From: Zychaea mexicana
Lineage: Eukaryota > Mucoromycota > Mucoromycetes > Mucorales > Lichtheimiaceae
Direction: 5' to 3'
Assembly (NCBI RefSeq): GCF_025766255.1
Contig: NW_026516671.1
Coordinates: forward strand, 708,840 to 772,839
DNA length: 64,000 nucleotides
Shown: positions 1-64,000 of the stretch, piece by piece
How positions within the stretch are numbered: position 1 is the first letter of the stretch
How the letters are laid out: every line of letters begins with the position of its first letter
Position numbers and translations under genes: made by a program
The notes under the pieces: generated by a model
What the model was told of the DNA's origin: nothing
Seen by the model: only the letters and a program-made list of their open reading frames with translations
Databases searched by the model: none

Positions 1-1975
1 TCCCTCTCGTCAACAATGAAGAATAAAATAAATATTTAGCAGAGATACTTATTACATATATTTTGTTTTCTAATACTCTTGGTTGGACTTGGTATATATT
101 TGTTCGGATAAAGCTGTTGGACTTGCAATATGGGACATGGGATTTGTGAGATGATCAATGATAGCGCCGCTATCTAAATTATCAACAAAGGCAAAGCCAT
201 AAGTGTGCATGGATCATGTGCCATCATTAGCAATAGTAATACACATCAACCAAGAAGCACTAAATAGGGAAAGAAGCGTATTGAGAAACAAGAATTAGAC
301 AGGTATGATATACAGTTATCATATTGCTTAATACAAACATCCTACTCTATATTTCTTGTCGTCCCTCGTGTAGATAGCAGATCCAAGAATTCGTTAAAAC
401 AATGGAGCAACCATGGCAAACAGATTATTGACGTCCTCAACACAACATTCCCCGCTCTCAACCAGCTCTGTCAGTGTTCAAAACCAACAACAAGGTATAG
501 AAAGATATTTTGAGCATTTGGAGAAACGAATATAATGAACACTTTGGTTGGTGACGTTTGTCGTATTCCCGGGACTCCAATAACGAACTCCCCCCATACA
601 ATCCTGCAATACACGTTGTTATTGTTCCATACTGTACATCAACTTTTAAAAAAGAACCGCACGCGTAATATTATCCTCTATCCTCTATAGTGTCCAAACA
701 TCGTCAAAAACTTTAGTCCACGAGAAAGCATACATATCTGATTACTGTAGACACAATCCTCTCAATCAGCATAATTAATTGTTTAAATTTAGAAGTAACA
801 GCCTTCATCTTTAAATCACTGATATGTATAATTCTGCCAACACTCTCAGGGGCTTCTAAAGTCTCTTTTCATCACTTTCATTTTTCAGCATATCACGAGG
901 CTTCTGATAATTGTTTGATTAGAGTGCAGCACGCTCCCCACCCGTAGTATTGCTAAGCGGGCAATCGTGGGCGGCATGTAATCCTAGCACGACTATCTTT
1001 CTTTCACATGCTCAAAAGGTGATATACACATGGGTTAATCATTTGCATAAAAGATATATCTTCTTGTTAATAGTCACCTGCGAATATTATCATTAATTTT
1101 TTTCAAGAATTTTCTTTAATAAATGGTGCCTTTTCAAAATCATAGTGCACTTGTGGTAAACCACACTACTTTGAGATTGATCCGGACAACTCATCCCACT
1201 CCGCCGTCTTTGTAACCATTAGAAAGCAGTAGAGAGAACACCACACACACGAATGAATCACAATATTACATAATTAGCGCCATATCAATGATCTCTCAAA
1301 CATGGATCACAATCGAGAATAAGTCAGAACCAACCATTGTATACACATTGTCCTATTCTCGAGTTAGTCAGCACTTCCTTTGAATCTAGCTTATATGAGT
1401 TGAGCGAAGTGAACCTGTCAAAGAGCATTTTTTTTTTGTTGGATGAGCCGGGTAGGAGGCTGAAATTTTACTGGTTGGTCACACGTTCAATGTCAAAGAG
1501 CAGATACCAATTCCAGCACAGACAAAGGTGAAATTCGCCAAACAAGGAGCACACTGATCAAGACAAAGATGACTCTTTACAATCGGAAGGCAACGTTCAT
1601 TGTCATGACCGCCAAACTCAACCTTACCATCCCTCTTCATCTTTGAAACATCCGAAACCCGGCATGCCCCCGATCCATTCATCAGTTCATCCAAACGGAA
1701 GTCTTGACAGCATATCCAAGAGTATATAAAGGGTTGTTAATTCATTCAAAAAAAATCATCTCATATTTGACTCTCACAGTATTTCATATTGTCTTTTATT
1801 CAATCTCTTTTCTCTTATTATCTATTCACAACCCACGTTCATCAAAGCACTCCTTCTCTCAAACAAGGTCTTCCTTTTCTCCTTCTTACAACTTTCTCTC
1901 CAATAACTCTCTTTCTATCTTATCACTATTGTTTTATATACATAAAGCCTTGCACCTTTTTAATCAATATTAAAA
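1..1975. other. Left-edge intergenic region
   Basis: I see no supportable gene on either strand; open frames are short and lack coding character. The last 250 bases form the promoter and pyrimidine-rich 5' leader of the Fanzor-like gene. If that gene lies in a mobile element, its left end should fall in this interval, but I could not pick out a terminal repeat by eye. Confidence 0.6.
1723..1730 (+). promoter_or_regulatory. TATA box of the Fanzor-like gene
   Basis: A TATATAAA sequence lies about 245 bases upstream of the ATG. It is followed by a CT-rich stretch typical of fungal transcription start regions and 5' leaders. This suggests the gene has an ordinary RNA polymerase II promoter and may be expressed. 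Confidence 0.5.
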
Positions 1976-4900
1976 ATGGTGTCTATCAGTGTTGTGGACG
2001 ACAGCGACACTGATATGACTATGGCATCAACCGACTCATTTGATACCGACAATATGCTCGTCGATAATGACCCAACCACTGAAGCTTTTTCGGAAGCGAG
2101 CGACGGTGCGGCTATGATGGATGTGGACGACGAAAATATTGGTTTTGACAACGTTAATGACTACTATGACGACCTGGACAACGACACTAGCTCGGACATT
2201 ACATCATTTGCCGAGAATGAGTACTCCTATGACGAGATAGCGTACATGGAGCAAGAAGGAGCAGCAGGTACTGTTAATATTGTCTTTCCGCTTGTCTTCT
2301 GTGTATGATTTTTATGAGCATGTATATAGTAGACTCACTATGGTTGTACCTTTATATTATTTCCTACATAGAACCGGAGCCAGACTTCATTCGCGACACG
2401 TTTTACGGCCGTGCAAATACATGGCGATTAGCCAGTCGCAAATGCAAGTTGAGGGTAGCATTAAATGAAAATCGTGAGCTGTACAGGGTTCGTACACCAT
2501 TTATAAAGCCGACACCAAGATCATTCATAATTATCTGGACAGAAAAGCTAAAACAATCTTATATTACCGCTAGGCTTACCTTCGTTCGTTAGCTGAGTGG
2601 TACCAAGTACTTCGCAGAGACGCCTTGAACTTGATTAATCTGCATGCTCTGCTTGCATACGAAAGCAACGGTGAGATACCCATGCCAGAATTAGACAATC
2701 AAACGTATTGGGCTACGGCATTTCGGATGGTGATCACCAATCCAACGCAAGAGGCACCTATACCGGCTCGCGTGAGAATAATTTCTGTTGCTTGGGATGA
2801 ATTGTGCATAATATGTACTGTATGTCGCGGAGCATGCAACACTGACAAGCTTTTTACATTATTGACTTCAATAGACTCCAAACCGCTACGCCGTTCTACG
2901 CGATATCTTCAATAATCATTATCAGCCACAACGCCGGAATGCGGAAACAGGAGAAGGTATTAGATATACCGATATGACGCTTTGAAACTGGGTAAATGTA
3001 AAACAATGATAGATGTTTGATACTGACTTTCTTAACAGCGTTATACGATCTTCCTGTTCTTCGTCAAGACTTATCAATGTCCTTGTTGGCTCGATTAGCA
3101 CAGCTTTTTGCAGTGAAAGCTAAAACCAGTAAGTGTAGTGTACACGCAATTCTTACATGCTCTATGTATGATTGTTGAACTATAAAAATAGTTATTAACT
3201 GAGGAAATAAATTTGTAGATGCCATGAACCACCTATGCACCAACATTCCTGTCTTTCTCAAGCGTGTATGGGTCGCATATCTGAGTCATCTGCGCCATGA
3301 ACATAACCTTACCTTTCGAATCAGCATCTCTAGCATGGGTAAACAAAAGAATGATTTTCTTTTCTACTTACATTGGTAATACTGGAGTGTTGTAAATGTC
3401 TCACCGCTATTTTTTATTTTGATCTGCTTATAGCAAAACAAATCTGTAATTTGATCACAACGCACAGAACTCATTTGACTCAGCGTTTAATTGAACGAAT
3501 TCCAGCAGCAATCTTTACCGAGGTGCTTCAATATTTCAAGTAAGAAATTACACATAATTTCTTTTTAATTTGTTATGATGATTATATAGATACAACACAT
3601 AGATAAACACACAGTTATAACTAAGACGGTGTACCTAATTTTAACTTTTTTAGCCAACACACTGCACGATTCGAACAAGCATATGCCGGCGTGAATATCG
3701 CACGCATAGTACAGCGACCGTCCATATCTGGCCCTGCAATGCTAGTGAATTCGCTATCCTTTTATATCTGGCTGTCACTTGAAGCCCAGCCTTTCCAATT
3801 CTGTCCCAAGTGGACTCCACTACCACTTGCCAGTCACCGCATTGGATTCATGCCGGTCGACCTTGAAACTATGTATTACATCGTACGCGAAGTGGACGAG
3901 CGAGATCCTGCACAAGTGCCGGATAATATTGTGGTAATGATATGCGTTTTTACTCTCTTTGTGTTTCCAGTTATTAAAAGATGTTATTTGTTTATTTACT
4001 GGCTTGTTTCCATCGATGCATAAATCTAGAGACCAAATAACGTTCCTGGTCGTGGACGTTGCTTGTCATATCGTGTTTTCAGACAGCAAGATCCTGAGCT
4101 GCTTGAAGGCTTCTGGGAGTCGCTATTTAATATCGGTCACGTAGAGCCGCGACGTTGCCGATACGCAGTCGAAGGTAGATTCCGTATACATTTTGAATAG
4201 TCACAAAGTGGTATCTTTTGATAGTTATATCTAAACTCATCTATCTCATATACATTTATAAATATGATGTGCCCAGGTCAAGGTGTTGTGCCCCCAGAAG
4301 ACCGCGAGCTCAAACTCTTCAATAACACATTCGAAACGGATGGTGTCGCCATTGTGTTCCATTTTCGCAGGCCTGTGACAACGCGGCGTGGAGGTTGGTA
4401 GTACCCTCATAGCATGCAATATTAAAAGTATGTATTTAGTCATGACGACATCTCATAAATCTATTGTTAGAGTATATGCCTTCTAGCTCCAACCAAGTTA
4501 AACGTTTTCCTCGTGAAATTGACGTCACACAGTGGAGAAGAGGAATGTATCATCTCTCCAAAGAGCCAGATGGTCTTGATGCAGAGCGGCTTCACAATTT
4601 TCGAACAGTGTTCATAGACCCAGGTATATATCTAATCATTCTCAAAATATGTAACGGTATCTAAGTAGATATTCTGTATATTATTTTAGGCATCCGGTCT
4701 CTGGTCACTGCTGTAGACACTCTTGAGCCGCTCGAAACACCTGAAGCGAGAGCAGAGCACGTATATCAGCTAAATAACAGAACATACCAGTGAGTACTGC
4801 GTGCAGTATATTTACTTTTAGCAAGTATGAGCGTGTGTCCGCGCTTTTTACATCTGATGCCAACATGTTTGATTTTGTACATAACCCTTTTTCAGGTTCC

Positions 4901-6423
4901 AGTCCATGTTCAAGTGGGCGCTCCAAAAGGAAAACAAAAATCGAGCACGCTATGCTCATGTCGAGCGACAGGCTCATCCGGATCAAGATATCCCGGAGAT
5001 ACAGGAGGTGTATGATATGTTGAGAGGACATCCGGCTTCAGCGCCTACCTCGGAAGGTTTTCGAAACTACATCAGAATGTTGAGTGGCGTGCACAGACAG
5101 TAAGTTACTCAGCTATGTCGATATATACTGGAACACCGTGATCATCATTTTGGCATGAGTATTCACTCTAGTTTTTTTTTTTTTTGAAAAAAATAGCATC
5201 CATGAACAATTTAACAAACATTTCTTTCACCGGGAAACGTTACTCACTCTTTTTTCTGCGCGCAAAAGCGCATTGGAGAATCTTGCCAACAGATTGATAG
5301 GGTTGGATCACCGTGACGATGTAAGTATCTTTCTGTGTATGAGTACTTCTTTGATAAGTCGCAAAAGCTAATATGGTTGCTTCAAGGTACCTCTCCCTTT
5401 CTTCAATAAGGCCTCTAAACGTGAACGCAAAGCTCACCGCCGCCGGTTTCGCCGACCGCGCCGCGCACATGCAGGATTCAGAGTGCAAGACAATTGTATT
5501 GTAGCATATGGTGATGGAAGGTTTAAGCCCTCCTTCAAAGGATTTGAACCTATTCCTGTTGAGGTAAATAAGAAAAATTATCTGGCAGACGTGGTGGAAC
5601 GTTAATTAGTGATGAATGAAGCGAGTGTACTTGCTGTGAATTGACGCCTATATTATAAATAACTTTGTAGACGTTCCGGGCGGTTCTAGCAAGACGTGTA
5701 ATGGTCATGCTCATCGATGAGTATCGAACCAGTGTTGTGTGCAGTGCTTGCGATGCGAACACGCGTCAATTTCGAGACCGTCCAGGAAGTGTTCAAGTGT
5801 GCCGCGAGCACACAAAGCGGAGAATTCGTCGGATCCGCGAACGTGCTGAAGACGATGGACACAGGAACAATGCCCGACGGCAGCTCTGGTGTGTGGATGA
5901 CGACGGCCACAACCTTTGGCCAACATCGACTTGCAACGACCGTCAAAACGCTGGTACGTAATATAGGCTTTGTTACTTTCTATCGTGTATACAAAAAGTT
6001 TGTGAAACAGTGAGAGAGCCTCAATAGCTAATATTATGGTTGTAATAATATACCAAAACTTATTTTCAGCTGATTCCCAATTATCCGTGTACCCATTGAA
6101 GTTCTGCGATCATTGTCCTGCAACTACTGTAAGTGGCTAGTATTTTGATTGTTTTATCACATCAGTCCCTTGATAATGCATCATACGACTTGCGCATAAG
6201 CTTACTCTATCTATACATATAGTTGTGGGACCGTGATAATAATGCTGCGCGAAACATTGGTCGTATCTTCATGCAATACGTTCAAACTGGTAATTTGAGA
6301 TCGCGACCACCGTCGATGCGTCGTCCCGCTGGAGAAAATGTATTAGACGATGCCCACGACGACGAGTTTGAAGAGGAGGAGGAAGACGAAGAAGAGCAGG
6401 CCTTGGCGCCTGTCATGGAGTGA
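1976..6423 (+). CDS. Fanzor (eukaryotic TnpB-like, RNA-guided nuclease family), 18 exons, 929 aa
   Basis: Exons: 1976-2267, 2372-2487, 2574-2771, 2875-2956, 3039-3128, 3219-3338, 3434-3539, 3654-3933, 4087-4174, 4277-4393, 4471-4623, 4690-4789, 4896-5099, 5197-5320, 5387-5563, 5671-5953, 6070-6128, 6223-6423. They sum to 2790 nt with no internal stop. The product matches the published Fanzor/TnpB C-terminal signature (Bao and Jurka): D, 125-275 residues, [TS][TS]xx, C4 zinc finger, 5-50 residues, RD. Here RuvC-I is FIDPGIRSLVTAV (D546). After 222 residues comes TSVVCSAC (C773, C776), then CDHC (C856, C859), and seven residues later RDNNAARNI (D868). Glu766 in LIDEYRTS is the likely third acidic residue. 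A basic cluster (about 701-718) could bind RNA or act as a nuclear localisation signal. The first 97 residues are acidic, and the protein ends in an acidic Glu-rich tail. By family it would cut DNA with a guide RNA encoded next to the gene. Weakest splice calls: donor 2488 (GTTCGT), donor 4394 and acceptor 4086. Confidence 0.9.
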
Positions 6424-7037
6424 GTGGAGGGCCACTCCAACGAGATACAAATTGGGGGGAGGTAAGTATCATATTCCATACTCGTTTCTTTACTTTTGTA
6501 ACAGCTGTCTAACTTTTGTTTCTTTTCATGCATACGCTTTAATACACTTCTTTCCTTCTTTCTGTTGCATTTATTCTCCGCTTCTTATTTCTAATTTTTC
6601 TTGGATGAATAAAAGACCCCCAAAGGAAGCTTACCAAGGTGATCACCAGCTTGATAAGGTTTTTTCAAGGATAAGGATTCATTATATATAAGGCATGTTC
6701 TCTCGTTCTCAATAAGCTCTTCAATTTAGTGATCTGCTCCTTTATTTTATATCGTGATGATCTCAAAGCAGCTGAATTACACCTACTTGCTATCATACAC
6801 GTCCTCCCTTGCACACATGGGTTGATCTTGAAACCATGGTGCTAACCCAAAGTCCTATACATAACGCTTAGCTAGGTTACGCTCTCATGGTTGATACAAT
6901 TCTTACTATCTTCCCCAGCTGAAGACTATTTTGAACGTGTGATTCACACACCTTCACTTTTAACGAGCCGCCGCGAAAAGCGCATAAATTTTTGTTTTTT
7001 TCTTCCTGAACCTCTCAAACAAAAAAAGTCAACAGAC
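6424..7037 (+). other. 3' region of the Fanzor-like gene and spacer to RRP46
   Basis: It holds a pyrimidine-rich 3' region with an AATAAA at 6607-6612, a likely polyadenylation signal, and then the RRP46 upstream region. No second gene is seen. In characterised Fanzor and TnpB loci the guide RNA scaffold overlaps or follows the 3' end of the nuclease gene, so this is the first place to look for one. I could not define a convincing structured RNA or element end by eye. Confidence 0.5.
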
Positions 7038-8060
7038 ATGGTGAAACGACCCGATCGCCGCACGGAAAACACACAATTACGCGCATTTTCAGCATCACAA
7101 AACTTACTAAATCAAGCTGACGGTTCAGCAAAGTTCGATCTAGGTAATTTGTTCAACAGATCCCTTTTTGTCCCCATCAATGTGCCCTAACTTGTCATTT
7201 TAAGGCGAGACATCGGTCATGGTCTCTGTTGTTGGTCCGGCCGAAGTGCAATTACGCGACGAAAAGATGGACGAAGCCACAGTAGAAGTCGTTGTTCGAT
7301 CTGCTGTAGGTGTGTCTACCACTACTGAGAAACTCCAAGAACAATTATTACGGACTGCAGTCGAGCCTGTCATTTTGGGTGGCATGATGCCGCGTACCCT
7401 TGTCCAGATCGTTGTTCAGATTATCAAGGACGATGGATCGGTATGTTTTATTTTCACTCTGCCTTTAAGAGTAAAATATAAGTTTGAAAGAATGGCTTCA
7501 TTTTTGGTGGGTCTGTAGAATACTAAAATGTAATCACACGTTTTTTTTATATACATAGGTGCTGGCAGCAGCGGTGAACGGGATCACATTGGCACTATTG
7601 GATGCAGGCATCCCTATGAAGTTTATGACAGCTGCCATGACATGTATGATCGATCGTGTTTCCAAAGATATCGTCATGGACCCGACCAGTGAAGAATTAG
7701 AGGTAATGCGAAGAAGAAAGATCAGCCACAAAATGAATAGTTGTTGATTAAATTATTGCTATAGAACGCATCTTCGGTCCATATGTTTGCATTTGACAAC
7801 CTCAACAAGACGCCTCATGTCTTGTTATCCGACTCATCCGGTCAGTTTAGTCAGGAACAAGTAAGTTGAAAAGAAGGGGACTTGACAGTTACGGTCTATA
7901 CAGAAGCGTGAAGAAGCTTATCTGAGCCATCCCCCCCCCACCTTAGTATTTCGAATGTCATGACAGATGCTATGAAGCGGCAGATAAGGTCCAAGGCTTC
8001 TTGCGCGTGGCTGTGGAATCAAAAAAGCAGAAAGAATATCAGCAAACTGTAAATGAATAA
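7038..8060 (+). CDS. RRP46: Exosome core subunit Rrp46 (EXOSC5), RNase PH-like
   Basis: Five exons (7038-7143, 7205-7440, 7559-7702, 7765-7860, 7947-8060) give 231 residues, the usual length for Rrp46/EXOSC5. One RNase PH fold fills the protein: LRAFSASQNLLNQADGSAKF then DLGETSVMVSVVGPAEV near the N-terminus, and AVNGITLALLDAGIPM in the middle. These match the Rrp46 branch rather than Rrp41. Family knowledge: Rrp46 is one of six PH-like ring subunits of the nuclear and cytoplasmic RNA exosome. It is structural and not itself catalytic in eukaryotes, and it works in rRNA processing and RNA decay. The ATG at 7038 was chosen because it opens directly into the conserved N-terminal strand; upstream in-frame codons look like untranslated leader. 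The stop codon overlaps an AATAAA. Confidence 0.93.
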
Positions 8061-9035
8061 AATTTTAATAACCATGTAAATATCCTATATCTTCTGCTCC
8101 TTATCAAATCATCCCCTTACTGTGCTTGGAAAGAAACGAAGAGCAACGTGGATGTTCCTGGTCTGTTTCGGAAGAGCCACTGTGTGCATGTGTTTGTTTT
8201 GTGTGTGCGGGTGGTTGGGTCCACGATATCCCTTTCGCTGGTCACAGAGATACTGTATACGGAAACCAGAAGACGACATAGCACCGTGGTACATAACGCC
8301 ACACTTGGCAGAGTGCGTGATCAACAATACATTCTGTTCTCCTCTTTGAATACATGGTAACATGAACAACAGCACGATGGCTGGTACAAGCTGAACTGCA
8401 AACATCAAACGGGTACTGCACTTATGTTATACGCTAATTTGCAAGAGCGAGCCAGCATTACATACGGTTTCTTTTGGTCAGTGCACAGGTACGTGTTCAG
8501 CTCCAACTATCCGTTGATTCTCACAGCAACACGCCTGGGACGTATGATTTACTGCGCAACAGTGAACGGAGCACCCGCGGAATGTTCTTTCGTCTGTTGC
8601 ATAATAACGTATTTCCTCAGGGCTGTAAGCAAAACGGCATGATTGGACTTTTCTTTGTCATGTCAGCCCGCGCGCGCTCACATAAGAGTGTAAAAGTAAG
8701 CAAAAGATTAGAGAATGAAAGAGTGAAGTAAAGAGACGTGCTTTCTTGTGTTGCCATAACTTCAGCGTCTTGACGCCGAATTATTTTTTTTCCTTTTTTT
8801 TTGCGACCACACCACACCACACACACACACAATATATCACTTCCTTTCGCCAAAAAAAAAGTCTTTCCTCCCCCCCCTACCTCTTTGTTCCTTTAGCTCA
8901 CCACCAATCTCCCCATCACCCAATTCAATTCACTTTCAACCAATCGTGGCATCCTTTCATCCGCTTTGTTCACCCACGTCACCGACTACCTCTCAGCTCG
9001 CCGCCTCCCTCGTTCCTGCTACCACCGATTTGCGA
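8061..9035. other. Intergenic region between RRP46 and the Whi3-like gene
   Basis: No gene is supported. The right part (8750-9035) is a CT- and CA-rich promoter and leader. The left part has short segments with a protein-like look in several + frames, for example around 8540-8670. I could not join them into one reading frame or assign a family. Confidence 0.45.
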
Positions 9036-11047
9036 ATGCCTTCGGTAGGCGCAGCCCCACTTTTATCACCTCCACTACCTCCTGCTCCTCCTAAAGGAAT
9101 TTACAACGTCATCTTGATGACGAACGGCAATTCCAGTGTGAGTGCCTCGAACGGGTCTTCGGCATTCCTCTCTGGTAGCTCGGGTGAGGAAATCTCGACA
9201 ATCTTTGTCGTTGGCTTCCCCGACGATATGCAAGAGCGCGAGTTTCAGAACATGTTCATATTCTCACCTGGCTTTGAAGCGGCGACACTCAAGATCCCCA
9301 GCAAGGATCAAGAAGATGATATGACGTCGCCTTCGGCTCCTTCTTCGTCGTCGAACAACAACAACAACAACAGTAACAACAGCAGTAACAACAATCTCAG
9401 TAATAATGGGAGAAAGCAAATTGTAAGCACCTTTGAAAGAAGACGAAAAGCGTGTGTGGCTATGTGTGCTCTGGTAATTCATGCTTTACTTCTGCGGCTA
9501 TCTGTTGCGTAGATTGGTTTCGCCAAGTTTCGTACCAGGTTTGAAGCGCTTGAGGCCAAGGAAATCTTGAGTGGTCGTCGAGTTGACGCAGAAAAGGGCT
9601 CTGTGCTGAAAGCAGAAATGGCGAAAAAGAACTTGCATACAAAACGAGGCTTGTCAAGCGATCAACAGCAGCAGCAGCTACAACAGCAACAGCAACAGCA
9701 ACAACAGCAGCAGCAGCAGCAACCGCAGCCGCAACTACAACAACAGACTTCTTCACAGCAATCACAACCTCAACCTCAACAGCATCCACCCATTGTACCC
9801 ATGTCCACCAGCTCGTATCCTATCATCTCTCAGCAGCCACAAACACAAACACAGCAGCTATCTTCTTCATCAAAACGTTTCTCACTTGGTCCCCCACAGG
9901 CACCATCTGCTGCTTACGAAGCTTTCCATTCTGTTCCCCCTGCCTTACCATCTGAGCTTGTTCCACCCAACGAGCTTTCTTACCCGGATTATTATTCTGA
10001 TTTGTTCTCGCCAGGAGGCACGCCCATTGCACCGTCATTCCATGAATCTATGTTCGCATCGCGTGCCCCACCACCACCGCCGTTCGATACTCGGTCAGCA
10101 TCCATGGGCGACATATTTAATGTCATGCCATCATCAATGTCATCTTCGCGACTGCCAAGCGGATTCAATGCAGGTCATCGCTACTCGTCTAAAAACAGCA
10201 TGCTTGATATGGATCTTCCCAAGTCGCCCACTGAGCGTACTGGTAACGTATTTGGCGCGCCAATATTTTTCCCGCCTCAACAACAACAACAACAACAACA
10301 ACCATCCGTAACACAGCAGCAACCACTACCTGCACCAGCCCCATCAACATCCATTTCACAACCACCACCGCATTCTAGCTCATTCCTTCCATATCCTACG
10401 ACACCTGCACCAACACAGCCACAATCCCAATCCCAACAGCAACAGCAACAGCAACAACACTTCTCGCCGCCTCCGCCGAGTAACCTCAACAGTGTGCAGG
10501 AAGAGGTTTTTCCACTCCAGTTGCCAGATCCCGAAACCAATGAACTACCGTCTCGCTTTGGTGGATTATCCATAAGCACTTCATCCACGGTCACTACGCC
10601 CAATAACGGCGGCTTGCCTTCACCAGGAGTTACTTCGCCTACTGGGTTCCGCAGCTTTGGAGCATTGGGCATCAGCACCAACCCGGCGGATCAGAATCCG
10701 CCATGCAACACACTGTATGTCGGTAACCTACCGCCTAACGCAAGTGAAGACGAGCTCAAGGCAATGTTTTCATCTTGTGTAGGCTACCAGCGCCTCAGTT
10801 TCCGTAACAAGTCTAACGGACCAATGTGTTTTGTGGAATTTGAGGATATTGCATGCGCCACACAGGCGATGCAGGATCTCTACGGTAATCTGCTTAGTAA
10901 CTCTGTGAAAGGTGGTATCCGACTTTCGTTCAGCAAGAACCCATTGGTAAGGCATCTGATTTCGAAGGGTTATTTTCGGTTACTGATATGTCTGCTACCT
11001 CGATTTATTAGGGCGTACGTCAAAACTTACCAACATTGGATCAATGA
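9036..11047 (+). CDS. Whi3/Scw1-type RNA-binding protein with two RRMs and Q-rich linker
   Basis: Three exons (9036-9422, 9513-10946, 11012-11047) encode 618 residues. The N-terminal RRM begins near residue 53 ([17 protein letters not shown]). It is split by an Asn/Ser run (about 106-124), and after intron 1 it continues with [20 protein letters not shown] long disordered linker follows, with polyQ runs and Pro-rich stretches. The C-terminal RRM (about 527-610) has RNP2 [10 protein letters not shown] and RNP1-like [10 protein letters not shown], and ends in the family hallmark SFSKNPLGVR, the GVR being supplied by the last exon. Known relatives are Whi3 of budding yeast, which binds cyclin mRNA and controls size and memory, and Scw1 of fission yeast, which affects cell-wall and septum mRNAs. 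The Q-rich linker is what lets Whi3 form condensates; that role here is inference. The ATG at 9036 is preferred over an upstream in-frame GTG. Confidence 0.88.
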
Positions 11048-11615
11048 AAAAACAATCGCACCAGCAACAAATCAACTTAATCATTTCTTTATCCTAAAGC
11101 AAGCTTCAGACATTAAATCAATACCACAATAATAACAACAACAGCAACACATACAAAAAAATCATAAAATCGCATCATGTATACAACAACAACAACAACA
11201 AACAAACCCTTCTCTCCAATTTTCTTGTTCGCCAAGCCCTCTTTTCTCTTACTTTTATACTATTTTACGATATTATTTCTATACTTACCACATAAATATA
11301 ACTCATGCCCTCACAACCCATAGTATCTTGGTCCTCAAGTTATCATACAGTCAAATATATTTATACGTTATCATTATTATTATTATTATTATTGTTATTA
11401 TTTTTATATATTGATCTAGCAACACATAGCAAACGTATCACAGAGCGCGCTGTCGAAATTATACGGGTAATCGCGAGTTTGTATTCAATAACCTTATACA
11501 GCACACAGCTCAAACCTTAGATTTTTCCTCTCCTTCCTTTTTTCCTGCTTTCCCATTCTTTCTTCTTGCACTGTACAAGAAAGTTCTATCTTAAAAACAA
11601 GCCTTGCCACCCCCA
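11048..11615. other. Intergenic region with ATT microsatellite
   Basis: This is the 3' region of the Whi3-like gene and the promoter of the phosphodiesterase gene. It contains CAA-rich sequence and an ATT/TTA microsatellite at about 11370-11405. No gene is seen. Confidence 0.6.
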
Positions 11616-13641
11616 ATGCAGCAGGATGATCGTGATCCTCTCTTAGGGACGCAACACGGTAGCGACGACGACAACGATATTAATAACACTTCCTCGTTTT
11701 CTGTCTCTACCAAACCCAGACCTCAAGATGACAACAACAACAACAACCATAATGATAATGGCGCTTCAGAATCTCGGCATAGCGACGAAGAAGACGACGC
11801 AGACGACGGAACTAATCAAGAAGAACGACGATTATTGAACGGACATGTCGCTGACAACAACCAATACGACCAAGCCGAACGACGCACTACACCAGAACCC
11901 ATGGAAGTACACGATTCAAACGAGGAACCATTATTTATTTCGAAATGGGTTAGTCGAGTTTTACAGTGCAACAGAAAGAAGTTACTTGACCTCCTTCACC
12001 GCAAAACTAATTATGTGCATATGTATTATTGTCAACCACATGCATACAACTACCAGGACAACCCGATGTGGCGATATCCACTGTTGGCTGCGTTTTTTGG
12101 CATGTTTCTATTAATGTTCAAAGTGGTCCTCATTGTCGTTCTTCACAGCGAAATGGCGGAACGGGGGCCCGATCGTGTCTTGTTTAACGGCACAGAATAT
12201 TTTGATCCCACTGTTATTTTGATTTCGTTGGATGGATTTAGGGAGGATTATCTACATCGCAATATCACGCCGCACTTGGCATACTTTGGTAAGTAGAATT
12301 GTTGATCATCATTATCAAGGGATCATGGTGCGACAGAGGACTAGGGAAAAAAAAGAAGTAGACAATAAGGTTTCTGACGGCTCGATCTATCTATGTAGCT
12401 GCGAATGGCATGCGTGCAGAATATATGCACCCAGCGTTCCCTGTATGTTTCTTCTTGATCATTGAGATATGGTTCCACGTGCAAATTAACTTACAAGGCA
12501 CATTCTATGTAGTCCGTTACTTTCTCCAACCATTGGACGCTAGCAACAGGCCTGCATCCCGAATCGCATGGCATCGTAGCAAACAAATTTTATGATCCAG
12601 TGTTGAAAAAAGATTTCAGCATAGAGGATGATGACTCTCGATGGTGGCATGGTGAACCGGTAATACATGGAGATCCAGAATTCGGAAATGCACGCTTTCT
12701 CATAAACTCCTTTTAAAAACCATCTCTAGATTTGGATGACAGCACAACGGCAAGAGAAGGAGTCAGCCGTAATTATGTGGCCCGGTTCGATGATTAGTGG
12801 TCTAAAACCAAAGCGTGTAATCGATTTCAACGACACGGTATCTCCTCACGACAAATTTGACCAGACATTACAATGGATCGATTTGCCACGCGAAGAACGA
12901 CCCAACTTGATCGGCGTCTACATACAACAAACCGACGAAAATGGCCACCGACACGGCCCCACGAGCCAAGATATCGACAAGACGATTGCAGACATGGATG
13001 ATGCTATTGGGTATTTATTGAAAGGGCTCGACGATCGCAATTTGCTTGGTCGTATCCATGTTGTTATTGTCAGCGATCATGGAATGGCTGAGACCGACCG
13101 TTCACGTGTGATTTATTACGACGACATATTATCTTCGACCTCGCGAAGCTGGCTCCGTGAACGAGAAGCTGACCCTCTTCTTGGTCTTCGACCCAAAGAC
13201 AATGCCCCTAAACATGCCATCCAACAAATATACCAAGAATTTTACAACTTCACGCAATCACACCCCGATCCGCATTTCCAGGTTTATCTTAAGGAAGATG
13301 TACCGGCACGGCTTCATTATAGTAACAACGAGCGTATTGCACCGATTGTGGCAATCCCAGATGTGGGCTACGTGATGGTAGACCATGACCGCTTTGATCC
13401 CAAATCAGCAACAGAGCAGTTTTCACCGATTGGAATACATGGCTATGATAATTTGGCCGTAGAGATGCGGTCAATATTCATGGCTCATGGTCCAGCCGTC
13501 GATATGATGTATGGACGGAGGGCTGTCTTGGCCCCTTTCTATAATACTGAAGTGTATAGTTTTGTCTGTGAATTGCTCAATATTGATGCGAATCCGGCGC
13601 ATAATGGCACTATGGAAGGCCAGTTTGTTCGGATACGATGA
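11616..13641 (+). CDS. Type II membrane nucleotide pyrophosphatase/phosphodiesterase (ENPP/NPP family)
   Basis: Four exons (11616-12288, 12399-12442, 12513-12659, 12730-13641) give 591 residues. An acidic, Asn-rich cytosolic tail of about 150 residues is followed by one membrane segment (about 154-176, [20 protein letters not shown]) and a lumenal or extracellular catalytic domain. The zinc sites are all visible: ISLDGFRED, the nucleophile region with HPAFP then [26 protein letters not shown] and GIHGYDN. The region [18 protein letters not shown] is typical of the family. The nucleophile position is Ser (residue 240), where most family members have Thr; ENPP6 also uses Ser. Family role: hydrolysis of nucleotide pyrophosphate or phosphodiester bonds in extracellular or vacuolar nucleotides, often for phosphate scavenging, as with yeast NPP1/NPP2. 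The substrate cannot be told from sequence. The ATG at 11616 is the first in frame; an upstream TTG is unlikely. Confidence 0.9.
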
Positions 13642-13973
13642 TGTGGTATTGACTATTAATTCTACGTACCACTCCTCCCTCTACTTTTGCATGCGTTTTC
13701 CACTCCTCCTCTTCCTCCGTCCTTACCTTTCACTTGTTCTTTTGTTCGTCGTTTTCTTCTCTCTCTTATAGTAAATACATATATCTTCTCTTATATATCA
13801 TACACATTACTTGAACCAGACCGTTTTGGCAAATTCGAGCCGTTGCACGCATATATCAGAAATATGAATGGAAGATTCGAGATCTTTGAGATAAACGCAT
13901 GACAACATATGAGCTTTAAATTCCAGAAACTCGGGTCAGCAAAGCTTACGCTCTTATCACACTTATTAGTTGT

Positions 13974-14487
13974 TTAGCACCAATTAACTGCTATATGTAA
14001 TACAGAGCAACAGTTGGGATGATATATGTTTACCATTATATGACAAGAGAAAGAGGATGTACTTGTCCAGTAATGAGTGCATAGTATGCACATAAGACCT
14101 ATAGGCGAAGTGACAAGGAAGCAGTGGTGGAGATGGTAATGGCCAGTTATTACTATTTTTACGAACTCGTAAGAGAGCTCGATTTTACTGTTTCGCTTAA
14201 TATAATACAACCCCTCTAATACGACGTCCTCTATACCACACAGGCTCAGTTTCTGTAAGTTTCGAACTTCACCGAGATATTGTAGAGTCTCATCGTATAT
14301 ATGAAGGCTAATCGATTGGATAACCGGTTGCATTTAGCAAAAGATATGTAAAGGCTTTGAATTATGGAAACGTGAGTCGCAAATAGGAATGCACCAGCTC
14401 GATATATGATAACGAAGATGCTTGCTCAAGAGAACGCAACATGAGAGACATTCCTTCTTTGTTGACTTTTTGCACGTATTCAGACAT
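13974..14487 (-). pseudogene. Remnant of a leucine-rich-repeat (F-box/LRR-like) protein gene
   Basis: Reading the - strand from an ATG at 14487 gives EGMSLMLRSLEQASSLSYIE. A possible 64-bp intron (14371-14308, a weak GTTTCC donor) then brings in frame LQYLGEVRNLQKLSLCGIED, a clear LRR pattern. Beyond about 14165 the frame stays open to 13974 but loses protein character. Upstream sequence has further LRR-like scraps in other frames with stops. The simplest reading is a decayed or truncated F-box/LRR gene, a family that is large in Mucoromycota. No F-box was seen, so the name rests on the repeats alone. Confidence 0.4.
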
Positions 14488-17400
14488 CGATTTTTTTTAT
14501 AAATCTGAGAGGGTGAAGCTACTTGAAGAATACCCGGGCCGATATATGATATTCATGTCGACGAAATGCAAGTTTATCTACGCCAGCGCATCTTAATAGC
14601 ATCCTGGCATATAACCCATTGTGGATGCGTACTTATTTCGTGTCGAGATTCGTGGTTTGGTACAGGTGAGGGAGAAGAGCGTACTCTACGCCTGTATGTT
14701 GCAATCAGCTGGGGAAGGGCTGTTAGTCATAAAATCCATTATCGGTTTGTCTGCCGCTTTCCCCAAGTAATAAGGCTACAGAGAAAAATAGCGGAGTCCT
14801 CTGCATTCCGGGGGTGGGACGTCGGTGTCAATCAGGTATACTAGGGGCAGTTGTATCCGAGGTTGTAAATATTGAGACGAAATCTGGAGATAACATAAAA
14901 ATATCGCATAATTGGAATATTTTGAGTATCAGTCTACGCAGCCTTGAAGTACATCGTACTATCTGTTCCAGCAATGTGACGCTGACGCTCTTGTAATGCA
15001 ACAACAAAAGATTTAGAAGCTGCAGTGCCGAGCGTTAGCCAAACATAATCCATACAAATACTGAGTTGCGTACGAGAGAGACAACTTAGGTTTGGGTATG
15101 ATAAGCACTTAAATTACCTATAGACAAAAGTGGAGCGTTACTTTGGTGTGTGTGCTTTATTAACGTATTTTCCTTAGGCAATGGTAATTGTTTATAAGAC
15201 ATTCTATGTTGTAAAGTTTTTCTTTTGGTTAGTCTCGCTTCTACATTGCCATAACTCATGTATGAGTTTATATTACGAGACAGTGAAACTTACATATTGA
15301 CCCCAAGTTTAACAAATTCTTAAAGCTGCCACTCATTAGAGTAACAAACATCTTTTCGCTTTATTGAAACTATTCCTCGTTTGCCGTAGTGCCAGTTCCT
15401 CAACGACCAATGTGATAATCTTGGTGAGAACAGAAGCACAGTCCTTCGAAGAATAACAACTTGAAGGCTGAGCTTTTCCATGGCTTCGAATACGATAATG
15501 ACCTTTCACATCATTCCTGGGTTACGTCCATGATCCGAACCAGACCTTTCACCCAGAACGAACGATAACAAGTTGTATGGTCATATGTGACAAAGTCGAC
15601 ACGACGACCGAGTTGTGCTTTCGCGTCTCCTTGTGGGGTTCTTTCAGTTCTTTTCGCCTGTCTTCTTGATCGGAAGAAACAGAATGAAGACCTTGTTCAT
15701 AGATTCACATGGATGCTTTGTATCAGCTGCTTAGAGTATAAAGCATTCCTGTGCGCAAGTAATCTCTTGGTCCTTCTGATACGTACGCGAATTTTTAATT
15801 GTGCATCTTTAAAAACCATTGCCCATCTTCGTGGTCAGACCATCTTTATGAAGATGCACAGTATGTGGTATTGCAGCATGTAATTATACCTCTACAGCTG
15901 TGCTTTATAAGCACTAACGGCAGCTATTGTACTTTTCACGACTACACCTCTCGATATGCAAAAACCCTTAAATCACTCCATATGCTTTTGAATGCATGCA
16001 AATGCAGTAAATTCTGTGCATTTGCAATTTTAGACGTCCAAAATGGGGTAAAGGTATTTGCGCTTTGAAATGCACCTCAACAGCTGTATGCAGAACCTTA
16101 TCATAGCGCATTACATCCGAGCTTGCTTTTTGATTGAAAGATTTTTGGCCACAATAGCACTGAAATTTAACAAAGGAAAAGATAGCACTGAGCTTTACAA
16201 TGGCAGTTATATAAAAGCGAAATATTCATACATAGCAATGGTATTTTTAATGAAGAATCTTATCATAAGTAGCTTTACTTTGGTTTAGCAAAAGCAAGCA
16301 AGCAGACGGGCACCGAAGCTTTTCTGCCAAAGCATTCTGGGGACAGACCTATCATTCAACTGCTTCGGCAAAGAAAAATTAGAATACAGCAGTTTCAGGC
16401 GTTGCAATTGTACAGGAAGAAGACGATCCGGATGAGGGGGTGTTTGGGAACGCGAGTGAGGAGGAGCACAGTCCTACGTAGTAGCTGAGGTATCTAGCTA
16501 CCAAGATTCATTTCAAATCTCAGATTACCGTTTGGGCCTTTTTGAGACCTTAAAGAGTTAGAGTGTCGTTTTACGCGATATCCATTTCCTAATTACTCTG
16601 CGTACATATTTTACATCACAGTATAAAACAACAACACTTAACATCCCCCAAGCATCCAAAATACACCAGCACATGTTCCAACCATCCGCTTCGTCGCCCT
16701 CTCACACGCTCTTGGGCTTCATGATTCATTGATTTTGCCTCTGAATTGTCTCCGATTATTACTCCCTTGACTTCTTGTCTATATCTCTTTCTTTATCTGT
16801 TACGTATAGGCATATAACTCACGGTCACCTACAAAACCTTCAAAAGAAAAAAAGGTCGTTTTAGGTGTCCGAAAGCCTACAAGCGGCAGCAAACGACAGT
16901 TTGTGTCTTTGCATGGTAGCACAACATACATGTAAATAGTCCAACAAAGCAGTATCATATGTAGCATTGAAAAGGCCACGCTTCAATGATGTTGTTTTAA
17001 TAAAAAGGACATATTAAAGAAGAAGATTAGAAGATGTTTCGCAAGTCCCATCTATTCAAAATGATGAAAAGGCTACCAAAAGTACACTCCGTTCTGTTGC
17101 CAAGCATATATAGCTACAGTAGTAGATAAATGGCAGCAGGTAAAATAAGGTATTTCATAGGCATATGACGGCAGCGCTCTGTTAAAAAGGTGTCCAAGGC
17201 GATGTCAAAGACAAACAAAAGCAGCCCTCTGTTAAAAGGTTGCTCAAGTTATAGGTTGCACAGCCTCGTCGCATTGCTGTTATATATTCTGACTCTCTTA
17301 TAACGGCTGTGGCCGTATGCATGTCTTTACTGCAAGATATGCCGTGGTATGCACGTCTACACGTTTGAGCATGCCACCAAGTATGTCGTCGAAACCACGA

Positions 17401-18267
17401 GTCACATCGTCTTGACAATAGTCCCTTGATAGTTTGGCTACTGGACATTGACGAGGCACGATTTGAATCTTTGCTTGCTGAACTCTGCTGTATCAAAGTA
17501 GACTAGATGTTGTTTCGCGAGGTCAAGCTGTTCTGTACAGTCGTCGCTTCTGGTTGTCTGGCGCTTTGGATTGCTGATAGGTGTGGCACCGGAACTTCAT
17601 TTCGTCAAAAGACCTGAAAATATATCAGTCAATCCGTATTTCTTAAACTAGTAGCAGCAGTTTAGTACCTAGGGTAATATTAGTAGGTTCCATGATTATA
17701 TTGATGATATGTACCACTTTTCTGTAACCAATGTTGTTACATGTATATGTTCAATTTATGTGGTCACCTTGCCAGTTTTGGGGAAAAATGCTGTTTGTGG
17801 CTCAAATGTCCTGCGTAAGCTGTATTTACATTTTTTGATACTCGGATAGTAATAGAAAATAAACAAATATGTCCCAAGACTATATGTGAGAGGATAATCA
17901 GATAAAAAGAAAAGGAGGTTAGGCTATACATCACTCTTCAGCGTTTTTATCGATTAACCCTCTGCTAAGCTATCGTCGGTGAGCATTTTTTGCCATTTAA
18001 ACAAGTGCATACACCAATCGATGAGCAGCCGTGAGCTCTGGTTATCTTTGCTTTCAATAAAAAACGCAAGGGATGACAAATGGTTTTTTATTTCGAATGA
18101 CTATAGCCAGCTGTGCGTGTTTACACAAAGTAGCGCTTGCCATTTGAAGCCATTTCAAGATTACTACACTTTTGTACTTCCGACCTGTTAAGTACAACGG
18201 TTAAGATCGAATTGTTTTTAGAACCTGTCTCTTTCTGTTGCTTCTTTTTTCTTGCTCTACAAAACTC
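14488..18267. other. Gene-poor AT-rich intergenic region
   Basis: Open frames here are short, without recognisable domains or consistent splice structure. The 3' end is the promoter and leader of the monooxygenase gene. I see no RNA gene, long repeat or transposase in it. Confidence 0.55.
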
Positions 18268-21018
18268 ATGGCTCCTAGAAACGGCAATACTCGGACTGCC
18301 GCTGTCATTGGCACTGGGTAATAAAAAGAGATATAAACATATTTTCTCGTTAACTCACAACTTATATCTTCTCATCGTGAATATTGATCATGCATTATAC
18401 AGTTTCAGCGGTATCGGTGCTGCCATCAAGCTCGAAAAAGAGCTTGGTATCCAGGCACAGATCTTTGAAATGTCAGATGATGTCGGTGGTACTTGGAAAG
18501 CGAATACGGTAGTATATTAGCCATGCACAAAATGACCCAGCAACGATAAAAGGTTTTGCGTCTATTGTTAACCATTTCTTTGCAGTATCCCGGTGCCGAA
18601 TGTGATATTCCGTCGCACCTATACTCGCTCAGTTTCGACCTGAATCATAGTAGGTTTCATCAATATCGGGCTATTCAAGACATAATAGAGGGGGGTAAAA
18701 CTCATGTAATATATGCATAGCATGGACCAAGCATTACAGCAGCCAAAGTGAAATCCATGCATATCTTCAAGGCGTGGCGAAAAAGTACCACTTGTATGAG
18801 CGAACGCGATTTCATACGGAAATTACTCGTGCGGAATGGATTGAACATCGGCAACAATGGTGCTTGCAATGGCAAAGCATAATAGATCGTGAGCAAAAGG
18901 GATCTGGCTATTATGATATTGTGTAAGTTGGCATTCAAGAAAAGGTATATGTTGAGAGTAAGGAAGAGATAAAATTTATTGTACCATAGCTTCGCGGGGT
19001 TAGGTCCGTTGCGCATTCCGAATATTCCGGATGAATTTAAAGGATTTCAAGGCACCATTGTGCATACCACACACTGGGATAAGAGTGTCGACTATAATAA
19101 TAAGCGTATTGCCGTCATTGGATGTGGCGCAACGTAAGTGAAGTGCCACAAGCTGTCTTGAGGATGACGATGGTGTTGGATCTAACAACAGCTGTCTACG
19201 CGACGCACGCAGGGCTATTCAAGTCATTCCAGAACTGCAAAAGATTGCATCGCATATCCACAGTTACCAGCGAACGCCAGCTTGGGTGACACCAAGAGGT
19301 ATATACGATAAGCACCAGCGACACAGCATAATAGCCATCGAATTGAAAACGATTCTTACCATTATTGAAATAGATCAATTTACATATTCTCGGATTGTCA
19401 GAATCGTCTTTCGCTGGTTACCATTCTTACGAAAGATTTACCGCTTTTTGTTGTTCCTTCAGGTAAAGCTTCCCCATTTACCTTTATAGTAAAAAAAGGC
19501 ACATTGAGTGTAACATCACACGGGGTACTGACCAAAATGTGCACAACACTTTTTTATGGCGGGGGAAAATACCATTAGCATGAAATGTACTATGTCTATT
19601 TTGGCTACTACAACAGCTTCTTTGGCCGTTTCGTCCACCGAGTTTTTGCAAAACTAGTAGCTTGGCGTCTCACTCGCGCAGGACGGCCTGACCTTGTTCC
19701 TGTCTTGACACCTGGTAAGACCTTATAAGAAGCTACCATAACCATATTGAATAGAATTATAGCAGCACTTACTTCAATAAGCAACACACAGTAGAAGACT
19801 CACGTTATGTTTATACACAAATTCACGTTAGACTATCCACCTGGATGCAAGCGTATCGCAAAATCAGAGGTTTATCTTGAATCGCTTGCCAAACCTAACG
19901 TCACTGTGAACCGATCTGGTATTAAGAATATCAAGGGCCGTACATTGATTGATAATGATGAAAACGAAACTGAGGTTGACATACTGGTGCTTGCCACCGG
20001 ATTCAACATTCAAGGCGTTTCAGGAAACCTTCAGAGTAAGTACCACTACTATCTTTATGCGCAGTCATATATGGATTCAGCATGTTTAACATATACTCAC
20101 TTCTGGTGCTTAATGATCTAAGTTATCGGCAGAAATGGAACTATTCTGAATGAAAAATGGTCAAAGGAATTCCCAAAAACATATAAGGTTCGTTAAAGAA
20201 AAACAACCATAAACTCACTCAGTGATTTCCTTCCTCATTATGATATTATTATTATTTGTAGACTGTTACTATCCACGGATATCCCAACTTTTTCATGTTA
20301 CTAGGTCCATCTACTGGATTAGGGCATAACTCGGTAGTTACGGTATGTGCCCAAGCTAAGCTCAAGCTTTCTTTACAATCTGCAATTTTTAACCGAAGCC
20401 TCCTCTTATCTTATTCGATATGTGATCCCTTTTAACAGATGATCGAAATGTAAGTTGTTGTTTTTTTGTCGATTAAACGAACCGGTGTAAGAAAAAATGT
20501 ACAGTATTTCATTGTGCTAAATACGAAAGCGGATGATTTATTTAGTCAAATCGACTTTGCCATCAAATGCTTGAAGCATGTGGTTCGGAAAGACCTAGCA
20601 GCTATCGAGCCCAAAATATCAGCACAGGAAGCTTTTGACAACAAGTTGCAAAAGAGTTTTGACGGCACTGTATGGAAAGGAGGTACCTTGTTGGACATCA
20701 TAATTTACATGTAAATCTGGCAAGTTAACCCTATAAGAAAACTTGAATGTTTCCATTAGGCTGTCGCTCGTGGTACATGACTTATACTGGAGAGGTATTT
20801 TTCAATCGTCTCTTTTTTCAATAATACAAAACACAGAAAGCAGTGTTTTCCAATCATACACAATCAATCTGATGTTTCTGCGCCTTTTTGTTTCGCTTTT
20901 CTAAAATCAGGTAGCAGGCCTCTGGAGTGGACCTATTACCTCATTCTGGTGGTCATTACGCAAGGCTGACGTCCGTGACTTTATTATGTACAAGAAAGCC
21001 ACTCCTATTACCATGTGA
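18268..21018 (+). CDS. FAD/NADPH flavin monooxygenase with Baeyer-Villiger fingerprint, 15 exons
   Basis: Exons: 18268-18317, 18403-18508, 18586-18649, 18721-18922, 18990-19133, 19213-19298, 19374-19462, 19579-19714, 19832-20035, 20123-20187, 20262-20342, 20439-20449, 20546-20682, 20760-20794, 20911-21018. They sum to 1518 nt (505 aa). The FAD-binding GxGxxG is VIGTGFSGIG (G15, G17, G20). The type I Baeyer-Villiger fingerprint FxGxxxHxxxWD is FQGTIVHTTHWD (160-171). The NADPH-binding GxGxxA is VIGCGATA (185-190). Further family blocks are YPGAECDIPSHLYSLSF, LATGFNIQ, GYPNFFMLLGPSTGLGHNS and a C-terminal LWSGPITSFWW. The enzyme would insert oxygen next to a ketone, or oxidise a heteroatom, using NADPH and O2; the substrate is unknown. 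Exon 12 is only 11 nt. The neighbours do not form a metabolite cluster, so it is probably a stand-alone catabolic or detoxification enzyme. Confidence 0.9.
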
Positions 21019-21648
21019 AATAGACAGCTACCACATCGATTAAAGCGGCGGGAGCAGTAAACTATGATTATTGCACGATATCATAGGATTGTCATCTTCT
21101 TGCTTATAGAATTTTTTGCCCACTCTCCTCTTACTTCTAACATTTTACATACATTGTGCCTCGAATATTAACTCTGCTAGAATCTACGAACTTTTAACAT
21201 ATAATAAGAAACTTCCATGCGTGTTTTATTGATAAGCAGACATTTACATTATCATTTATACAGCGACAAATCCATATCGCGCATTAGTAACGGATTTGAC
21301 ATAAAATATATATTATGGATACAAATCTTATTCAAAGTCGGCACAGAATTTTTGATGATGTTCATAATACATAACACTATGAAAGACTTATCGCGACTTT
21401 GAAGATGCTTTAATAGTGTATATACACTTCTTCCGACCTTGAGTATGTGGTTAAACTTGTTCAGCGACACTTGTACTACGTCGATTCTATCTGATTTTGA
21501 AACAATTGTCAGGAGAACAAAAAAAACAGGGCAGCTGGCGTGATACGGCAGTTCTATTTTGCATACCTCTCTTTTTTCTTTTTGCTCACGCTTTCCTTCC
21601 TCTTTTCCTCCACTACCTGTTCCTTTCTCTGTCTCTTTCTGTGGTGTC
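21019..21648. other. Intergenic region
   Basis: It holds the 3' region of the monooxygenase gene and a CT-rich promoter and leader for the next + strand gene. No gene is seen. Confidence 0.6.
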
Positions 21649-22682
21649 ATGGCTGACAAACTACCCAGACCCAGTTCGCCTTCATCGACTACACCACTTT
21701 TATCAGGCACTTCCAGTACTGTAGCCACGCATGAAAGTGCTGCTGCTAGCAGTAGTGCTGGTGCAAGCAGTCCACGATACAACTCTGTCCAACGCGTACC
21801 TACATTTATGCAAACTTCAGTACCAAGCCGGCGCTCAATCCTTCAAGCTTTTCTCGACATGACTTTACACTTGATGTTTGAGTTAGTACTGCCTATTGCA
21901 TTGTACTATGCTCTGCGCACGTTCACGTCGCCGATAATTTCGCTCGTGGTAGCCGGTATTCCTCCTGCACTTGTCGTCGTCATAAAAGGCATTCGGGACC
22001 ACAAGGTGGATATGATGGGTCTGCTGATGTTGCTTGGTTTCGTTGCTTCGGTATTGCTGGCCCTGTTAGAATCCGACCCAAAGCTATATCTTTTGCGAGA
22101 AAGCGCCATGACTTCGGCCATGGCACTCATGCTGCTGGTGACCCTGTTTCCGCTCCGGTGGCGCCACTCTGTTCTCCGCCCTTTCATGTTCTATGTCGCT
22201 CGACAGATCGCTATTTCCAGCACAGTCATGCTGCCATCAGAAACTGTGCGTTTGCATTGGGATTGGTTTTGGTCAAACTGGCTATCATTCCGAACATTTT
22301 TCCGTAAGGATACTCTAAAAAACCAGTATACTATCGAAGATGATATAGTAATAAGCTTCTTATATACAAATAATGTTTCTACTGCTTTTATTTAGGTGGA
22401 TTGACTGGGATTTGGGGTATCGGATTATCGAGCGAGTTTTTCGTGCGTGTACTTCTTATCTATACTGTTGACGAGGTGGACGACATCATGTACTACTCCA
22501 ACATCTACATGTTTACTGTGACCATTTCCCTCGGAGCCTTGACAGTGGCCAGCACCTTGTTGTTTAGACACCTGTACAACGAGGAACAAAAGCGATCCAA
22601 GAACACCCAACGAAGCATGGAGATCGAGAGTATCATTGCGAGAGCTGCTGAGGAAAGTCGTAATCAAAAATCAGCTGCGTAA
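21649..22682 (+). CDS. VC0807-like multi-pass membrane protein
   Basis: Two exons (21649-22303, 22396-22682) encode 313 residues. A Ser/Thr-rich cytosolic N-terminus of about 75 residues is followed by several hydrophobic helices (LMFELVLPIALYYAL, SPIISLVVAGIPPALVVVI, MGLLMLLGFVASVLLALLE, SAMALMLLVTLFPL). Then come the conserved-looking RPFMFYVARQ, and two more helices in exon 2 (FFVRVLLIYTVDEV, VTISLGALTVASTLL). This layout and the RPFMFYVARQ block fit the fungal VC0807-like membrane family, whose function is not established. The C-terminus is charged and helical. The ATG at 21649 was chosen over an upstream in-frame start because the upstream stretch is the pyrimidine-rich leader. Assignment is from recollection of the family pattern. 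Confidence 0.75.
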
Positions 22683-23622
22683 TAGATTTTACAGATTTTC
22701 TTTTAATCCTCGTATGTACTTCAATGCTCTTTCAGCCCCTTTTCCTGTATCACTTTCTCTTTTTTAGCGCCGTGTAAAAGATGTGATAAGGTGACATGCC
22801 TTCTTTATTATCTTGGAGACGGCGTTTTCTGGACATACTCTGTATCACTTTGACCCTTCTACATATATCAATCATACAATAAGTCTTTTAGTTGCACTCA
22901 TGTACTGTACTCTTTTTATGTATTTTTTTGTTAAACAGCATTATAACATGCTCACATGTCCCTTTTAGAATCTATGCAAAAGAGAGCAGAATGCCTACAA
23001 CAGTGTCTCAGATATATTATAGTAGGCTATGCCGTGATGGTGCTTGACTGGATTTACGTTGGTTGGCAAGACATCATACAGCATTCATAGTATTAAAAAA
23101 TGTCAACGAGTACTGTAATTAATTTTTCATCAATGTGCCAAAACGCATCATGCAGTTATCCACTTCCACAATAGATTGATGTGTTATACACTGGAATTTA
23201 TTTTCTGCTATTCTTCGTAGCCGTCTCCACTATCCAGGCCCATGGGTAATTTATAGTTTGGTGAACAGATTGAATATGCATATAGCGAAGCACGATATTC
23301 TATGACACGTCACCCGCCGCGGTCAATCCAAACTATGCAGCAGATATAGCTGCTAATAGATCAATAATGACGGACATGTATAGAACGATAGGTTCAAAGT
23401 CCTGCCAAACCAGCAAAAAGCGTATGCGTACCTACATCATTGCTGGTAACGCAAAAAAAACATGGTATGTCATAAGATCATTATTTAACGTTGTCATCAG
23501 GCCACATGTAATCACGGATTAGGTAAGCAGCAAGTAGAAGCGATCTTAACATAATTGAAAAAAAAACGTTTCGGAGAGTTTACGTCATGTAGAATGTTTA
23601 TATATAAGATATGCAAATTCTT
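22683..23622. other. Intergenic region between convergent genes
   Basis: The interval lies between the 3' ends of two convergent genes. It is AT-rich with poly(A) tracts. No gene or structured repeat is seen. Confidence 0.6.
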
Positions 23623-25611
23623 CTATTGTTGTGGTGTTGAAGGGATTTGGAAGGTATAGTTATGAAAGGCGGGACCGGTGATAGTAGGGTTGTTACTGTC
23701 ATCGTGATGGCTGTTGTTGTCACTATGGGGTACAATTCCTTGTTGTTGTAGTAGTAGTAGTGGCTGTGAAGGAGGAGAAGAAGAGGGAGAAGATGTGGTG
23801 GAGGTAATAGTAGAAGTGGATGATGATTGATTGAACTGGTGGTTGACCATTCGGATTCCTTTTGGTACGCTTGCGTCTCCTGTCCGCTGCCGCTTCTTGA
23901 TCACATCTGTCTTCATGGAAAGCGGTCGTTTGGAATGATGTAATTTCAGACTATAACAGTACATAAAGTGTTTAACCAAAAACCATGCTACACTCCTAGT
24001 TTTTCCTTTGTCTTAAGCCCTCTCTTAATTATTCCAGCGAAGAAAGAGTACTTACTATAGACCGCAAGCGTTGCAAAGGGGACTGCCCTGCTCATCACGA
24101 CGCCAAAGTGGTGTAGTTGTTGTTGCACAATTCGAGCAAACAATCCTCGTTCCTTCATCTTGTCCTGCCTGTGGAGAGTTTTCAAAGTACCGTGGTCGAG
24201 GTGCCTTGTGTAATTTTGCACTACAATGAAAACATGGTTTAGTTTTCTAGGTCCCTCGCGTGTCTTTTGTGCGGTATACGTACTACAATCCACAAGCGTT
24301 ACATAGCAATTCATCGTTTGCAGATCTTCTCCATAATGGAGTGTTCGTTGTCTCACAATTACTGCAAACCGCTTGTTTGCCTTCGGATGGCGTGGCCATG
24401 ACTGGTCTTTGCTGGTCTTCCTGTTGTTGTTGTTGTTGCTGCTGCTGAGCAGAAGGTGTAAACGCTTGTTGTTGGTATTGTTGTTGTTGCTGCTGCGGTG
24501 TCTGTTCCATGACTCGGTTTACAGTGCTCACGAGTTTATCCTGCGGTACGATAGAAAGGATCTTGTTGTACAATGTTTGATGTGGTATGGGTGCGATGCA
24601 TTCATCCGAAATGTATAACGCGTCTTTAATATCGTCATTTTCTTGGTGCTGCTGTGCGGAAGGTTGTTGAGGCTGTGGCTGCATCATCATCGCATCATTC
24701 GTAAACCAAAGTTCAGGGTTATTGTTGCTAGTACTACTGTTGTCACTGTACATGTGCGCAGTAGCGGTGGCAGCAGTAGACGATCGATCATCTGTCGGAA
24801 GCATGGCGTTCATCCAGTCATTGCTGTCTAGTTGCATCAGCATATCACCGAATATATCACTGTCCTGAAGCGAGATGGTTTGATTAATGTCCTGGTCCGA
24901 GCTAAATCGCGGCAATACAAAGTCCTGATAGTACGGGTCATCTACGAGTGGTTGCGTCTGTGTTTGTTGTGGAAGCATAGCGGCTGACGAGGAGGTCGAT
25001 GCGTGTGCATGCGGCGCCACTGGTGGCGGCACCATCTGCTGTTGTTGCTGATGTGGCTCCGGTTGTTGTATGGATGGAGCAGCAGGCGGCTCTGGTAACG
25101 TGTTTGACGATGCGACTTGTTGCGCCACAATATGCTGCTGTTGCGGCAGCGACTGTTCGTATTGGAGATGCGGTTGCTGCTGCTGCTGCTGCTGTTGTTG
25201 TTGCTGTTGGTGTTGTTGTCGGCGCTGTCTTTGTGTAGAAGTATCCTTATTCGTTTTTCTTCGTTGGGTCGATTTGTAACTGCTGGGTTGAGTTTGTGGC
25301 CGTAGCTGTTGTTGTTGTTGCTGTAACTGTTGTGATTGCAGCAACAGTTCTTCCGAGGAAGACTTTTCTTTGTCGAGGTTAGTACGAGTGGTAGTACTGT
25401 TGTTCGGCGTTAACTTTTTGAACTGAGCGTTAACATTGTGCATAAACCATAATCGCCAAGCAAGGTTTTCATAACGACTGCCGTTCTCGAGCGAGTCTTT
25501 GACTTTTGTACAAACTCGCCAGGTTTGTGACAATTCATCCTCGGAATCAAGTTGTGCAAATGGATTGGGGGATTTGCTGTTGCCTTTAATTTTTAATATT
25601 ATGGGAGCCAT
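23623..25611 (-). CDS. GATA-type transcription factor with two tandem zinc fingers and AreA-like N-terminus
   Basis: Three exons (25611-24284, 24220-24056, 23950-23623) give 606 residues. Residues about 28-60 ([18 protein letters not shown], then [12 protein letters not shown]) match the short N-terminal domain of AreA-like nitrogen regulators and related fungal factors. A long Q-rich activation-type region follows. Finger 1 is C416-C419-C437-C440 and finger 2 is C471-C474-C492-C495. Both are C-x2-C-x17-C-x2-C with TPLWRR and CNACGLY, followed by basic tails KLHKAPRP and KLHHSKRP. Introns interrupt both fingers at the same Tyr codon. Fungal AreA/Gaf1 proteins usually carry one finger. SreA-type iron regulators have two, but with a Cys-rich linker that is absent here. 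A role in nitrogen control is the best inference; DNA target is expected to be GATA sites. The ATG is the first in frame. Confidence 0.9.
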
Positions 25612-25894
25612 GCCGGTGGTTTAAAAAAACAAAATTCGCAAAGGGAAGAGAGAGGGATAGTGGAGTGCTAGTGCAAGTCGTAAGAATAAGAAAAGGTTGG
25701 TTGGTGGAAAAAAGAAATGCTTGCTTTGCTACGATTAGTGTGTGTACGCCACACCTCGGCCTAATTGTGAGACAATTTTCATGGTCCCATCATCTCCCCA
25801 TTCTTTCCCACTCCTCTCGCTTTCTCTCTCTTTGCTGGCCGGTTCTCCCAATATGGACATCGACACATCGTTTGGGGTTGGTTGCCTTTTATTG

Positions 25895-27590
25895 TTACGA
25901 GACAAACACCTTTTTGAGCTCTTCGAACTTGAACACATCGCCTGTCCTCGGGCAAGTCACCTTGCCATCCTGCTTAGTAGCCATATCATGCATCGCCTGT
26001 TTTCAGACAAAGAGGTATGCAGTGTAAGAACACAGACACACTGCTGATCGCACACACCCGGTCTTACCTCATAGCTGTACACGCGGCCATTGGGTAACAT
26101 CATCGGAGGATTATCCTCGTTCATGATCTTACCGCTAATCCGACACACCACCGTAGAGTTGACGTGGTGGCTCAACGGCAGTCCCTCTGCTAATTTCCCT
26201 AGTGTATCCGAGTCGCACACTGGACAATGCACGTTTCGGTTCTCGGGCTGATAACATTGTGGCGTCTTGAGAGCCGAGAGCCCTGCTTGTAAAGTGATTG
26301 ACAAAAGTGGATGCGATGTGAGCGAGCATAGTTTGTAATTGTCCGCGCGGAACTGTGCCGTCAGTTCAGACCATCGGCGGGTATCATAGAGATCCTGTAT
26401 ACTCTTCTGTTAGCACCATCTAATCGATCATCTTTTCTGTCGCGGTTATCATTACCTTGTATGGCTGGCACTTTGTGTCACTCTTGAACACGAGCAGTGC
26501 CATGGCCTGTCGAATCCGTCTGAATTCTGTTGGCTGCCATGGAGACAAGTATTTTTGAGCATAGGCAATGGCTTCCATGCCTTTGCCTGCTCGTGCAAGC
26601 TCAATGTATTCTTGTAGCCGCAGGTTGAACTCGAGTGTGCTCTGTGAAAAGCGTGAGTTGGTACATCTATGCCCTTACTTGGTGGGATCTCCTTTGAAAA
26701 CTTACATCCTGCTTCTTCAGCGACGACCGATTCTCTGAGCACCACTGAAGGCACTCTTTACAGCTATGATTGCGTAATGCTTCCTCCACTTTTTCAGACT
26801 GGGCAAATAGCTGCACATCCACCATATCCTGAATCGTAAAATGAATTAGCTTTTCCTTTCATGTTGCATATAAAGCTGCGCAATGCTTTGATTGCATCTA
26901 CCTCAACATGGTTTGCCGCTGCTACTTGTTTTGCGGTTTCTGTCAATCCTGCTCGCAAAAGATAATCCACAATCACTCGGTTCAACCTTGTGTCACTCCA
27001 TCGTTGGAACTCGGGTGCTTTGGCCGATGTGATCCCGGAAATTTCATCCAAGTGGTTTACGCGCGCTTTGAGTCGTTTAGCATGAGCTGTTTCTTCGTTC
27101 CAATACTTTTTGAGCTATGTACGTACAGTTTTTGATGTCGCCAATTCACACAAGAGAGAAAGTGTGTGTATGTGTGTGATAAATAAGACGTCTTCTTTAT
27201 CTATAGCCCAGAAAGACCACTTTTTCATGCATGAATAAAAAGTACCTTTCGCTTTGTATTTTCCAACTGCTCTGTAAGTTCGTCGATCGTCTCAACCGCC
27301 TTTTCTGGTGATATCTCGTTCCGTTCTACTGATTTGGAGCAACGTTGAATCTTGTCCATTATGCTGGTCATTTGAACTTCCAAATACTTGTTGGAGTATT
27401 TCACTGATTTGCGCAGTTGTTCATAAGGCACCTACCATACCATGATAACGATGGGGTCAGTCAATTGCCCTCCGCCTTTCCAATTGATGTTTTTTTCTTC
27501 CCTCTTTTGCAAGAGAAAGCTAACTTTCTCCCTTACCTTTATAAGTGGCTGCTCTAAATCAATAACTTGCTCTCCTTTAATCTGGTTCAT
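25895..27590 (-). CDS. GID9: GID/CTLH ubiquitin ligase subunit Gid9/Fyv10 (MAEA)
   Basis: Seven exons (27590-27537, 27431-27246, 27114-26902, 26828-26706, 26641-26456, 26394-26068, 25996-25895) give 396 residues, the same length as human MAEA. After an N-terminal helical region (KVPYEQLRKSVKYSNKYL) come a LisH-like segment (about 125-150, VIVDYLLRAGLTETAKQVA), a CTLH segment (AQSEKVEEALRNHSCKECLQ, then FNLRLQEYIELARAG), a CRA-type region, and a C-terminal RING-like domain. That domain has CPVCDSD, VCRISGKIMNEDNPPMMLPN, VTCPRTG and a final EELKKVF. Family knowledge: Gid9 pairs with Gid2/RMND5 to form the catalytic RING dimer of the GID/CTLH E3 ligase, which in yeast degrades gluconeogenic enzymes when glucose returns. 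The gene is divergent from ZIM17 with a short shared upstream region. All introns are phase 0. Confidence 0.93.
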
Positions 27591-27736
27591 TGTGTGTTGG
27601 AAAAGGTTCTGTGTCTATGTGAGAAACGAAGGAAAATTCAAGCAGCAGACGACCCCAGGTAAGGAATTTGGATACCGAACTGGTTCTGGTTGATGCATAT
27701 TTTTTATTTATCTCTTCCAGTTTCCGCCAACAAGAA
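27591..27736. promoter_or_regulatory. Shared divergent upstream region of GID9 and ZIM17
   Basis: Only 146 bases separate the two start codons, so both promoters must overlap here or extend into the neighbouring transcript. I see no clear TATA box. Coordinated expression is possible but is inference from the spacing alone. Confidence 0.6.
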
Positions 27737-28357
27737 ATGCTACCAAGACAAGCACTATTACGCACACTACGATCCAGTCCATGTCTACGGCGATCCTTGC
27801 ATATAGCGCCTTCTACCAAGTGGCGTTCTCCAATCACACCATGCATTACCGTACAGCACCAGCCAAGACGCGTAGCTGCCGCGCTGCTGCTGACAAATAT
27901 GACACGTAGTAGCAACAGCAGCCTGTTTCATACATTCCAACCTTTATGCAAAGAGCAACAATTACAACAAGACGAACTCGTGGATCCCAAACACCAACTC
28001 TTGATTGGCTTTACTTGCGAAGTATGCAAAGAACGATCGCACCATGTCATGTCGAAAGTGGCATATACCAAGGGCGTGGTCCTTATTGAATGTCCCGGTT
28101 GTAAGAATCGCCACTTGATTGCCGATAACTTGGGCTGGTTCCGCGATCAAACAACAACGGTGGAAGATTTAGTCAAGGAAAAGGGAGAAGGCATTCGTAA
28201 AGTGATCGTGGACAAGGACGGTAATGAGCACGTAGGCGATATCATGGAATGGTTGCCGGATATCAGTGTAGAGGAACGCATCAAGAAGGATGCAGCGAAA
28301 CAAGAAGCTGAAAAACTGCGTCAACAACAACAACAACAAGAAGGACAGGAAAAATAA
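27737..28357 (+). CDS. ZIM17: Mitochondrial DNL-type zinc finger protein Zim17 (Tim15/Hep1)
   Basis: A single exon encodes 206 residues. The first 50 or so residues are basic and amphipathic (LPRQALLRTLRSSPCLRRSL) as expected of a mitochondrial targeting sequence. The zinc finger runs from FTCEVCKERSHHVMSKVAY (C94, C97) to ECPGCKNRHLIADNLGWF and contains the diagnostic Asp-Asn-Leu at 130-132. The C-terminus is charged and ends in a polyQ run, which is unusual for the family but outside the domain. Family role: matrix escort chaperone that keeps mitochondrial Hsp70 (Ssc1) soluble and so supports presequence import and Fe-S assembly. The ATG at 27737 was chosen because it starts the presequence; upstream in-frame codons lie in the divergent promoter. 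Confidence 0.92.
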   Translation: MLPRQALLRTLRSSPCLRRSLHIAPSTKWRSPITPCITVQHQPRRVAAALLLTNMTRSSNSSLFHTFQPLCKEQQLQQDELVDPKHQLLIGFTCEVCKERSHHVMSKVAYTKGVVLIECPGCKNRHLIADNLGWFRDQTTTVEDLVKEKGEGIRKVIVDKDGNEHVGDIMEWLPDISVEERIKKDAAKQEAEKLRQQQQQQEGQEK

Positions 28358-28540
28358 AATTCATAGAGAGAAATCCTGTAGTATATTTATGCAACAAAAG
28401 AAAAGATAATAGAGCAAGATCTGTGTATGTATTTATTGGAGCACGATATATTTGAGGTACTTGTCCGTGATTACTGTGGTGAAGGGAAGGGAAGCACCTT
28501 TTTTATGGTACTGCATGTGTTGTTGCCAACTCACTCTATA

Positions 28541-29437
28541 CTACTCCTCTCCTTCGCCGTCAGCCACCTGCTTGAACCATTCCAATTCGAGAAGAGCTTG
28601 CTCTATCACCGTACGATGAACTTCAATATCCTGGGCCAGCTCACTGACATGATCTTCCATAACAGCTCTGAAGATGTCTTTGAGGAGATGGCGAGTGGTT
28701 TCCGGCGGCCTGTTTCGGAAACCATCGATGAAATAGCGTCGCGCATACTCGTACACCTGGTGATGCGCTCGTTGCATAAATCCGCCAAATCCATCAATGC
28801 CAAACTTTTGCTCCATAGCTACTAGCAGATTCTTTTGCTCGCCGTTACGCGTGATGACGTGCTCCTCTAGGGCTTCATGGATCAAACTTTCCAAGTCCGG
28901 ATGGTCGTTCACACCGTGTCTCAGAACTTCGCGATGTATATCATGACGTGTCTTCAACAGCGTGTCGATCGCAAACCGTTCCCAGTTATAGTTGACACGA
29001 CCAATCAGCCTCACGTATAATGACGACGGGATCTCGCTATGCGGCCGAAAGTCCTCCCAGTTGCCGTTCACGAGCCGCTCCATCAGCCATCCGTCCAGTG
29101 AGAGCCGGTATCGTGTCTCAGCGTCTGCAACCTCGAAATGGCAGTAGTCAGTGTTGCATTCGAGCCAGTGTACTTCAACGATCTTGGAGACGACGTTTTG
29201 GATAGTACCAAGACCGTGCTCCACGTAGTCGTGCGCCACGGAACTAAACGTGGGATAAGAGGGTCTTAAAGGGATGCTTCTCAGCCTATTTAAGACGTCG
29301 TTGCGGCGGTTAAGTTTGGCTACATCGTGTGGAGCCATGAATGGCTCCGATGGTGATGGTGTTGATGTTGGTGATGGAAGAGACTTGTCGCTACCCCCTT
29401 TGCCTTTCCCGATCAGCTTTTTTAAAAGCTTGCTCAT
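28541..29437 (-). CDS. Conserved-looking protein of unknown function (298 aa)
   Basis: A single uninterrupted exon runs from an ATG just after a leader rich in short repeats. I do not recognise the family. Residues 1-35 are basic and Ser/Pro-rich. The rest is charged and looks globular, mixing strand-like parts (VSKIVEVHWLECNTDYCHFE, YRLSLDGWLMERLVNG) with long helices (RHDIHREVLRHGV, LESLIHEALEEHVITRNGEQ, EVHRTVIEQALLELEWFKQV). There is no signal peptide or membrane segment. Balanced composition and even coding character over the full length make it a real gene. The stop codon is about 180 bases from the stop codon of ZIM17, in a tail-to-tail arrangement. Confidence 0.8.
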   Translation of the reverse strand: MSKLLKKLIGKGKGGSDKSLPSPTSTPSPSEPFMAPHDVAKLNRRNDVLNRLRSIPLRPSYPTFSSVAHDYVEHGLGTIQNVVSKIVEVHWLECNTDYCHFEVADAETRYRLSLDGWLMERLVNGNWEDFRPHSEIPSSLYVRLIGRVNYNWERFAIDTLLKTRHDIHREVLRHGVNDHPDLESLIHEALEEHVITRNGEQKNLLVAMEQKFGIDGFGGFMQRAHHQVYEYARRYFIDGFRNRPPETTRHLLKDIFRAVMEDHVSELAQDIEVHRTVIEQALLELEWFKQVADGEGEE

Positions 29438-32400
29438 CTATTCCTATGTATGCTGCTGCTGTTATTTCGTTTTTACTTTCAAAGTGGATACCAAATGGAA
29501 TAATGATGATCAATGATTTTGTTGTCAATGGATGAGGAAAAGATAGAGGAATTTACTCCTTAGTTTTACAAAGGTTCGTAGCCAACGAAATTTCTCCTTT
29601 TTATAAACAACCACGAATTCGTTTTGACACTTTATTGACACTTCTTTCACATGATATGGCTGGTGGTGCATACATTGTTGATGGTTCTTGATAGGGTAGC
29701 GCAAATGCTAGAACATTCAACACTCAGATGGTTACTAGTGCAAGGGAACAGCTCCTTGACGACAACAGCGATATGAAATTAAAAGCCTTTTTAATGTTAT
29801 TATACATGTGTTTATGATATTAACATACTTTTATATATTCCTTTATATGTATATAGGCAGTATTACGTCCTTTTTTTGTGCTGGCAACATCAACATATAA
29901 AGCCCTCATTAAATCATATAGAAGAAGATAGGGAAACCCGATTGATGTTGCAAGTGTATAGTGGAATACGTACTGTGTCATCGAACATTTAGCACAATAC
30001 ATGTTTGTCATTGTATCATATATTCGAGTACTTGCGCTTTGAGCTACTACACTAGTGTAATATCTCTTCAGGCTTAGCAAAGCATCATTGTTCTTTCCTT
30101 AGTACTATTATTGTTGATCAGGTACTTTGTGTTGTTGTAACTTCTACTATGTGATGAGTTAGTTCGAGGTGTCATAGGAAGAGTCATGATCACTTGCTAT
30201 AAGTGGTTTTCATCTATTCTTTCCTTCCAAAATCATGGATCTTTATCATTTAGCCATGGGATATCGATGATTCTTACTTTTGTGTCATATAGCATTCTTT
30301 AAGGTATTTTGACTATACAAAAGCTCTCCTTTGACTACATTATTGCTATAATGCTGATCAACTCAAGTTGGCATAAATACTACCTGTCGTAGTAAAAAAT
30401 GAGTTTCTATCACATCCAACGGAAGCAGTGTGCATACGCGCAGATTTTTTATCCATCTTTGACCACTTTTAAAAACAAAAAATACTTGTTCAATACAGGA
30501 ATACCCTTCGTAGAGGGAGTAGTACGTAGCAAAACGAGCGGTAGAGCACAATTAATCTTACATTTGGTACTGCGTACGTACCAGTGATGTCGCATAACTG
30601 ATTATTATAACATGTTTGGATCAAGTGTAATACCCTATCTCTGGATATAATAAGTCGACGGCAACGCATGCCCTCACCAACAACGAGTAAAAGGAATCAT
30701 TGTATAATAACGTGCTTGCTTGTATAGTAAGTTTTTGAAAGCAAAAGTTGACAATGAGAAAACCCTCTATTACAATCTCATCACGCGGATCGACATTATA
30801 TTGTATCACATTGACAAAACATTCTTAAAGTAGCCAGTGTAAGTTAAGCTACCTAAACATACCTCTTTCTCCATCTCTCTAAGTATTTGAGTTGATATGG
30901 GTAGTAACGTATGGGACATTTCTATGTAGTACGTGCGAACTCTCTTTCATATCAGTGTAGAAACATGTGTCGTAGACTGTAAATAAACAGAGAGCTAACA
31001 GCATTAGATCTACCTTGGGATATTTATAAATGCCCTATGTAATAAAATATGTACTATTAGGCAGTAGTAGTACATACTCGTTATCTGATTATAGTTAATA
31101 TATGATGTTGCGATTCTCATCAAAATCATGCGCATAGACGTGTGGTTTCACCTTACGGTTTCCCCACACTCGTTGCATGAAACGAGGGGTTGCACTAATC
31201 CCTAATAGACAACAGCAGCAACAATCAAGTACGTTGTGTGACGATGACACAGACCAGAAGACTGTTTATAAAAGTGACCTTGGAAGTCTAGTAACATGAG
31301 AAAATGTCTATTATATGCCAATCACCACGTTCCTGCCGCTGCTGCTAACACGGTCATCCCTCGGTTGTTTCATTAAAGAAGGAGAAAAGAACTACGTACC
31401 TTACCTTTTCATTATCTTGATGGGGTGGAGAAAATAGACGTAACAAGACGACATCGGCTGATTCGATCAATCTGTTGTCATTTTAAGAGTGATCATCCTT
31501 CATCCTCCCTTCTCCACTTTTCAGCACGCAGAATTATCGAATGTTAGAGTTCGATCAGTGAGACACAAATACTCGTGTAACCCGCATCCTGTATTTCACT
31601 TTATCCAATTTGAACAGCTAACAACAAAAACGAGGCTTTATTACTTATGTTATGCTACTGCAATATAACATATATCGGACATACATACCATTGATACATT
31701 GTAACGACGACTATTTACGACTATCACCATAAAACAGAAAAGTTATGCATCGAAACCATGGACACGTTGCTCTTTATGTTCTGTGCGTGTTTCATCAACG
31801 CTAATGTGACACGCGATAGATCAGAGTAACCACGCCATATAATTCTTATGAAAGGATGGGCAATACAGCTGTTGTTAACAAGAACCTGGCGTGTCTCACC
31901 AATAGTACCGAAACAAACTGTGCGTGAGTGTGAGAGTGCGTGTAGTTATCTTTGCCGTTTAGTTTGTCTATAGCAACATCGCATACTCTCACACACACAA
32001 ATAGATATGCATGGACAGTACATTCGCACATATCGCACGCACGCAGGCTCCGTATTTGTAACAACTTTTTTTCTTGACGAAAAAGTAATTGATACTTATA
32101 CTTGTCTATGGGAAAAAAGAGAGAGGGGGTCGCACCAAAAAGAAAGGTATCATCAGTTTTCTTTATTGACTGTCATTCCAAGTGCCGTGGCAAGAATCAC
32201 AGTCTTCATCAACAGTGCCGAAGTTTTGAAAACCGACGACGACAAGAACACCAGCTGTCTTTGATAAAGACGAGTTAAAAGAAGCGGAGAGACAGAGAGT
32301 CGGAAAGCAGACGTGCATTAGATGACACAGAAAAGATTGGGGGAGATGGGGTAAGGCGGAGTTCCTGAATTAAACTCGAATGGAAGAAAAATACAGATTG

Positions 32401-33487
32401 CTGCGTACTGTACTACTACTTATCTGTGGTGTTGCCTCCAGAGTTAGTACGATCATATATACATAGAAGCTGACTACCACAATGGAACATGAGTGAGCTC
32501 ATTTGACTCGTAAGATCACAATCCGCCTGACATTTTCTTTGTATTCTCGTATCCGCGGTGCGCGTATCTGATATGGAGTCAGTGAGAACAAGAAAAGATA
32601 CGAACGTTACACACACACTAATCTTGACCCCATGACTCCTTGCGAAAAACGTCATACGGTAACACACCTCTACCATAGATGCATATAGTACAATATGTAC
32701 GTCTCTGTGTGAAAAGGAAACCTTCTTGCCTTGTTGCCAAGAATTACAGATCCAAAAATAATGCGGTAGACGAGAAAACGTTTCGGTATCTTGTGGTCTT
32801 ACGTGGCACTGCTGCTGCTGCGCCTACAGCACAATTTGATAGACCAAATACTACACAAAAAGACACTGCATGGCCAAACTGCCTGTTTCAATCTAGTTTT
32901 TTTTTTTCACTCACTCATACTGTCCTCTCTCTATACAATGAGTAATGGTATAGTAGTGACGATGTTGGAGGAAGGACCACCAACGCTGAAGCTCAGTAAG
33001 AATGGCTAAACATCGCGATAGTGAATGGTACATCCTGTGCTATCTGATCGAGGTTACACTTTTGAGGCGGAGTCTATAATGTACTCAGTCCAGTACACCA
33101 ATGGAAAGTGCTACTCCCACATCACCATGCCCAAAGCAGGAGATTGAACAAAATGGATTATTTTATATGGTGAAAAAATTAGATACTGTTATTATTATTA
33201 ATGGTGGCTTCCATATTAAAGAAAAGGATGCTCGTTGTTTATAAAAGAAGATGGTGTTGTTCGGTCTATTATGAACATGGGTGTTTGAACGTAAATTAAA
33301 ATGAGAGTGATGATGGGGAAAAATGCCAAAGAAAGACGGGGAGTAATAGGCGGGCTAGCCGTCTACCTCAATCAACGGTGCTAATATATACAGATATAGT
33401 AATAGTAGAGAAAGTATGCGGTGGTTATTATATATATACAAATGCTTGTGGTAATAGTTGTGGTTGATGATGATGCAGGTAAGATTA
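29438..33487. other. Gene-poor region
   Basis: About 4 kb with no supportable gene. Open frames are short and of random composition on both strands. I found no tRNA-like cloverleaf, long tandem repeat or transposase motif. Confidence 0.5.
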
Positions 33488-33841
33488 TTAAACAACTGTG
33501 GAAGCTGTGGCAACAACAGGAGGCACTCGCATGGAAGTCGAGGTGGGTGGCGAAGAGGAAAAGTAGTAGGTGTACTGTTCTTCATCGGGCGTCTGTGCCA
33601 AGTAGTGTTCGAGCTCGGTCAGCATGGCGTTGTCGTAAGGCAGCTCCTCGTTCTTCCAGTTGCACTTGGAGCATTCATAGCGCACACGCATGTTGTTCGC
33701 AATGCGCTTGTTGAGGACAATCAGTTGCTTTTCAGAGCGTGTGAGTTGGACAGAGGCATCGGCTTTGCATTTGGGGCAAGGATGGCTGGCGTGTTCCAAA
33801 GAGATCTTCTTTCCAGAGTTTCCGACAATGACGAATGGCAT
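33488..33841 (-). CDS. Small zinc-ribbon protein (117 aa)
   Basis: A single exon starts MPFVIVGNSGKKISLEHASH. Two CxxC knuckles (C22-C25 in HPCPKC and C57-C60 in YECSKC) are separated by about 31 residues, the spacing of a zinc ribbon. The N-terminal strand before the first knuckle resembles small zinc-ribbon proteins of fungi and animals that often sit near membranes, but I cannot name an orthologue. The C-terminal 40 residues are Ser/Thr/Pro-rich and probably disordered. The ATG at 33841 was chosen; an upstream in-frame TTG is unlikely. It is isolated, with more than 4 kb of gene-poor DNA on each side. The function is unknown. Confidence 0.7.
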   Translation of the reverse strand: MPFVIVGNSGKKISLEHASHPCPKCKADASVQLTRSEKQLIVLNKRIANNMRVRYECSKCNWKNEELPYDNAMLTELEHYLAQTPDEEQYTYYFSSSPPTSTSMRVPPVVATASTVV

Positions 33842-36800
33842 GTTTGTGTTTGCGATGAAGTGGTGAAGCAACGTAATAGTGATTTGGTAGACAGCTCGTT
33901 AAAGAGATAAAGGAGAGAGAGAAGGAGAGTTATAGAGTAAGAAAACGGGAAAATATGGTGAAAAATTGGCTGTCCTTTATATAACATTTTTCGGGTTGGG
34001 GGAGTGGTGGGGGAGAGGCGCATTTGTGTAACTACCCATCGAGCTGGAATTACACCACGTTGTTTTCGTCGACCGCCGTGTGCAACGCCATTTTTTTCAT
34101 TACAAGAGAGAAGAAATCCAACAGGAAACTGAGCTATTAACTATTCTCGGCTACTTATGACGTTTTTTGTCAGTAATGAGATTACACCAGCGGTAGGAAG
34201 TTCAGCAACATCAAGCAGCAGCAACGGGAAGCGAAGTGGGGCAGGGTCTCTCTGCATTTTACACTTCTTCCTGAACAATCGATGAGGTTTCAAATCATGC
34301 CAACTCGCTCTGTACCTTCATCGATGATCTTCCATCAGAGTTCGATGGCCGGATTTCTCCGACTTGTTTCATTCTAGCGTCATGAAAGCCATCGAGCGGG
34401 TCAAAAGCTCAGAAAGAAAAAAATTTCGCTATATCGTTCAAATTCCTCATCGAAGCCGATCGAACCGAGCAATTTTAAAAAAAAAAATTTGTCGTAAACG
34501 CTGTGGGCGGAAGTGTTGACCGCCAAGCATTCCTACTGGCTACGATTCAGTTTATCCACGCGAGTCAAGCGGCAGCAGCAATTTATTACCATACTTGACC
34601 CTGAACGATCGATGATGAATGATGAGCGGAGTCAGAGTAAAGGGCTCAGCATCAAGTGAGCTAAACGTCATTATTTTGTTCGTGGCACGTCGTCATGCTA
34701 TAAATTTTCATTCCACTCGTAATCATATCATGGGTTGTCCTTATCTTCTTCCGAACTTACGCGAAAAAGCACACTTCTTTCGGCATTACTACGATTTTTG
34801 GTTGCCAAGGAAACTGTTGTCGTTGTCAAGGAGAGCGAGTGGTTACCATGACAACGCGAATAATCGCTTTAAAGTTTTGTGGGGAATATTTCTAACCATC
34901 TTTTGTGCGACGTTCTCACGTTTTATATTAAGCCTTTTGAGCCAGTAACATTGCTCAGACCAGCGATGACTCGATCTGCCGGGCTTTACTGCTGCTACTA
35001 CTAATAATAAATTTTGATGAGATGGTAGAGGCTGGATTATCGTTAAAGGGGTGGCAAGCCGTCTATGTAAAATGTTCTCCTTTACGTGTCCCTGGCGGTC
35101 TTTGGCAAAGGAAGACGCGAGAAGAAAAACTATTAATCGAATAAAAGCCAGCTGTAGAAAATTTATTAAATCATCGGTCATTTAGTTTTTCTAAAACGCT
35201 GCTGTTGGCCATCTTCTTTGAAAAATGTTCTATTAGCTTCATTCGGTTTCCCATATAGAGTTATTACTGTCTCTAGTTCATGTATATGTAGTTTATTTTG
35301 AGCTAAACTAAGCTGCTACTTGTATATATCTAGGAAATATTAAGTGGCTTCAAAAATATGCACTTAATAAGATCAAGATGCATATCTATTAATGAAAGGA
35401 AAGAGTCGTTAGGCGGAGGTGATGGCATGCTCTTTTGTCGCCCGGAAGACCATCGGAAAGTGAGGAGTATGATACCGGTATTATTGGGTCGGGTGTCAAT
35501 TTTGCAGTAAAGGCCTTTGTTCTCCGGTGGTCGGTTGACGTATTAATTGAGGATATTTACGTAATATTGAAAGCTTACGTTGCGGAACAACGATCCGGCT
35601 TTATTTAATGTAGAAACACATTGACCAATATAGGAAGGCACTTTTCAAGATGATGACAGACACACCAAGGAGCGAGATGTATGTAGTTGTATTTTACAGA
35701 TGCAAAATAAGAAGCACTGATTTAGTAACTTTTCACCCCGCCCCTTTTTTGTCGGAGGCGGTTCCAAGCTTTTGCAAAATAAGGATTTGCTATTTCTGGC
35801 GTCAATCTATTTTGGGTAGGTCCATAGTAATGGGCCCCGAAACGAATTGAGAGGAGGGAGAGAGCTTTTTTTTCCATCAAGCAATATTGCACTCCTTATA
35901 TAGCATCATGTATGCCCGTATATTAACTATGGAACAACGTTAATCAAAAATAATGATGAGACGTTTGAGTATAAATAGCGGATAGAGAGGGGCACTTCGT
36001 GGTTGGCGTATTACCCCCACCCCCTTAAAAATAAAAACTAAAAGCGTATCACACGGACACCGCCTTCTACATTGCATGGTTGCGGAGCAAATAGTAATAG
36101 GAAAGAGGCTCTCTCTCTGTGTATGTGAGGAAGGTCCCAGGACTGAGGCTACACGAAAAAGAACCTCCATTCAGTCCCCCCCTCGTTTCTGCTGTTGCTT
36201 TGACACTGTCAATACAGCCAAGTGAGTTGATTCTGACCACACCTTAGCACATATGCAGACGCGACAAAAGAAAAAACGTATTAACCGAACAACAACGCCG
36301 CGAATCAAAGGACGATCTTAATGTGCCTGGTAGATATTCTTCCGGGTGATCGTTCGCCGTTTCCTCTTAACGATCGCTATCAGAAAAAAGGTAACCTATC
36401 ATACACTGCACGTATTTTGGCAATGGGTTAAGATCTCTGCTACATTAAGCAACGGAGGTGGCATTCGGATCCTTGCTTGGTTTCGATAAAAGTTTCAAGC
36501 GCATGACCAATTACTTCGGGTACCAAAATCCTTGATAAAAACAGCAGACGAAGTATTCGCGTTAAACAAATCAAAAAGATCCTAAGAAGGATAAATTACT
36601 TTCGCTGCCGGGTATCCCTTTTTTTTTGCATGACTGTCATAACGAGCGATATAGTTTCTAACAATTAGTGTCTGTTAACAGAGATAAAAAAAAACCAATC
36701 AAATATACGATATATACCAAAGTAAATATGCTATGATATTCCTCGTTCTTAGATTTATTCAAATATGATCTTGCGAGATATGATTTCAATGCAATAAAAT

Positions 36801-37737
36801 AAAGTTAATAATTTGTCTTGGTAATCATACACCTTGACTTTAGCCATCTATGAAACAGAAGCTATTGATCGTATAACATCAGTGTCACGAAAGACTTGGA
36901 ATAATCAAAGGGCAAGGTTAGAGCTTAGCGGTCAGTTACAAAGCAGTGGTACATAGCGCAACATGGCTTGACATGATTTTAGTCAGACTGGATTTTTTAG
37001 CCATGGACCTTGATGAAAAATGGGCGAGATCATTTTGAAAAAGGTAAAGGCAATGTGCATGATGCTGTCATACCAAAAATGTATGCTATGTATAGCAAGC
37101 CGATCTTGGTAACATAGCCTTGCAAAACATTATAATCATAAGTATATTTGCAGGCATCTTTTCTACCTGGTTGCCACATATAGATCCCATATTCATCTTC
37201 TGTAATTGATAATGTCGAGGGATTATACTGTATTCACAGTACGATGCTTGATTAATTAAAAAAAATATTTGCCGATATTTGTGAATCGCTGCTTGGATGA
37301 AAAAAGGATTGCTAAAATTATATTTCTTGTAACATGGGATGTTGCGTACTACAAACAAACATACTAATGCCCGTATAGTATACGGACATATTATGATTCA
37401 TAAAACTCATCAACTCGGGCAGCTTATATTTACTTGACGCGACTCGATTGCAAGTTGTTGTGTCGCTCTTTTTTTCTCTCATAATTACGACGGCTCATCT
37501 TTATTTTTGTGTGGTCAAATACGACTTCCTGCACTGTAACATGACCCCTTCTCCTACATCTTCTTTTTCTACCGCTTGCTTATAAAACATGCATCTGCTC
37601 ACAGGTCATTAGCAGCATTAGTACTATTTGTGTTGTTATTGTTGCTGTAAGGCTGAAAATAATTAAAGTTGGTTTTTTTCGCCAAGAGAGACTAAATCTT
37701 TTTTTTTGTGTCGGAGGGCTAACATGATAGATCTTCA

Positions 37738-37956
37738 TCATCGCCCCCACATCATCCGAGCAGGCGGTCGTGCGGTTGTTGTTAGTATAGGTGCCATCAT
37801 CGCCAGTTCTTGATTAATATCAGGGACCTTTTCTATTGCACCATCAGCACCATCAGCACCATCAGCACTGTCATCAACATTACTACCAGAAATAACAAAC
37901 AATAACATTAGTGGCGATGGTAGTAGTAGTGTAGCAGCAGCTATACAGCGAATCAT
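37738..37956 (-). CDS. Possible small secreted peptide (72 aa), doubtful
   Basis: An ATG opens a frame beginning MIRCIAAATLLLPSPLMLLF, which has the charge and hydrophobic profile of a signal peptide. It is followed by a short repeat (ADGADGADGA) and a polar tail. There is no family match that I know and no splice support. It may be chance, because the repeat comes from a simple-sequence CATCAGCAC tract. Confidence 0.2.
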   Translation of the reverse strand: MIRCIAAATLLLPSPLMLLFVISGSNVDDSADGADGADGAIEKVPDINQELAMMAPILTTTARPPARMMWGR

Positions 37957-38160
37957 GTGGGATCGGCTACAACTGATTCACTTTAGGAGGTTATTCTATT
38001 ATTTGTATCTGTAAATCTTTGGTAAGCGGGTTGACGATCTCTAGTTGACAAACTATAATTCCAAGTACCGAATCGTCTGTGGTTTTTAATGATTGTCAAA
38101 GAAGGTTTCTATTTACTACTTCTAGTTAAAGGCCGCCGTTGCATTGTGTATGAAACTTAC

Positions 38161-38181
38161 GCTGCTGCTGCTGCTGCTGCT
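38161..38181. repeat. (CTG)n microsatellite
   Basis: Seven consecutive CTG-type triplets lie in non-coding DNA. Confidence 0.85.
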
Positions 38182-38850
38182 ATTGCAAAATAAGAGAAAG
38201 AAAAAAGCAGGGTGATATATGATGGCTGTAATAATATGCATATGCAAGGTCCCGTAAAACGTGCAAGCTCACACTGCTTCTACTTTTGCTGCTGCTGTCC
38301 ACCGGAAGAGAAAGAACGTGAGTGTTTGTGGTACATACTGGAAGGAAAGGAAAAGTACAGGGGCTACGACGCCAAGAGTTTACGTATTGTTGTTGTTGCT
38401 GTCGTGGTGGTGGCCGACGTTGTGTGGATGTTGGGGAAGAAGGGCCAAGAGGAGAAAGTCGGAATGAAAGCGTGGTAGCAACACGTTGTATGACAAAAGT
38501 GGCCTGCCGAACCGGACATTCGACTGTTGTGCAAAGAAGAGAAAATATAAAATTAAGCGTATAAAAAAACCTTTTTTTTTGTTCTTATATTCCTACTAGC
38601 TGACAAACGACTTTTCTTTTATTTCCCCACCCCCTCCACCCTTTCGAACACGCCGTTCTTTTTCCCTCTTCTCTTTTTGGGAGAAGAAGGCATGTACACT
38701 TCTTTATGAAGATAAAATACCCGTTGTTGTCATAGCAGTAATAATACATCCTTCTCCACTCCACGCTACGCCTCTTTTTGTAAAGCAAGGATAATACGTC
38801 TTCTTAGTCCCTCCTCAACACACAGCTTCTCAAACGACACAGAAGAAATT

Positions 38851-40434
38851 ATGCCTATATCATCCCTGTCTCTTAAGCGACATCGTTCCGCAAGCACGTC
38901 CCAAACACAATCCAGCACAGGCAAGCTCTCGCGACTCAAGTCCACCCTTGCCGTCTTTACAAAGCTTCGCCCGTTTACTACTGCAGCACCCTCATCCGAC
39001 AACGACGTCAATGTAATACCTCCATCGCCACCGCCATCGTCCTTGCAACATCATCAAAGGCGACAACAACGACGTGCGTCTAAAGGAACAAGCCGCAATC
39101 CGCTAAACCGGTGGTCTCACCATTTCGACAATCGTCGAACCTCAGTAGCCAGCAGTTTTTTCCAGTATTTGCAACAGCAACAACAACGCACAAACAACGA
39201 TATCCCACCCTGTTACAGCAATGACTCGTTATATGAGCAAGTTCGTTATCACAGTGCCAAAAAATCGCATTCCCAGCCCCGTTTGGACCTATTGCATGAA
39301 CAACACAGTAAAATTCAGGATCAAAATGCACAAACCATGCCCCCAGCCACACCATCCCCTCCTCCCCCTTTGGTCGTGCAGCAGCAGCAACAACAACAAC
39401 AACAACGGCTGCCACCCGTTATCACAACATCGTCCATATGGTTTGAGGATGATAGTGTCTTTATTGATACTGCTAGACAGAAAGCAGCAGTAGCAGATAT
39501 ACTTCCTCCTCCTGCAGGCATTTTGGTCAAACGCGACACGAATGTCAGTGGTTGTAGCGGCATGAGCAGTGGTAGCAATCATAGCTGTTGCCTTTTCCCT
39601 ACCACCACGACGATGACGCCAACGACAACGACACAACAATGTGGACGTCCTCGTAGCCGGTCTACTTCGTCGCATCATATACGCCATGTCTCATCATCCA
39701 ACATTACGGTCAATTCAGAAGACTTGACCGCCAAGGAGTTTGCAGAGTTCACCGGTATCAAAATCCTCGACGAGGATGACGACAACAACAACGATAATGT
39801 AAATAACGGTAGTAGTGTCTATGGTAACACCCATTCGAGAAATCACGATGACGACCGGCCTTATCAGCAACTCGACAATAACGAAGAACAACAAGATTCG
39901 GATGATATTGCCATGTTCACCATTTCCACCGAACAACGGACCCATTTCAGTAGTTGTTCATCCAATCGTCTACTCAAAATATGGGACCCAGAGTTTTGGC
40001 ATGATCCTACTAATGCCATGCCTCCTATGACCAATACAACCATATGTAGCGGCAGTGGTAGCAGCAACATCATCATCAGCAGCAACACCAATAACAATAC
40101 TGTCAACAGCAGCAGTAGCAGCAGCAGCAATATTTTGCAGAACCGACCATCACAGCAGCATCTTGAGGATGAGCAAGATGGTCATCATCAATCCCAGATC
40201 TTCAACGAGTTGAGACAAATGCAATCCACAGACAAGCTATCCAACTGTATCATCAAGAAGGGCCGTTTTGAAATATGTCTGGAAGGAGGAGCAACAGCGA
40301 CGACGACAATGAGTGATAATAATACCCGTTCTGGCGATAGCAATGTGCCTCAGGAACAACAAACCCCATTATCACAGCAACAACTTGCGTCGCCTATCGT
40401 GCCAACAATTACCGTCAGTGACGGTGAGAGCTAA
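38851..40434 (+). CDS. Large disordered Ser/Gln/Asn-rich protein (527 aa)
   Basis: A single exon encodes 527 residues, with clear coding periodicity and a CT-rich promoter just upstream. I do not recognise a folded domain. Low-complexity tracts (polyQ near 177-186, Thr, Asn, Ser and Asp/Asn runs) alternate with short ordered-looking motifs: RNPLNRWSHHFDNRRTSVAS, ITTSSIWFEDDSVFIDTARQ, DLTAKEFAEFTGIKILDEDD, LLKIWDPEFW and LSNCIIKKGRFEICLE. The last three look like conserved linear motifs that could dock partners or be regulated by phosphorylation. The pattern resembles fungal signalling or transcriptional scaffold proteins. There is no signal peptide or membrane helix. The function is unknown. 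Confidence 0.75.
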   Translation: MPISSLSLKRHRSASTSQTQSSTGKLSRLKSTLAVFTKLRPFTTAAPSSDNDVNVIPPSPPPSSLQHHQRRQQRRASKGTSRNPLNRWSHHFDNRRTSVASSFFQYLQQQQQRTNNDIPPCYSNDSLYEQVRYHSAKKSHSQPRLDLLHEQHSKIQDQNAQTMPPATPSPPPPLVVQQQQQQQQQRLPPVITTSSIWFEDDSVFIDTARQKAAVADILPPPAGILVKRDTNVSGCSGMSSGSNHSCCLFPTTTTMTPTTTTQQCGRPRSRSTSSHHIRHVSSSNITVNSEDLTAKEFAEFTGIKILDEDDDNNNDNVNNGSSVYGNTHSRNHDDDRPYQQLDNNEEQQDSDDIAMFTISTEQRTHFSSCSSNRLLKIWDPEFWHDPTNAMPPMTNTTICSGSGSSNIIISSNTNNNTVNSSSSSSSNILQNRPSQQHLEDEQDGHHQSQIFNELRQMQSTDKLSNCIIKKGRFEICLEGGATATTTMSDNNTRSGDSNVPQEQQTPLSQQQLASPIVPTITVSDGES

Positions 40435-43055
40435 CACATATTGAACAGCAGAAAGGAAGACCATAACCTCTCTGGAATACCATATCACAGCCGGAAATTG
40501 TGCAAAACTGCGACCATGAGAAAAGGGCTCGAGCCAGAAGACCAGAGTATCTGAAGAACTTTGTATATCATACGTGTATAATCTATCTAGTTCCATCACA
40601 ACAACTCTCCTTTATCTCTACTTTAAATGACAGTTCAACGACCGAGCGTCCGAAATAAAACTTCTTTTTTCGAAAGAAAAATAGTACAAAACGTCAGTAC
40701 ATTGGGATTTAAGTTACCAAGTAAATGGCTGGTGGGCTGGCCGTTCATACATGACAATTCGAGTGAACCCATTACTCTTAACAGTTCGGAGCACATGATA
40801 ATGGCTACTGCATTGCTGAGCAATTTTTATAGAAAATTATGCCCATTGTCTTGGGACATTCTATTTGATAACTGATACTAAACCTTCTACGATTTGAATG
40901 GCTTCTCTGCACGCTTATTTCTCTCTCATAAATAATATGATATATTATGATTAAAACCAATCTCTTCGCTTCACAATTATTTCTGACAACCCACTCACAT
41001 CCGAGTAAGTGCAACTGCCATTAGACATGAACAAATCCAGCTTGTTCTTCTAGAAGCTATGCTGCAAAAGGATGACGACATACTACTACGCTCTCCTGAC
41101 CCACATCACTATGTCTTTCCTTTCTGCCGAGTCAATAATCGATGGAACTAGCCTCTTGTTTTGACTGATAACTACGCGCCAGGGTGGTTGGATCACGATG
41201 ACACGAAGTCACAAACAAAAAGCATGGAAAGAAGCAATTGCTAGCTAAGCATATGATACATAGTAGCAAACAAGTATAATCATGATGGTATATCTTCATT
41301 ATGTTTCAGAAGAGAAAAAAACAACTGCCTAGTAATTAGTTCCCCAGTCAGCATTGATACTTGTCACAGCTTGATGCTATTTACATGACCGTAATCACAT
41401 CGTCTGTTCTTGCAGCCGCTGCTCCAATGTGATGTCCGCGGCGATACCTTCAAAGCTCTAGCAAAGATGGATGTGATATCAATACAGCACAGATCGTCCC
41501 ACTAGCAGCTCTGTGGTATTTGGATTTGGAAACAAACGAAAAATACTTGTTTATGTATACGTGGATTCAATCGTGGGATCTCTCGACGAGAACACCATTA
41601 CTGTACGTCTTGAACACAGCAACATTTAAAAGCTTCACTTTTATAAACGATGACCGATCTGTAGTCTCATGCATGCCGAAGTACAGTGCTACATGCATCC
41701 CGCAACCCTATGTCAACCGGTAAGACGGCTTTTTATCATTGTACGGACATCTCGGATGTTGACGGGCTTCTGGATATGTATCATGCACATGAATACCGAC
41801 GAGTACATTTAGTATTGCGAAAAAGAAACAGCCTGGACATCGTTGCTCGAGGATGACTGACAAGGAGTGTGGAACAAGAATAATCAGAGCGTGATAAAAA
41901 ACTTAACGTGCATATCATATCTAGTATAACATTACTGAAAGAAATAACAATGCAAAATGAAACACCTACTTGTGCTTGGGCAATTATCACTGAATCAATT
42001 GTTTTTTATATATGCTATCAAATCACTTTACTGGCTATATCATAGGAAAATAACGTATATAAGGTATTATATTCACGATATCTTTTCTTTAGGAAATCAG
42101 ATGTAAGGTGCTCAAGTATATATATATATATATATTCATGTAAACCGGTGACGTATGCCAAAATATAATAAAAAAGAAGGGCCTGCTTCTACACGATAAA
42201 AATATTGTTACAAAATCAAAAGACCAGTGCATAGAAAAACTTTGTCTACGTATAAAATTAAATTTGGCTCGTGTTATTGCGATGGACACGTTATGGATGA
42301 TGCTGTTGCTGCATTGTTGGCGAGGTATAATAGTTGTTGTTGTTTTCTCCTTTAGTAGTGGCGACAGGGTTATCGTCACTGGACATGGCAGCATGGTCCT
42401 CCAAAGTCCAAGCATCTTCTTGAATAGGTGGTAAGCTTCACTTATAAAAATCATCACGATCCCCACGTTTCATAAAAGAGATTGTCAAACCGTTATAAAT
42501 TGCGCTGATGAAATTGGCAGCGGCCGTTTCTTGATCGTCAGCTAAGAAAAGAAGGTCATATCGAGTATCAATAGTATTGCTGGATACGCTTCACATATAA
42601 AAAATCATCATGATCCCCAGGTTTCATACTCTTTTTATATCGCCGGTTCTTTGTTCCATTAAAGCGCACAGACCCGTCGCCGACAATTGTTGGATCAGAG
42701 CGGAGCACGGCAAGCGGAGCCGCATAGTGAAACAAACATATACGCACCATAAGAAAAAGACACTAGCATGACAGTCGTCAGACTACAACGATAATTATCA
42801 TCAAGGCACTTCTTCACATTGCTGCAGTTCACTGGCTCCTTAGGGCAGTAGTGACAACAAAATTTCTAAGCTCCGTCATTTTGTTTATCGGGCTCATGAA
42901 AAAAAAGAATCGACTGCGCGTTTTGCCCTTTATTCTTTTCTTTAGTCTTCATATTCATCTTTGTACATTTGCAGTGTTTCTTTCATTATCACTTTTTACC
43001 TTTCATTTATTTTTCATCCCGCTCGAGTGTCCCTGTGGGTGTGCATAGTTGAAGG
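40435..43055. other. Gene-poor region with decayed coding scraps
   Basis: No intact gene is supported. Around 42480-42750 the - strand shows short protein-like pieces (ETAAANFISAIYNG; DPTIVGDGSVRFNGTKNRRY) separated by stops, suggesting an old duplicated or inserted gene fragment. There is also an AT microsatellite at about 42115-42135. Confidence 0.4.
42435..42627. repeat. Imperfect 39-40-bp direct repeat pair
   Basis: Two near-identical segments (42435-42473 and 42588-42627) lie 153 bp apart. On the - strand they encode related peptides (FMKRGDRDDFYK and MKPGDHDDFLYVK), so the repeat looks like a duplicated piece of former coding sequence. Confidence 0.6.
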
Positions 43056-43079
43056 GAGCTAGTCGTGCACGACTGGCTC
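43056..43079. repeat. 24-bp near-perfect palindrome
   Basis: The core AGTCGTGCACGACT (43061-43074) is a perfect palindrome, flanked by GAGC and GCTC arms with one T/G mismatch. It lies about 90 bp before the minisatellite. Confidence 0.85.
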
Positions 43080-43170
43080 TTGCTCATCTTTTGTACATTT
43101 GCAAAGTTCTTTGTTTCATCTTGGTTTTTTATCTTCCTCAAAAACTGAAAGCGAGAGTGTGTGCAAAGAG

Positions 43171-43871
43171 GTACGTATATGTTCGCCGCTGACAGACCTT
43201 TGTGCTATTTCTTTTATTTGTAGGAACTGTGGAGGAGTAGGTTCTGTCGGGAACTGAGGCTTGTGGACAAGAAAGGGAGAGGTGTAGGTTCTGCCGGGAA
43301 CTGAGGCTTGCGGAAAACAAGGGAGGGCAACCTCCCTTGTGGGTACGTATATGTTCGCCGCTGACAGACGTTTGTGCTATCATATTTCTTTTATTTGTAG
43401 GAACTGTGGAGGAGTAGGTTCTGTCGGGAACTGAGGCTTGTGGACAAGAAAGGGAAAGGTGTAGGTTCTGCCGGGAACTGAGGCTTGCGGAAAACAAGGG
43501 AGGGCAACCTCCCTTGTGGGTACGTATATGTTCGCCGCTGACAGACCTTTGTGCTATCATATTTCTTTTATTTGTAGGAACTGTGGAGGAGTAGGTTCTG
43601 TCGGGAACTGAGGCTTGTGGACAAGAAAGGGAAAGGTGTAGGTTCTGCCGGGAACTGAGGCTTGCGGAAAACAAGGGAGGGCAACCTCCCTTGTGGGTAC
43701 GTATATGTTCGCCGCTGACAGACCTTTGTGCTATCATATTTCTTTTATTTGTAGGAACTGTGGAGGAGTAGGTTCTGTCGGGAACTGAGGCTTGTGGACA
43801 AGAAAGGGAGAGGTGTAGGTTCTGCCGGGAACTGAGGCTTGCGGGGAACAAGGGAGGGCAACCTCCCTTGA
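43171..43871. repeat. Minisatellite, four copies of a 177-bp unit
   Basis: Copies start at 43171, 43343, 43520 and 43697. The first is 172 bp because it lacks 5 bases; the others are 177 bp and almost identical. Each unit begins like a fungal intron (GTACGTAT, an internal GCTGAC, then TTTCTTTTATTTGTAG about 58 bp in). The remaining 119 bp contain two copies of a subrepeat (GTAGGTTCTG-CGGGAACTGA), and a 10-bp inverted repeat closing a GCAA loop ends each unit. An AATAAA follows at about 43917 on the + strand. On the - strand the 177-bp unit keeps a frame open for 249 codons as 59-residue repeats, probably because 177 is divisible by 3. A repetitive non-coding transcript, a repeat protein and plain satellite DNA remain possible. 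Confidence 0.9.
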
Positions 43872-46370
43872 GGAACGAAGGATTCATAAAAGTCAGTCGA
43901 CTTGTCAGGCAACATCAAATAAACTTGGTTTCTTATTGTACTTTCTTAAATAATGTAATTGTAACTATTGGGCAGATCGAGTGACGATTGTAATAAACGC
44001 GATCTTTATTTTTACATCTTCCTACTGCCATTGCGCGTGGTACTTGTTGGTGCTTTCTCTGGAGCAGTTATGTAGTTGCAAATGAGCCTTTTTGTGCTTG
44101 AGTCGTCGAGAAAACCGTAGGCTGTGCATTCTCATGTGTGCTCTCAAAAACAATACAGCTGGTTTACCTTCACGACTTGTGATGCTTCTCGCCGATCAAT
44201 GGAAATTGCAGTCATAAGTTTTGTATTGTAAAAAAGGTAGACACAATTTCGAACCTGAAATTAACGCAATATGTACAACAATATCAGGGATTGCATCTGT
44301 TAGAAGTCCCCTCTTCCATAGTTGCTGATGAGGACTTTGAACGCGCGTTTAATAAGTGGGATCTTGTAATACATAGCCTAGTGAGTCATAATATCGACGT
44401 TTTTTTTCAGAGCGTGATGCCCCTCCGTCTTTGCAGCTGCTTCGAGTGCCTGCACAAACTTGCGACCAAACGCCGTTGCACCGAGCTTGTGATAGACTTA
44501 CTTGGTAATCGACTGAGTGTGTCCACACTACTATCATCTTTGGATCAAACTACTGTTAACGTATATATCCGATCGGGTTTCCCTTATCATCATCCCCTAC
44601 ATTTGATACTTTCGCTAGTGTTGATATCAAAAGTAGCGTCAACAAATCAAAAATTTCAAAGTGGCTTCGTTAGATTGCATGAAGAATCTCAGTAGAATAG
44701 CTCCATGTAATGTATTTATGTACTCGAGGCTTGGACGCTCACAAAAAAATTATATGGACGTCAACACATTTCTGGATGTCTTTTAGAATACTGGCTTGCC
44801 GGATACGGATATTGGTGTAGTTTGATATAGTAGTACCGCCAGCGATCATTGAAAGACAAAAGAAGGGAAGGGGGTAAACTGAAATGGCTTTTACTTGAAA
44901 TGTAATAGATAAAAGTTAAGCACAACATTATTATTTTGACTCATCAATAGCAGCACAAAACAATGCGCTTCTAAAAACTTGGCAAGTTTGGCGCCGTTGA
45001 AAGCTATTGTAGATAAGAAACGTCAATAACTTGACGGGATAACTTGTTATAATCTTAAGCAGTGATGATACATTCCATATTCAATCTATCTATGAGTATT
45101 ACTAGTATACGTGTATCAGTAGCAGTAATGTTGAGAGACAGTAGCATGAGAGATTGGTGGCAAGACCCAACAAGTTGGATTATGTAACTTCCCTAATGAG
45201 CTTATGTACTGGGCCTTTTATACTGCAAAGAAATCAAGGCAAACATCATTTAGTTTGGGTTGGCGATCTGGTTCGTGTATATGTGAATATGGGGATGGTC
45301 TGTTTGCTTTGCGATACGGTTTTTTATTTTGCCACCAGCAATTTGCAATCATTGTTGGTATAGCCTTGTTAAGGTGATTGATACAACTGGATCGGCTGTT
45401 ACGGGGTCATCCTTACAAAGTACTTACCAAACAATTACTGACGCAAAGGTGATGCACCAAACGCATGGGCCACGTCGTGGTAAGCATACACCTCTTGTGT
45501 ATCATCATCTTCGAACAGGCCAGGCACGAATCAGAGATGAAGAACGCAATATTGCTTTTGTAATGATTCGAGATTGTATGGGACTAAGAGAATCACAAAA
45601 AAAAACCAGGCAAAAGATATATAACAGACCATACAGCTGCCGTGCTATGTACTAATTTGTGAAATGTTGTTTATTGATAAAGCTTAGTATGTTTTTTATC
45701 ATGATCTTATGGTGCTCTTAGCCAATGCCTGATAGCAATGTTTCCAGAAGCTACCGTGAGGAGGTGACACTACCTTACCTTTTTAACCATTCAAGGATGG
45801 ATCCAAAGCCAAGGCAAAAGCTAAAGCAAGAGTGATATGGTGCACGCCACCTTATACCATACCTCCAGCAGAAATTACTGTCAATTTTCAATCAACAGAT
45901 ATTTTTTACATCTTCTTTCGAACTTTTCAATGAGATGTGTAGATTTTCAGAGTATCAATAACTTCATGACCTTCTAAATCATTATGATATTCGAACTAAA
46001 TAGGTCAAAAAAAATAAACTGTTTTTTTCAAGGGTCAAAGTAAGAGTATTGGGCTGTTTGTTGTAAAGGAGAGATTATCAACAGAGTTGAGCAACCCCCC
46101 CCCCCACCCCCCACCCAGCGGCACTGTATCCTGACACCAGCTGAACTACCATCCGAAGGTAATCGTAGCTGTATACAGTGGTCGGGAAAACATTATGTAG
46201 CATCATTTGTTATAAAGTTATTGGAAAAATGAATATTTGGCTATGTACTTGTGCCTCTATCTTTTGACTTTGGTTTGTGAAGAAAATTGAAACATACTAT
46301 AATGAAGGAATGAGAGGGATATGTGAAAGGAGATAAAACAAGAGAAGAGAAAGGATAGAGGGAAATAACA
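43872..46370. other. Gene-poor region
   Basis: No gene is supported. Frames near 44290-44695 and 45150-45660 are open for 70-130 codons but have no recognisable domain and no consistent splice model. A C-rich tract at about 46087-46118 (G-rich on the - strand) could form a quadruplex. Confidence 0.45.
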
Positions 46371-49329
46371 TTAGTTATCCACCAAGTTCCAGCTCTTTAA
46401 CCAGTGACGTCCTTTATATTTTGAGATAGGGCCCGACATGCCATACGCGACCGGCGCAAAATAGATGAAAACAAGGATAACTGTTGCATAGGCTGCACCG
46501 AAAACAATCCATCGTGTGCGATTAGACGTGTTAGCGGTGAAATGCTCCAGTAGGAATGGTACCATAAGAATGCTGAAATAGAGTGCTGGGAAGTAATGAT
46601 GAAGATATGTGACACGCCCCATGATATAGAACGGAATGTAGTGCAGGAACCATCCCAAAAACAAAGTCTTGCCAACGTATAGGAAACTATCCCATTGTGC
46701 TAAAATACATATTGCGTTAGTATGTTCTTCAACAGAGATTGTCAATGTATTTACTCTTTCACCCTAAAAAACATACCGTTAGAAAGATCGAAAATCTTGC
46801 GCTGCATGCGCGTCAGGTAAAATCCTGTTGTGGCCAAAAAGATCAACAAAGCAGCAAAAGATGGCCACCATACTGCTGGGTTACCAAGCAAGTAGTATTT
46901 GATGATATCATCGCCCCATCCACACATACGCAGCCCGACCGATGCAAGGGGCCATTCAGAGGGCGTTGACGAAAGGATGTCTTCTTTGTCAGGATCAGGA
47001 ATGAGGGCATTGTTGGAGGTCCACATGGCTACATTCAGGTGCCAGAAATCGTGCAAAAACTTGGATTTGTATGCGTTCTTTGGCGCAGCAGGCACTAAGC
47101 AGCGTATAACAGAATGACCAGAAAAAAGAAAACAATGAAGCAGCTGTATCTGAAGTTCAACGCTCATCCTTGCTTACGTTTATCATTGTAATGCTCTTCG
47201 ACGTTCCACCAGGTATGTGGGTCACTTTCTCGGTTGCGCTTGTCGCACGTAACTTCGATTTGCTTAAAACCCCACTGTGGCAACACAACATTGTTGGCAG
47301 CCAACAAGCAGTTTAATTGAGTATGGCGAAGGCGGAAGCGAGTGGTGAGCGAGCGCACGCGTTCCTTATCCTTGTAGGTCAAATCATCGACGATCTCCAC
47401 CTTCCAGTTATCCTGAATATCGCCGACAGTCTCATTACCATATGCCGAAACCTCCCACTGGCCTGACGTAATCGGTGCAGCAAGGGGATGGCTGTGCAAG
47501 TTGCGGCCGGTCGACGAGTGCATAAGTCGAACAGTGTCGCCATCCTTGACAAATCGGATGCTCCCGTCCTCTGGTTCATATTCGCTAGGGTCACTGATAA
47601 GACGTGGTGGGCGGACTATCCAATGATTGTTGTCATCCTTATAATGATAGCAGGTAACTTGCTGCTGCTTAGAACCTTCCGGAAAGGTTTGAACGTGCGA
47701 ATGCAGAAGACCACCGCCGTAGCCATAGTTCTTGATGGTCAATTTAGAACCATACGCCAACTCTATTTATGGTTCAAAATAAGCTTACAAATAAAAGTAA
47801 AAAGTGTCTTTTGAAAGATAGAAATACTTACCGAGAGGATTGCGATCAAATGAGTTTCCGGCCAACCGTGCTTGAAACAACGAGCTCATCTGAGCATCAC
47901 CAGGACCACTACGATACAACACAGCAAAATGCATCGCAAACGAAAACAGATAAACGGCAGCTGGGAGGCAGATAAGACAGAGGATTCGGGCCATCCAATG
48001 AGCAGCATAGGTTTTCTTTGGCATTTGAAGATCACCGAGCATTTCCCATAACTCTTCAACGGTATTGATACCCACCAAAGCAATAACAAAAAGACCAACC
48101 CACTTGACACTACAAAGTCACCCGATCCGGTAAAAACGATCAGTCTTTCCCTTTCCTTTTCGATGAACTGCTTTTCAATTACCTCAGCACACATCCAAGT
48201 GAAAAGCCTGTCGAGCTCAACCATAACCACCACTTTTCCGAGAATGCTCTAGCGATGTGACATTATTATCAGCACTTCTTGTTCCTCACTATTCCTTCTT
48301 ACACAAGACCACTACTTACTCGTTTTTGCAGTTGTTGAACACCGACATGCAGTACAGCGACAAGCATGTAAAGAACATCAACATGGAGTCAAGAAGAATG
48401 AACCGACTGATACATAAGTAAGCGGTATCTGGATAATTATATATACAATCAGTATCTGGACTGTTACAATCCCTCACACCTACTTACCAAGTAATACCAT
48501 GGTTGCAGCCAAAATACTTGCGCGTTGTGACATTTTGAACTGTCTAGCGGTCAGATATGCGAGCGGCACAAGAAGAGAGCCCCAGAATGCGTTGAAAATA
48601 CGCATCGCGGTGTAATTGACGTTATCGGGATACTTGTGTCCTGATTCGAATCCAAACGAGCCATTGTAGCCCGCAAGCCATCCAGATAAGCCTACTAACA
48701 TTTTACCGAGCGGTGGATGGACATCAAAGTAAAACTCATGCTTGAGATAATGCGAGCCAAACTAAAACAGGGAATACACACATAAACATGTTCAGTTCTG
48801 TATAACTTTTTCGTGATTTTTTTCTCCTCCGTCAAGTGCATTTACCTTTCCAAAATGTGCCTAGTTAATTTGTAAATCGGAACACCCATTAGTCATTTAG
48901 TCATAATCACCATCCTCCTTTTCAATCCTTCCCAGTCAAAATGATATTTCCTTTACCTCATCCCATACGACAATGTTGGATACACCAATGTTGCGGAAAC
49001 GCGTCCAAAAAGCCAACAGCGTGAGAGCTGCTGGAATCAGTGCACGCTCGTATTTTTGACAGAATGCAATATACTAGATCAAGAGCAACCGCATAAAGAA
49101 TGCGAGTGTGAGAAAGAAGTGTTGCTTGTCAAAAAAAAAAGAACCAACGTGGTACCTTGTTTGAAGAATATACACGTCTTTGTTGTGGTGGTAAAGACTT
49201 TGAAAACTTGTGTTTCTCATCGCCGTAATTGTCGTATAAGCTTGTGGAAGCATCATAAGCTTGATAGACAGGTGGAGAAGTTGACGGTTGCACATCCGGT
49301 GCAATGTGCCTTCGTTTTAAGTTCTCCAT
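46371..49329 (-). CDS. PMT2: Dolichyl-phosphate-mannose:protein O-mannosyltransferase, PMT2 family
   Basis: Exons: 49329-49156, 49073-48957, 48860-48846, 48761-48488, 48428-48320, 48248-48183, 48109-47832, 47762-47178, 47094-46777, 46699-46371. They give 754 residues, the normal PMT2 length. The catalytic loop is VVWDEAHFGKF with the acidic pair D96-E97. Next come [20 protein letters not shown] and the PMT2-like [15 protein letters not shown]. Several membrane helices follow, then a lumenal MIR domain (about 345-540, with [15 protein letters not shown] and [10 protein letters not shown]). The C-terminal part has [38 protein letters not shown] and [15 protein letters not shown]. The enzyme sits in the ER membrane, normally as a heterodimer with a PMT1-family partner. 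It transfers mannose from dolichyl phosphate to Ser/Thr of secretory proteins and so affects cell-wall integrity. Exon 3 is 15 nt and encodes AHFGK. Confidence 0.95.
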
Positions 49330-52007
49330 GAGTATGGGATGGCCAGGAAAAAAAAAAAACGACGAAAAGAAGGCAAAATTGATTGAAATGCTATTTATGG
49401 CAAGCGGAGCATGTTCCACAAAATGACAATGCACAACACCGCGGAACAAGCGACGTGGCTCCTCATCATATGTTATTGCAAGAACAACACCCCCTTAAGG
49501 TTTTTAAGGTATGTGCTTCTGGCTTTTTTTCAATATATGTACATGCCGCATTATAAATATAGAAATTAGACAACCACGGAGAAGGAGAGAAAACGAAAGC
49601 GACTTTTTTCTTGTCTGTGCGCATTATTGCCACCAGGGTCCTCCAGTGTTTTCCAGAGTTTTAATAGCATACCAAAATAAGTATGTATCCTCATTTGTTC
49701 CTTTTCCTGTCAGCGTTGTACCACCCACCGCTAGACGCGAATATGAAGAGGCATTCAACGCTTACTTATTGAAGCGCCCATTGCTTGCTAACACTAACCA
49801 GCTGATCGTATGTTGTTATGTTATCACGATATGGAGTAAGTGCTGCTTGTGGCAAATGAACAAAGTTTCTATGGAAATCGCCTCACATGCTTAATTGCTG
49901 AATGATGTGTGCTAACAGCATACCCATAACTCAACATATAGCTCTGTAATGTCCTTCGTCCGGCTATTTCAATGTATCAGCTTCCTTTCAAAATCATAGT
50001 AGAAACGATGCTGGGATGCATTAAATCGTAAAGATAGTTTAGCTAGGATAAATCGATTCCCATGGAAGGTATCTACTAATAATATTTGGACGCCCGTTAT
50101 CTCACAGTAACTGTAAATAATATCTTATATACCAGCAAAAACATGGTTTATTGCCAGACACAAGCTTGGGATACCGGTAACACAAAATGGATCAAGACTT
50201 ATTGACGCAGAGCAGTTTGCTTTTGCTTTCATTATCTCTTTTATACTTATGAAACAAGCTATACTAGTTAAGGACCTGTGATCTCGCTCGCTTCCGTCCG
50301 TACACACCAGCTTGGCACGGCGCTAGTATGTACTAAGATGATAAAATACAGGGAAGATCGATGAATCATGAATATGTTTATTCATCACCTACACTAGTAG
50401 CGAAAAGGGACGTTGCTTAATTGTACGGCGCTGCAGCTTAAACCACAAAACACAACATAATGGTGTCACATGAATCCACTGTACTGTACTTTGACGGATG
50501 CCACTGCTTACCTACATACTGCATCGTGGCATAAAAAATCGCACACACTGGTGTGTTTCTAGCCCCAATGGTTTTAAAAGGCGGTATAGATACTGTTATC
50601 TCCCTTCCTCAGTTTCTTCTAAAACGTGTCTATTATACTTTCTTCATGATTTAAACCGTATCTCAACGCAATCTTACTACACTAGCTGAATTTAATAAGC
50701 AAAGTATGTTGTATATCGTCGAATAAGCGCTCTAATTGACTAAATAACCTTTTAAAGCCTGTACAGAAAGAAGACTAAAGCTGTAGCCGTGAATTTTCTT
50801 TATGCGCATATATCTGAGATCGAAAGCCGATGATGGTTCTGATGTTATTTGATAGAGCAAAATTATATGCTGCGTCCAACCCACCATTCATCACTTTTGA
50901 TATTGGTGCTACGTAGGTACTTTTTATCCATTCCAACTCTTTGTGTAATCAATTGATAAGTATACTGTAAGAAGCTGTAGTCAAATGCAATCATGGGATC
51001 AGTTTTATGTACCGAGAGCAATTTCATCCTTTTTTTGCGAAGCGTTATCGTTGTAATTACGACAAAATAAAAAGGGGTAGCTTTGATATGAAGTGCTGCA
51101 GTGAGATATACTGCTGTTTCCAAAAGTTACTGACATACAAAGAGTGCTCTATACTTTTTAAACATCCATATATTCAATTGATTCAAACGCGTCTTGAGAA
51201 AACGATGACGGTGCTGCCATCATTCACTGTTTTCGATGAAAACAGCTTGGTCATAAAGTGCAAAGTGCAGCGTTTTTACATGCGGTCCAATGCTATTAAA
51301 AGGAAATCTCGATGAAAGGAATACCGTCGACTCCTAGATGGAATTATTAATAAAGTAATTTTGGTAATGTTTACTCTTCTACAGAAGGATTACTAATCAC
51401 TGGTAGATTACTCAGCAAGAGTAATCAAATGAATGTGTGCATGATTTGCGCAGTAGACTGTTTCAAGCACGCTATCGCTAGCGGGAGCCTAAAGTCGGAA
51501 CTATTTCAGTATAGATCTGTGGAGGAACCGCCGCACCTGAACCACTCCTTCCTTCTAATTGTGTAAGTGTCCATATTCATTACGTTACAATGGGAAATCT
51601 CTGTGTGTGGTGAATGAGGTGGTGATGATGGTTGAGCAGCATTATCGACGTTATTACGGATGATGGATGGATGGATACGGCTACTGGATGCATCGAGAAA
51701 CGATTCGAAAAAGGATGGCAGCACAGTATGGATGGATGCAGATTGATTAGTCAGCCAAACGACCAACGCCCATTCCACAGCATTTTGCCTACCAACATGC
51801 ATTCATCAGAATTTTGAAATACGTCACGACATCCACTATCACTTTCAGCAGCATATAAAAGCGAGAGGAGGGGGCGTGTGGTTCTTGCTGGGGGGAAGAG
51901 AGAGAGAGACAAACTGGCATTCCCTTTTTACAAACTTTCCAATAACAAAGGAAATTACGAAAAGAACAAGATTCGCTTACGACCACTGTTAATAAAAAAT
52001 AGAAAAA
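49330..52007. other. Intergenic region
   Basis: No gene is supported. Segments near 49715-49810 (EYEEAFNAYLLKRPLLANTN) and 51007-51315 have some protein-like composition but stand alone. The last 170 bases are the promoter and leader of the ribosomal protein gene. Confidence 0.5.
51854..51860 (+). promoter_or_regulatory. TATA box of RPL10
   Basis: A TATAAAA sequence lies about 150 bases upstream of the RPL10 ATG, followed by a GA-rich then AC-rich leader. This is consistent with a strong housekeeping promoter. Confidence 0.5.
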
Positions 52008-52658
52008 ATGGGTCGCCGTCCAGCTCGCTGTTACAGATACTGCAAGAACAAGCCCTACCCCAAGAGCAGATACAACCGTGGTGTCCCTGATGCCAAGGTC
52101 AGAATCTTTGACTTGGGTCGCAAGAAGGCTCACGTTGACGATTTCCCCTTGTGTGTCCATTTGGTCTCCAACGAATACGAACAAATCACTGCTGAAGCTT
52201 TGGAAGCCGGCCGTATTTGCTGCAACAAGTACATTGTGAAGACCTCCGGCAAGGATTCGTTCCACATGCGTATCCGTGTCCATCCTTTCCACGTTGTCCG
52301 TATCAACAAGATGTTGTCGTGTGCCGGTGCCGATAGATTGCAAACCGGTATGCGTGGTGCTTTCGGCAAGCCCAACGGTTTGGTCGCTCGTGTCAACATT
52401 GGCCAAGTCATCTTCTCTGTCCGCTCGCGTGACTCGAACAAGGCCGTTGTCATTGAGGCCCTTCGTCGCTGCAAGTACAAGTTCCCTGGTCAGCAAAAGA
52501 TCATTGTCTCCAACAAGTGGGGTTTCACTCCTCTTAAGCGTGAGGAGTACGTCCAGTCCCGCAAGGAGGGCAAGCTCCAGCCCGATGGTTGCTACGTCAA
52601 GTTCGTCCCCCAGAAGGGTCCCTTGAACAACTACTTCCGTGCCGCCAGCAGAGTCTAA
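52008..52658 (+). CDS. RPL10: 60S ribosomal protein uL16 (Rpl10)
   Basis: A single exon encodes 216 residues. It begins [20 protein letters not shown] as in all eukaryotic uL16 proteins. The P-site loop region ([18 protein letters not shown]) and the body ([29 protein letters not shown]) are fully conserved. It joins the large subunit late in cytoplasmic maturation, helps release Nmd3 and Tif6, and shapes the tRNA corridor near the peptidyl transferase centre. Codon use is strongly biased to C/G-ending codons (GTC, AAG, CGT), unlike the neighbours, which fits very high expression. An AATAAA lies 31 bases after the stop. A long open frame on the opposite strand is a by-product of this codon bias. 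Confidence 0.98.
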
Positions 52659-54503
52659 ATTGTCCAACAAAATTTGTTTTTTGGGTTCAATAAATAACTT
52701 TGCTATCCTTCTTAAATTTTGACGCCTATCCTCATTTGAATTTTGACATTGCCTTTAGATACACAGAAAAAGGTCATTTGATTTGTTTAATGTGCTGTAG
52801 TTACTAAATTATTTTTTTTGGAATGATCGACCATGTACTTAAGTGAAGTGTGATCGTGTGTGTGCATAGAGCAACTGATTATTTAATAGCATGAATTTAA
52901 GGGTCTTTTTGTACTCATGATTGGATACTTCCAACGCGTGATCATCGTTGAGATAATATATATCTGTATCTACGGAGAGCATTGTGTCGACAGATATGCT
53001 TAGTGACAGAAAGTAATCCTTCTGAAAGTTTTGATATCAAGAATCATACTTATCACCCATATATGAAGCTGTCGAAAGCTAACTGTCATCTCGAAGAGAC
53101 GAGCAGCTTTAATCTTCCGCATTGTGTATCATCATGTTGATATGTACCAAGCCAAGATGCACCGCCAAAATGCTGCCACTGACCAATTGATTTGAGCGAT
53201 GGCATTATTAGCTGTCATAGTACGTACATTCCCTTCTTCTTAATGTGCTACATACTTGGTTAGATATATCACATTTAGATAACAGACATCACGGTGTTAC
53301 CGACAATCACCTTTGCTGGGACACCGTGAGGTAGGATCGTCCGAGCATGGGAGTGGGGAACAAAAAAAGAGAGGGAGGGCAGTAGGAGTAGAGTAAAGGA
53401 ATGCACGTTGATTCTGCGTTGTAGTAAAGTATTACAGTACAGCCACTCGAATAACCAATAAGTCTAAAAGGAGCTCCCTATAAGCGCACAAACCTTCTAC
53501 AACGGCGTTGTCCGTAATAGTATGAGCATGTTAGGTCGCCCCTTGCTTCTTGCATATTGTATGGACAACCCCCCTTTTTCGTTTTTGCGCTTGACGCATG
53601 TGTATTTGGGCAAATAAATAAGCCATGGGCTTCAAAAGAGGGAAATCCAATGAGAAAGTGTCATTTAGTGTGTGTAACATCCAAAAAACGTGAAAGGCTG
53701 TTTCAAACAAATATACTTGGCTATATCATATATGCTTCTTTAACGTATTTTATGCGCGCACATTCTCAAAAAGTTGAAGTAGAAAGAGCGATGAAAACAA
53801 TAGTAAGCGGTCTCTCCTTTTGTCATTTATGGACGATGAATAGGGCCATATATATGCCCCCCCACCCTTTTCTTCCCATTCTCCTTGTGGTATGTGATGC
53901 TTATCTGCTGCTTCTGGTGCTTATTGCAGCCAGTTTTTAATACTGGGAGCCTGGAGAGCGCATGTTTTATCGGAATTCCAGAACAAATACTGGGTAAGTA
54001 ATAAGCGGTCGTATGATGGGATATTAGCAGATATATTGGCTTGTTGCACATTTGATTATACTTCTAATTCGCGTTTATATTACAGCGAGAAAAAAAAAGA
54101 AACGGTAGCAGAAGTGAAGCTGTGGGAGGTGGTGGCTCTATGGCCATATTAGAAACAGGTTAAAGGAGCGATATGCTTGCTATATAATGTTATAATTATA
54201 ATTACCCATCAAAGAAAAATTAAGGGCCATTAAGTGGATGTGCCAAGATGAACTATTAGAAAAAAGAAGGGTGAGCTGATCCGAAAATTGCTTCAAAGAA
54301 CAACGCTGATGCCGTGTTGCCTAAGCGTATCATTCTTTTTTTCACGGCCCATCATTCAACTCCAGCCAGACGCAATAAATAGCCAATCGTCCGCTCCGAC
54401 CTAAATTTCGTTTCTTCTCCAATCTCACGTTTTTGTTTTATTGTTTTCCCCCTTTTCTCTTCTACCCGTACAACACACCACCAGCAACAACAACAACTCG
54501 CAT
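52659..54503. other. Intergenic region
   Basis: AT-rich spacer with no recognisable gene, ending in the CT- and CAA-rich leader of the coiled-coil protein gene. Confidence 0.55.
52689..52694 (+). terminator. Polyadenylation signal of RPL10
   Basis: A canonical AATAAA lies 31 bases after the stop codon. Confidence 0.6.
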
Positions 54504-56504
54504 ATGGCGTCGCTTGACGGAACAACCGATCCCAATCGAAAATGGGCCGGTCGGCCTCAAAGCTCGACACTTCCTGGAAGGAACCAGAAACCACCACGAA
54601 TGGTCGACAAGGAACTACAGCGTATCAAAAGACTCGCCGTCGTTTCGGGTCTCAACAAAGCATTTTCACAAGAACCACAGCCCATCATCAGCAGCAGCAG
54701 CAACAGTGGCGGCGTCGGCGCGGGTCCCACCCCATCCTCATCGTCCGTATCCAGCATGACATCGTCCATGCCGCATCGTCCATCGACCGTATGCGGTTTA
54801 TCCGACCTTCGCCAACCACAACAAACACAGTCATCCGTCGTTTCGAGCACTTTAAGCCAGCGAAGCAGCGGCAGCAGTCTTCACTTTGATTATATGCAAT
54901 ACAAACGGCAAATGAAGCGACGATCTCATACGACGCCTGTTCAGAAATCCAAGGCTGTTGTTCTGGATGAGTTGGAAAAGGATTTACTGGTCATGTTTGA
55001 AGAGGCGTATCTTCGTGCCATCAGCGGCGCCAACGGCAACGGCGGCGTCGGCGTTGCACACTCGGTTGCCACCCAGGAAATGGATGCAGACAGGATCGAC
55101 AGCTGGGTGGTAAGTGTTCTGCCATCGGTCGCGACCAATCCAAACCCTGAGAGCCATCATCAGGAAGACGATGTAGTTGACGATCATCACCACCAAAACC
55201 ATGCGGAGAGCAAAGATCAGCACAATAGCAAAAGCAGTACCAACCATCATAATGAAAATGGCGAAGGGCGTGTCAAGGAACTTGAAGCGACCGTGAAGCG
55301 ATTAAATCAGGCGCAACAGCAGCACACCCAATGGGAGCAGAGCATTCAGCAGGTTGTTGCGACGTATATGGAGCAAAAGGAGACAGAAGCTGGCAAGGCA
55401 CGGCAACTCTCTCAGGTCGTGCTTAAGCAAGAGCGCCTGATTGAGCAAATGCAGAACCATCTTGACCAGGTTGTGGCTGCAAATGCTAATCTGCGGTCCT
55501 GTTTTCAGGAGAATAGTTCATGGGGTCAGATGGTCGAGTCGGCACGTGATGAGCTGACCGAGATTAAGACAGAGATCTCCGTGCTGACAGAAACCAAACA
55601 GAGTTTGGAGGAGGCGATCGCGGGTTTGCAAGCCGAACTAGGCAAAAGCCAGCGCCAGGTCCAGACATCTTTTGACACAACACAAAAGCTCGAGTCCGAA
55701 TGTCAATCACAGCGGCACGATATCGACGAGAAACTGGAAGCTTTGAAACGGCAGTTATCGGAGAAGGACACTCTGCTTCAAAAGTACCGTATCTATGGCG
55801 ACCAGCAGCAGCAAAAACAGCAGCATCCTTTGGATGTCACAATGCCGCGGTCACCTAGCGACGAGTCTGTTGCCGTAGCGACTAGCAATAGCAACAGCAG
55901 CGACAAGCGAACATCTAAGGGTGGTCCAGACACTCGTCGATCATCGTATGCTTCTGTCACCAGCACAAGCATACCAAGACCTCCTCCACGCGGCAGTCGA
56001 CGAAGCAGCGCAAACACAACATCGAGCTCACGACGATCCTATATTGCACGATGGACAGGCGGACCACTGCCACCGGCTGCACCACCACCAACGGATCCCC
56101 TGCCACCTATCCCGGTAGAGATGGACAAACAGCGCGGTGTATCGAACGACAGCAGCAGTATATCCCATATTAACTCGCCCACATCTCTATCCTCTGCATC
56201 ATTACCAAACAACTACAAGGTCGTCAACCGGCCCTCCATCGACTCTTCAGCTGCTCTTTCTGTGGATGAGGAGGAGGCTTACCGCGAGTTTGCTGAACAG
56301 CTGCAGGCACGTTTGTCTGTGTCTAAGGAGATCGACGAGCTTCAGGTCTGGCAGCCTAACGATTTTGATGAAGTCCAAAAGCGAATTGACGCCAAATGGG
56401 GTGACATGCAGGATGACGACAGCAAGCGTCACAGCCTTGCAACACTGGCATCCAAAGATGGCGGTGCCTTCTGGCGAGGCATGAAGAAGAAACTGCGAGT
56501 TTAA
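54504..56504 (+). CDS. Coiled-coil protein of unknown function (666 aa)
   Basis: A single exon encodes 666 residues. The N-terminal 150 residues are basic and Ser/Gly-rich, with a short ordered-looking motif (KELQRIKRLAVVSGLNKAFS). A helix (LDELEKDLLVMFEEAYLRAI) and a His/Asn/Asp-rich spacer follow. Residues about 255-430 form a long heptad coiled coil (RVKELEATVKRLNQAQQQH through LKRQLSEKDTLLQKYRIYG). Then comes a Ser/Pro-rich region with PPPRGSRRSS- and PLPPIP-type SH3-binding motifs. The C-terminus has an acidic helix (EEEAYREFAEQLQARLSVSK) and ends WRGMKKKLRV. The design suggests a cytoskeletal or polarity scaffold, but that is inference from composition, and I do not recognise an orthologue. 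The first ATG after the CAA-rich leader was used. Confidence 0.8.
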   Translation: MASLDGTTDPNRKWAGRPQSSTLPGRNQKPPRMVDKELQRIKRLAVVSGLNKAFSQEPQPIISSSSNSGGVGAGPTPSSSSVSSMTSSMPHRPSTVCGLSDLRQPQQTQSSVVSSTLSQRSSGSSLHFDYMQYKRQMKRRSHTTPVQKSKAVVLDELEKDLLVMFEEAYLRAISGANGNGGVGVAHSVATQEMDADRIDSWVVSVLPSVATNPNPESHHQEDDVVDDHHHQNHAESKDQHNSKSSTNHHNENGEGRVKELEATVKRLNQAQQQHTQWEQSIQQVVATYMEQKETEAGKARQLSQVVLKQERLIEQMQNHLDQVVAANANLRSCFQENSSWGQMVESARDELTEIKTEISVLTETKQSLEEAIAGLQAELGKSQRQVQTSFDTTQKLESECQSQRHDIDEKLEALKRQLSEKDTLLQKYRIYGDQQQQKQQHPLDVTMPRSPSDESVAVATSNSNSSDKRTSKGGPDTRRSSYASVTSTSIPRPPPRGSRRSSANTTSSSRRSYIARWTGGPLPPAAPPPTDPLPPIPVEMDKQRGVSNDSSSISHINSPTSLSSASLPNNYKVVNRPSIDSSAALSVDEEEAYREFAEQLQARLSVSKEIDELQVWQPNDFDEVQKRIDAKWGDMQDDDSKRHSLATLASKDGGAFWRGMKKKLRV

Positions 56505-57763
56505 AAAGCAGTGACTCGTTTCCAACTCCCTGACAGACACACATAGCACTCACCTACTATTCACTCGCATTACCACACGCCACATTACCATCTTCGCCAT
56601 CTTACATGTCTTCACTTTGAACCCGACCTCACGCTACTACTACTACTACTACTATCGCTACTTCTACACTAGTAATCTCTTTCCCACAAAATACCCACTT
56701 CATCGTATATTCATTTCTGTCTAGTATAATGTATTTTCATTGTTTTGTATGCCTCTTTGTTTTCTCGTTGTTATCGAATCAAAAAAGAAAGAATTTTGAT
56801 TGTATTTTCTCTCTAGAGTTATCAATTAATGACTGTGGAGTATGTGCATGGGATGTTCAGTTAGACGGACAGCGCCGCTGAATCATATTTTTTACTGTGA
56901 AATATTAGTCGATCATTTCCTGATATGCAGATCCACGCCTTGCGTCTGTTGAGTTATTTTGCTGCATTACATAAAATGATGCTTTATCGATTATAAGTAA
57001 CTAGATAAAAAAAAGGGCGCGTCGGCAACATGCGCATGAGATTCCTTTCCACTGCTGCTATCAGCATTGTTGAAAGCACCCTTCTATAGGCACTTTTTTA
57101 TATAAAACTCTACTGGTATAGACACGTCTATTTTTACCTGTGCAACATAGCACAACGGCGATTTGTAAACCAATCATGTTCTTACGATGCTCTAAGTATA
57201 GCTTGAGCCGAGAAAGACAGTTTGTGTTCAAAATGCACAAGATATGCAGATGACCTGTCCCCCCAATGGGTGCAACAACCTGGTATACATAAAGTCCTTC
57301 ACACCATTGTTGTTGTTGCTGTTATTTGCGTAACACGATTACTTTTGACGTGACAACAGGAAGCTTGGCGTGGCTGATGTTATAGTTTTCTTTTTAAGAT
57401 TGGTGCATACCGCTGCTCCTGGGATGTCACTCGGGGCCCGCTTCAATAGTGGATTGTAGTTGTAAGGTTTGAAGAGTGTGGAACCAAAGAAAAAAAAAGT
57501 ACACTGGTCTTTATTGTTTGTTTTACAGCAAATACAAGAAGAGAAAAAGGAAGGGAAAATGGATGTAGTATATACGTTGATAAGAAGAAAGGGTTGATGT
57601 GTAATGTACGATGTCTGTTATGTTCATTTTCTGTGTGTGTTGTTTTTTTTTAAAAAAAGAAGAAATCTACAACCTGTTGATGGTAAACGGTGGTGGGGAT
57701 GCTACAGAATGAAGGTGAGGGGTAAATGGAGTTTGTAAAAAGAGCAAGTGACGCTTATTATTA
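56505..57763. other. Intergenic region between convergent genes
   Basis: It contains the 3' ends of two convergent genes, with an ACT/CTA microsatellite at about 56634-56655. No gene is seen. Confidence 0.6.
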
Positions 57764-59589
57764 TTAGTTGTTTTTCTTGCTGCGGCTTCCGATCTTCTTG
57801 ATCTTGGCCTTGGAATCTCCCTTTGGCAAGGCGAGACCGACCTTGAGGCTGCTTTGATCGTAGATGTGGTAAAAGTTGTTTAGGAACGCGCCGCCAAGGG
57901 ACCATTCCTTCTCCTGGCCATTGCCAGCGATAAGCGTGTGACACATTTCACCTTCGTCGTCGTTTTCTCTGGTCCAGAGCGTAGGTGGCAGAGTGACTTG
58001 GTAGTGGTCAAAGGTGAAGGTCAAATCAGGCAGCTTCTCGACTTCGCAGCACTTGAGATGGTAAGTCTGGGATTCGGTGTCGTAGTGAGCACCCATTCCT
58101 TTGTGTAACAGCTCGACTTGGCGCTTCGGGCCGGTGATAAAGTTGCTGTTGCTACTAAACGATGCCAGTGACTTGTGTGCAAGCTTGATATCAACGAGAT
58201 TGCCGAGCTTGATGCAGTTCATACGCGTCTTCCAGTAAGGCGAGTCGCCATATTCGCAGGTGGGCAGTGCAAAGTAGGCGATTTTGCCGTCGTAAACATC
58301 GTGGTCGATGCCGCCGAAAATGAACTCAGCCTCGGGTGTGTTCCACCGCTTCTTGCCGTAGAAGCCGCTCTGGTCGTAGGTGACCATGCCGAATTGCTGT
58401 GAGCCCTGGCCGTAATTGGTCTGGAACGCGTTCTGGGCAAAACCATTGGCATTGACGACTACACATTATAAAAGATAGCTCGTTGGTTAAGTTATTTGAG
58501 AGCACGGCTGCCCCCTACCTCCCTTTTGCGTATCACTCTTTTTTTGGGGGGAGATTGGGGAAGGAAAGGCTGCAAGTTCTAGACTTGACAAAAAGGAAAT
58601 GCAAACTTACAGGCACGACGGTGGAGATCTATTCATCCAATTTTTACAAGTATGTAAGAGTGAGAAAAGTCATTTAGCTCTAATTGTTATTAGCTCACAT
58701 AATGAAAATGAAAGAGAATGTATTATTACGTTTCTTGTTCTTGTCTGTGGCGTTAAAGTTAGCGGAGCCGTCTTCCGTGAAACCGCCGAGACCAAGATAA
58801 CCGACTGATGAAGGGCAAAATGTGTATATTTAGTAAATTTGAGTCGTAAGCAGATAATAAGAGATACGATAGCACACATACTGTAGTTGTCGTCGCCAAT
58901 GTTACTGACGCTGTATGCTGAGCCAAAGAGCTGGTTCTCAACAGTGAGGCCGGCAAGGGTCATGGTTTCCTACATAGTATACAAATCGTTGTTCGATTGA
59001 TGGGTTAGCCCGGAGAGGCGATTAGCTGTTTATGGTAAAGAGGGGCCTTACCGTGTATAACTCGACATCGACACACTTGTGGTCATCGAAACGAATGGAA
59101 CGCTTCTGATTGAGCGAGAACGCAGTGCTCGAGCCCTCGGCATCGTAAGGGGCATGACCGTAGTCGCGACAAGCACTGCTATGGCACTAAAAGGTACAAA
59201 ACGCATTGTTATTAGCTTACTATTTTCAGCATCAATAGCAGTCCGTTTGTCGTGCTTGTGAATGGGTACCTTGGTGGATGGCACCCACGACAGACTGGAT
59301 GATGTGTCAAACATGACATGGAACTCTTGTGCTGGAGAACCGATCTGTACGGTGCCTACAAGCTGGGATTTTCCAAGTCGTTAAAGTCGTTAGATCATGA
59401 ATAGACAACTCTTGTGTTTGTTTTAACACATACCACGCCATTGTCATAGGTCATCGGCTCCGTCTTCATACCGGGACCGGTGTTGGTGCGACGATGCATT
59501 GGTACGCGACGCAGCATGTCGTCAGCTTGGGCTGTTGATGCGCCGAACGCCGTGAGCGATGCCAACAGTAGAATGTATTTGTTGAGCAT
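57764..59589 (-). CDS. Secreted pepsin-family aspartic protease homologue, probably catalytically dead
   Basis: Exons: 59589-59434, 59362-59270, 59186-59052, 58969-58882, 58804-58730, 58458-57764 (413 aa). An optional in-frame 18-nt exon at 58628-58611 would fit within the long fifth intron. A signal peptide (MLNKYILLLASLTAFGASTA) is followed by a short propeptide. The N-lobe has GTVQIGSPAQEFHVMFDTSS, with catalytic D71 in a DTS version of the DTG motif, then SLSWVPSTKC and GYLGLGGF. The C-lobe has EAEFIFGGIDHDVYDGKIAY. The second catalytic motif, normally DTGT/S before xLITGP, reads SSNSNFITGP, so Ser284 replaces the Asp. LPDLTFTF and SLGGAFLNNFYHIYD complete the C-lobe. Mucoralean fungi have many active pepsin-like proteases; this copy should not cleave peptides by the usual two-Asp mechanism. 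It ends in a basic tail. Confidence 0.85.
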
Positions 59590-60068
59590 TTCTTTACAAT
59601 GGATGGAAGCTACAAAGAAAGAAGAGAGGAAGAGGAAGAAAAAAGGGGCAAACTGCTGCTGTTCAGAGAGAAAGAAACGAAAAAGAAGGAAAAGAAAGGG
59701 CCACTTCTTTTTATATGTTTTTGTTTTGCAAATTATAAAAAAAAATAGCACATGTAGCACACGGCAGCTTATAGCACCTCTTACCTTCCTTCTTTGTTTT
59801 TTATCCCCTACAACTACTGTTGGGCGCGTTGCTGTCATCTTCTGATGCGTCGGTTCAAGACTCTTGACTTTGTTCGGTCGGGTCGTCGCTAGGTTGATTT
59901 GTTGGCTAGGTGAGCACCCAAACCTCACATGTAGCAGTGACAGTAGTAGTAGTAGTAGTAGTAGGGCTGATGGGTTCTTAAAAAAACTGAAATGTTGTCA
60001 TGTGGTTCGTCTGCATCAGCTCTCGGGGCGGATTGACATGCACTCACACTCTCTCTACTACCATTCGT
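59590..60068. other. Upstream region of the protease-like gene
   Basis: It holds the divergent promoter and leader, with an AGT microsatellite at about 59942-59964. No gene is seen. Confidence 0.5.
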
Positions 60069-60552
60069 ATGGAGCGCGTCATGCATCTACTAAAAATATC
60101 ACCGCTATTTTTTTTTATTCCCCGGCCTCGCCTTTTCAGTTCCACACACACTGCGGATATCAGCATTCTTTTTTCTGCAGCAAAGCAAGACACCAACTGC
60201 CACGGAAAGGATAAGAATAGTTTGGCGTCTTTTTTAGACGGTGATGATGTGATGGAAAACAAACAGCAGCAGGTACACACACGTTATCTCGAGCTCCAAA
60301 CACACGCTCACTACTTTTATATTACTGCTACCACTTGTTTTGTTGCTGTTGTCATTGCTCCTTTTGATATCAAAGTATGGGCAACTAAGAACGTATGTAC
60401 CACTACTTGCTGACGATCCACTCGGAAAAGGCCCGGGAGGAAAAGGTGGGAAAGCCAAGGAATCAGCAAGCATGTTTCTTCCTCCGCCCACCATCACCGT
60501 TGGTATGATATATGGTCCGATTAGTCATGGAATGACGACGCCCTCAGCCTGA
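60069..60552 (+). CDS. Possible small two-exon gene, unknown function
   Basis: Exon 60069-60272 and exon 60376-60552 join in frame across a 103-bp GT-AG interval and give 126 residues. The convincing parts are KQDTNCHGKDKNSLASFLDG at the end of exon 1 and YGQLRTYVPLLADDPLGKGP followed by a Gly/Lys-rich stretch and ASMFLPPPTITVGMIYGP in exon 2. The first 40 residues are less convincing and the start is uncertain, as an ATG within exon 1 at 60252 is also possible. I know no family. It is divergent from the protease-like gene. Confidence 0.4.
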
Positions 60553-61340
60553 CCAACACAACACACCAGCTCTTTCTGCTATTTTTGGAAGAAGGCGACG
60601 AGCAAAAGGAAGAGAGAGGGACGGATGATGAACGTTATTTCATTCCCATGGAATAAAGTGTACTTTACATATAAACTAGTAGGAATGAGAATGCATCATC
60701 ATCCGTCGATCCATCCTTGTGTTCCCCGTTCTAAATTTGTACTCTCCCATGCCACACCAACAGCAACTGACATTTTGGACAATATGCCGCTATTTAGCAT
60801 CATCCCAAAAAAAGGGTTGTACATACTTGACTTTAGAATCAGAAGGAATCTATAGATAGCAGCCATATCTTCTTCTATTCTCAAGTATGACTTGCAACAA
60901 AGACGCGGAGCAATTGGATATGCTGATGATGATGTTCTTTCTAAGTAAAGTTGTGTAGAATCTTGGAATGTTTTATTTTACAAAATAGTATTACTATGAT
61001 TATAAACTACGACACAGAAAGAAAGAGAAAAGAAATGTAATCGTAGATAAGGAGAAAGAAAACGTCAAAAGAAAGTTTTTATATCAAAAGGCTTCTTGTT
61101 TGTTTGTTTTTTCCGCTCGCTGAGAAAAAACAAGTATGAGAAAAGAGATTAATAAAAATAATAAGAATTACGCCCGACGACGACCGAGGTGTGGATCTGT
61201 AAAGGGCGTGCATGCCTCAACAGGCTGATGTTGAAGAAGAAAAAGAAGAAGGGGCGAGTGGATAGTAGGTGAGGGAAAGAGAAGGAGACCCGTTTTTCAT
61301 ATATGAAGGAGAATCAAAGTGGAGAAGAGAATCCATACTC
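60553..61340. other. Intergenic region
   Basis: AT-rich spacer with no gene seen. Its right end is the 3' region of the GPI-protein gene on the - strand. Confidence 0.55.
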
Positions 61341-62309
61341 CTATTGGAGCATATAGCCTGCAACAAGTGCAACGATGGTACTGGCAACATAGCCGACGTT
61401 GCCTTCAGCAACAAGCGACGAGCCGGCACTTTCACCGTTGGATTCACTAGCGGATGGGGAAGGCGTGCTGCTGGCCGACTGGGAGATTGATGCTAGCGAC
61501 GTTGAAGGGAGGATGTTGCTGCTAGATGGCATCGTACTAAATCGATAAGAGAGCTATTAGTAAAGCAAAATAAGGGTAACGTTTCATTTCTCGAACTCCT
61601 CCGCCAAGTGAACATATGTGTATGGAAATACTTTACACGTTGGCACCGGGTTGTGAGCAGTACGTTGTCATCAAAGCTTCCTGAGTGCCACGCTCGGTAT
61701 CATTTGGACAGGTGTCCCAGCACGACACCTTGGCTTTCTGCCACTATAATAGATAACAGTCATAGATCAAAGGACGTTAATAGATGCGTCTCACAAGGAT
61801 CTCAAAGAGCCGGAGCAGCTGTAGAAGTAATAAGAATACTAAATCAAAAGCATACTTTGCAGAGACACGCATAATCTTTTGACAAGTCCGAAAGAAAAAT
61901 ATATCTCGTTAATTCTGGGGGGGTCGTAACTGTGTTTTTTGTCTCTCAAGGAGCAAAGAGTAGGTACTTACCGCCCTGGTTACAGGTTTTGATATAATTG
62001 TCTTCATTTTGCTTGCACAAATCGAATCTATTTGCCCATCATGTTAGCCTGATCCTCACCAGACATAGCAGAATAAAAGTCCTTCTGTCTCTTTCTCGAA
62101 TAGCATCTCCCCGAGAAATTTGCCCAGTGTAAGAGCAAAAAAAGAGGGGTCGAGAAGAGATGAAAGACAGGACAGAGCGGCTATTATGTATCAATGGAAA
62201 CAACTTACACAGTCTGGGCAGCACAGGTTGATTGGGCCTGAGCAGTTTGACTGAATGCAACCATAGCAACGGCAATGGTGGAAACGGCTGTCGTGACGGT
62301 TAACTTCAT
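61341..62309 (-). CDS. Small Cys-rich GPI-anchored surface protein with eight cysteines
   Basis: Five exons (62309-62209, 62027-61972, 61875-61856, 61743-61637, 61536-61341) give 159 residues. A signal peptide (to about A25) is followed by a compact domain with eight Cys (29, 38, 49, 56, 58, 67, 71, 88): TCAAQTVFDLCKQNEDNYI, GDYACLCKWQ, CWDTCPND, YCSQPGA. A Ser-rich stalk follows, ending in a hydrophobic tail (VGYVASTIVALVAGYML) without a basic stop, which is a GPI-attachment signal. The eight-Cys pattern and the ACLC pair recall CFEM-like and related fungal wall proteins. I do not see the full CFEM signature, so the family name is uncertain. Likely location is the plasma membrane or wall; the stalk is a plausible O-mannosylation substrate. 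Exon 3 is only 20 nt and encodes part of the Cys domain. The models agree only if all five exons are used. Confidence 0.8.
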
Positions 62310-62437
62310 GGTTACTAACTTTTTTGGATCGAGTTGGAAGAAAACGATAAGAAAAAGTGTAAACGAAAAAGAAGGAAAAAAAAAGAAAAAATCGAAAACG
62401 AAGAATCGAAAAAAAGGTAGGAGGAAAGGACAACCAA

Positions 62438-62472
<35 letters not shown>

Positions 62473-63400
62473 AAGAACGGGGGTGCAATTCTTTATAAGG
62501 GGAGAAAGTGCCAAATTTCCAAAACCAGCAGCAGCATCACCCTGCGGATCAGGAGAGGTTATAAAAGACCGGGCCAGGTTGCTTGCTCGCTTGCCTGTTT
62601 GCTTGCTTGCACACTGCACGGCAGCAACCCATCCATCCAATCCAGGTCGTCAGTGTAGATTTTGTGTAATGACTATCAAGTGTAATTTGTACACCAAAAT
62701 AAACTATATTGCAGGCTGTTGTCAACGTTTTCTGTTTGCGTCACCTTACACTGCGCTATCTTCTTACTTGGATTGCAATTGCAAGCTTCGAAAGTTAATA
62801 ATACCAAACGCCCAATTCCCATGCACGTTGTATGTACATAGCAGCTACTGCATCAATTTCTTCAGGAACATCACCCAAGTAAGCTTCCGCCCAGTAAGTC
62901 TAATCTCAGCCTTTAGGATAACATTACACCGTCTATATATCTCTTTCTCAGCAACCTGACGACGATACACACACACACACACACACATATGTATATATAG
63001 ACTATATATAAAGCCTGTTTTACGGCCAGCTTGGGTAAATGCGACAAATTTGGATCATTAACCTTTGTAAAGCGTAACACAAAGATAAAAAAAATCATAA
63101 GAGGAAGAAAAAAGCTAAGACATCAAAAGTCCGTCCCATGTTTCCGCGTATATATCCCACCAATCTAAAAACACAGCAGGATATGTGTATTCTCTCGCTG
63201 ATCAGTCAAAATCAATGTCGCTGGCCAATTAACATCAATTTCGCATTTTCAGGAATGGAAGTCGTACTTTTAGAAACATTGTCGCTTGCCTTTGAAAATG
63301 ATGTCGTGTGACATTTTTTTTCAGTATCCCAGTTGCTGCCAATTTGGCTGGCGCTCAGTTTTTTGTGGATGATTATGGAAAAAATCCTCAAGTTCCTTGT
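62310..63400. other. Intergenic region with simple repeats
   Basis: It contains the promoter of the GPI-protein gene, the GA tract and a CA dinucleotide tract at about 62967-62987. No gene is seen. Confidence 0.5.
62439..62463. repeat. (GA)n microsatellite
   Basis: An uninterrupted GA dinucleotide tract lies in the upstream region of the GPI-protein gene, about 130 bp before its ATG. Confidence 0.85.
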
Positions 63401-63439
63401 CGAAATTTTTTAATTCACTAAACTTAAACCGTACAAAAG

Positions 63440-64000
63440 TGTTCATGGACTGCCACCGTACAGCAAAAGCAAACGTTCTTCGACATATCTTTTTATGCAA
63501 GCATTTGCTTTGGCCAGTCCTTGGGCCGCCAATTTGGAAATGGGTAACAAATGGCCACTTACTTTCATGGGATCCACTTGCCTGCATGAAGACTAGTAAT
63601 CCTGAAAAGCAGCAATGACTTTGTCTGTTTCAAAATCAATACCTTGAATCTTGTCATAATCCATAGGACTTGCTGTCAGCACGCTATGGCTGCCTTTTGC
63701 AGGAGAAGGCTCGCTATTTTCACAGTCGACTTGCTACCATGGCTGTATCCGAGATTGCTGGGGGTATCAACAACCGTGAAGACAGTGACAGGTTGCAAGA
63801 GATCGGTGTCGAGGACATCGAGCGTGGCTCGCCAGGGTGCGAACGTGCTGGAGCTGTCAAAGCTTGAAATCAGCTGACGCATATTTGATACATGAGAAGG
63901 ACATTGGTAATCAGCTGGCTGCTGCACCACATCGAGAAAATGGCTCACTTTAGCTTGGTCAAAGTAGATCCTTGCACTTGGTCCATGCAGCTGGATGGGC
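63440..64000 (-). CDS. Partial gene cut by the right edge, unknown function
   Basis: The - strand is open from the window edge: QLHGPSARIYFDQAKVSHFL, then QLISSFDSSSTFAPWRATLD and PVTVFTVVDTPSNLGYSH. A 65-bp interval (63737-63673) bounded by GT and AG then joins in frame to SPMDYDKIQGIDFETDKVIA, ending near 63601. Further downstream two overlapping frames both look plausible (KLAAQGLAKANACIKRYVEE, or KWPFVTHFQIGGPRTGQ), so the 3' end is unresolved. The start lies outside the window. I do not recognise the family. Gene structure and strand are reasonably secure; the product is not. Confidence 0.45.

Follow-up and report, generated by a model that had tools for sequence, protein, structure and literature searches.

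The window, a stretch of 64,000 nucleotides from Zychaea mexicana, probably contains a gene for a Fanzor1 RNA-guided DNA endonuclease that is carried as cargo by a Mutator-like (MULE) DNA transposon, and that would use a guide RNA formed at the 3' end of its own transcript. This reading draws on sequence comparisons of (i) the encoded protein, (ii) the copies of the element within the same genome, and (iii) the flanks of their insertions.

Gene model and Fanzor1 assignment

The first-pass annotation had proposed 18 exons reading openly from 1976 to 6423, and joining the exons bore this out (Table 1); all 17 introns are GT-AG, with lengths of 66-116 nt as calculated from the coordinates. Its length of 929 residues was replaced by 948 aa with revised exon boundaries, the extra 19 residues lying entirely N-terminal of the first RuvC Asp; residues D546, E766 and D868 of the 929-aa model are D565, E785 and D887 in the numbering used here. 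The motifs FIDPGIRSL, TSVVCSAC, CDHC and RDNNAARNI were all recovered in the 948-aa translation, as were the acidic extensions at both ends (D+E 30% in residues 1-97 and 41% in residues 910-948), and an acidic C-terminal tail is also found in the Lichtheimia relatives P0001 and P0002.

The signature published for Fanzor and TnpB proteins is given as D-X(125,275)-[TS][TS]-XX-C4 zinc finger-X(5,50)-RD (PMC3627910). The window protein carries it with 222 residues from D565 to T788 and 7 residues from C878 to R886, so the spacings reported earlier do lie within the published ranges. D565 is followed by P-G at RuvC-I as in Fanzors, and the alternative Glu is separated by 6 residues (E785 to C792) from the zinc finger and by a long stretch from D565. 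The TDG motif, described as a hallmark of the WED domain in Fanzor1 proteins (PMC10711439), is present, and its columns are invariant across the six sequences of the family alignment A1.

In the profile search that had been proposed as a check, the family profile built on A1 matched the solved Fanzor1 proteins PpFz1 (Parasitella, 5.9e-8), GtFz1 (Guillardia, 1.9e-4) and SpuFz1 (Spizellomyces, 0.013), whereas the window protein alone retrieved no Fanzor from the PDB, only Sul3, an unrelated protein, with E values of 0.09 and above, and matched PF07282 at 8e-4, below the cut-off, compared with 1.4e-9 for the relative P0001. The earlier reading as a Fanzor is supported, and motif and profile place it in Fanzor1; the element that carries it, a eukaryotic DNA transposon distinct from IS607, also agrees with Fanzor1, as seen from the MULE ends and the MULE domain described below. 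The genome resembles that of a Lichtheimiaceae member of the Mucorales: for a protein encoded nearby, the closest named relatives come from Phascolomyces, Fennellomyces and Circinella (58-67%). The closest proteins found were annotated as hypothetical: P0001 and P0002 from Lichtheimia ornata (36-38% identity over 93-96% of a 501-residue query region) and P0003 from Circinella minor (52% identity over 30% of that region). As a check for a RuvC fold with the D, E and D residues clustered, AlphaFold prediction for the relative P0001, with 8 sequences only and too few homologues, gave a pLDDT of 41.7 and a pTM of 0.29.

Table 1. Features of the Fanzor1 locus; coordinates are window positions unless a contig is named.
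Feature	Coordinates	Strand	Remarks
MULE element, 9,067 bp	C284:706393-715459; window 1..6620 (left end -2446, right end 6620)	+	
LTR-like repeat	1152..1849 (ends approximate)	+	Directly upstream of the Fanzor gene
Fanzor1 gene	1976..6423	+	18 exons, 948 aa; same structure intact in C251
Exons 1-6	1976-2267, 2372-2487, 2574-2771, 2875-2956, 3039-3128, 3219-3338	+	
Exons 7-12	3434-3539, 3654-3933, 4030-4174, 4277-4393, 4471-4623, 4690-4789	+	
Exons 13-18	4896-5099, 5197-5320, 5387-5563, 5671-5953, 6070-6128, 6223-6423	+	
TDG motif (T497-D-G)	4336..4344	+	Residue 497; Fanzor1 WED region marker
RuvC-I Asp D565	4617..4619	+	In DPG
Alternative RuvC-II Glu E785	5719..5721	+	6 residues before the zinc finger; aligns with PpFz1 LIDEFRTS
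C4 zinc finger C792, C795, C875, C878	5740..6116	+	79 residues between pairs; putative ligands
RuvC-III Asp D887	6235..6237	+	In RDNNAARNI
Predicted 5' part of guide-RNA scaffold	6391..6461	+	Hairpins ~6396-6413 and 6416-6439; G run 6454-6459
Possible 3' UTR intron or loop	6462..6615	+	Donor GTAAGTATC at 6462 very strong
Right terminal inverted repeat, TAATTTTTCTTGGATGAATAAAAGACCCC	6592..6620	+	Reverse complement of left TIR core; one extra G in window copy
CCCCCAA, right TIR end and first target duplication bases	6617..6623	+	Predicted pairing with UUGGGGG 6452-6458
Right copy of 9-bp target duplication, CAAAGGAAG	6621..6629	+	Left copy CATAGGAAG at L030:1385-1393, 8/9 match

The Mutator-like element and its copies

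The Fanzor1 gene forms the right half of the MULE, and the left half, outside the window, holds a decayed MULE transposase; since the element begins 2.4 kb beyond the left edge of the window, the status of the gene as transposon cargo is not visible from the window alone. As expected for a MULE, the element has terminal inverted repeats (TIRs) and a 9-bp target duplication. The left TIR was observed in L030 and in other copies, and at the right edges of seven copies, the window copy among them, divergence begins after GACCCCCA; for the DNA beyond both ends of the element no other match was found. Across the genome the left TIR core TATTCATCAAGAAAAATTA occurs 42 times with at most one mismatch, compared with 0 for the reversed control, and the window's own right end is missing from these because of its extra G. 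Target duplications are perfect (9/9) in the siblings C251 (CAGGTAGTT) and C244 (CAGATAAAG). The MULE domain (PF10551) was matched at 3e-9 in the sibling C252 and at 2e-4, under the curated cut-off, in the window copy. An autonomous MULE has an intact transposase gene, and that of the window copy has frame breaks and eight single-base indels, so this copy would need the transposase of another MULE in order to move. Sequences similar to the LTR-like repeat upstream of the gene were found at more than 20 other places, including three pairs that share an orientation and are separated by about 5.6 kb, and the repeat may hold the promoter of the Fanzor gene.

Ten near copies were found in this genome; the left half was read in seven copies, and in each of these MULE transposase sequence and Fanzor occur together in a single element. 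The Fanzor frame is intact only in the window copy and in C251, which has kept all 18 exons, the splice-site dinucleotides and the stop codon. The coding sequences of the two copies differ at 30 positions, of which 24 are third positions of codons (p 2e-7) and about 22 are synonymous (p 4e-9; site numbers back-calculated from the dN/dS estimate), with a dN/dS of 0.10 and a synonymous divergence of 3.5%. The intact C251 and this bias make the gene structure more than a product of chance. At the level of sequence the comparison demonstrates purifying selection on the Fanzor protein, in contrast to the eight indels in the transposase half, and the Fanzor coding sequence looks selected for function. 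Among the copies that have a left end but lack a Fanzor, in the parts of five loci that were read, C77 carries another MULE-type gene and C24:419210 a mariner-like gene, both identified by eye.

The intact frame could also belong to a passenger that inserted recently and is now dead, its frame preserved by youth and the selection having acted in its source copies instead of here. The broken or truncated Fanzor frames of 8 of the 10 near copies speak for this, as do the decay of the transposase half of the window copy, where the MULE domain reads IMIECSP compared with IMIDCSP in a sibling (E for D), and the mismatch already present in the target duplication. We nevertheless consider it unlikely: neither copy has a frame lesion at 3.5% synonymous divergence, and together with the dN/dS this indicates that both lineages were under selection for most of their separate history. 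That the gene has become a host gene by domestication of a Fanzor would agree with the selected frame and with the 18-exon structure kept in C251, but the gene is enclosed by transposon ends, next to which a target duplication is found, and has nine near copies elsewhere in the genome, which makes domestication very improbable.

Insertion-site motif and predicted guide RNA

The motif ACNCA, which was picked out post hoc after viewing the flanks, adjoins the left end of 7/7 Fanzor-bearing insertions and of 4/12 other insertions (p 0.013), and CA was found at the right flank of all seven Fanzor-bearing ones. The count comprises those Fanzor-bearing insertions whose left flank could be read, and it allows a 10-bp duplication for all rows; earlier values of p 0.0006 and 0.003, for which the classes had been set before the 10-bp duplication was allowed everywhere, were replaced by this one. 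For C252, of which just the left side was read, the target site agrees with the motif when the duplication is taken as 10 bp. C223, C117, C254 and C248 (left end absent from the assembly, or truncated), C239 (degraded left end) and inverted-repeat matches that are right ends were omitted. C88 and C71 were assumed to be the two ends of one insertion because CAGCCTACT adjoins the element in both, the target duplication of C274 (CAGCGGAAT/CAGCGGAGT) is our own reading, and repeated flanks were counted once each (C90 three times, C242 three times, C66/C162, C49/C182, C288/C30).

We predict from these flanks that ACNCA is the target-adjacent motif (TAM) of this Fanzor. There is a real possibility that the pattern is due solely to the target-site preference of this subfamily of MULE transposases and is uninformative on the TAM. 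The motif occurs at the Fanzor-free left ends C24:419210, C250, C263 and C242 (two of them only with a 10-bp duplication), a frequency far above chance (p 2e-6), and CA is reported to precede the 5' repeat in SpuFz1 elements and Fanzor-free ghost elements alike (PMC10432273). On the other hand, ACNCA is absent from 8 of the 12 insertions that share the left inverted repeat; of these, C55 (8/9) and C90, the only two whose duplications were seen on both sides, do not even start with CA as judged by eye.

Fanzor1 reRNAs have been predicted to include TIR and target duplication in the scaffold and to extend about 15 nt beyond the duplication (PMC10711439); for SpuFz1 a 75-nt scaffold with a 14-15-nt guide is given (PMC10432273), and for whole Fz1 RNAs a length of 75-150 nt (PMC11423790). 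The right TIR and the CA of the duplication are likewise predicted here to pair with the 3' UTR, as in the published guide RNAs: UUGGGGG and CCCCCAA have pair probabilities of 0.97-0.99 for five G-C pairs and of 0.95 and 0.72 for the outer pairs. The Fanzor stop codon falls within the second of the two predicted scaffold hairpins; their fold is no stronger than that of shuffled sequences (z -0.5 to -1.0) and weaker than that of the opposite strand (z -2.4). Positions 6391-6465 show no substitution relative to the divergent copy C274, with one extra G in the G run of C274, and introns are 90% identical (0.90 in the local alignment used, 0.82 in another alignment), but an identical run of 75 nt is within the range of shuffled identities (mean longest run 64.8, maximum 121). 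Among close copies 1 of 42 UTR columns is polymorphic, compared with 156 of 1430 intron columns; the conservation of the 3' block, in a fairer though weak comparison, gave p 0.012 against the intron rate and p 0.005 against codon position 3. In the distant relatives C262, C57 and C79 only chance matches to this block were found.

No further perfect match to 20 bases of the right flank was found in the genome, and 27 of the 28 matches with two mismatches are one identical 20-mer. A guide target elsewhere was considered at eight places; a single repeat family accounts for seven, where the upstream sequence is unrelated and no ACNCA adjoins, the eighth is unrelated, and all were taken as chance. 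Five of the eight places were scanned against Rfam, and neither these nor the window gave a family at gathering score.

The guide RNA might also be assembled by splicing, with a 3' UTR intron (6462-6615) removed and the scaffold hairpin joined to the host-derived guide across the right TIR; a UUGGGGG-GAGA-CCCCCAA hairpin would then adjoin the guide and include the target-site CA. Among the 3,789 GT sites that the window has on its + strand, the donor at 6462 scores highest, the 111 nt before the acceptor are free of AG, the spliced 80-nt stretch folds with z -3.66 (1/500 shuffles as good) compared with -0.20 unspliced, and its length is close to the 75-nt scaffold given for SpuFz1 (PMC10432273). 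The acceptor at 6615, however, has a score of -2.0, which is lower than in any of the 17 introns and typical of an arbitrary exonic AG (86/169 score as well), and an AG-free gap of 111 nt is not unusual, being the 11th longest of 3,783 in the window. The acceptor at 6504 is normal but would give a 43-nt intron, shorter than 17/17 introns, and the terminal stem forms without splicing too. We regard this assembly by splicing as quite improbable.

Proposed mechanism and relation to known Fanzors

In the unspliced arrangement, the 3' end of the transcript would cross the right inverted repeat, reach into the host DNA and serve as the guide RNA. The scaffold would end in the stem of UUGGGGG with the element's CCCC and the CA of the target duplication, and the guide would consist of what remains of the duplication together with right-flank sequence (AAGGAAGCTTACC... 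at this locus). The nuclease would cut the element-free version of the locus, where ACNCA directly precedes the guide match, and repair templated by an occupied copy would bring the element back. At the occupied locus the guide match is preceded by CCCCA, not ACNCA, and this locus would be spared. With the one mismatch in the target duplication of the window copy, the predicted guide would be an imperfect match to its own left copy.

Fanzor1-MuDr elements without transposase have been known in Mucorales since 2013 (Bao and Jurka, PMC3627910). ROr-4 (Rhizopus), PBl-3 (Phycomyces) and MCi-4 (Mucor) are likewise described as Mutator-type elements of Mucorales with a Fanzor1, inverted repeats and 9-bp duplications, but as encoding no MuDR transposase (PMC3627910), whereas the window element has MULE transposase sequence, though decayed. 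PpFz1 from Parasitella parasitica (PDB 9cf0), also a Mucorales Fanzor1, is the best profile match and aligns at LIDEFRTS and RD; its TAM is given as 5'-ATN-3', in contrast to the predicted ACNCA, and the 948 aa of the window Fanzor compare with 600-700 aa stated for most Fz1 (PMC11423790). SpuFz1 from Spizellomyces punctatus is likewise reported as a transposon-borne Fanzor1 with many copies and CA before the 5' repeat, whose guide RNA comes from the 3' end and runs through the inverted repeat as predicted here, and with the TAM CATA (PMC10432273), which differs from the predicted ACNCA; its profile match is weak (0.013).

The locus contributes an example from Mucorales of transposase sequence and a Fanzor lying within one Mutator-type element. 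For the question of how Fanzors help eukaryotic transposons, this one genome offers a family with two intact copies, readable ends, Fanzor-free relatives that share the inverted repeats, and a motif prediction, ACNCA.

Gene model and family assignment

The Fanzor gene proposed by the first-pass annotation is real and its 18 exons form a single frame, all 17 introns being GT-AG and 66-116 nt long. The 929 residues it had given were upheld as an open frame but not as a length, which is 948 by the revised boundaries, with the discrepancy lying upstream of the first RuvC Asp; D565, E785 and D887 of the 948-aa model are thus the former D546, E766 and D868. The motif spacings of 222 and 7 residues were found again, and the protein has the DPG and TDG motifs, the four zinc-finger Cys and a Glu six residues ahead of the zinc finger.

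The profile search proposed at first pass gave a divided outcome. With the single sequence the Pfam match (PF07282, 8e-4) was under the cut-off, probably because 79 residues separate the two zinc-finger Cys pairs, and a PDB search returned no Fanzor, just the unrelated Sul3 (E 0.09 or worse). Residues 430-930, used as the query, matched five proteins: two of Lichtheimia ornata and one each of Circinella minor, Circinella umbellata and Amoeboaphelidium. The top matches of a family profile built from these five and the window protein were three solved Fanzor1s, from Parasitella (5.9e-8), Guillardia (1.9e-4) and Spizellomyces (0.013); its stretch LvdEyRTSvvChaC, which is LIDEYRTSVVCSAC in the window protein, stands opposite LIDEFRTSSFCPKC of Parasitella parasitica Fanzor1. 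Structure prediction for one L. ornata relative (P0001), made with too few sequences, failed (pLDDT 41.7). Elsewhere in the window, a 666-aa protein has 58-67% identity with proteins of Phascolomyces, Fennellomyces and Circinella. Phascolomyces belongs to the Lichtheimiaceae (Mucorales).

The carrying element and its surroundings

The genome (50.3 Mb, 305 contigs) was compared at the DNA level, and the Fanzor was found in eleven places, besides a fragment on contig C44. The right limit of similarity was read from the copies extending that far; C232 and C252 reach contig ends and C244 has lost its last bases. The inverted repeat TATTCATCAAGAAAAATTA is common to both element ends and occurs at 42 places in the genome with at most one mismatch (reversed control, 0). 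Duplications of 9 bp adjoin the ends: CAGGTAGTT on both sides of C251, CAGATAAAG at C244 and CATAGGAAG/CAAAGGAAG at the window copy. The left half encodes fragments of a MULE transposase (PF10551: 3e-9 in the sibling C252, 2e-4 in the window copy). From the shared ends, inverted repeat, duplications and transposase fragments we conclude that a Mutator-like element, 9,067 bp long, carries the Fanzor gene as cargo. Its first 2.4 kb has 36 genome matches which include the Fanzor-bearing copies, and many therefore lack a Fanzor.

The LTR-like repeat may supply the promoter of the Fanzor gene; at C99, C254 and C131 it forms same-orientation pairs with a spacing of about 5.6 kb. Between transposase and LTR the copies differ as if by internal deletions. 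By eye, other elements sharing this left inverted repeat carry another MULE-type gene (L097, on C77) or a mariner-like gene (L095, on C24). The same genome contains a second Fanzor lineage (L042-L045, on C57, C246, C79 and C295), whose zinc finger is compact (EERHTTVTCSSC...CRGCG...HRD); the members on C57, C246 and C79 also have the DPG motif. Since C57 and C246 have 4.5 kb in common at 98% identity, this lineage moved or duplicated recently.

Features of the element and its neighbourhood (window coordinates unless a contig is named)
Feature	Coordinates	Remarks
Left limit of similarity	C284:706393	2.4 kb beyond the window
Transposase-to-LTR stretch	308-979	with siblings: blocks (~720, 280 and 670 bp) found in some copies only
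LTR-like repeat	1152-1849	immediately upstream of the Fanzor gene; shared with the seven copies aligned to the window copy at this point
Stretch of ~75 bp in LTR-like part	1417-1501	absent from its relatives elsewhere; flanked by direct repeat GTCAAAGAGC (by eye)
Fanzor gene	1976-6423 (+)	18 exons
3' stretch compared and folded	6391-6465	
Candidate 3' UTR donor	6462	GTAAGTATC
Candidate acceptor	6504	
Candidate acceptor, compact-scaffold option	6615	
AATAAA	6608-6613	inside right inverted repeat, 7 bp short of element end
Right limit of similarity	6620-6626	
Next downstream gene	~7038-8055	resembles exosome (RNase PH-type) subunit (by eye); ~400 bp from element end
Distant Fanzor relative (L041)	C262: ~3740-5650	relative of the window Fanzor; inverted repeat ACGGGCACGAC...GTCGTGCCCGT follows it, near its 3' end (by eye)

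The 3' region, predicted guide RNA and insertion-site motif

Known Fanzor1 guide RNAs derive from the 3' end; they are predicted to have the inverted repeat and target duplication in their scaffolds and to extend about 15 nt into host DNA (PMC10711439; PMC10432273). The 3' stretch shows zero substitutions between the window copy and the divergent copy C274, which has one additional G, against 90% identity in introns; at the intron rate, 42 of 42 unchanged UTR positions have p 0.012. Its folding is weak (z -0.5 to -1.0), the opposite strand folding better (z -2.4). CCCCCAA, comprising the right-repeat end and the duplication start, is predicted to pair with UUGGGGG of the 3' UTR, the five G-C pairs having a probability of 0.97-0.99. 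Read from outside, right ends are mostly GAGTTGCTC in Fanzor-free relatives versus GGGGTCTTT, or GGGGTCTTG in C254, in the Fanzor-bearing class, and the pairing CCCC is therefore a mark of that class. AATAAA, a possible poly(A) signal, could fix guide length; by eye it is absent from C254 and C274.

It is improbable that the guide RNA is made via removal of a 3' UTR intron. The donor has the top score among 3,789 GT sites in the window, and once spliced, the stretch clearly outdoes shuffled sequences in folding (z -3.66), which it does not when unspliced (z -0.20); the acceptor of the compact-scaffold option, however, scores under those of all 17 introns, and the other is normal yet leaves an intron of 43 nt. 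As to the target, CA opens all seven readable right flanks, where it lengthens the terminal stem, and ACN precedes CA in all seven readable left flanks of Fanzor-bearing copies (C252 only if its duplication is 10 bp). ACNCA starts at 0.4% of window positions. It is the predicted TAM (the motif the nuclease needs beside its target), and the guide would begin past CA. The motif may instead be a site preference of the transposase, as 4 of 12 distinct Fanzor-free insertions also have it, itself far above chance (p 2e-6); the difference from Fanzor-bearing copies has p 0.013.

Relation to described elements and state of the copies

Fanzor1 in MuDr-type elements with 9-bp duplications is already known from Rhizopus, Phycomyces and Mucor (Bao and Jurka, 2013; PMC3627910). 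Those elements are reported to be without transposase, whereas the window element has transposase sequence, and its presence within the same element is a modest variation. Among the open-licence papers listed in searches on Fanzor, no title concerned the Lichtheimiaceae.

Two of ten near copies, the window copy and C251, have an intact Fanzor frame; the remaining eight have frameshifts, insertions or truncations, part of which may be assembly errors, and the Fanzor of C274 is likewise truncated. Between the window copy and C251 dN is 0.0036 and dS 0.0354 (ratio 0.10), about 22 of 30 changes being synonymous (p 4e-9); the ratio is higher in pairs with broken copies (0.14-0.54 across all pairs). 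Against the seven-copy majority, the window copy's left half carries eight single-base indels in about 2.4 kb, introns counted, and two longer ones of 27 and 4 bases, a third at the edge of the comparison being discounted as an artefact of its fixed length. The nuclease has been under selection during the decay of the window copy's transposase.
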